From NCBI GenBank assembly GCA_017535725.1, contig JAFXTO010000015.1:1-33866 (forward strand): a DNA stretch of 33,866 bases, in the 5' to 3' direction. Made by a program: the position numbers and the translations under genes. The stretch comes from Bacteroidaceae bacterium. Lineage in GTDB: Bacteria; Bacteroidota; Bacteroidia; Bacteroidales; Bacteroidaceae. Below are positions 1-33,866 of the stretch, piece by piece (position 1 is the stretch's first letter; each line of letters opens with the position of its first letter). The notes beneath the pieces were generated by a model, which worked only from the letters and a program-made list of their open reading frames with translations, searched no databases and had not been told where the DNA came from.

Positions 1-2
1 AG

Positions 3-926
3 TGGCTCGACACCTATGAAGACTCTGCCGCTAACCGCAAGGCCACCGATGAATTTGTGGCAGCTCTCGAGAAGGCTATTCTGCCCATCGATGGAGCTAT
101 CGAGTTCTGGCAGGGTAAGGGCATTGAGCTCTATGGTGCCGAAGTGGCTGCTCAGAAGCTGCAGGAAGCCAAGGATGCCAAGGCTGCAGGCAGCCCCATC
201 TGCCCCTGCCGCGGATGCGCGCTGGAGAGCGAACTCCTTAAAGGCAAGGCTCATCTGGCCAAGCGCAGCCAGTGGATCATCGGTGGCGACGGCGCCAGCT
301 ACGATATCGGTTACGGCGGTCTCGACCACGTAATAGCCTCTGGTGAGGATGTTAATATCCTCGTTCTGGACACCGAGGTTTATTCAAATACCGGCGGTCA
401 GGCTTCCAAGGCTACTCCTCTCGGCGCCATCGCTCAGTTCGCTGCTCAGGGTAAGCGCATCCGCAAGAAGGACCTCGGCATGATTGCCACCACCTACGGC
501 TATGTCTATGTCGCTCAGGTCGCTATGGGCGCCGACCACGCACAGACCCTCAAGGCTTTCCGCGAGGCTGAGGCTTGGCACGGACCTTCAATCGTCATCG
601 CTTACGCTCCCTGTATCAACCACGGCTTGAAGGCTGGTATGGGCAAGAGCCAGGCCGAGGAGCGCAAGGCCGTAGAGTGCGGCTACTGGCACCTGTGGCG
701 CTTCAACCCCGCCCTCATCGAAGAAGGCAAGAACCCCTTCAGCCTCGACTCCAAGGAGCCCGACTGGAGCAAGTTCCACGACTTCCTCCTCGGCGAGGTT
801 CGCTACCTCTCTGTCAAGAAGGCTTATCCCAACGAGGCAGAAGAACTCTTCGCCGAAGCCCAGAAGATGGCACAGATTCGCTACAAGTCCTACGTCCGCA
901 AGACGCAGGAGGACTGGAGCGAGTAA
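3..926 (+). CDS. nifJ: Pyruvate:ferredoxin (flavodoxin) oxidoreductase, C-terminal part (5' end outside window)
   Basis: The reading frame is open from base 3, so the gene begins upstream; about 307 codons of a protein that is usually near 1,190 residues are visible. The product oxidises pyruvate with CoA to acetyl-CoA and CO2 and passes electrons to ferredoxin or flavodoxin in the cytoplasm, a central step of anaerobic metabolism. The thiamine-diphosphate domain is clear: GDGASYDIGYGGLDHV, followed by VLDTEVYSNTGGQASKATPLG, here read as the conserved DTEVYSNTGGQ block. CPCRGC upstream and the APCINHGL cysteine further on fit the C-terminal cluster ligands of the family. The frame ends at TAA 924-926 and is followed by a strong hairpin. 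Codon use is GC-rich (CGC, CTC, GCC), typical of a highly expressed housekeeping gene in this genome. The family call is near certain; whether ferredoxin or flavodoxin is the partner cannot be told. Confidence 0.95.
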   Translation, partial: WLDTYEDSAANRKATDEFVAALEKAILPIDGAIEFWQGKGIELYGAEVAAQKLQEAKDAKAAGSPICPCRGCALESELLKGKAHLAKRSQWIIGGDGASYDIGYGGLDHVIASGEDVNILVLDTEVYSNTGGQASKATPLGAIAQFAAQGKRIRKKDLGMIATTYGYVYVAQVAMGADHAQTLKAFREAEAWHGPSIVIAYAPCINHGLKAGMGKSQAEERKAVECGYWHLWRFNPALIEEGKNPFSLDSKEPDWSKFHDFLLGEVRYLSVKKAYPNEAEELFAEAQKMAQIRYKSYVRKTQEDWSE

Positions 927-947
927 GATTGCAAATTAACTTCTAAT

Positions 948-986
948 AATCAAGCGGCACACCTAAAGCGGGTGTACCGCTTGATT
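948..986 (+). terminator. Strong hairpin after the pyruvate oxidoreductase gene
   Basis: AATCAAGCGG (948-957) pairs with CCGCTTGATT (977-986), and ACACC (959-963) pairs with GGTGT (971-975), with one C/A mismatch between the blocks and a 7-base loop. It starts 22 bases after the stop codon, where a terminator is expected. There is no clear T-run after it, so termination is inferred from the stem and position. Confidence 0.6.
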
Positions 987-1044
987 GCTAATAGGCTGAA
1001 TCCTTAGAAATATGGTGTTTCCCGTTATTCCAAAGTCTATCGAC

Positions 1045-2508
1045 ATGTACCCCAAAAGCTTGAAAATCATCCTCTCATTATTGTTTGTTCTTGTCCATAC
1101 GGTTGTCTATGCCCAAGAGACCCAGTATGACCAGATGAAGAGAACCATAAATGAAAATTCTCTGCCATTGGTCAATATGATAGTGGATGTTTCAAAGTTA
1201 GGGACTTCGTTTTTCGTTACAGGAAAGATAGAGATTACTGATTATCAGCGTAGAACCCTCGCTTCTTCAAATACGGTGAGATACCGTTGCAAATATAGAA
1301 TACGCGGAGGTTCTTCAGTAGGATACGACAAGAAATCATTCGCGGTGAAGTTGTGTGATGTAGACAACAACGACGTGGATGCCAATATTTTCGGTATCAG
1401 GGAAGAGAATAGCTGGATTCTTGACGCAATGGCCATTGACAGGATAAGAATGAGGAATCGGGTTTGTTTTGATGTTTGGAACGAGACAAGTCACACCCCC
1501 TACGAAACGAAATATGGCAACAGGAACGGGACGAAGGGACTGTTCGTGGAGCTGTTCATCAACGGAGACTATCATGGCTTGTATTGCATGAGCGACAAGA
1601 TAGACAGAAAGCTATTAGGTCTGAAGAAAGCCAAAGTGGATGATAATGGCGTACAAGTTCGGGGACTGCTCTATAAAGGCGTCAGTTGGGAGAGCGGCTA
1701 TAGCCTAATTTCATACGATGAGGCTGACGTGAACACCGACAAGTGGAATGCCTGGGAACTTAAATATCCAGAAGATTATCCTTCTATCGATACGTGGCGA
1801 CCGCTGATGGATTTAATTGATTTCTGCTCAATTACAACCCCGTATGACACTTTCAAGAACGCGTATCAAGACTATTTCTACACCGAGAACCTTTGTGATT
1901 ACGTGCTCTTCACCATGGCGCTGAATGTAGGAGACAATGGCTACAAGAACACCTATCTCTCCGTAGTAGATATCAACAAAGGTCACAAGTACCTGCTCAC
2001 TCCATGGGATATGGATATGTCCTTGGGCGGCTATTGGAACGGAGCCCATGACCCATCGCTTGCCAGCATCAACCGCTACGATAGGATTGCTCCTTTCTAC
2101 AGGTTGTCAGATCAGAATCTGGATGGTTTCCAAGACTTGGAAGTCCGTAAATGGAAGGAATACGCTACCACTCATTTTTCGTGTGATAGCATTAACCGAC
2201 GCTTGGACGACTATGGCCATCAGCTAACTGTCTCAGGTGCGTGGGAAAGGGAATATCAAAAATGGAATGGCAATCCGGTGCCGCTTCAGGAATCTATTTT
2301 CGACGAACTGGACTATGTAAAGGACTGGTACAGGAAGAATTACGACAACCTCTGCGCCCAATTCGACGCCCTCCTCCCGTCCAGCGTCCCTCACACCGCA
2401 TCTAAATCCCCCGATGCTACCATCTTCACCCCTGACGGCATACCCCATCATAAACCAACCCGTAAGGGGCTCTATATCATGAATGGTAAGAAAGTATTTT
2501 TCAAATAG
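1045..2508 (+). CDS. Secreted CotH-kinase family protein
   Basis: A 487-residue protein of the CotH family, named after the spore-coat protein kinase CotH; bacterial homologues are often exported and their substrates are mostly unknown. The start at 1045 is preferred to the in-frame ATG at 1012 because it gives a compact signal peptide (MYPKSLKIILSLLFVLVHTV, cleavage near VYAQ). Family blocks seen in order are RGGSSVGYDKKSFAVKL (the usual RGNSSW...KK...K region), GLFVELFINGDYHGLYCMSD, and the metal-binding block LTPWDMDMSLGGYW. The last residues (GLYIMNGKKVFFK) resemble the end of type IX secretion C-terminal sorting tails, so it may be exported to the cell surface; that is inferred. Codons such as AGA and ATA, and a lower GC content than the flanking genes, suggest a different history from its neighbours. 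No promoter box is clear in the 58 bases after the hairpin. Confidence 0.85.
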   Translation: MYPKSLKIILSLLFVLVHTVVYAQETQYDQMKRTINENSLPLVNMIVDVSKLGTSFFVTGKIEITDYQRRTLASSNTVRYRCKYRIRGGSSVGYDKKSFAVKLCDVDNNDVDANIFGIREENSWILDAMAIDRIRMRNRVCFDVWNETSHTPYETKYGNRNGTKGLFVELFINGDYHGLYCMSDKIDRKLLGLKKAKVDDNGVQVRGLLYKGVSWESGYSLISYDEADVNTDKWNAWELKYPEDYPSIDTWRPLMDLIDFCSITTPYDTFKNAYQDYFYTENLCDYVLFTMALNVGDNGYKNTYLSVVDINKGHKYLLTPWDMDMSLGGYWNGAHDPSLASINRYDRIAPFYRLSDQNLDGFQDLEVRKWKEYATTHFSCDSINRRLDDYGHQLTVSGAWEREYQKWNGNPVPLQESIFDELDYVKDWYRKNYDNLCAQFDALLPSSVPHTASKSPDATIFTPDGIPHHKPTRKGLYIMNGKKVFFK

Positions 2509-2632
2509 CTGGATTTAAGTTTCCACCCTCGTAACTGCTCTGGTCATTAGACGCTAAAAGCTTCTCCGCTCATCATCGGGGTGGAAAACTTTAGTTACCT
2601 ACATTTTCACTCAAAAGGACGCAAATTGCAAC

Positions 2633-2715
2633 ACGTACGGACGAGTTCGCATTTACGTATATACGTGTTAGAGTTTACGTATATATACGTGTTTGCATTT
2701 TCGTCCGTACGTGCC
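2633..2715. repeat. Degenerate 22-bp ACGT repeat array, left copy
   Basis: Units begin with ACGT at 2633, 2655 and 2687. The last one (2687-2708) consists of ACGTGTTT, then GCATTT, then TCGTCCGT, and differs at one base from units of the array at 33247-33400. A 10-base spacer (2677-2686) also starts with ACGT. The unit length of 22 bp is close to two helical turns. No spacer/repeat alternation is present, so this is not a CRISPR array. Confidence 0.75.
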
Positions 2716-2839
2716 GGCAATAGGTTCCTGCGGCCGTTTGTTCTGCGGCATTTCATGAGGAGTTGCGGAGTTGGACGTAGTTGTCGCTGTAGTCCTTGCA
2801 ACCCTGCGGCAGCTGATGGCGCACGAGGGAGGGCAGGAC

Positions 2840-3158
2840 TTGTACTCAGTCTCATCGTGGTCTCGAAATGAACGCATGACAACCTCCACGAGATTCGTCA
2901 ACTGTGCCTTTCAGACACCGCTGGGGCCTATCAAATGACTCATTTGGCGCATAATTCGTAGTATTTGTTGTCCGAATACATGAACTGTACATCAGATAAG
3001 TGTGCCGAAAGTGCAGGAAAAGCCATTGGAACCTGCGGTCCGCACATGTCCTTGGAGGCCTGAGAGAGGAGTAATTTCACGATTTCTGTGCCTTTTGTAG
3101 GCTTGGGCATTGCTGGAACGATGCAGTCAAATATATTGTAAGTTGTTGCTTTCTAATG
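2840..3158 (-). pseudogene. Degraded DUF3987 (mobile-element primase/helicase-like) gene fragment
   Basis: On the minus strand a frame reads through VPAMPKPTKGTEIVKLLLSQ, ASKDMCGPQVPMAFPALSAH and YSDNKYYELCAK and then stops at a TGA whose overlapping ATGA opens the next frame: MSHLIGPSGV, stop, KAQLTNLVEVVMRSFRDHDE. This matches, from memory, the DUF3987 proteins of Bacteroidales elements, where an ATP-binding-like GxxGxxKGQL block is followed by LVEAxxRDFRxHDE. The damage is explicit: one frameshift near 2938 and one in-frame stop exactly in the phosphate-binding loop. After about 2840 the similarity fades. It is a relic and is not expected to make a functional protein. Confidence 0.7.
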
Positions 3159-3196
3159 AATTAAACAGTTTACACTAATCGTTTTCATGGGCTTCG

Positions 3197-3355
3197 CAGT
3201 CTCAGTCTCAGAGTCTCAGTTGTTTTCAGAGGCACCTTGTAATTCTTCCTTTCTTATTTATATATTTAATTATCAATTAGTTATAAATTATAGAAAGCGG
3301 TATTTGAGTTGAATTGTGACACTTTTTTTCTAACTGAGACTGAGATTTGAGACTG
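3197..3355. repeat. Imperfect inverted repeat of GAGACTGAGA motifs
   Basis: CAGTCTCAGTCTCAGAGTCT with CAGTT following (3197-3221) is the near reverse complement of AACTGAGACTGAGATTTGAG with ACTG following (3332-3355). The arms enclose about 110 bp of very AT-rich DNA. It lies just upstream, in minus-strand terms, of the DUF3987 relic and may have been its control region or an element end. Confidence 0.6.
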
Positions 3356-3431
3356 TCTTTCCGTTACTCTTCTTTTATGTACTATAAATGTACTATAAAA
3401 AAGGTGGCTGCTAACCACCATGCTCAAGGCG

Positions 3432-4745
3432 TTAGCCTTGGCATCCCCCGCGCAGAACCACGTTCGTGGTATGCCCGATGGCACAAACAGCCTCGGCCAG
3501 ACGGTTGAGGTAATGGAAGCGCTCGTAATCGCTGGCGAACGAAGGCAAGTCCTCGGGCCATGGGGCGAGGATGAGCAGCGAACCGGCGGCACAGGCCTCG
3601 AAGCGGCTGCGCTCGGGCTTCCAGTAGTGGCCAATGGGTTCGGATTGCACGTGTATCAGGCGCAGCCCTTGCTGCAAAGCCATGTTCTTTATGCGCTTCT
3701 CGCATTCCGAGATACCTGGGGTGACCAGCACGTCGCCGCTCTTGGCCGCAGCCATTAGGCGTTGGCGTTCTGTATCCCAGAAGTGGGTCTGTTCTGTAGG
3801 AATGCCGTCTGTCTTTCGATGAAAGAACACTTGGTGTTTCTCGGGCTGGCGCAACAGCAGCATATTGCCGAAGGCGCTGTAGCGGATGCCATCGATGACG
3901 ATGCAAAGGGCGCGCTGGAATAGGCCGGGATATTCGCGGCGCATCATGAGGCGGCGGGGGTTGTCGCGCAGGTAGTGCTTCCAGTTCTCCAGCTGTCCGT
4001 CGCGCATGAGGATGTGGTCGTTGTAGTTGGGCTCGAAGAGGGCGGGGCGCTGCCCTGAGGCTGACGCCTCAGACACGGTGGCGCATGATGGAGCGCTCGT
4101 CCCTGCGGCGATGGCCGGGGTGCTTGCTGCTCCCGTCTGTCCGCTCGCCACTGTGGCAGGGATGCTTGGGGCTCCCGCTTGTCCGCTCGCCACCGTGGCC
4201 GGGGTGCTTGGGGCTCCCGCCTGTCCGCTCGCCACCGTGGCCGGGGTGCTTGGGGCTCCCGCCTGTCCGCTCGCCACCGTGGCCGGGGCGTCAGTCCCGG
4301 TAACTCCTGTCAACCGCCACCAGGCGCGGCTGACCCCGCCCTTGAATGCTCCGATGATGATGCCGAGGTGCTTGCCAGGGGGCAGCGGCGCGTTGATGCG
4401 CACAATCAGATGTATGTGGTCGGGCATGATGCACACCTGCCAGATGTCAACCATGGGATAGTAGTGGTGTATCTTCGGAATCTCATCCTTCATAACAGCC
4501 TGCCCAAGTGGCGACAGCTTGATATGTGGCGCTTCACCACCTGCTTTCGTTGTGCCTACAATCTCGCCAAAGACCGGTCGCCTGCCCGCAACCGCCATCG
4601 TCACCTCGTAGGTCCCTGGAATCGCATAGTCATGACCAAACATGCGGCGCGTCTGACAACTTTCTTCCATCTCTTTCGTTGTATTTTTATGATTACCCCC
4701 GTGGAGCAAGGCGTCAGTCTTGCTCAAACAATCATCCTTGCTCAT
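3432..4745 (-). CDS. REP-associated tyrosine (HUH, Y1) transposase with internal tandem repeat
   Basis: A 437-residue protein of the single-strand transposase superfamily (IS200/IS605-like, RAYT branch), which nicks and rejoins DNA hairpins. The HUH motif is in IMPDHIHLIVRI (near residue 110), followed by LGIIIGAFKGGVSRAWWRL. After this the usual continuation (FEPNYNDHILMRDGQLENW, then HYLRDNPRRLMMRREYPGLF) is delayed by roughly 80 residues made largely of a repeated 14-residue unit, APSTPATVASGQAG. A C-terminal domain (GLRLIHVQSEPIGHYWKPE, LLILAPWPEDLP) is like that of long Bacteroidales homologues. The tyrosine of NYNDHI or YLRDNP could be the nucleophile; I cannot assign it. The N-terminal 35 residues look unconserved, so the true start may be a later ATG. 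It stands alone with no paired terminal repeats, as expected for a RAYT, which acts on REP palindromes elsewhere. Confidence 0.8.
   Translation of the reverse strand: MSKDDCLSKTDALLHGGNHKNTTKEMEESCQTRRMFGHDYAIPGTYEVTMAVAGRRPVFGEIVGTTKAGGEAPHIKLSPLGQAVMKDEIPKIHHYYPMVDIWQVCIMPDHIHLIVRINAPLPPGKHLGIIIGAFKGGVSRAWWRLTGVTGTDAPATVASGQAGAPSTPATVASGQAGAPSTPATVASGQAGAPSIPATVASGQTGAASTPAIAAGTSAPSCATVSEASASGQRPALFEPNYNDHILMRDGQLENWKHYLRDNPRRLMMRREYPGLFQRALCIVIDGIRYSAFGNMLLLRQPEKHQVFFHRKTDGIPTEQTHFWDTERQRLMAAAKSGDVLVTPGISECEKRIKNMALQQGLRLIHVQSEPIGHYWKPERSRFEACAAGSLLILAPWPEDLPSFASDYERFHYLNRLAEAVCAIGHTTNVVLRGGCQG
4129..4287. repeat. 42-bp in-frame minisatellite inside the transposase gene
   Basis: Three full 42-bp units (4129-4170, 4171-4212, 4213-4254) and most of a fourth (4255-4287) lie head to tail, with a further partial unit before them (about 4110-4128). 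Units 3 and 4 are identical over their shared length; unit 1 has several changes. Each unit contains a small palindrome, GCCACCGTGGC or a variant. Because 42 is a multiple of 3, copy-number change keeps the frame and adds or removes 14 residues. Confidence 0.95.
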
Positions 4746-4840
4746 ACATCACATCAATCAGCACCCGCCAGCGTTGCTTCCTCTTGGCGGTATACACTTG
4801 CGTTAAAGAAGAGTACAGGCGAGTGACGCTCTTTACTTGC

Positions 4841-6367
4841 TCACGCGCGGGTCTTGCTTACGCGCTTGCTGGTGCCGATGGCTCCTGTGGGGCAGACGAG
4901 GCGGCAGAGGTGGCAACCTACGCACTTTGCTCCCACGAGGTGGGGCTGGCGCGTGTCGGCATCGAAGCGGATGGCCTGATGACCGCCGTCCATGCAGGAC
5001 ACGTAGCAACGCCCGCACCCCATGCACTTCTCGCGGTCTATCTTCGGGAAGACGATGGTCTCGCGGTCGAGGTCGGTGGGGGTGACGAAATTCGGCAGCT
5101 CCTCGCCCACGATGTCTGACAGGTTGGCAATGCCACGCTCCGCGAGGTAATGCTGCATGCCCAGGATGAGGTCGTCGATGATGCGGTAGCCGTACTGCAT
5201 CACGGCTGTACACACCTGCACGTTGCGGCATCCTAACTGGAGGAATTCCAGCGCATCGCGCCACGTCTCGATTCCTCCTATGCCACTCAGCTCCAGCGTC
5301 TTGCCAAGGGCTCCGCTGAGCATGGGGCTCTGTGCCATCTCCAAAATATGGCGCAGCGCTATGGGGCGTACGGCACGACCTGAGAGGCCTGAAATGGTCT
5401 TATGGCCGGAGACTCTGGCGCGGTCACCCATAGTCACGCTCTTGATGGTGTTGATGGCTGAGATGGCATCGGCGTTGGCGAAGTAGGCGGCGCTGGCTGG
5501 TTGGTTGATTTGCGCGATGTTGGGCGTCATCTTGGGGATGACGGGCAGGGACACGGAGCGCTTCACGTAGGCGGTGTAGAACATCACCAGCTCGGGGTTC
5601 TGACCCACGTCGCTACCCATTCCAGCGAGTCGCATCTGTGGGCAGGAGAAGTTCAGCTCTATAGCGTCCACTCCAGCCTCTTCGGCCATCTTCGCCAGTT
5701 CTATCCATTGTTCCTCGGTTTGACCCATAATGCTGGCTATCACCACCTTCGTGGGGTAGTCGTGCTTGAGGCGGCGCAGGATGTCGAAGTCCATCTCTGT
5801 GGGGTTCTCACTCAGCTGCTCCATGTTGCGGAATGCGTAGAAGTCCGACTGTCCTTCCTGCTGCACGGCGTCGAAGCGCGGCGAGACCTCGCGAATCTCC
5901 TGCAGGCAGATGGTCTTGTAGAACACGCCTGCCCAGCCGGCTTCGAAGGCGCGTGCCACCATCTCGTAGTTGGTGCACACGGCAGAGGAAGCGAGGAAGA
6001 AGGGGTTCTCGCAATGGATGCCGCAGAAGTCGATGGCTAAGGAGGGGGAGGCCTCCTTGGTTGTGCAGGGTGCTGCCCCGTTTGTTGCGCAGACCTGCGC
6101 CTCCTTGGATGCAGGGCTCAGGGCTTTCGCCATCTGACGGATGCGGATGGGTAGGTCGTAGTGGATGCAAGCGTTCTCGGCTGCTTCCAGGTCTTGGTCG
6201 GTGCACTCGGCCAGCCAGCGTCCTGCCAGCTCTTCGTTGCCGAAGCGGATGGCGCGGATGGCGCGTGCGGGGTCTCCTTTCTTACATGCTTTGCTGCATG
6301 GGGCGTCGAGGCAGAAGAGACAACGGGCTGCTTCTTCCTGTAGGTGAATTTGTCGGTTTTGGTTCAT
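4841..6367 (-). CDS. preA: PreA-like dihydropyrimidine dehydrogenase / Fe-S flavin oxidoreductase
   Basis: A 508-residue cytoplasmic protein with three parts. The N-terminus (CLFCLDAPCSKACKKGDP, residues 15-32) is the cysteine-rich Fe-S segment normally found on the partner subunit PreT or on the GltD small subunit. The middle (about 115-410) is a dihydroorotate-dehydrogenase-like FMN barrel with ELNFSCPQM, PKMTPNI and NTIKSV. The C-terminus is a two-cluster ferredoxin (CMGCGRCYVSC and CVGCHLCRLVCP). PreA with PreT reduces uracil and thymine with NADH. No PreT gene is adjacent. Mammalian enzymes carry a catalytic cysteine in the loop that here reads MGSDVGQNPEL; no cysteine is there, as I also recall for E. 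coli PreA. A low-complexity stretch near residues 85-105 joins the first two parts. A pyrimidine substrate is likely but unproven. Confidence 0.82.
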   Translation of the reverse strand: MNQNRQIHLQEEAARCLFCLDAPCSKACKKGDPARAIRAIRFGNEELAGRWLAECTDQDLEAAENACIHYDLPIRIRQMAKALSPASKEAQVCATNGAAPCTTKEASPSLAIDFCGIHCENPFFLASSAVCTNYEMVARAFEAGWAGVFYKTICLQEIREVSPRFDAVQQEGQSDFYAFRNMEQLSENPTEMDFDILRRLKHDYPTKVVIASIMGQTEEQWIELAKMAEEAGVDAIELNFSCPQMRLAGMGSDVGQNPELVMFYTAYVKRSVSLPVIPKMTPNIAQINQPASAAYFANADAISAINTIKSVTMGDRARVSGHKTISGLSGRAVRPIALRHILEMAQSPMLSGALGKTLELSGIGGIETWRDALEFLQLGCRNVQVCTAVMQYGYRIIDDLILGMQHYLAERGIANLSDIVGEELPNFVTPTDLDRETIVFPKIDREKCMGCGRCYVSCMDGGHQAIRFDADTRQPHLVGAKCVGCHLCRLVCPTGAIGTSKRVSKTRA

Positions 6368-6439
6368 TTTTGTATTCGGTTTAGTGGTTTTTATCTTCGA
6401 TAGTTAAGTTTATGAGCGGCTTTTTCGCAATTACGGGGG

Positions 6440-6447
6440 CAAAGATA
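6440..6447 (-). promoter_or_regulatory. Probable -7 box for the PreA-like gene
   Basis: The minus strand reads TATCTTTG, a match to the Bacteroidota TAnnTTTG box, about 73 bases before the start codon. No TTTG element is at the expected distance, so this is a half-match only. Confidence 0.5.
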
Positions 6448-6564
6448 CAATTATTCTTTAATATATAAGGTGTTTTCGGCGGATATTTTTGCGAAAATAC
6501 TGAGGCAGGAATCAAAAGTCCGCAAATATTTGTCAAAGTATGCCGATTATTCGGAATAATCATG

Positions 6565-6572
6565 TACTTTTG
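6565..6572 (+). promoter_or_regulatory. Probable -7 box for the TtcA-like gene
   Basis: TACTTTTG fits TAnnTTTG and lies 19 bases before the ATG at 6592. Because transcription would start near 6579, the longer reading frame from ATG 6562 could not be translated from this promoter, which decides the start. The upstream TTTG element is not evident. Confidence 0.5.
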
Positions 6573-6591
6573 CAGAAGAAAACGAGGCGGT

Positions 6592-7314
6592 ATGAAGAAT
6601 GAACAGCAACTCCTGTTTAAACGGTTGAACGAACGGTTTGTCAAGGCCTTTGTCACCTATCGGCTTTTGGCAGATGATGATCATGTCCTTGTGGGTCTCT
6701 CGGGCGGCAAAGACTCCTTGCTGCTTACCGAGTTGTTGGGACGCAGGGCGCAGATTCATCATCCCAGGTTTCGTGTCGAGGCGGTTCATGTGCGCATGGA
6801 GAACGTCAATTATGAGACTTCTACAGACTACCTTCAGCAATTCTGCGACCAGCTGCAAATCCCTCTGCATGTCGTCACTACCCGCTTTGAGGAGTCCGAC
6901 CGTAAGCCGCCCTGTTTCCTCTGCTCGTGGAACCGCCGCAAGCAGTTGTTCAACCTGGCTCAGCAGCTGGGATGCAACAAGATAGCACTTGGCCACCACC
7001 GCGATGACCTCATCCATACAGCCTTGATGAACCTGACGTTTCAAGGTCGGTTCGGCACGATGCCGGCACGTCTCAAAATGCGCAAGATGCCGCTTAGCAT
7101 CATTCGTCCGCTGTGTCTCATTGATGAATCAGACATCAGTCGCTATGCTCAGTTGGCCGGCTACCAACAGGTGGTCAAATTGTGTCCCCATGAACGCGCC
7201 ACGAACCGCACCTCCATTGCCAACCTGTTTGCCGCAATGGAAGACCTGAATCCCGAAGCCCGCTTCTCTGTCTGGCAGGCATTGGAGTCGGCAGGGAAGT
7301 TGGTAGAGGAATAA
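6592..7314 (+). CDS. TtcA-like tRNA 2-thiolation enzyme (PP-loop ATPase)
   Basis: A 240-residue cytoplasmic PP-loop protein. VLVGLSGGKDSLLL near residues 32-45 is the pyrophosphatase loop that adenylates the target base; PPCFLCSWNRRKQLF gives the CxxC that in TtcA holds the Fe-S cluster with a third cysteine (KLCPHE is a candidate). LGHHRDDLIHTALMNLTFQG and MPARLKM are family blocks that bind tRNA and ATP. TtcA makes 2-thiocytidine at tRNA position 32; closely related PP-loop proteins modify other positions, so the substrate is inferred and no symbol is given. The start at 6592 is chosen over 6562 because the upstream codons overlap the -7 box. It is a little shorter than E. coli TtcA (about 311 residues), as I recall many Bacteroidota members are. 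Confidence 0.85.
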   Translation: MKNEQQLLFKRLNERFVKAFVTYRLLADDDHVLVGLSGGKDSLLLTELLGRRAQIHHPRFRVEAVHVRMENVNYETSTDYLQQFCDQLQIPLHVVTTRFEESDRKPPCFLCSWNRRKQLFNLAQQLGCNKIALGHHRDDLIHTALMNLTFQGRFGTMPARLKMRKMPLSIIRPLCLIDESDISRYAQLAGYQQVVKLCPHERATNRTSIANLFAAMEDLNPEARFSVWQALESAGKLVEE

Positions 7315-7384
7315 ATTAGCTGTGTTTTTAGGGCGTTTCTACGTAAAAGTTATTGAAATGTGCGACGGAACAAGAAAAAATCTG

Positions 7385-7392
7385 TAATTTTG
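7385..7392 (+). promoter_or_regulatory. Probable -7 box for the SpoIIE-type phosphatase gene
   Basis: TAATTTTG matches TAnnTTTG about 89 bases before the start codon. A TTG lies further upstream (7353-7355) but at about 29 bp, longer than the usual 19-21 bp. Confidence 0.45.
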
Positions 7393-7480
7393 CACCGCCA
7401 ATGAATGCAAACATCAGAAAGCAATGCTCCGCAGATGCCGAGGGAATGCCATTGGCTGAACGAAAAAGCAATATGACGAA

Positions 7481-9493
7481 ATGAAGAAAGACAATAATTG
7501 CAACCGTTCTTTTGCCCGCAGGCTGACATGGTGGGTGATGCTCGTGCTATTCATCATGATGAGTGCACTCGGATTGTTTATCTACAGGATGACGAAGAGC
7601 ATCGTGATAGATTTCACAGGCAACATCTTCCACAGCAATATGCAGGCCTCCGCCAAATTCTTTAGCAACGTCACGTCGGACGTGGGCGAAGCCGTCACGA
7701 ACTACATCTACGGAGTCGAGCAACACCTGAACCAACCCCAGCAGTTGCAGGAAATCATAAATCGCATGGTGAAATTGAACCCCCGCGTGCGTAGTTGTGA
7801 GATTCTTTACGTGGAAGACCATGCCGACGAGGAGTGGTGCCGCGAGGCGATGGCTGCCGACTCTGCCTACTGGACAGAACCTTTTTTCGACAGCAGCGAT
7901 GGCAGGACACCTTTGGTTGCTTACCACCATCCCCTCCACGACCCACAGGGTAAGGTGGTGGCTTTCCTGAGAACCTGCCTCTCGCTGGAATTTATGACGC
8001 AGCAGCTGGAACGCCAGGACAGCATTTTCATAAATGATCTTTGGTTGGTGCCTGTGGCTCAAGATGGCAAGATATTCAATAGCTATGTCATTACGCGCGA
8101 TGGCACCTACGTCACCCACCACGACCGCCGACGCATCCTCAAGGGACGTTTCTACCCCCATATCAAGGATGCCGATGAGCCAGGGACTGCCAGCAAGGTC
8201 ATCAACGATATGCAGCAGGGGAAGAGGAGCAACTCGGAAACCGACCAGGTTCTGAAAATCAATCGCATTAATACTTACCTCTTCTATATCCCCGTGGAGC
8301 AGACTGACTGGGTTATGGCCGTGACGGTTTCCACCATTTCGCTTGACATCTTTGGTGTTCTGATGGGTGCTTTCATGCTGTTGGTCATCGGTGGTATGAT
8401 GATAGTCATGTTCTTGGTTTGTCGCTTCACCATCAAGCGTGCTGTCAATCCCCTGATACAGCTGGCAGGTGCTGCCGACAAGGTGGCTGGCGGACAATTC
8501 GATGCCGAGTTGCCCGCCATCCGTAGCCGAGATGAGATTCAGCTGCTACGCGACTCGTTCGAGAACATGCAGCATTCCCTCACCGATTATGTGGAAGAAC
8601 TCAAGAACGCCACCGCTTCCAAGACCGCGTTGGAGAGCGAGTTGAAGATTGCCCACGATATCCAAATGTCTATGCTGCCTAAGACTTATCCTGCATTCCC
8701 CGACCGACACGACATAGATATTTATGGCTTTATGATGCCGGCCAAGGCTGTAGGAGGCGATCTCTACGATTTCTTCATTCGCGACGAGAAGCTCTTCTTC
8801 TGCATTGGCGATGTTTCCGGAAAGGGCGTTCCTGCCTCGTTGCTCATGGCCGTCACCCGCTTCCTTTTCCGCAATATAGCAGCCTATACGCAGGAGCCAA
8901 ACTACATCTCCGATGCGCTGAATCATGCGCTCAGCAGCACCAATGAGACGGGTATGTTTGTCACCTTCTTCCTTGGCGTTCTTGATTTGCAGACGGGATT
9001 CCTTAGTTTCTCCAATGCAGGTCATAACCCACCGTATGTGTTGTCCCGAGGACGGGTTGACGAGCTCAAGTGTGACACCAATATCCCTGTGGGTGTGGTG
9101 CCCGACTGGCAGTTCACCGCACAATCTTTGCAGCTGGCCGCAGGCGATTGTGTGTTCCTCTATACCGACGGTCTGAACGAAGCAGAGGACTGCCAGCATC
9201 AGCAATTCGGTACCAGCCGCATGATGCAGGTGGCCACCAATGCCTCCAGCCATCCCCAACGCCTCATCGAGGCCATGTCCACCGCCGTGAAATTCTTCAT
9301 CGGCGACGCAGAGCAGAGCGACGACCTCACGATGCTGGCCGTGGAATACATCAAGCAGGAACATTCAACTGGTGATGCGGCGCATGACGAGACGGGCGGC
9401 GGGATATCCATGAATGAAGTGAAAATCGAAGGGCTGACGTTTGATGGATTGACTGATGACGAGTCTCAAAATCCCGAAACCTCGAAGAAGTAA
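7481..9493 (+). CDS. Membrane sensor SpoIIE/RsbU-type PP2C serine phosphatase with HAMP domain
   Basis: A 670-residue inner-membrane signalling protein. A first membrane helix (about 15-37, WVMLVLFIMMSALGLFIY) is followed by an external sensor region of about 240 residues of Cache-like layout (Y-W-T-E-P-F-F-D near 127-134, FYIPVEQTDWVMAVTV before the second helix). The second helix (about 290-315) leads to a HAMP linker (NPLIQLAGAADKVAGGQFDA), a coiled stretch, and the PP2C domain. Metal-binding residues are visible in GGDLYDFF, IGDVSGKGVPASLLM, NAGHNPP, YTDGLNEAED and SDDLTMLAV. Such proteins usually dephosphorylate anti-sigma-factor antagonists, but no STAS or anti-sigma gene is next to it. 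The last 45 residues after AVEYIKQE are acidic and look disordered. The small membrane protein downstream (84 bases on) may be co-transcribed. Confidence 0.9.
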   Translation: MKKDNNCNRSFARRLTWWVMLVLFIMMSALGLFIYRMTKSIVIDFTGNIFHSNMQASAKFFSNVTSDVGEAVTNYIYGVEQHLNQPQQLQEIINRMVKLNPRVRSCEILYVEDHADEEWCREAMAADSAYWTEPFFDSSDGRTPLVAYHHPLHDPQGKVVAFLRTCLSLEFMTQQLERQDSIFINDLWLVPVAQDGKIFNSYVITRDGTYVTHHDRRRILKGRFYPHIKDADEPGTASKVINDMQQGKRSNSETDQVLKINRINTYLFYIPVEQTDWVMAVTVSTISLDIFGVLMGAFMLLVIGGMMIVMFLVCRFTIKRAVNPLIQLAGAADKVAGGQFDAELPAIRSRDEIQLLRDSFENMQHSLTDYVEELKNATASKTALESELKIAHDIQMSMLPKTYPAFPDRHDIDIYGFMMPAKAVGGDLYDFFIRDEKLFFCIGDVSGKGVPASLLMAVTRFLFRNIAAYTQEPNYISDALNHALSSTNETGMFVTFFLGVLDLQTGFLSFSNAGHNPPYVLSRGRVDELKCDTNIPVGVVPDWQFTAQSLQLAAGDCVFLYTDGLNEAEDCQHQQFGTSRMMQVATNASSHPQRLIEAMSTAVKFFIGDAEQSDDLTMLAVEYIKQEHSTGDAAHDETGGGISMNEVKIEGLTFDGLTDDESQNPETSKK

Positions 9494-9577
9494 TCTTTAT
9501 TTTCATAAGTAGATATTCAGAAATAATCTTTCATTCTCCACTTTCTCAATTACGCAACTTTCAATTCTCAAATATTC

Positions 9578-10108
9578 ATGATTAGCGATAATTACATCTA
9601 TATAGTCTTGGCGTTGGCCGCGCTGATACTGGTCTCATGTCTCATTCCCCTCTATGGCTTCTTGCGTAGCCGTTGGAATGGTCTGGCGTTGGGTTGTTGC
9701 CTGTTTCAACCTCTCATGCTGGTACTGTCTTTCTTGTTGATTTCGTGGATCACTTACATTCGTGACCGCAACTACCGCAGCAATTGTCGCGACAACGCGA
9801 TGGTCACGTTGCGCAATACCGTAGTCGAAGAGGGCGACACGTTGTCATACCTCTGGTATCTGAAAGCGGATGAAGAATGTTACGAAGAGATTAAACAGAC
9901 GGGAGACGATGAAGAGAACGACTCGGAACTATATGACGTTGTACTGCTTGATTCCACCAGCGTGGGCGTGGAAGACCGCATCGTCGTCACCTTCGACCGC
10001 CAGAAACGTACCGTCACCGCCACCGATGAGGATAAACCCATCGAGGTCGTTAGCGTGAATTGGGACGAGGTCGAAGAGTATTTTTCGCGGAACAAGGACG
10101 TTAAATAA
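9578..10108 (+). CDS. Hypothetical membrane protein with acidic C-terminal domain
   Basis: A 176-residue protein whose family I do not recognise. Two membrane helices lie near residues 6-29 (YIYIVLALAALILVSCLIPL) and 37-60 (LALGCCLFQPLMLVLSFLLI). About 115 soluble residues follow; they are acidic (DDEENDSE) and rich in beta-strand-like stretches (LYDVVLLDS, DRIVVTFDRQKRTVTATD). It follows the SpoIIE-type phosphatase on the same strand with no promoter box seen between, so joint transcription and a role near that sensor are possible but not shown. No catalytic motif is evident. Confidence 0.7.
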   Translation: MISDNYIYIVLALAALILVSCLIPLYGFLRSRWNGLALGCCLFQPLMLVLSFLLISWITYIRDRNYRSNCRDNAMVTLRNTVVEEGDTLSYLWYLKADEECYEEIKQTGDDEENDSELYDVVLLDSTSVGVEDRIVVTFDRQKRTVTATDEDKPIEVVSVNWDEVEEYFSRNKDVK

Positions 10109-10111
10109 CGG

Positions 10112-10171
10112 TTTTTTAAAAAAGATACAGGGCTTCGTGGTTTCGCCGAACGAGAAACTATGAAGCCCTGT
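10112..10171 (-). terminator. Intrinsic terminator of the ilvD/ion-channel transcript
   Basis: ACAGGGCTTC (10127-10136) pairs with GAAGCCCTGT (10162-10171), with an inner GTTTC/GAAAC pair. Read on the minus strand the stem is followed by ATCTTTTTT, a classic U-tract, 14 bases after the channel gene's stop codon. The plus-strand gene ending at 10108 may use it too, though without a T-run. Confidence 0.85.
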
Positions 10172-10184
10172 AGTGTTGTTTCTG

Positions 10185-10982
10185 CTATTGCATGTCCTCC
10201 GGTTCCTGCAATTCCTGCTGCTTCAGTAAGCGGTCGATTTTCTCTTCTAACTGGTCTATACGTTCAAGGAGGTCGTCGTTGTTGTCGCTGACCATTGCAT
10301 CTACAAAGACGGAGTTGATGAGCGAGAGTCCGATGACCCCACCAAGCACCAGCAGGAAGACGAAATACAGACGGGTGAAGAGTACGCCCCAGGGACCGAA
10401 TTCCTTGGAAAGCACGTTGGGGATTTCGTACCAACCCTCGATGGTAAACAGGCGGAAGACGCTGTAGATGGATTCCGTGGGGTTGCCGAAGTACTGCGGT
10501 GCCGCGTGACCAAAGAGGGAGGTAGAGAGCAGGGAGAAGATAATGATGATGATGAAATAGCCCACGAAGAGCGACATGGATTCACTCATAGCTTTTCGGA
10601 AGTTGCGGCCCAACTGCTCCACGCCCGGGAAGAAATGGATGACGCGGAAAAAGCGGAAGGCTCGCAACATCCTGAAGATGAGCAGGAAGGAGAGGTCTGT
10701 CATGTGCATGAAACTGAACCAGATGGAGGGCAACGAAAGCAGTACCAACGTGCCATCCAGACGGTTCCAGTTGCTGCGCCAGTAGCCCAGAAATCCCTCC
10801 ACGCGCATCTTCAGCGCCATCTCCCCCACGAAAATCAGGGTACAAATTATGTCGATGAGGGTTAGCCACTGTGATTCAACGCCGTAAGCCTGAATAAAGA
10901 TAACGGCGGAGTTGACGAGGATAACCCCCATCACGATTCGTTCCATGCGGGGGTATAGCTGTTCGGTCTTCGTGAAATTCAT
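10185..10982 (-). CDS. Voltage-gated-type ion channel (NavBac-like), six membrane segments
   Basis: A 265-residue inner-membrane protein with the one-domain layout of bacterial voltage-gated sodium channels. S1-S3 lie at about 14-90. S4 carries arginines at every third position (R104, R107, R110, R113 in FRMLRAFRFFRV), the voltage sensor. S5 is near 135-158, the pore loop contains FTIEGWYEIP (T180-W184, like the TLESW filter of NavBac channels), and S6 is near 200-228. A C-terminal heptad pattern (DLLERIDQLEEKIDRLLKQQ) is expected to form the tetramer coiled coil. The glutamate in the filter suggests Na+ or Ca2+ selectivity; this is inferred. It starts only 15 bases after the ilvD stop codon and shares its terminator, so it is probably made from the ilvD promoter, a curious pairing. 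Confidence 0.88.
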   Translation of the reverse strand: MNFTKTEQLYPRMERIVMGVILVNSAVIFIQAYGVESQWLTLIDIICTLIFVGEMALKMRVEGFLGYWRSNWNRLDGTLVLLSLPSIWFSFMHMTDLSFLLIFRMLRAFRFFRVIHFFPGVEQLGRNFRKAMSESMSLFVGYFIIIIIFSLLSTSLFGHAAPQYFGNPTESIYSVFRLFTIEGWYEIPNVLSKEFGPWGVLFTRLYFVFLLVLGGVIGLSLINSVFVDAMVSDNNDDLLERIDQLEEKIDRLLKQQELQEPEDMQ

Positions 10983-10997
10983 GTCGGCGAGAGCTTG

Positions 10998-12800
10998 TTA
11001 GTCGATGATGCGTACACCACCCTTGTCGGCGCTGGAGACGCTCTGTGCGTAGGCTCGGAGGCTACGGCTGACGGGGCGCTGTCGGCGTAATGGTTGCTGC
11101 GGACGTGCCGCCAGTTCCTCGTCTGTGAGGCGAACGTTGATGCTGCGGGCTGGTATGTCGATGTCGATGATATCGCCATCCACAATCTTGCCGATGTTGC
11201 CTCCGCTGGCCGCCTCGGGTGAGATGTGTCCGATGCTGAGGCCGCTGGTGCCGCCGCTGAAACGGCCATCGGTGATGAGCGCGCACTCCTTGCCCATGTG
11301 CATACTCTTGATATAAGAAGTAGGATAGAGCATTTCCTGCATGCCTGGGCCACCCTTGGGACCTTCGTGGGTGATGACTACGACGTCGCCTTTCTGTACC
11401 TTGCCACCGAGGATTCCCTCACAGGCATCTTCCTGAGAGTCAAAGACTACTGCGGGACCGGAGAATTTCCAGATGCTTTCGTCCACGCCTGCTGTCTTGA
11501 CGACACAACCGTCCTGGGCGATGTTGCCGAAGAGGACGGCCATACCACCATCCTTCGTGTAGGCATGTTCGATGTCGCGGATGCAACCGGTGGTGCGGTC
11601 TGTGTCGAAGGAGTCGTAGTAGGTCTCTTGGGCACCGAGCTGGTTGCAGAATTTTCCTGCCGGGGCAGAGAGGTAGATACGTCTTGCTTCGGGGTCAACT
11701 TGCTCTTTCAGTATGGAATATCGCTCGATGTCCTCCTTCAGGGTCGCTCCGTTCACGCGCTTCACGCTGGTGTCTATCAGTTTACCCTTAGCCAGCTCTC
11801 CGAGAAGTGCCATCATGCCACCTGCACGGCCGCACTCCTGCACGCTGTATTTCTGGCTGTTGGGGGCAAGCTTGCAGAGGAACGGAGTCTTGCGGGATAG
11901 GGCATCGATGTCCTTCATCGTGAAATCGACTTCGGCCTCCTGTGCCACGGCCAGCAGATGTAATACCGTGTTCGTGGAGGCACCCATGGCAATATCCAGA
12001 GTCATGGCGTTGAGGAAAGCCTGACGGGTGGCGATGCTTCGTGGTAGCACACTCTCGTCGCCTTCTTCGTAATAGGCAAGGGCGTTCTTAACGATTTGTC
12101 GGGCAGCCTGTTGCATCAGGCGGACACGGTTCTTGTGTGTCGCGAGGATGGTGCCGTTGCCAGGCAGGGAGAGTCCAATGGCTTCCGTCAGGTTGTTCAT
12201 GGAATTGGCCGTGAACATACCCGAGCAACAACCACAACCGGGACAAGCACGTTGTTCTACCTCGGCCAGCTCTTCATCGGAAACGGTGGGGTCTGCTCCT
12301 TTCACCATTGCCGCGATGAGGTCGAGGTTCTCACCTTTATATTTACCAGCCTCCATCGGTCCGCCGGAAACAAAGACCGCAGGGATATTCAGTCGCATGG
12401 CGGCCATGAGCATTCCCGGGGTAATCTTGTCGCAGTTGGAGATGCAGATCATGGCGTCGGCCTTGTGGGCGTTGACCATATATTCCACGCTATCTGCGAT
12501 AATGTCGCGAGAGGGTAGGGAATAGAGCATACCGTCGTGGCCCATAGCAATACCGTCGTCGATGGCAATGGTGTTGAACTCGGCCGCATAGCAGCCCAGG
12601 GATTCTATTTCGCGCTTGATAATCTGACCGGCCTCGTGTAGATGAGTATGACCGGGCACGAACTGGGTGAAGCTGTTGACGATGGCTATAATGGGTTTGC
12701 CAAACTGTTCACGTTTCATGCCGTTGGCGACCCAGAGAGCGCGGGCACCAGCCATGCGGCGTCCTTCGGTGCAGACTGCGCTGCGAAGTTGATGTTTCAT
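10998..12800 (-). CDS. ilvD: Dihydroxy-acid dehydratase
   Basis: A 600-residue cytoplasmic Fe-S enzyme that dehydrates 2,3-dihydroxy-isovalerate and 2,3-dihydroxy-3-methylvalerate, the third shared step of valine and isoleucine synthesis. Signature blocks are [15 protein letters not shown] and [19 protein letters not shown], which hold the cluster cysteines, and [20 protein letters not shown] near the C-terminus. Length is normal for the family (about 560-617), and the ending GVRIID is typical. The usual Bacteroidales ilvB, ilvN and ilvC genes do not follow; the next gene is an ion channel. It has its own promoter with both boxes, and the leader of about 38 bases is too short for a typical leader-peptide attenuator. 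Confidence 0.97.
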
Positions 12801-12845
12801 TTTTGATTAACGTTTTGCGTTTAGGGTTTCGTGTCTATTTGGGTG

Positions 12846-12877
12846 CAAAATTACGCTAAAGCGGTAGCAAAAGCAAA
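12846..12877 (-). promoter_or_regulatory. Promoter of ilvD
   Basis: On the minus strand TTTG (12874-12877), exactly 20 bp, then TAATTTTG (12846-12853): a full match to the Bacteroidota consensus, about 46 bases before the ATG. It is back to back with the slyD promoter. Confidence 0.8.
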
Positions 12878-12889
12878 TTTATGCGCCGT

Positions 12890-12925
12890 TTTGTATGTCG
12901 GGATGAAGAAAAAAACGTAACTTTG
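12890..12925 (+). promoter_or_regulatory. Probable promoter of slyD-aroC
   Basis: TAACTTTG (12918-12925) matches the -7 box; the nearest TTTG (12890-12893) is 24 bp upstream, longer than usual. The leader to the slyD start is about 70 bases. Confidence 0.6.
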
Positions 12926-13000
12926 CACGCAAAATGACACACAATGTCGTTAAACATGATTCGTTAAACTTTAAACTACGGTGTTAACCGTACAAAAAAC

Positions 13001-13570
13001 ATGTCACAAAGATACCTCGTCGTTTCTTACCAGATGCTCACACACTCTGCTGCCAGCCACAAACTCCTCTACGAAACGCCTGCCAACAGCCCTGCCGCAT
13101 TCGTCACGGACATGGGACTGATGATAGATGCCTTTGAACAACGGTTGTCACAACTGAAGGCTGGCGAAAGCTTTGATTTCGTGCTGAAAGCTGAGGAAGC
13201 CTTCGGACCGCGAGAGGAAGAACTCGTTCGCGCTTTGCCCCGCAAGACCTTCGAGATTCAAGGCAGGTTCATCGAAGAAGAAGTGTATCCTGGGGCTGAA
13301 GTTCCCCTCATGAACAACGAAGGAGACCACTTCATGGGAACTATCGTCAAGGTGACGGATACGGAAGTGACCGTAGACCTCAATAACCCGCTGGCCGGAC
13401 GCGACCTCCAGTTCAAGGGACGAGTGCTGGAAAACCGCGAAGCCTCCCTGCAAGAGATTGAGCAGACGGCCAAGATTCTGTCTGGAGAATGTGGTTGCGG
13501 AGGTAACTGCGGAGGATGCGGAGGCGGATGTAGCGAAGGTTGTGGTGAAGGTTGTGGTGGATGCGGATGA
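13001..13570 (+). CDS. slyD: FKBP-type peptidyl-prolyl isomerase, SlyD family, with Gly/Cys-rich tail
   Basis: A 189-residue cytoplasmic foldase/metallochaperone. The split FKBP domain (residues 1-70 and 120-155) encloses an insert-in-flap chaperone region: AEEAFGPREEELVRALPRKT is the family's conserved AYGxxxxxLVxxVP-type block, and VTVDLNNPLAGRDLQFKGRV closes the isomerase fold (the usual DxNHPLAG, here with N for H). The final 28 residues are almost only G and C with a few E, S and N (ECGCGGNCGGCGGGCSEG and on), a metal-binding tail that in SlyD takes Ni2+ and other ions. The tail is cysteine-based and lacks the histidines of E. coli SlyD. It lies 30 bases before aroC and shares its direction, so it is probably co-transcribed. 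Confidence 0.93.
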   Translation: MSQRYLVVSYQMLTHSAASHKLLYETPANSPAAFVTDMGLMIDAFEQRLSQLKAGESFDFVLKAEEAFGPREEELVRALPRKTFEIQGRFIEEEVYPGAEVPLMNNEGDHFMGTIVKVTDTEVTVDLNNPLAGRDLQFKGRVLENREASLQEIEQTAKILSGECGCGGNCGGCGGGCSEGCGEGCGGCG

Positions 13571-13600
13571 TTGAGGGTCAAGAATTTCTACATAATTAGA

Positions 13601-14791
13601 ATGAACACTTTCGGAAACATATTCCGCCTGACATCCTTCGGCGAAAGCCACGGTGCAGCTATCGGAGGTGTCGTGGACGGTTGTCCGGCCGGCATTGAAC
13701 TCGACCTCGACTTCATTCAGGCTGAGCTTGACCGACGACGTCCGGGGCAGAGCCGTCTGACGACTGCCCGCAAGGAAGGAGATAGGGTGGAAATCCTCTC
13801 GGGAGTGATGGAAACTCCTGGGGGGCAGGTCACAACTGGCCACCCCATCGGATTTATCGTCCGCAACGAAAACCAGCACAGCAGCGATTACGACAACCTG
13901 CGCGATGTCTTCCGTCCCTCGCACGCTGACTACACCTATTATATGAAATATGGTGTGCGTGACCATCGTGGTGGAGGCCGCTCGTCGGCTCGCGAGACCA
14001 TCAGCCGTGTGGTGGGTGGTGCTATTGCAAAACTCTGCCTGCGCCGGCTCGGCATCGATATTAAGGCGTGGACGCAGCAAGTGGGCAACATCGCCTGCGA
14101 GCGGGACTGGACGAAACTGGACCTCAGTCAAATAGAACAGAACGACGTGCGTTGTCCTGACCCCGTTGTCGCCAAACAAATGGAAGAGCTCATTCTTCAG
14201 GTGAAGGGCGAGGGCGATACTATCGGGGGCATCATTGCAGGCGTCATCACGGGCTGCCCCGTGGGGCTCGGTGAACCTGTTTTTGGCAAGCTCCATGCCC
14301 AGCTCGGCGCCGCCATGTTATCTATCAATGCCGTCAAAGGATTTGAGTATGGCGAAGGCTTTGCAGGGGTCACCCAGCGCGGAAGTGAGCAGAATGACCT
14401 CCTTCGTCCTGCCTCCTCTTCAACCGATGCCGTAGTGCCCGAGGTGTTACCCGAGGGTCTGAACGCCCCCCTCCGCCCAGCCCCCTCTTCAACCGCGGCC
14501 GTAGTGCCCGAGGGTCTTTTCCTCTCCAACCACAGCGGCGGCATCCAGGGTGGTATCAGCAATGGCCAGCCAATCCCCTTCCGTGTGGCTTTCAAACCCG
14601 TTGCTACCTTGCTCCGTCCCCAGCAGACCATTGATATCCGCGGCAATCCCGTCACCATCAATCCCCGTGGTCGCCATGACCCTTGTGTCCTGCCTCGTGC
14701 CGTGCCTATTGTCGAAGCTATGGCTGCCATGGTCATTCTGGACGCCTACCTACTGAACAACAGACGGACTCTCCCCCCGCCCTCCCTTTAA
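13601..14791 (+). CDS. aroC: Chorismate synthase with a duplicated low-complexity insertion
   Basis: A 396-residue cytoplasmic enzyme that converts EPSP to chorismate using reduced FMN, the last step of the shikimate pathway. [18 protein letters not shown] sets the start; [33 protein letters not shown] and [16 protein letters not shown] are family blocks. Usual length is about 358. The excess is mainly at residues 266-306, between the conserved GSEQND and NHSGG blocks, where a unit of the type LRPAxSSTxAVVPEGL occurs twice. This is a loop region in the family, so activity may survive. The last residues (TLPPPSL) and the stop codon come from a palindromic element that overlaps the gene's end. 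Confidence 0.95.
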
Positions 14792-14810
14792 GGGAGGGAG
14801 TAATTACCTA
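14768..14810 (+). repeat. 43-bp palindromic element, copy 1 (overlaps the aroC stop codon)
   Basis: ACTCTCCC, CCCG, then CCCTCCC-TTTAA-GGGAGGG, then AGTAATTACCTA. The 19-base core is a perfect palindrome around one T. The TAA at 14789-14791 in its centre is the aroC stop. The element aligns without gaps to the copies at 24550-24592 and (inverted) 24690-24732. Confidence 0.85.
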
Positions 14811-14846
14811 AACAAACAGATATTTATTCATCCTCTCAAATACATT

Positions 14847-14880
14847 CCACCCCCTCCCTCGAAAGGAGGTTGAGGGGTGG
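14847..14880. repeat. Related hairpin between aroC and the cstA-type gene
   Basis: CCACCCC (14847-14853) pairs with GGGGTGG (14874-14880), with inner CTCC/GGAG-type pairing around GAAA. It is C/G-rich like the 43-bp family but does not align closely to it. It could act as a terminator or mRNA stabiliser; there is no T-run. Confidence 0.55.
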
Positions 14881-14893
14881 GTCTTATTAAACT

Positions 14894-16378
14894 ATGCTCA
14901 CATTTTCTATTGCCCTCGTAGCACTCATTCTCGGTTACCTCCTCTATGGCGCCTTTGTGGAAAAGGTCTTCGGTGTTCAACCCGAACGCGAGACACCTTG
15001 TCATCGCCTTGCCGATGGTGTGGACTATATTCCCATGCCCACCTGGCGTGTGTACCTTATTCAATTTCTGAACATCGCAGGAACAGGCCCTATCTTCGGT
15101 GCCATCATGGGCATCCTCTTCGGTCCTGCCGCCTACCTGTGGATTGTCTTCGGCTGCATCTTCATGGGTGCCGTTCACGATTATCTCTGCGGCATGATAT
15201 CCTTGCGGCAGGACGGCGCCTCTCTGCCCGAGATGGTGGGCAACGAATTGGGAACGGTTGCCCGACAGGGGATGCGCGTACTGAGCATCGTGCTCCTCGT
15301 CCTCGTCGGTACGGTCTTTGTCACCACCTCTGCTGGCCTGTTAGCTACGATGACCGACGGCGCTTGGGGCATGGACATGGCAACGTGGAAATGGCTGTGG
15401 ATAGGCTTCGTGTTCCTCTACTGCGTACTGGCGACATTGCTGCCCATAGACACACTCATTGGGCGTCTCTATCCCCTCTTTGGCGCCGCCCTGCTCATCA
15501 TGGCCGTCGGCGTAGGTTTCGGCATCTTCGCGCAGGAGGGTTGGATTCCAGAACTCACCGACGCCCCCTTCGTCAGCCACCATCCAAAGGGACTGCCCAT
15601 CTTCCCCTTCCTCTGTATCACCATCGCGTGCGGAGCCATCAGCGGTTTTCACGGCACGCAGTCTCCCCTGATGTCACGTTGTCTTGAGAACGAGCGTCGC
15701 GGCCGTATCGTCTTCTATGGTGCCATGATTACCGAGGGCATCGTGGCACTCATCTGGGCCGCCGCCGCAATTAAGTTCGCCGCAGCAGCAGCCCCCGAGG
15801 GAGCTTCTGAGGGCGCCTACGCCTCCCTCTCCTCCATCCTGACGAATGGCGGCCAAAGCTCATCATCCAATCCTGCCCTGCTCGTCAATATGATTTGTTC
15901 GACTTGGATGGGCCGCATCGGTGCCATCTTGGCCGTCCTCGGAGTCATAGCAGCTCCCATCACCTCGGGCGACACCGCCTACCGTAGCGCCCGTCTTATC
16001 GTCGCGGACTTCATGCATCTCAGTCAAAAGAAGATTGCCAACCGCTTGTTGCTGGCCTTGCCGCTCTTCGCCATCAGCGCCGCTCTCGTCTTCGTGAAAT
16101 TCGATGTCCTTTGGCGCTACTTCGCGTGGACGAACCAGACACTCGCCACCTGCTTCCTGTGGACTGCAGCCGTATGGCTCCTACGCCGAGGCCGTAACTG
16201 CTGGATAGCCTTCCTCCCCGCCGTCTTCATGACCGTGGTCGTGACCAGCTACATCCTCGCTGCTCCCGAAGGTTTCCAGCTGCCGCAGACCGTCAGCCTC
16301 ATCGCAGGCATCGTCTTCGCCCTCGCCCTGGCCGTCTGGTTCCTGCGTTTTGTTCAAAAGCAAAAAGCTGAGAAATAG
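14894..16378 (+). CDS. CstA-family carbon-starvation transporter
   Basis: A 494-residue inner-membrane protein with about 13-15 predicted membrane helices. Family signs are GYLLYGAFVEKVFGV near the N-terminus, ADGVDYIPMPTWRVYLIQFL, NIAGTGPIFGAIMGILFGPA, GAVHDYLCGMISLRQDGASL and GFHGTQSPLMSRCLENE. CstA proteins import pyruvate or small peptides; the short form without the extra C-terminal part of E. coli CstA (701 residues) is common in Bacteroidota. The segment near residues 295-320 (APEGASEGAYASLSS) is low-complexity compared with the family and may be an insertion. It follows aroC after about 100 bases that hold two hairpins, so it may have a separate transcript. The stop lies 13 bases from the convergent hexosaminidase gene. 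Confidence 0.9.
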   Translation: MLTFSIALVALILGYLLYGAFVEKVFGVQPERETPCHRLADGVDYIPMPTWRVYLIQFLNIAGTGPIFGAIMGILFGPAAYLWIVFGCIFMGAVHDYLCGMISLRQDGASLPEMVGNELGTVARQGMRVLSIVLLVLVGTVFVTTSAGLLATMTDGAWGMDMATWKWLWIGFVFLYCVLATLLPIDTLIGRLYPLFGAALLIMAVGVGFGIFAQEGWIPELTDAPFVSHHPKGLPIFPFLCITIACGAISGFHGTQSPLMSRCLENERRGRIVFYGAMITEGIVALIWAAAAIKFAAAAAPEGASEGAYASLSSILTNGGQSSSSNPALLVNMICSTWMGRIGAILAVLGVIAAPITSGDTAYRSARLIVADFMHLSQKKIANRLLLALPLFAISAALVFVKFDVLWRYFAWTNQTLATCFLWTAAVWLLRRGRNCWIAFLPAVFMTVVVTSYILAAPEGFQLPQTVSLIAGIVFALALAVWFLRFVQKQKAEK

Positions 16379-16391
16379 CTTTAGCTATCGT

Positions 16392-18368
16392 TCACGGCTG
16401 GACTTCCTGCTCCACTTTCAGATTGCTTACCTTGCTGCGCAATGTAGCGTCTGTTGAGGCAAGTGGGAAACGCAAGGTGCGAATCATCTTAAATGGCTTG
16501 TTCTTAGGATAGAGACGCACGTCGGGGCCAAGGGTCTCGACGTGTTTCCCGTTGATATACAAGCGCGTCTCTTGCTGGTCTCCTTCAATGGTGATATGTT
16601 CTTTGGTTCCTGAATGCAAGGCGTGGCGGAACGAGAAGAGATAGCCATCGCGAGCGAAGCCCAGGCGTCCCGTGATGGGGTCTGCCAGGTAGAACTCTGC
16701 ATCTGCGTTGCGGAAGAGTGCGGTGCCGCGTGCCTCTTCCTCGGCCTCGATATCGAAGCTTATGCGATAAGGCCAGCCGATGTGATGGATGGTACGTGTG
16801 GAACCCGGTTGAACGGTGGCTTCCGTGAGCACTACACCCTTGGCATAATGCCCCAAGTCGTTGATACCCGGTGCTTCGCTGATGGATGCTGCCAGCTGTT
16901 GCCACTCATCGCAAGTGCGTACGGTATCTGCCGCCCAAGTCTTCTCAGCAATGACCTGCAGGGCAGGGAATACCCGGTGATGGATGTCTGCCACAGCAAT
17001 ACCATTGCCCACAATGTCGTTCCAGACGGCGAACATTCCACCCTTGATCTGCGGGTCGCGCTCCTCGAAACGCTTCTGGCCAATCTGCGCAGGAGTCCAC
17101 CTCTTATATAAATAAGGTATATTTAGGTAGTCGTTGTAATAGCCAGCAGCTGGTACGATGTAAGTCATTCCGTCTGGGATAGAGAGCATCTGATACCCGA
17201 GGCTGCGCATGGAATCGGGATCCGCATAACCGTTGTACCAGCAGTACATCAGCACATTGTCCACCTTCACGGGTGTCTCGCCCTTCGCATGAGTCAGCGC
17301 TCCCCAGAGGGCGGCCTGTTTGCCGTAGGATTCCACGGTGTGGATAAGGTGGTCGGTGAGCGTACGAAACTGTTCCACACTCTCCTGCCGGCTGTTGCTG
17401 TACTCGTCGGTCCCGATGTGTACACGTGGTCCGGCAAAAACGGGCTCTGGCCCTTCGAGATATTCTGCATAAAGGCTGTCGAGGAAGGGCGTGACGGATG
17501 GGTTGGAGAGGTCGAGGTGGTCCATTCCAAAATCCTTCGAACCCAGACTGGGACGGAAATGTGTGAAGGCAAGGCTGTGAGCCGGTGCATCAATCTCTGG
17601 TATAATCTCCACTCCCATTGCCTCGGCTTCGAGGATAAACCGCCGGAACTCATCCTTCGTGTAGCTTCCGTCTTCAGCAGTGAGTCCAGGGAAGCGCTCG
17701 CTCTCGAGGCGGAAGGCAGCGTAGGTCTCGTCCCAGTTGTCGTGGAAATAAGCGGGAAAGCCGTTGTCATTGAGGTGAACAGCAAGTGTGTTCATCTTGT
17801 AGTAAGCCATCGTCCGTACGAGTCGTCGCAAATAGTCCAGCGGGATGTACTTGCGTCCGCAGTCCATCATCAGCCCTCGCATGGGGTAGTCCGGGCGATC
17901 AGTAATCTTTCCTTTGGGGATTGATAAAGAGGAACTACTTCCTTGAAGTATCTGTAGCAGTGTCTGCACAGCATGGAAAGCACCGCGTTCCGTGGCCTCC
18001 ACGCACATGTTCCGATTAATATCCATGACATAGCCTTCCTCGCCGAGTTTCTTTAGCTGCCGGTAGTCGAAGAGGATGTCCCCTTCGGCTGCTTTCTTGC
18101 TGGGAGCTACCGCAAGGTTCAGTCCTACAGCGGTCTGCAAGTCACTGGCCAGCGCCTCGGCAACCGTTCGCAGTCGTTCGTCGGCATAGAGGATTCGGCT
18201 TTGGGCCGTGAGGGAGAAGGTTCCCTCCCCGCCTTTCCATTCCCAGATGGCGGGTATGGTGAATGGTCGCGGGTTCACGGCAGCAGGAAGCCGCAAGGTC
18301 AAAGGAATCACCAATAGAAGCAGAACCAATCGGTTCGTTACTCCGTTTATAGGAAAAGACTTTCGCAT
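16392..18368 (-). CDS. Secreted beta-N-acetylhexosaminidase (GH20)
   Basis: A 658-residue exported glycosidase that releases terminal beta-GlcNAc or GalNAc from glycans. The start at 18368 (MRKSFPINGVTNRLVLLLLV) gives a signal peptide with cleavage near PAAVNP; the longer frame from 18416 runs into the -7 box. A GH20b-type N-domain (about 40-155) precedes the barrel: PMRGLMMDCGRKYIPLDYLR, EIIPEIDAPAHSLAF, and the catalytic Asp-Glu pair in HIGTDEYS, with YCWYNGYADP and GGMFAVWNDIVGNG later. The last 150 residues (FDIEAEEEARG, FYLADPITGRLGF) look like a jelly-roll carbohydrate-binding domain. It is separated from the NagB/PIG-L gene by a terminator but lies beside it in what looks like an amino-sugar neighbourhood. 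Confidence 0.93.
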   Translation of the reverse strand: MRKSFPINGVTNRLVLLLLVIPLTLRLPAAVNPRPFTIPAIWEWKGGEGTFSLTAQSRILYADERLRTVAEALASDLQTAVGLNLAVAPSKKAAEGDILFDYRQLKKLGEEGYVMDINRNMCVEATERGAFHAVQTLLQILQGSSSSLSIPKGKITDRPDYPMRGLMMDCGRKYIPLDYLRRLVRTMAYYKMNTLAVHLNDNGFPAYFHDNWDETYAAFRLESERFPGLTAEDGSYTKDEFRRFILEAEAMGVEIIPEIDAPAHSLAFTHFRPSLGSKDFGMDHLDLSNPSVTPFLDSLYAEYLEGPEPVFAGPRVHIGTDEYSNSRQESVEQFRTLTDHLIHTVESYGKQAALWGALTHAKGETPVKVDNVLMYCWYNGYADPDSMRSLGYQMLSIPDGMTYIVPAAGYYNDYLNIPYLYKRWTPAQIGQKRFEERDPQIKGGMFAVWNDIVGNGIAVADIHHRVFPALQVIAEKTWAADTVRTCDEWQQLAASISEAPGINDLGHYAKGVVLTEATVQPGSTRTIHHIGWPYRISFDIEAEEEARGTALFRNADAEFYLADPITGRLGFARDGYLFSFRHALHSGTKEHITIEGDQQETRLYINGKHVETLGPDVRLYPKNKPFKMIRTLRFPLASTDATLRSKVSNLKVEQEVQP

Positions 18369-18402
18369 AACTGTTGTATTTAAAGGTTTTAAAATCTGGG
18401 GA

Positions 18403-18410
18403 CAAAAATA
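18403..18410 (-). promoter_or_regulatory. Probable -7 box for the GH20 gene
   Basis: TATTTTTG on the minus strand fits TAnnTTTG and lies 34 bases before the chosen start. It overlaps codons of the longer frame, supporting the start at 18368. No TTTG at the usual distance. Confidence 0.5.
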
Positions 18411-18527
18411 CAACAAATAATCAATAGATGGTAATTATTCGGTCAGAAAAGATTGCATCGAGGCGGAAACAGGTCTGTTTTCCTTTTTCGGTGAACCTAC
18501 TTACACAATTCTTGTGCTAATGTTTCC

Positions 18528-18563
18528 AAAAAAAAGACTGGTCGCAGGGTGGTGCGGCCAGTC
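18528..18563 (-). terminator. Intrinsic terminator of the NagB/PIG-L transcript
   Basis: GACTGGTCGCA (18536-18546) pairs with TGCGGCCAGTC (18553-18563), one G-T pair. On the minus strand it is followed by eight T (the A-run 18528-18535). It lies about 85 bases after the stop codon at 18648; the bases between hold no gene. Confidence 0.88.
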
Positions 18564-18647
18564 GTCATTTCTATTAGCTCTTTGAATGGCTCCTTCTGTG
18601 AGGAAGGGATTACATTGCAGAAGAAGCGGTAGCTTTGAAGCAAGGGC

Positions 18648-20639
18648 TTACAGGGGATGGTACTGCACGAAGGCTTCCATGGCCTCGTAGGCAGCAAGTC
18701 CGAGGTTGTTGTAGAGTTCTGCGGTGGCGTGGTTGCGGTCCTCGGCGCGTTGCCAGAACAGACGCTCGTCGTTGCCTAAGAAGGGTGCTGACTCCATCTG
18801 GCTGGCGTGCTTGAGGATGGCATTGCGCTTTGCACGCAACTCTTCGGGGCTAATGGGAACAGCCATTTCGATGTGCTCAATCTCCCACTCAGCCCAGGCT
18901 CCGCGGTACATCCAGATGCGGCAGTTGTCCAGCCACTTGGCGCCTGCTTCCTTCTCGAGGTCAATGGCTGCGAGGACAGCATCGGTACAGACACGGTGGG
19001 TGCCGTGTGGGTCGGCAAGGTCGCCAGCGACGAAAATCTGGTGGGGCTGAACCTCACGCAGAAGGTTGAGGACAATCTCGACATCTTTCTCGGAGATAGG
19101 ATTCTTCTGAATCTTGCCCGTCTCGTAGAACGGCAGGTTTAGGAAGTGTACGCGTTCGAGAGGGATACCGCTGTAGAGCGATGCAAGGCGTGCCTCGCCG
19201 CGACGAATCAGTCCCTTCACCTGCAGGATTTCGGGTGTGTCGAAGTCTTCGGGTTTCTTGTTGGTGATGAACGCCCGGAATTCCTTGTCGCGGGCATTGA
19301 TGACTTCGTTCTTTCCTTCGTCGAAGAGCTGGTTAAAGCCCTGCACAAAGTGCATGAAGCGGAAGACCTCCTCATCGCCCACGGCGATGTTGCCACTGGT
19401 CTCGTAGGCCACGTGGACTTCGTGTTTCTGCTTCACCAATCGCTGCAGGGTGCCACCCATCGAGATGACATCGTCGTCGGGGTGTGGCGAGAAGATGATG
19501 ATGCGCTTCTGCGCGGGCTTCGCACGTTCTGGTCGGTTGCTGTCATCGGCATTGGGCTTGCCGCCGGGCCAACCCGTGATGGTGTGCTGAAGGTCATTGA
19601 AAATCTTGATGTTGACCTCATAGGCAGAACCGTAGATAGTCAGCAATTCGCCCAATCCGTGTTCGCGGTAGTCCTTGTTAGTGAGCTTCAGGATGGGTTT
19701 GCCCGTCTGCTGGCACAGCCATACGATGGCGGAGCGGATAAGCTTGTCGTTCCAGTCGCAGGAGGTGACCAGCCACGGACGGCGGATGCGAGTCAGATAG
19801 GCCGCGCTGGAGAGGTCCAATACGACCTGCACGTTGTTGTGCATCTGTAGGAACGTGGCACTCTGGGCATCGGTCATCTCGCCCTCCACGGCATTCTTGA
19901 TGACCTCGGATTTCTCGTCGCCCCATGCCAAGAGGAAAATCTTGTGGGCCTTGCGGATGGTGCTGATGCCCAGCGTGATGGCACAGACAGGCACGTTCTG
20001 CTCGCTACCGAACACCTTCACGGCCTCGTTGCGGCACGTGGGGTCAAGCAGCACCAGACGGGTATGGCTGTTGCGCTGGGAACCCGTGACGTTCATAGCG
20101 ATATTGCCCATGCGCCCGATTCCGAGCAGGCAGATATCGATGCCGCCCATATCCTCTATCAGTTTCTCATAGGCCATGCAGTGCTCGTTGACACGCTCTT
20201 GTGGGATGGCGCCGTCCAGCGGGTAGATGTTCTGAGCGGGGATGTCCACGCGGTCGAAGAACTCTTCCTTGAGAATCTTCAGGTTGGACTGCACGCTGTC
20301 TGCAGGCAAGGGATAGTACTCGTAGGCCACGAAGACGACTACATTCTGGAAACTTAGTCCTTCCTGCTCATGCATGCGAACCAGTTGGTTGAAGACCTCC
20401 GTCAGCGTGGAGCCTCCAGAAATGCACAGCTTGCAAGCTCGGATTTCTCGCTGGCGCTGGCGAATGATGGCTGCCACTTTCAGCGCCACTTCCTGCGCAC
20501 CTTCCTCTGCGGTGGCATAGATGTCTGTGGGCAGTTTCTCAAAGCGGGTGAGCACGGAGCGCTCAATGTTGCCGCCCGGTCGGTAGTAGCGAGGCGACAC
20601 GCGGTCAAGGGTGATTTGTGAACTAAGGTTAGTTTTCAT
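18648..20639 (-). CDS. NagB-like / PIG-L (LmbE) fusion with a degenerate deaminase domain
   Basis: A 663-residue protein of a Bacteroidota family annotated as glucosamine-6-phosphate deaminase. Residues about 30-290 are NagB-like and 380-600 are a PIG-L deacetylase domain with the zinc motif SPHPDDDVISMGG (H386, D388, D389) and a DPHGTHR histidine pair. Aligned by eye to E. coli NagB, the catalytic residues are gone: D72 is Y106 (VAYEYYP), and in GIGRMGNIAMNVTGS D141 is M177, H143 is N179 and E148 is V184. The phosphate loop is also changed (ISGGSTL). The Bacteroides homologues I remember keep these residues. The deaminase half is therefore probably inactive or binds a ligand only, whereas the PIG-L half looks active. 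It follows the outer-membrane protein by 27 bases and probably shares its promoter. Confidence 0.85.
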   Translation of the reverse strand: MKTNLSSQITLDRVSPRYYRPGGNIERSVLTRFEKLPTDIYATAEEGAQEVALKVAAIIRQRQREIRACKLCISGGSTLTEVFNQLVRMHEQEGLSFQNVVVFVAYEYYPLPADSVQSNLKILKEEFFDRVDIPAQNIYPLDGAIPQERVNEHCMAYEKLIEDMGGIDICLLGIGRMGNIAMNVTGSQRNSHTRLVLLDPTCRNEAVKVFGSEQNVPVCAITLGISTIRKAHKIFLLAWGDEKSEVIKNAVEGEMTDAQSATFLQMHNNVQVVLDLSSAAYLTRIRRPWLVTSCDWNDKLIRSAIVWLCQQTGKPILKLTNKDYREHGLGELLTIYGSAYEVNIKIFNDLQHTITGWPGGKPNADDSNRPERAKPAQKRIIIFSPHPDDDVISMGGTLQRLVKQKHEVHVAYETSGNIAVGDEEVFRFMHFVQGFNQLFDEGKNEVINARDKEFRAFITNKKPEDFDTPEILQVKGLIRRGEARLASLYSGIPLERVHFLNLPFYETGKIQKNPISEKDVEIVLNLLREVQPHQIFVAGDLADPHGTHRVCTDAVLAAIDLEKEAGAKWLDNCRIWMYRGAWAEWEIEHIEMAVPISPEELRAKRNAILKHASQMESAPFLGNDERLFWQRAEDRNHATAELYNNLGLAAYEAMEAFVQYHPL

Positions 20640-20666
20640 TATGATAAGTTTTAGGGAAATGATTCC

Positions 20667-21158
20667 TCAGAAGAAATAGCCGAAGCCGATTCTCAAGCCC
20701 ACCGTGGAGGCATCTGCGAACTCGTCGAGGCACATCTTATAATAGACAGCAGGCTCGATGGTGACATGGCGGTTGAGAAAGAAAGTGTAGCCAATCTCTG
20801 GGGTGAGATAGCCGTGGTTGGCTTTGGCTTCACCCACATTGGTGTGGCCGTAGCTCAGGTGGAGACCCAGGGAGAGACCGTTCTGAACGATGTAATAGCG
20901 ACAGCCGGCTCCGATTTCGAGTTCGTTCATGTCATCGCCCGGATGGTTGTAGCCAAAGCGACCAGTCACCATCCATGCGGGTGCAAAGAAGTAACCTCCT
21001 GTGGCGTCCAGTCCAAACTTGAAGCCGCCGTTCTTGTTGTAACTAAGTCCAAGGCCGGACATAGAGGTGTTGACATACCACTTACGTGCCTCGAACTGCG
21101 CACTGGCGGTGAGGCATACGAGAGCCATGATGAGGCTCAGGAACATTTTTTTCATCAT
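20667..21158 (-). CDS. Small outer-membrane beta-barrel protein
   Basis: A 163-residue exported protein. MMKKMFLSLIMALVCLTASAQ is a signal peptide with the common Bacteroidota cleavage SAQ. The rest has alternating hydrophobic strands typical of an 8-stranded barrel (KWYVNTSMSGLGLSY, FGLDATGGYFFAPAWMVTGR, YYIVQNGLSLGLHLSYGHT, EIGYTFFLNRHVTIEPAVYY), ending in an aromatic strand, VGLRIGFGYFF, as outer-membrane barrels do. No enzymatic residues are evident. It is first in a likely operon with the NagB/PIG-L fusion and has a promoter with both boxes and an embedded palindrome. Confidence 0.85.
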   Translation of the reverse strand: MMKKMFLSLIMALVCLTASAQFEARKWYVNTSMSGLGLSYNKNGGFKFGLDATGGYFFAPAWMVTGRFGYNHPGDDMNELEIGAGCRYYIVQNGLSLGLHLSYGHTNVGEAKANHGYLTPEIGYTFFLNRHVTIEPAVYYKMCLDEFADASTVGLRIGFGYFF

Positions 21159-21213
21159 ATCACTTTTAATTTAAGAATAAGGTGTTTTGAATGCTTATAA
21201 AGGTATTTTGCCA

Positions 21214-21245
21214 CAAAGATAATACCCTCTGGCCAAGTGGCCAAA
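21214..21245 (-). promoter_or_regulatory. Promoter of the outer-membrane protein/NagB-PIG-L operon
   Basis: On the minus strand TTTG (21242-21245), exactly 20 bp, then TATCTTTG (21214-21221): a full consensus match, about 56 bases before the start codon. Confidence 0.8.
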
Positions 21246-21250
21246 GGGTA
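21223..21250. promoter_or_regulatory. Palindrome inside the promoter (possible operator)
   Basis: TACCCT (21223-21228, read with flanking bases), GGCC, AAGT, GGCC, then AGGGTA: a near-perfect dyad centred between the -33 and -7 boxes. It could be a repressor site, or the terminator hairpin of manA, which ends at 21323 upstream; on the minus strand it is not followed by a run of T. Confidence 0.5.
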
Positions 21251-21322
21251 AGCTCGTTTTTTAGAATATTTTAACGGCATGCACCGCTTTTCGGCCTCCG
21301 ATGTCCCAGAAAAGGGTGCCTT

Positions 21323-22297
21323 TTAGCGTGACCAGGTCTCCAACAGACGTACTTCGCGGCCGTCGAAGGCTGTGATTTCGAAATCTGCCACACAGGCGGG
21401 TATCAGGCACGAGCTTCCCGTACCCAACGGGACGGAGACGCCACCTGCCGTGACCATACAGGCTCCCGAGACGCATGATAGTGTGATGAAGGAGTCTTCC
21501 GACAGAAGGTTGCGCCGCAGGTGGGAAGAAGTCGAGACAACATTGACCACGAAGAACGGGCAATCCACGATGCACACAGCACCCTCATCGGTGGGTTGGT
21601 AGTGGGTGCGGTAATCGTCATATACCTTATAGTCGATGGCATCTCGCGCCTCCTCGGTATGGAGTTGGCGGGGAAGACCGTCCAAGCCTCGGCGGTTGTA
21701 GTCGTAGAGACGATAGGTGACGTCGGAACTCTGTTGGATTTCGCAGAGCAGGATGCCCCGACAGATGGAGTGAATGCGTCCGGCAGGGATGAAGAAGACA
21801 TCTCCAGGGTGTACCACGTGGCGGGCCAGCGCATCAACGATACTGCCGTCGGCCACTTTCTGGGCATACTCCTCTGGACGAATCTGCTTCTTGAAGCCGG
21901 CCAGCAGCGTAGCACCTGGACGGTTATCTATGACATACCACATTTCCGTCTTGCCCAGCTTGCCGTGGCGCTTGTGGGCCAACTCGTCGTTGGGATGTAC
22001 TTGGATGGAGAGGTCGCCGGCAGCATCGATGAATTTTACAAGCATCGGAAATTCTGTGCCGTGGATGGCGGCAATATGCTTGCCCATCAGTTCTGCGCCA
22101 AAGCGTTCAACCAGTTCGCTAAGCGAACAGCCTGCCAGCTCGCCGTTCTTCACCACCGACTCGCTGCCACGGACGGCGCTGATTTCCCAGCTCTCTCCGA
22201 TATTGCGCCCGTCGGCCGGCTCACCTTTGAGTGCCTTCAGACGACTGCCTCCCCAGACGACTTCTTTCAGGTTATCTTGAAATAATAGTGGGTACAT
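21323..22297 (-). CDS. manA: Mannose-6-phosphate isomerase, class I
   Basis: A 324-residue zinc enzyme that interconverts mannose 6-phosphate and fructose 6-phosphate in the cytoplasm. The start at 22297 (MYPLLFQDNLKEVVWGGSRL) matches the family; the longer frame is unsupported and covers the -7 box. Zinc ligands are in LSIQVHPNDELA (Q and H), KTEMWYVID (E) and FIPAGRIHSI (H). GRNIGESWEISA is the N-terminal family block, and EIQQSSDVTYRLYDYNR the substrate-site block. The length fits the short bacterial form. It is transcribed away from the GHL10 gene and lies upstream of the outer-membrane protein/NagB-PIG-L pair; a fructose-6-phosphate link to amino-sugar use is plausible. Confidence 0.95.
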   Translation of the reverse strand: MYPLLFQDNLKEVVWGGSRLKALKGEPADGRNIGESWEISAVRGSESVVKNGELAGCSLSELVERFGAELMGKHIAAIHGTEFPMLVKFIDAAGDLSIQVHPNDELAHKRHGKLGKTEMWYVIDNRPGATLLAGFKKQIRPEEYAQKVADGSIVDALARHVVHPGDVFFIPAGRIHSICRGILLCEIQQSSDVTYRLYDYNRRGLDGLPRQLHTEEARDAIDYKVYDDYRTHYQPTDEGAVCIVDCPFFVVNVVSTSSHLRRNLLSEDSFITLSCVSGACMVTAGGVSVPLGTGSSCLIPACVADFEITAFDGREVRLLETWSR

Positions 22298-22323
22298 TTT
22301 AATCTGTTTCCTGTTTGCGGCTG

Positions 22324-22331
22324 CAAAGATA
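22324..22331 (-). promoter_or_regulatory. Probable -7 box for manA
   Basis: TATCTTTG on the minus strand, 26 bases before the chosen start codon. No TTTG element at the usual spacing. Confidence 0.5.
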
Positions 22332-22449
22332 CTGCTTTTTGATGACTTTGAATGCCTGTTTTCAAGCAAAAGTTGAACCTTTTACGTTCAAAAAAGTCGA
22401 AAATATGCAGTTTTTGCCTAAAAAGGTGGGATTATTGCCCAATAAGCAC

Positions 22450-22457
22450 TATCTTTG
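22450..22457 (+). promoter_or_regulatory. Probable -7 box for the GHL10-uvrA operon
   Basis: TATCTTTG, 31 bases before ATG 22489. It rules out the much longer open frame from 22315, which would begin upstream of the transcription start. No TTTG element at the usual spacing. Confidence 0.55.
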
Positions 22458-22488
22458 TGCCCAATTCTTATTAGCAATACTCCAGTAC

Positions 22489-24009
22489 ATGGACAGAAAA
22501 ATGCGCATCTTGACAAAACTAATCACCCTCGTGGCGACCGTCTTCCTCGCCGCAAACATCGCATCGGCCAAACAGCCAAATACTCCAAAGCGTGAATTCC
22601 GTGGAGCCTGGATTCAGGCGGTCAATGGACAATGGCAAGGCCAGGGACGGGATCGCATGCAAGCCGAACTCATCCGTGAACTCGACGCCCTGCAGGCCGA
22701 TGGCATCAACGTCATCCTCTTCCAATGCCGTGTGGAGGGGGATGCGCTGTATGCAAGTCAACTTGAACCGTGGAGCCGCTACCTCACAGGGCAGCAAGGC
22801 ACACCGCCAGCTCCCTACTGGGATCCCTTGGAATGGATGGTCAATGAGTGCCACGCCAGAGGCATGGAACTTCATGCATGGATAAATCCTTATCGGGCAA
22901 AAACCAAGGGCACCACGGCCTTGGCCACGACTCATTATGCCATGCAGCATCCGGAACGTTGCTTCCGCTATGGCGACCTGTTGCTCTTCGACCCAGGATT
23001 GCCAGAGAACCGCGACTTCATCTGTCAGGTGGCACAAGACATCGTGCGCCGCTATGATGTCGACGGCTTTCATATTGATGACTATTTCTATCCTTATCCT
23101 GTTGCCGGTGAGGTTATTCCCGACGATGCCTCTTACGCTGCATACGGCCAGGGTTTCAGCCGCGACGACTGGCGCCGCCAGAACGTCAACATCTTTATTC
23201 GTCAGCTGCGCGATGCCATCCGTGCCGTCAAGCCTTGGGTGAAGTTCGGCGTGTCGCCTTTTGGCATCTATCGCAACCAGCAGTCCTGGGAAGGAGGCTC
23301 CAAGACCAATGGTATGCAGAACTACGACGACCTCTATGCCGACATACTTCTTTGGGTGCACGAGGGATGGGTGGACTACAACATTCCGCAGATATACTGG
23401 GAAATAGGCAACAAGGCTGCCGACTACGACGAGCTCATCCGTTGGTGGAGCAATCATTGTACCGAGCGTCCATTGATTATCGGACAGGACGTGGTCCGTA
23501 CTGTGACCAAACCCGATGTCAACAATCCTAATCAGCACCAAATGCCGGCCAAGATGGCACTCCAACGAAGACTGCCGGGAATCAGCGGTAGCTGCCAATG
23601 GTACGCCCGTGCCGTGGCCGACGACGAAGGGAGCTACGGCTCCTTGCTCAGAACCTACTACCACACTCGTCCGGCTCTGCAACCCCTGATGCCCTGGATA
23701 GACAAGAAAGCACCTGGTAAACCCCGAAAGGTCAAGGCCGTACGGATGGACGACGGCACGATGCACCTCTATTGGACGGAGCCCAAGGCAAAGAAAGAGA
23801 TGGACGTTGCACGCCAATACGCCGTCTATGTCTTCCCCAAGGGCATGAAGGTAGACCTTAATAATATGAGCCAGCTCGTGTGCATCACTTCGGAGAACCA
23901 TGTCCTCCTTCCATACGCTACAGGAAAGACCAAGTGGACTTATGTCGTCACCGCTCTCGACCGTCTGCAGAACGAGTCCAAAGGCGTGAAGAAGACCGTG
24001 AAGTTATGA
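22489..24009 (+). CDS. Secreted family-10-like glycosyl hydrolase (GHL10, DUF187)
   Basis: A 506-residue exported protein. Residues 1-25 (after MDRK, RILTKLITLVATVFLAANIA) are a signal peptide ending near ASA. The barrel domain starts with REFRGAWIQAVNGQW and has GINVILFQCRVEGDALYAS, GMELHAWINPYRAK, FDPGLPENRDF, DGFHIDDYFYPYP, KFGVSPFGIYRNQ and YNIPQIYWEIGN, all standard GHL10 blocks; the paired aspartates of HIDDYF and the glutamate of YWEIGN are candidate acid residues. Known relatives act on peptidoglycan or other GlcNAc-containing glycans. The last 95 residues (PGKPRKVKAVRMDDGTMHLY, YAVYVFP) look like a fibronectin-III-type domain. Its stop codon overlaps the uvrA start by four bases (ATGA), so the two are translationally coupled. 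Confidence 0.9.
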   Translation: MDRKMRILTKLITLVATVFLAANIASAKQPNTPKREFRGAWIQAVNGQWQGQGRDRMQAELIRELDALQADGINVILFQCRVEGDALYASQLEPWSRYLTGQQGTPPAPYWDPLEWMVNECHARGMELHAWINPYRAKTKGTTALATTHYAMQHPERCFRYGDLLLFDPGLPENRDFICQVAQDIVRRYDVDGFHIDDYFYPYPVAGEVIPDDASYAAYGQGFSRDDWRRQNVNIFIRQLRDAIRAVKPWVKFGVSPFGIYRNQQSWEGGSKTNGMQNYDDLYADILLWVHEGWVDYNIPQIYWEIGNKAADYDELIRWWSNHCTERPLIIGQDVVRTVTKPDVNNPNQHQMPAKMALQRRLPGISGSCQWYARAVADDEGSYGSLLRTYYHTRPALQPLMPWIDKKAPGKPRKVKAVRMDDGTMHLYWTEPKAKKEMDVARQYAVYVFPKGMKVDLNNMSQLVCITSENHVLLPYATGKTKWTYVVTALDRLQNESKGVKKTVKL

Positions 24010-27000
24010 GCGAGTCTGTAATCCATATTCAGGGAGCCCGCGTCAATAACCTCAAGAACATCACCCTCGACATACCCCGCGGCAAGCTCGTTGTCATCAC
24101 GGGACTCTCTGGTTCGGGCAAGTCTTCTCTTGCCTTCGACACCCTTTATGCCGAAGGACAACGGCGCTATGTCGAGAGCCTGAACAGCTATGCCCGACAG
24201 TTCCTTGGTCGAATGAGCAAGCCCGAGTGCGACTTCATCAGCGGTATTCCGCCCGCTATCGCCATCGAACAGAAAGTTATCTCCCGCAACCCGCGCAGCA
24301 CCGTTGGCACCAGCACCGAAATCTACGAGTACCTGCGTCTGCTCTTTGCCCGCATCGGTCGAACCTATAGCCCCGTCAGTGGTCAGGAGGTGAAGAAGCA
24401 TTCCACGGAGGATGTCGTCCGCTGCATGCAGTCTTACTCACCAGGCACCCGCTTCCTTGTCCTCTGTCCCCTTCGGATTCCCGAGGGCCGTACCCTCGAA
24501 CAGCAACTCCGCCAATACCTTCAGGAAGGCTACGCCCGCTTGGTAGTAGACTCTCCCTCCGCCCTCCCTGTGGGGGAGGGAGCAGACACCTATGGCATTT
24601 GGCGGATAGAAGATTTCTTGGCAGCACCACACCCCGTTCCTCAAAAACTTTATTTATTGATTGACCGCCTCTCTGTACCTGAGCAGTCACAGGTAACTGC
24701 TCCCTCCCTATCAGGGAGGGCGGGGGGAGAGTCCGAGTCAGAGAAGTCCGTCATCTCTCGCCTTGTCGACTCCGCTGAGACCGCTTTCTACGAGGGTGGC
24801 GGCGAGATGTCCCTCCGCTTTCTTCCAGCAGGCATCGAGCATCAGTTTTCTATGCGCTTCGAGGCCGATGGCATCACTTTTGAAGAACCTAACGACCAGC
24901 TCTTTGCCTTCAATTCACCCATGGGAGCCTGCCCTACCTGTCAGGGCTGGGGCAATGTACAGGGCATCGATCCCCATCTGGTCATCCCGGACTCTTCCAA
25001 AAGTGTTTACGAAGGTTGCGTGCTCTGTTGGCGTGGCGATAAACTCGGCGAGTGGAAGACCGAATTTATCCGTATGGCCGAGAGCATCCGTTTCCCCATC
25101 TTCAAGCCTTACTTTGAACTGACCAAGGAGGAGAAAGATTTGCTCTGGCACGGGCGATATCCCGAAGCCTCCCTCGAAGAACGCTGGCAGCGCCATGACA
25201 TCTGCATCGATGCTTTCTTCGACAGCCTCCGCGAACAGCGCTACAAAATACAGAACCGCGTCATGCTCGCCCGCTACACCGGCAAGACCGAGTGTCCCAC
25301 CTGTCTGGGCACCCGTCTCCGCCGCGAGGCCACTTACGTCCGTATCGCAGGCCGTGCCATCACGGACCTTGTTGACCTCCCCATAACCGAACTCATGAAG
25401 TGGGTTCTCTCCCTGACCCCTTCCGTTTCGGAATCTTCGCCATCCGCCTCGGCTGGCGTGTCTTCGCTTTCTGGCGAGGCTCCCCTCTCCGAACACGAAG
25501 CACAAATCGCCCACCGCCTCCTTGTTGAAATCCGCAACCGTCTGCAGTTCCTTCTGGATGTTGGTCTTGGTTACCTCACCCTTGGTCGCCGTTCCAACTC
25601 CCTCTCTGGCGGCGAGAGCCAGCGCATCAACCTCGCTACCTCCCTCGGCTCATCCCTCGTGGGTTCCCTCTATATCCTCGATGAACCCAGTATCGGCCTC
25701 CACAGCCGCGACACCGCCCGCCTCATTCACGTCCTCCGCCAGCTCGTGGACCTCGGCAACACCGTTGTTGTTGTTGAGCACGATGAGGATATCATTCGCG
25801 CCGCAGACTACCTTATTGATATAGGACCCGAAGCGGGTCGTCTGGGAGGAGAAGTGGTCTGGACGGGAGCACCCCCTGCCTCCTCTCGTCAGAAGGGAGG
25901 AATAGATACCTTTGACCCAAAGGTTGTCCAGCGCTCCCACACCTTCCAATGGCTCCTTGGCTTGGAGACCATAGAGGGCTTGTCCGCTGGCGGTGACCAT
26001 TCTTCCCCTCGAGGTGAGGGAGTGGGCATGGTTCGACGTCCCTGGAATCGTTTCATCGAAGTCCGGGGAGCCCGCGCCAACAACCTCAAGGGAATTGATG
26101 TCCGATTCCCGCTCAATGTGATGACCTGCGTTACTGGCGTCAGTGGATCTGGCAAGAGCACCCTCGTTCGCGACATCCTGTACAACGCCCTCAAGCGTCA
26201 CCTCGACGAAAGTGCAGACCGCCCAGGCGAGCACACCGCTCTTGAAGGAGACCTGGATGCCATACAAGCGTTGGAATTTGTCGACCAGAACCCTATCGGC
26301 AAGAGTTCCCGTTCCAACCCCGTCATCTATGTCAAGGCATACGACGAGATCCGTCGTCTCTTTGCCGAACAGCCTCTCGCCAAGCAATTGGGATTCACGG
26401 CCAGCCACTTTTCCTTCAACACTGAAGGCGGCCGCTGTGAGGAATGCAAGGGCGAGGGCACCGTGACCATCGAGATGCAGTTCATGGCAGACCTCGTGCT
26501 GCCTTGCGAGAGCTGTCACGGCCAGCGCTTCAAGCAAGACCTCCTCGACGTCCGCTTCCACGACAAGAATATCAATGATGTCCTGAACATGACCGTCAAT
26601 CAGGCCATGGAGTTCTTTGCCTTGCATGGCGAGAAGAAGATTGTACGTCGTCTGCGTCCTCTGCAGGACGTCGGACTTGGCTACATCAAGCTCGGACAGT
26701 CGTCCTCCACCCTTTCTGGTGGTGAGAACCAGCGAGTGAAGCTTGCCTATTACATCGGTCAGGAGAAACAAGTACCCACCCTCTTCATCTTCGACGAACC
26801 CACCACAGGTCTTCACTTCCACGACATTCGCCGCCTGCTTGCCAGCTTCGACGCTCTCATCGACCGTGGCCACACCATCCTCGTCATCGAGCATAACCTG
26901 GATGTTATAAAGATGGCAGACTATGTTATCGACCTTGGTCCCGAAGGAGGAGCCGCTGGAGGCAACCTGGTCTGCTGCGGTACGCCGGAAGATGTTGCCG

Positions 27001-27056
27001 CCTGTCCCACCAGTCATACTGCCACCTTCCTCCGTCCCAAACTTGCGCTCAATTAA
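24006..27056 (+). CDS. uvrA: Excinuclease ABC subunit A with several in-frame insertions
   Basis: A 1,016-residue cytoplasmic ATPase that finds DNA damage for nucleotide-excision repair with UvrB. The start ATG at 24006 ([18 protein letters not shown]) overlaps the previous stop. Two ABC modules are intact: [12 protein letters not shown] and [20 protein letters not shown], then [13 protein letters not shown] and [16 protein letters not shown] with [14 protein letters not shown]. The main zinc finger is CEEC...CESC (about 811-839). Homologues are near 930-950 residues; the excess comes from odd stretches at about 181-195, 228-245, 466-495, 621-635 and 657-678 (for example [12 protein letters not shown] and [18 protein letters not shown]). 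The first two and the fourth are translated palindromic elements. All sit in loops between conserved blocks, so the enzyme is probably functional. Confidence 0.96.
24550..24592 (+). repeat. 43-bp palindromic element, copy 2, in frame in uvrA
   Basis: ACTCTCCC, TCCG, CCCTCCC, TGTGG, GGGAGGG, AGCAGACACCTA. It aligns without gaps to copy 1 at 14768-14810, including the ACCTA end. It is translated as part of [14 protein letters not shown], ahead of the conserved [10 protein letters not shown]. Confidence 0.85.
24690..24732 (-). repeat. 43-bp palindromic element, copy 3, inverted, in frame in uvrA
   Basis: On the minus strand it reads ACTCTCCC, CCCG, CCCTCCC, TGATA, GGGAGGG, AGCAGTTACCTG, differing from copy 1 at about six of 43 positions, mostly in the loop. 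It is translated as part of [15 protein letters not shown]. With copy 2 it flanks a 97-bp stretch of native uvrA sequence in opposite orientation. Confidence 0.85.
25868..25911 (+). repeat. Diverged member of the palindromic family in uvrA
   Basis: ACCCCCTGCCTCCTCT, CGTC, AGAAGGGAGG, AATAGATACCT: the same order of C-rich arm, G-rich arm and a TACCT end, with weaker pairing. It is translated as [17 protein letters not shown], in the linker before the second ABC module. Confidence 0.5.
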
Positions 27057-27096
27057 GTAGGTGTTCCTAATTAGTTTTTTTGAATACCTACTTAAT
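27052..27096. repeat. 11-bp inverted repeat spanning the uvrA stop codon
   Basis: ATTAAGTAGGT (27052-27062) and ACCTACTTAAT (27086-27096) enclose 23 bases containing a run of seven T. The uvrA TAA is in the left arm. The right part, TTTTGAATACCTACTT, recurs at the repeats near 32530-32630. It may act as terminator or be an element end. Confidence 0.65.
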
Positions 27097-27189
27097 AGAA
27101 CACACCTTTATTATCTGCCATTAAGAGGTGACAAAAATAGGGGTGAAGTCATTTTTGCAGGTGGTATATTTAAATTTTTTAGCATTTTG

Positions 27190-27221
27190 TTTGGCTGTTA
27201 AACAACTTTTTAATATCTTTG
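27190..27221 (+). promoter_or_regulatory. Promoter of the GldB-like gene
   Basis: TTTG (27190-27193), exactly 20 bp, then TATCTTTG (27214-27221), a full consensus match. The open frame's first ATG (27219) lies in the -7 box, so translation must start downstream, at 27252. Confidence 0.82.
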
Positions 27222-27251
27222 CCCCGATTTTTAACAAAGATAAAGGATTTG

Positions 27252-27938
27252 ATGAGACGTCGGCATGTTCTTTTCTGTCTGCTTCTCCTCCTGATTGCAG
27301 CCTGCTGCGTTGGAATCTGGGGATGGCAAATGTTGCGCGGCGACCGTTCGGACGTGGTGGTACACATTGACCGATTCGACCGTGTACTGGACGAGTACGT
27401 CTCGCTGGGCAGCGGAACAGCCTTGCATCGGATGAATACGGATTATCCGCGACAGACGAAGATGCTGATAGAGGACATCCTTGAGTTGGGCGAGGTGGAA
27501 GACCCCAACGTGGAGCGCGAACTGCGGCACTACTACTTGGACAGCACGGTGCAGGTCTTATTGGAGGAGGTTCACCGCCAGTACGCCGACGTCAGCGACC
27601 TGGAACGTGACTTCACCCGTGTCTTTAAAGTGTTGAAGAAGCAGGACCCCGACTTCCGCCCCCCGCACGTCTACACTCAAATCTCCTGCCTCGGACAGAG
27701 TATCGTGGTCAGCGACACCCTCTTGGGCATCAGCCTGGACAAATACCTCGGCACCGACTTCCCGCTTTATCAGGAATTCTATACGCCACAGCAGCGACAG
27801 CAAATGAAGCGCAGCGATATCGTCACAGATGCCGTCAGCACCTATTTGTTAGCGAGGAAAAATCGGAGTAGGACAAAGAAATTTGATTTCCAGAATATCG
27901 GAATACAGCAATACCAAAATGTAGAAATGTCAAGATAA
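27252..27938 (+). CDS. GldB-like lipoprotein, apparently C-terminally truncated
   Basis: A 228-residue predicted lipoprotein: MRRRHVLFCLLLLLIAAC has a hydrophobic stretch and a lipobox-like IAAC. The middle matches the gliding-motility lipoprotein GldB family (HIDRFDRVL, GQSIVVSDTLLGISLDKYLG, FPLYQEFYTPQQRQQM, DIVTDAVSTYLL). GldB works with the type IX secretion/gliding machinery in Flavobacterium; in non-gliding Bacteroidales the role is unclear. Family members I recall are about 300-320 residues and continue after the FYLL-like block with a further C-terminal region. Here that region is replaced by 27 lysine/arginine- and glutamine-rich residues (KNRSRTKKFDFQNIG...) from AT-rich DNA, so the gene looks cut short near 27855. 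It ends 4 bases before the methyltransferase start. Confidence 0.75.
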   Translation: MRRRHVLFCLLLLLIAACCVGIWGWQMLRGDRSDVVVHIDRFDRVLDEYVSLGSGTALHRMNTDYPRQTKMLIEDILELGEVEDPNVERELRHYYLDSTVQVLLEEVHRQYADVSDLERDFTRVFKVLKKQDPDFRPPHVYTQISCLGQSIVVSDTLLGISLDKYLGTDFPLYQEFYTPQQRQQMKRSDIVTDAVSTYLLARKNRSRTKKFDFQNIGIQQYQNVEMSR

Positions 27939-27942
27939 CAGC

Positions 27943-28653
27943 ATGCTTCCTCCTTCCCTTTATCTCATCCCCGTGGAACTCGGCGATACGCCGCAGGAAC
28001 GTGTGTTGCCCGCCTACAATCGGGAGGTGATTCTCGGTATCCGGCATTTCATTGTGGAGGAACTGCGGTCGGCACGTCGTTTCCTGAAACGGGTGGATCG
28101 CGACATCAATATCGATGAACTGACGTTCTACCCTATGGGCAAGCACGCCGATGCTTCCCGTTTTTCAGAATACCTGCGCCCTTTAGAGAACGGCGAGCCT
28201 ATGGGGGTAATCTCTGAGGCTGGTTGTCCAGCGGTGGCTGACCCAGGAGCCGACCTCGTAGCCATTGCCCAACGTCGAGGTCTGCGAGTCGTCCCACTGG
28301 TGGGGCCTTCGTCGATGATTATGGCGGTGATGGCATCGGGTCTGAATGGCCAAAGCTTTGCCTTCAACGGGTATTTGCCTATCGACCCGGCCGAGCGTGT
28401 CCAAAGGTTGAAAGTTCTCGAGATGCGGGCTCAGCAGGAACGCCAAACACAGTTGTTCATAGAGACACCCTACCGCAATCAGAAACTCTTCGAGACACTT
28501 TGCCAGGTGTTGCAATCGAGGACGCGCATCTGTGTGGCGGCTGGTATCACGACCGAAGACGAGTGGATTCACACTCATACCGTCGCCGAGTGGAAACAAC
28601 TGCAACTGCCAGACCTGTCTAAGATTCCGGCTATTTTCCTCATCGGGAAATAG
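27943..28653 (+). CDS. RsmI-like SAM-dependent methyltransferase (tetrapyrrole-methylase fold)
   Basis: A 236-residue cytoplasmic protein of the RsmI branch. It starts SLYLIPVELGDTPQERVLPA, where RsmI proper has LYxVxTPIGNxxD; it keeps MGVISEAGCPAVADPGADLV, VVPLVGPSSMIMAVMASGL and FNGYLP, and ends at KIPAIFLIGK. Bacteroidota commonly carry this shorter paralogue next to, or instead of, true RsmI, which 2'-O-methylates C1402 of 16S rRNA. The N-terminal glycine-rich substrate/SAM block is altered, so the target may differ. The start codon is 4 bases after the GldB-like stop, so the two genes form an operon. Confidence 0.85.
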   Translation: MLPPSLYLIPVELGDTPQERVLPAYNREVILGIRHFIVEELRSARRFLKRVDRDINIDELTFYPMGKHADASRFSEYLRPLENGEPMGVISEAGCPAVADPGADLVAIAQRRGLRVVPLVGPSSMIMAVMASGLNGQSFAFNGYLPIDPAERVQRLKVLEMRAQQERQTQLFIETPYRNQKLFETLCQVLQSRTRICVAAGITTEDEWIHTHTVAEWKQLQLPDLSKIPAIFLIGK

Positions 28654-28691
28654 AAGGGATGCACAACGCATGAACGGAAAGTTATTGTAGA

Positions 28692-29690
28692 ATGAAAGCA
28701 CGTCAGTCCCATATCGAAGTACTGCGCATCGTGGCTATTCTGCTCATCGTGGCCATGCACGCCATAGGCTGTGTGCTGACCACCACGAATGAGTGGAATC
28801 GCTTAGGTCTGACGTCTGTAAATGCCATCGGGAACATGGGCGTTACCGTGTTCATGCTGATTTCTGGTTATTTCGGTATTCGTTTCCGCTGGTCCAAGCT
28901 GTTGACATTATGGTTGATAGCTGTCTTCTATTCCGTTGTGGAAACGACCGCCGACTGGTGGTTGGGTGCTACGCCTTCTGCTTCGATGTTGTATAGTGTC
29001 CTGACGCCTGTGACCTCTCGGCGCTGGTGGTTCTTGACGTGCTATGTGGTCATCTTCTGCCTCTCGCCCGTGCTGAACAAACTGGTGGAAGTGCTGTCTC
29101 GCCGTCAGATACACTTCTTCTTGGGTGTGCTCATCTTCTTTTTTATCCTTTCGCCCACCTTGCTTCTTCATCCTCTGACAGGCGATGCAGAAGGGAAAGG
29201 TTTGGCGAACTTGCTGACGGCTTATCTCGTGGGGCAGTATATTGCGCGCTACGGTTTCCCTTTCTGGTTGCAACGCCATTGCGGTAAACTATTGGTGGGC
29301 TGCTTCTTGTTGGCTTTCGTGGGCAGCTATATGGCAGGTTGTATCCAGCCGTCGGCTACCATCGTGCTCTGCAAGGACAACAACGTGCTGATGGCTCTGG
29401 GAGCCCTGTCCGCCCTTTGCTGGACGGCGCGCCACCCATTCAGCAACGCCGCCGCCAACTGGTTAGGCGCCTTTGCCTTTCCGCTCTACTTGTCGAATAG
29501 GGGGGTACTGAGTCTGGTGCAGCCGTATTATGTCGGCCACGTTAACGAGTTGTGTATCTGGGGGTATTTTGCAGCGGCGATGGTCGTGGCAATCTTGGCG
29601 GCTTTCGTGTTGGAAGGGGTGCGCCGCCTGTTGCTGGATGGCCTTTGCAGCAGACTGGGCTGCTGGGCAGACCGTCACTTGCCCTGCTGA
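28692..29690 (+). CDS. Membrane acyltransferase (acyltransferase 3 family)
   Basis: A 332-residue inner-membrane protein with about ten membrane helices. SHIEVLRIVAILLIVAMHAI contains the family's arginine followed about ten residues later by histidine (R12, H22), the catalytic pair; MGVTVFMLISGYFGIRFRWS is the second family block. Members transfer acetyl or other acyl groups to surface polysaccharides or lipids. It follows the RsmI-like gene by 38 bases with no promoter box seen, so it may be the third gene of the GldB-like operon. Its last 16 bases overlap the end of the convergent regulator gene. No glycan-synthesis genes are beside it, so the substrate is unknown. Confidence 0.85.
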   Translation: MKARQSHIEVLRIVAILLIVAMHAIGCVLTTTNEWNRLGLTSVNAIGNMGVTVFMLISGYFGIRFRWSKLLTLWLIAVFYSVVETTADWWLGATPSASMLYSVLTPVTSRRWWFLTCYVVIFCLSPVLNKLVEVLSRRQIHFFLGVLIFFFILSPTLLLHPLTGDAEGKGLANLLTAYLVGQYIARYGFPFWLQRHCGKLLVGCFLLAFVGSYMAGCIQPSATIVLCKDNNVLMALGALSALCWTARHPFSNAAANWLGAFAFPLYLSNRGVLSLVQPYYVGHVNELCIWGYFAAAMVVAILAAFVLEGVRRLLLDGLCSRLGCWADRHLPC

Positions 29691-32386
29691 TCGATGAACT
29701 CGCGTGGCGAGATACCGAAGTGCTTGTGGAAGACGGTGGAGAAATAACCTTGGTTTGAGAAACCTACGGTGTAAGCCACCTGCGTGATGTTCAGCTTACG
29801 CTCGCGGAGTAGGCGAGCAGCCTGTTCGAGACGGATGTTGCGGATGAACTCTGTTACTGGCATTCCGGTCATTTCCTTCATCTTACGATGCAAATGTGCG
29901 CGGCTGATACCAGCTTCGCTGCACAGCTGTTCCACGCTGAACTCGCTGTCACCGAGGTGTCGGTTCACACTCTGCACGATACGTTCCATCAGAGCTTCAT
30001 CATTACCCCGTACTTCGGGCGTGTCCAAACGGTCGGCCATTGTAGCGCTGTTGCCGTAGAGGTTGCGTTGGTGCTTGCGGCTTTGAACGAAACTGCTGAT
30101 GGCCCGCTTCATGTCGTCCAGCGTTAGCGGAGTGTCCTGGGTGTTGATGGCGCTCATCAGGATGTGTAGCTTTTCGCGGTTGACTTGATGCAGGATATGA
30201 CGGTTGTAGGCGTATGCACAAAACGCTACACCTGTGATTATCAGAAGGGAGTAGATGCAATAGGCCAGAGTGGTCTTCCACCAGGGGGGGCGCACTTCGA
30301 TGATATAGGTCTCGGTGGGGGTATAGGTGCCGGCGTACAAGGCTCGTACCTCAAGGGTATAGTTGTCCGGGGAGAGGTGACTGAAGGAGATGGCATTCTC
30401 CCCCTTGGCCGTCTGTTGCCATCGGTTGTCGCCCTTCATGCGATATTCGAAAGAGACACCTTCGGCCGTGGCGAAGTCCAGCAGCGAGAACTCCATGCGG
30501 AAGGTGGCATCGAGGTAGCTCAGTTTGAAGGTGCGGTTGTCCGACAGGGGAGCATCGATGACGTGACGTCCGTTGCTGAGGGTCTCTGTAGTCACAGCCT
30601 GTCCGCCCAGATAGAAAGCGGTCAAGTGAACCTGTGCCGCTTGTTCGCGGACACTGTGTAGGCTGTCGGGGTGGAAGAGGGTGATGCCGTCGGCGGTACC
30701 GAAGTAAATGCGACCATCGGCGGTCTGCAAGCCTGCACCTTGTATAAATTCGCGCTCGCGCAAACCATAGACTCCCACGTAGGCCACTAATTTTCCTTCC
30801 TTGGGTGTCCAGCACCAGACACCTTCGTCGGTGCTCATCCACAATGTACCCAGATGGTCTTCGGCGATGTAGCTGACGGTCTTGCTTCGCAGGGGCTCGG
30901 TTCCTGGTTCTTCCTGCAAGCCGTTTTTCTTGGACCAGCGGTAGATGCCTTTCGCCAAGGCAAGGATCACATCGCCCGAAGCGAGTACCCGGAGGGCACG
31001 GCAGTAGTCGGCATCGGCCAATACCTGCCACCCTTCGGTGGTGAAGGATTGGCTGACGGGGTCGTAGCAGCAGACACCAGAGGAGGTTCCCATCCAGAGG
31101 CGACCGCGGCTGTCGATATCAATGCTGAAAATCCAGTCATTGGCCAGACGACCGCGGCCAGTACTGTCCGTGGCATGCATGCTGAGATGTTCCGTAATCG
31201 TGCCTGCCTTGTCCATGAGGTAGAGGCCATCGCCAAAAGCAGATACTGCCAGACGGCCATCGGGCAGTTCGCGGATGATGTTAATGCGTTCGGTTTCAAA
31301 ACTCGCTATGCGACGGGCTGAACTCGTGGTGGGGTCATAGTTCCAGAGTCCGTAGTTGGCGCCGAGCCAGTAGTTTCCCTGGCTGTCGAGGGTAAGGGTT
31401 TCGGCACCGGCGGGAGTCGTGGGATGTGCTACGATACGTCCCTCGTTGGAGAAACCATACACGCCGTCGCCCTGAACGGCACACCAGATAGCGGTCTGGG
31501 AGTTACTGCTTGCTACGGCAGGAACGATGGACGAAACGCCGGTACCCGTCTCATGGTGCTGTTCCAGGAAGCTCCACGTGTCGAAAAGCGGACGGAGCTG
31601 CAGGGGAAACATCAGCAAGCCTTTCTGCTGACAGCCAGCCCACAAATTGCCTTGATGGTCGATGAACAAGGCCGACACGCGGGAGCGACTGAGATCGAAG
31701 CCCGTCACCGAGAGGTCCAGGCGCTGCATATTCTCAGAGCCTGCAGGAATCCAGTAGAGGCCATCGCCGCGAGTACCTATATAGGTGTTGCCCCTTGTGT
31801 CTCGGACAGCAGAGGTGAGGAGCAGACCCTGTGGGGCCATGGCCCGCAGCTGGGGTGTCGGTTCCCACGATGGGACAAAGGCTTCATCACCTTCGGGGAT
31901 TTGGCCCATCTGAGGTTCAGCGGAGAGGGTCTCAGGATTCACCACGAAACGACCGTAGCCAGATGTGCCGGCAACAATCCGTCCATCTGCCAGAGACTCC
32001 AGCGTCATCACACGTGGTTCCAGGCTATCTGGAAAGATTACGGGGAGCAGGCTGTCGGTGCCCCTATCATGGAGATAGAGTCCCCGTGCGGTACCCACCC
32101 AAAGCCGTCCTTCCTTGTCTGGATAGAATGCCGAGACCTCGGCCGGTGTCTTCTTCTGGCTGTTCTCTGGTACAACAATGGACGTGAAACGGTAACCATC
32201 GAAGCGGCACAAGCCACGCTCCGTACCGACCCACAGAAGGCCGTCGTCGGTCTGGCTGATAGCTGTTATAAGGGAGCTGCCCAAAAGGTTGGGGCTATAG
32301 AAAAATGCAGAGCGGGCTGTGGCAGTTAAAGTGGCCACAAAATATGCTGTAAATACTATCCAAAGAGATAAAAAGTAGCGTTTCAT
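29675..32386 (-). CDS. Membrane-bound propeller/Y_Y_Y sensor fused directly to an AraC-type DNA-binding domain
   Basis: A 903-residue protein. MKRYFLSLWIVFTAYFVATL is an export signal; residues about 30-610 carry two-component-regulator propeller repeats (TDDGLLWVGTERGLCRFDGY, DKEGRLWVGTARGLYLHD, DHQGNLWAGCQQKGL, DSRGRLWMGTSSGVCCYDP, DHLGTLWMSTDEGVWCW). A Y_Y_Y domain follows (FEYRMKGDNRW, LEVRALYAG), then one membrane helix (about 705-728), a linker of only about 65 residues, and an AraC helix-turn-helix region (FSVEQLCSEAGISRAHLHRK, VAYTVGFSNQGYFSTVF). Hybrid two-component systems of this type normally have histidine-kinase, ATPase and receiver domains in between (about 1,300-1,400 residues); none fits here. 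It is therefore a one-component transmembrane regulator. Its targets and ligand are unknown; hybrid relatives sense oligosaccharides. Confidence 0.9.
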   Translation of the reverse strand: MKRYFLSLWIVFTAYFVATLTATARSAFFYSPNLLGSSLITAISQTDDGLLWVGTERGLCRFDGYRFTSIVVPENSQKKTPAEVSAFYPDKEGRLWVGTARGLYLHDRGTDSLLPVIFPDSLEPRVMTLESLADGRIVAGTSGYGRFVVNPETLSAEPQMGQIPEGDEAFVPSWEPTPQLRAMAPQGLLLTSAVRDTRGNTYIGTRGDGLYWIPAGSENMQRLDLSVTGFDLSRSRVSALFIDHQGNLWAGCQQKGLLMFPLQLRPLFDTWSFLEQHHETGTGVSSIVPAVASSNSQTAIWCAVQGDGVYGFSNEGRIVAHPTTPAGAETLTLDSQGNYWLGANYGLWNYDPTTSSARRIASFETERINIIRELPDGRLAVSAFGDGLYLMDKAGTITEHLSMHATDSTGRGRLANDWIFSIDIDSRGRLWMGTSSGVCCYDPVSQSFTTEGWQVLADADYCRALRVLASGDVILALAKGIYRWSKKNGLQEEPGTEPLRSKTVSYIAEDHLGTLWMSTDEGVWCWTPKEGKLVAYVGVYGLREREFIQGAGLQTADGRIYFGTADGITLFHPDSLHSVREQAAQVHLTAFYLGGQAVTTETLSNGRHVIDAPLSDNRTFKLSYLDATFRMEFSLLDFATAEGVSFEYRMKGDNRWQQTAKGENAISFSHLSPDNYTLEVRALYAGTYTPTETYIIEVRPPWWKTTLAYCIYSLLIITGVAFCAYAYNRHILHQVNREKLHILMSAINTQDTPLTLDDMKRAISSFVQSRKHQRNLYGNSATMADRLDTPEVRGNDEALMERIVQSVNRHLGDSEFSVEQLCSEAGISRAHLHRKMKEMTGMPVTEFIRNIRLEQAARLLRERKLNITQVAYTVGFSNQGYFSTVFHKHFGISPREFIDQQGK

Positions 32387-32390
32387 TTCG

Positions 32391-32398
32391 CAAAGTTA
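32391..32398 (-). promoter_or_regulatory. -7 box immediately before the regulator's start codon
   Basis: TAACTTTG on the minus strand ends only 4 bases before the ATG (32384-32386). If used, the mRNA would start at or within a few bases of the start codon, that is, be leaderless. No TTTG element at the usual spacing. Confidence 0.5.
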
Positions 32399-32478
32399 GG
32401 CAATTTTGCGCAACCTTCATCCTCTTTTACCAAAATTAACATACCAAACCCCTCCAATCATACGTTATTAGGGCTGAT

Positions 32479-32500
32479 AAGTAACCATTAAGTAACCGTT
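32479..32500. promoter_or_regulatory. Tandem 11-bp direct repeat upstream of the regulator
   Basis: AAGTAACCATT (32479-32489) is followed directly by AAGTAACCGTT (32490-32500). One-turn direct repeats about 95 bases before a gene for an AraC-type protein could be its own binding site; this is inferred only from form and place. Confidence 0.4.
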
Positions 32501-32520
32501 CATAATTAGTTTGATGTATG

Positions 32521-32632
32521 TTAGTTCCCTCTTTTGAATACTACTTATCTAACTAAAGTTAGTTTCCTCTTTTGAATACCTAATCTTATCTAACTAATGT
32601 TAGTTCTCTCTCTTTGAATACCTACTTGTCTG
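32521..32632. repeat. Three-unit tandem repeat (38, 41 and about 33 bp)
   Basis: Each unit starts TTAGTT, has a CT-rich stretch, then TTTGAATAC, CTACTT or CTAATC, and (first two) ATCTAACTAA. Units are 32521-32558, 32559-32599 and 32600-32632. A related stretch, ATTAGTTTTTTTGAATACCT, is found after uvrA at 27070-27094. Confidence 0.75.
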
Positions 32633-32672
32633 CTTCTTCATGTTTCGGTTGTGATGCTACAGCAATATAAGC

Positions 32673-32829
32673 GGCCTGAAAGGCCATTAAGCACATGACC
32701 ACCGTCGCCGTAGGAGTTACGGATCCCCTCATCGGGCACGGATGGCCTGAGGGCAATCCTCTAAAGGTCCTCTTCGCCCAGGGCATTGCCCTGGGGATAA
32801 ATGCAGCGGTATATGCGCCCTAAAAGGGC
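32673..32829. ncRNA. Array of short perfect hairpins (REP-like or structured RNA, unassigned)
   Basis: GGCCT-GAA-AGGCC (32673-32685), CCCAGGGC-ATT-GCCCTGGG (32777-32795) and GCCCT-AAA-AGGGC (32817-32829) are perfect stems, with a weaker CCGT/ACGG stem at 32709-32722 between. I recall similar hairpin strings as widespread unnamed intergenic repeats in Bacteroidota. They may be REP/BIME-type elements or a transcribed structure; no promoter is identified. The type given is the nearest choice. Confidence 0.45.
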
Positions 32830-32905
32830 AAAAGCTTTTTGGCTTGGTGCTGCTGTGGATTCCGTTCTCTCGCGCACGCGCGGGCACGAAAAAGTTGAAA
32901 AACCC

Positions 32906-33016
32906 GTCACTTCGTCACAAATGGAGAATTTTATGTATTTACTGATTGAATATTAGCTGCTTATAAGTGTGACGAAAGGTGTGACGAAGGTGATAATCTG
33001 GTGACGAAGTGACGAA
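32906..33016. repeat. GTGACGAA repeats with a 13-bp perfect inverted pair
   Basis: GTCACTTCGTCAC (32906-32918) is the exact reverse complement of GTGACGAAGTGAC (33001-33013). Further GTGACGAA copies are at 32969-32976, 32981-32988 and 33009-33016 (as GTGACGAA after overlap). They may be remnants of a gene end or protein-binding sites. Confidence 0.65.
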
Positions 33017-33246
33017 AACGTGTCTTTTTCCTATTTCAGTTGACATTTTTCTGCTTTTTTCTGATGTGGTTGACAGTCGCTTACTGGATAAGTTGACAAC
33101 CTGTCTTTTCCTAATTTCAGCTGACATCCTTCATATATCTGTTTTGGGAAACACCTGTTTCCTCAGCGCACTTTGACAGGATGTATTTGAAAATAGATAT
33201 AGATGCATAGACCGTTCGACAACTGTCAAACGATTCACTCGTCCGT

Positions 33247-33400
33247 ACGTGTTTACCTACACGTAAGGACGTGTTTGCGTTTTCGTCCTTACGTGTTTCC
33301 CTTCACGTCCGTACGTGTTTCCCTTCACGTCCGTACGTATTTGCATTTTCGTCCTTACGTGTTTCCCTTCACGTCCGTACGTATTTGCATTTTCGTCCTT
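33247..33400. repeat. 22-bp ACGT tandem array, right copy, seven units
   Basis: Seven head-to-tail 22-bp units start at 33247, 33269, 33291, 33313, 33335, 33357 and 33379, with a partial eighth. Each starts ACGTGTTT or ACGTATTT. Units 3, 4 and 6 are identical (CCCTTC then ACGTCCGT); units 5 and 7 are identical (GCATTT then TCGTCCTT). There are no unique spacers and no cas genes. The same unit is found at 2633-2715. Confidence 0.93.
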
Positions 33401-33652
33401 ACGTGTTATACACATTATATGTTAGTGCGTCCGTTCGGATACATTTCTTATCTTATCGGAATGTATCGGAATGATCGGATAGTTTTCGCGTCAACTTTTT
33501 TTCATTTCTTTGATTCTCGCATGGTATTATTAAACCTCACGCAGAGTGAATGGTCACACACCTTAATTTATGAGTAATTCGTGGAGTCATTCGTGATAAA
33601 TTTGTGTAAAAAATCACTTTTTAGTCCTACTGGGCACATTATTTATTGCCTT

Positions 33653-33686
33653 TTTGCTTCTGTTTCACAGAAACTCCCTATATTTG
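33653..33686 (+). promoter_or_regulatory. Promoter of the Rpn-type nuclease gene
   Basis: TTTG (33653-33656), 22 bp, then TATATTTG (33679-33686); the -7 box is a full match and the spacing slightly long. The leader is about 67 bases. Confidence 0.65.
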
Positions 33687-33759
33687 CAGCGGATTTCTCC
33701 ATCATGAGGAGTCCCAGCTGAAGCGGTCGGCACATCTTATCGTATTAAAACGAAGCGTT

Positions 33760-33866
33760 ATGTCAGAAGGAAGTGAAAGATACATAAACCCATATACCGA
33801 TTTCGGCTTCAAAAAGCTGTTCGGCACGGAGATGAACAAGGACTTGCTCATCAGTTTCCTCAATGC
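33760..33866 (+). CDS. Rpn/PD-(D/E)XK nuclease-family transposase, N-terminal part (3' end outside window)
   Basis: Only 35 complete codons are visible. The start SEGSERYINPYTDFGFKKLF followed by GTEMNKDLLISFLNA is the well-known N-terminus of the PD-(D/E)XK transposase-like proteins that are repeated in Bacteroidales genomes (relatives of the recombination-promoting nuclease Rpn). Members are about 300 residues; the catalytic D-E-K residues lie beyond the window. It is likely a separate mobile or recombination gene next to the repeat island, with its own promoter. Confidence 0.85.
   Translation, partial: MSEGSERYINPYTDFGFKKLFGTEMNKDLLISFLN

Follow-up and report, generated by a model that had tools for sequence, protein, structure and literature searches.

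Paired palindromic arms inserted in frame in uvrA belong to a dispersed Bacteroidota repeat family that also brackets DUF559 genes

What are the two palindromic sequences that lie, in opposite orientation, within the reading frame of uvrA at this locus, and how might they have come to be there? The window analysed here, a stretch of 33,866 nucleotides, is contig C22 of a draft genome that totals 2,905,156 bases over 72 contigs, and carries uvrA on the plus strand at 24006..27056. The gene was recognized from its open reading frame, its translation and the Pfam families ABC_tran (two stretches) and UvrA_DNA-bind; the frame is open from 23880, and the start codon is a matter of judgement. The original prediction held that uvrA contains two copies of one palindrome and that a third lies elsewhere in the window. 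Indeed, the IUPAC consensus of the three, at up to 3 mismatches, matched the window at exactly these copies, 24549-24592, 24690-24733 (inverted) and 14767-14810, with 0 matches in 100 shuffles; the pattern CCCTCCC-N2-10-GGGAGGG found the identical three, again with 0 in 100 shuffles. Both uvrA copies are translated with no stop, as had also been claimed. The third copy (14767..14810, minus strand), identified by consensus match and ORF reading, encodes the RTLPPPSL* tail at the C-terminus of the ORF at 13571-14791, and a decayed inverted partner of it, with 3 mismatches, lies on the plus strand at 14848..14883, upstream of the ORF at 14894-16378.

The palindrome recurs throughout the genome. 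Its core pattern was found at 120 places and the one-sided pattern, at up to 3 mismatches, at 109 sites of the 2.9-Mb draft, against 0 for the reversed control in each case. Matches were present in 65 of the 121 genomes of a genus sample (1 to 129 per genome) and in 37 of the 301 genomes of a family-level sample, and a scan of named-species genomes matched at least 114 stretches. Among 80 listed stretches, the titles name Prevotellaceae, Bacteroidaceae, Bacteroidales or Prevotella, and in one case Ruminococcus; many of the sources, where given, were the rumen or another ruminant gut. A search of phage records with the 52-base arm consensus gave no match, and no known RNA family reached threshold in the window; in another locus, L046, five RNA-family matches stayed below threshold, four of them to microRNA families and one to Acido-Lenti-1. 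The uvrA copies are members of a genuine dispersed palindromic family.

Other repeats were seen alongside this family. At 33240-33415 the window holds an array whose 22-base repeats (CGTCCGTACGTGTTTCCCTTCA type) include palindromic CGTACG stretches; related copies lie near 2612-2713. At 4112-4321 it holds 84-base stretches repeating at 42-base steps, the first three 88-92% alike and then 64%. Elsewhere, L094:1043-1395 carries five short GTCCC-GAA-GGGAC hairpins, 80-86 bases apart, next to the ORF of an IS200-type Y1 transposase (1399-1938, minus strand), a set that resembles a REP array at its transposase.

Element-free alleles of uvrA exist, as expected if the stretches are missing in homologues. 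UvrA was found in 120 of the 121 genus genomes, and we aligned 30 uvrA loci, our own included, assigning allele states by eye. At the window's site 18 alleles are empty, 8 have both inserts (in some cases decayed, or belonging to another type of palindrome) and 4 have something on the right only. The empty alleles include the two best-scoring relatives, L097 and L098; the left arm (24549..24592, minus strand, in frame), which matches the consensus, is missing in these as well as in L103 and L108. By protein alignment the left insert ends at ~24590-24596 and the right one starts at ~24678 (PEQSQ...). The 97 bases between the copies had been taken as native sequence; this holds for ~24597-24677, a plus-strand UvrA segment (24597..24677) that aligns with the empty alleles, and fails at the edges, which are part of the inserts. 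The right arm together with its inner end thus occupies 24678..24733 on the plus strand, in frame, and similar inner ends are found in other copies. Each of the two uvrA copies was inserted in frame, with native UvrA sequence between them, and together they look like the two arms of one paired insertion. Inversion between the copies had been suggested as well, but found no support: the 8 alleles read as having both inserts all keep the bracketed segment collinear, and no inverted allele was seen among the 30 loci. In L099 and L102 an additional arm-like insert lies within the native segment between the arms.

A second pair in the same gene has decayed. Its left arm (25866..25910, minus strand) was located by nucleotide alignment with the intact arms of L111 and L109, and its right arm (25992..26036, plus strand), separated from the left by native residues, is less decayed in L111, L105 and L103. 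The aligned alleles give the same picture of empty and filled states here. Mapped on the UvrA tree, the presence of both inserts takes 6 changes, at least 4 of them forced by starred branches, and shows no clear clustering (87 of 500 shuffles as low), suggesting that each point has repeatedly been gained or lost, or has passed between lineages. When spacers were compared for signs of co-conversion, that of our uvrA was 61-83% identical to those of other alleles, with no clear donor.

Two other genes present a similar picture. CTP synthase (pyrG; 22 loci aligned) carries a compact pair in one loop and a wide pair flanking 39 native residues, and either or both are missing in relatives. In other species the CTP synthase loops are occupied by other repeats; in L273, L274 and L275 the loop holds a different repeat, of the EVDKLTGKQVDKL... 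type, so that one loop is reused by unrelated elements. At the N-terminus of a transporter gene, relatives read MEKKRLVEKKYLFTF, where our genome has an arm-derived 31-residue stretch instead. Among 20 transporter loci read by eye, the arm-derived N-terminus occurs in 3 (our genome, G000, with G364 and G392), and several more have another palindrome-like peptide at this position. Three states of the site were seen: empty, for example in G381; with the arm-derived N-terminus, in G364, whose fetched locus contains no DUF559 gene; and with this N-terminus together with DUF559, in G000 and G392.

From outer to inner end, an arm reads GACTCTCCCCCCG-CCCTCCC-TNNNA-GGGAGGG-AGCRG, with GACCCACCCC as a variant outer end. 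The fetched stretches contain 138 copies at up to 5 mismatches. Of 68 neighbours less than 500 bp apart, 50 are pairs with the outer ends outward, 2 are the reverse and 16 are in line (13 + 3); copies usually form inverted pairs, with their GACTC ends facing out. Between paired arms lies a short spacer (compact pairs), a native stretch or a DUF559 gene. Allowing up to 4 mismatches in each arm gives 47 pairs, whose spacers measure at most 60 bases in 12, 61-200 in 31 and 201-499 in 4, and six of the 12 short-spacer pairs are 113 or 116 bp overall. Since these lengths equal 2 modulo 3, and the pairs are nevertheless in frame, one extra base accompanies insertion; no target-site duplication was discerned at these six pairs. 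The 113/116-bp pairs have one ACATTCTGC-like and one GGTNACCGC-like inner end, whereas both inner ends of the window's uvrA pair are of the GGTNNC type. In an undercounted set of 37 pairs, from a fuzzy search that skipped weaker copies, the outer type was concordant within 27 (shuffled mean 15.5) and the loop within 14 (shuffled mean 7.2, p 0.0013). In the uvrA of L101 extra sequence is present in both arms, as a mirror image, at two uvrA sites. A paired mRNA stem had been proposed, and the fold predicted for the pair is indeed strong (RNA -101.7 kcal/mol, z -7.2; DNA z -7.4).

The arms are open in the frame DSPPALPxREGA...VTAPSLxGRAGGES, and insertion at loops or gene ends therefore adds residues and leaves the protein unbroken. 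Of the 138 copies, 68 are internal to open frames no shorter than 150 codons, with 40 codons to either side, and 50 of the 68 are read in one frame; this bias arises in part because stops inside the arm often close the others. As frame readings rather than annotated genes, 108 copies (up to 3 mismatches) divide into 48 internal, 21 at a possible ORF start, 18 at an ORF end and 21 that are none of these. At the 21 starts, the downstream ORF could begin just before the arm and run through it, and all lie inner end first; at the 18 ends, the ORF closes at the arm edge, inside it or just past it, and 16 lie outer end first.

Internal copies fall in 32 ORFs, of which 20 were scanned against families. 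Insert-bearing ORFs for CTP synthase, DapF, DNA polymerase I and MutS2 passed NCBIfam cut-offs, and AmpG-like and galactarate-dehydratase-like ORFs were below them; Pfam added TamB, a TonB receptor, an AcrB-type pump, DsbD, serine dehydratase and an Mfd-like protein, the last named from its domains. Among the matches listed, the compact-pair peptide of ~40 residues lies within many other long frames of relatives. The AcrB-type pump ORF of L073 (G000:C33) has collagen-like repeats at residues 574-629, with a palindrome pair elsewhere in the frame.

On contig C24 two pairs each enclose a gene of 121 residues belonging to DUF559 (PF04480, E 5e-34), a Pfam family still labelled as of unknown function. 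With arms, DUF559 units measure ~485 bp, and their proteins match Pfam PF04480 and PF18741. In the PDB these proteins matched 3hrl at E 1.5e-17, and there was a weak match at E 0.045 to 3r3p ('Mobile intron protein'), which we take to be I-Bth0305I; in PADLOC they matched HEase (E 2.6e-4) and, better, DpdF (1.5e-5). A DUF559 gene is placed in the EDxHD homing family in excerpts of PMC9403480. Excerpts of PMC12907096 describe Caulobacter VsrA, a DUF559 protein, as a predicted Vsr-like mismatch-repair endonuclease, and not every DUF559 protein need therefore be a homing enzyme. A keyword search of the open-access literature, which covered few papers naming DUF559, returned no report tying it to palindromic repeats.

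DUF559 occurs in 17 of 20 related genomes of our own choosing, comprising 15 of 15 element-rich and 2 of 5 element-poor ones. These 20 genomes gave 53 matches, of which 30 loci were fetched. Arms of the uvrA-type subfamily stand on both sides of the gene at 5 of the 30 loci with up to 1 mismatch and at 10 with up to 5, some of these ten being other, related palindromes. When any inverted repeat was allowed, one of at least 20/24 surrounded DUF559 at 26 of the 29 loci with a tblastn match, whereas control positions, placed 600 bases past the gene, gave 0 of 26; at 3 of the 29 such a strong repeat was absent. Direct-repeat and shuffle controls at DUF559 loci scored 15-20, except for 24 in L310, and the left and right flanks of different loci reached 20 in 114 of 812 cases. 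In addition, arm similarity tracks nuclease identity (Mantel r 0.56, p <= 0.0005). The DUF559 entries number 34, at least one of them counted twice (L308 within L046), in 19 flank contexts, and one protein lineage was designated GACTCTCC.

In a phylum sample DUF559 matches were present in 61 of 118 genomes. Among 29 loci of this sample, 7 of 16 solo frames were bracketed (usable controls 0 of 12), leaving 9 solo ORFs without a strong inverted repeat, and 1 of 13 fused frames was bracketed (controls 0 of 13). G400, the richest genome with 129 copies, had 2 of its 6 DUF559 loci fetched, and G235 (47 copies) 3 of its 5; all of these had other arms or none detected. G038 has DUF559 and zero copies of the uvrA-type arm subfamily. 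Several individual loci also differ in arrangement. In L303, L318 and L329, from three species, a phosphoglycerate-mutase-like ORF carries DUF559 as an in-frame C-terminal fusion, as does an IspG-like ORF in L326 (both names by eye). In L324 (G000:C42) the DUF559 flanks match those of L305 and L323, but the arms are quite different (CCGTCCTCAGCAGAGG...), and a TGA lies in frame.

We consider it somewhat better than an even bet (a probability of roughly 0.55) that the uvrA arms are one mobile palindromic insertion, that the DUF559 unit is the autonomous form and that spread is homing-like. The DUF559 nuclease would cut empty sites, repair of the cut would copy the element in, as in homing, and short paired arms may spread without carrying the nuclease. 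From bracketing and the co-variation of arms with nucleases we infer DUF559 as the mobiliser and homing as the route; the DUF559 unit is then probably the autonomous form, and the compact pairs are probably its non-autonomous relatives. Several points sit uneasily with this account. Most copies are without a nuclease, which counts against it, homing fits allelic spread better than spread to ~100 new sites, and pairs flanking native DNA are a puzzle for it. Also counting against it are the 3 of 29 DUF559 loci and 9 of 16 solo ORFs lacking a strong inverted repeat, the small number of loci with uvrA-type arms on both sides, the differing arms at the fetched loci of G400 and G235, the presence of DUF559 in G038, the repair role described for VsrA and the unclear clustering of the UvrA pair state.

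DUF559 could also be cargo, because ordinary sequence is bracketed by arms too. Accordingly, we weighed a family resembling the Rickettsia palindromic elements in which another enzyme is the mover and DUF559 is cargo or a separate resident of the same sites. It would accommodate the native coding and intergenic DNA found between arms, the count of 2 DUF559 units with uvrA-type arms among the 47 pairs of our genome, and the element-rich genomes with no such unit among the fetched loci. We nevertheless regard it as unlikely, though a serious contender, since bracketing of DUF559 is far above control and extends across several different palindromes matched to the nuclease lineage. Less probable is that a single arm inserts and that template switching then copies it in inverse nearby and keeps both alike, a scheme compatible with any mobiliser. 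Template switching between arms is suggested by the mirror-image extra inserts that L101 has in both arms at the two uvrA sites; covariation of arms within a pair and the GGTNNC type at both inner ends in the window's uvrA agree with it, and the 4 right-only uvrA alleles leave room for single-arm insertion. However, the six 113/116-bp compact pairs and two DUF559 units have one ACATTC-like and one GGTNAC-like inner end, indicating that the arms are not simple copies of each other, and template switching gives no account of their fixed outward polarity.

We give slightly less credence again to a family of REP/REPIN type whose mover would be a RAYT-type Y1 transposase. RAYT-like proteins are present in 82 of the 121 genus genomes, the palindromes form inverted doublets as REPINs do, and insertion of REPs in the genes for UvrA and DNA polymerase I has likewise been described (PMC3733652). 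However, none of 30 fetched RAYT loci had a copy with up to 3 mismatches inside or alongside it, and no GTAG or CGTC tag was seen by eye at the arm ends of the listed copies. Finally, the arms are rich in C and G, and a chance likeness of G+C-rich low-complexity codons had to be considered. It has next to no probability: the pattern recurs genome-wide, the shuffles and reversed controls gave 0 matches, and the uvrA of relatives lacks the inserts, so the idea of an inserted element survived this check, and chance was ruled out.

The family that we propose to be mobilized by DUF559 shares traits with several known systems. Rickettsia palindromic elements, according to excerpts of PMC10969869 and PMC4316617, are ~100-150 bp long, occur in many copies and lie in frame in unrelated genes, adding a peptide. 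The analogy drawn by the original prediction stands as a likeness in the way of working: here too a palindrome is dispersed in many copies and inserted in frame in unrelated protein genes with element-free homologues. Unlike the Rickettsia elements, the present ones belong to another phylum, their arms can flank native DNA and be split between two loops of one protein, and a nuclease-bearing form is proposed. With REP, BIME and REPIN sequences and their GTAG/CGTC palindromes they share inverted doublets with variable spacers, and PMC3733652 reports that the uvrA genes of O. terrae and Thioalkalivibrio contain two REP insertions or dimers, and that a DNA polymerase I is decorated with REPs; unlike REPs and REPINs, they show no end tag by eye and no RAYT association (30 loci), and are associated with DUF559 instead.

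The likeness to EDxHD homing endonucleases such as I-Bth0305I is one of sequence, consisting of the family assignment and the weak 3r3p match. Here, in contrast to those enzymes, palindromic inverted arms bracket DUF559 and are spread on their own as well; neither an intron nor an intein was seen. Vsr-like repair endonucleases such as VsrA have the same Pfam domain, but VsrA is linked in the excerpts of PMC12907096 to a solitary cytosine methyltransferase and not to palindromic repeats. Like MITEs, the compact pairs are short and non-autonomous with inverted ends, and they have a longer, gene-bearing relative with the same ends in the DUF559 units, 2 in our genome and others in relatives, whose autonomy is putative. 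Unlike in MITEs, the arms are themselves palindromes, and DUF559 is not a known transposase.

Taken further, these observations may describe a new class of mobile element, in which a homing-type DUF559 gene framed by lineage-specific palindromic arms yields nuclease-free arm pairs that spread in frame through essential genes, are able to bracket native segments and reach well beyond the genus in Bacteroidota; we hold this wider proposal tentatively, at a little under even odds. How protein-coding palindromic elements move is unsettled in the literature that we covered, and a nuclease that co-varies with the palindromes would make the question of their movement testable. By adding length to UvrA, DNA polymerase I, MutS2, an Mfd-like protein and CTP synthase, the elements offer a natural experiment in how proteins tolerate and recruit new loops.
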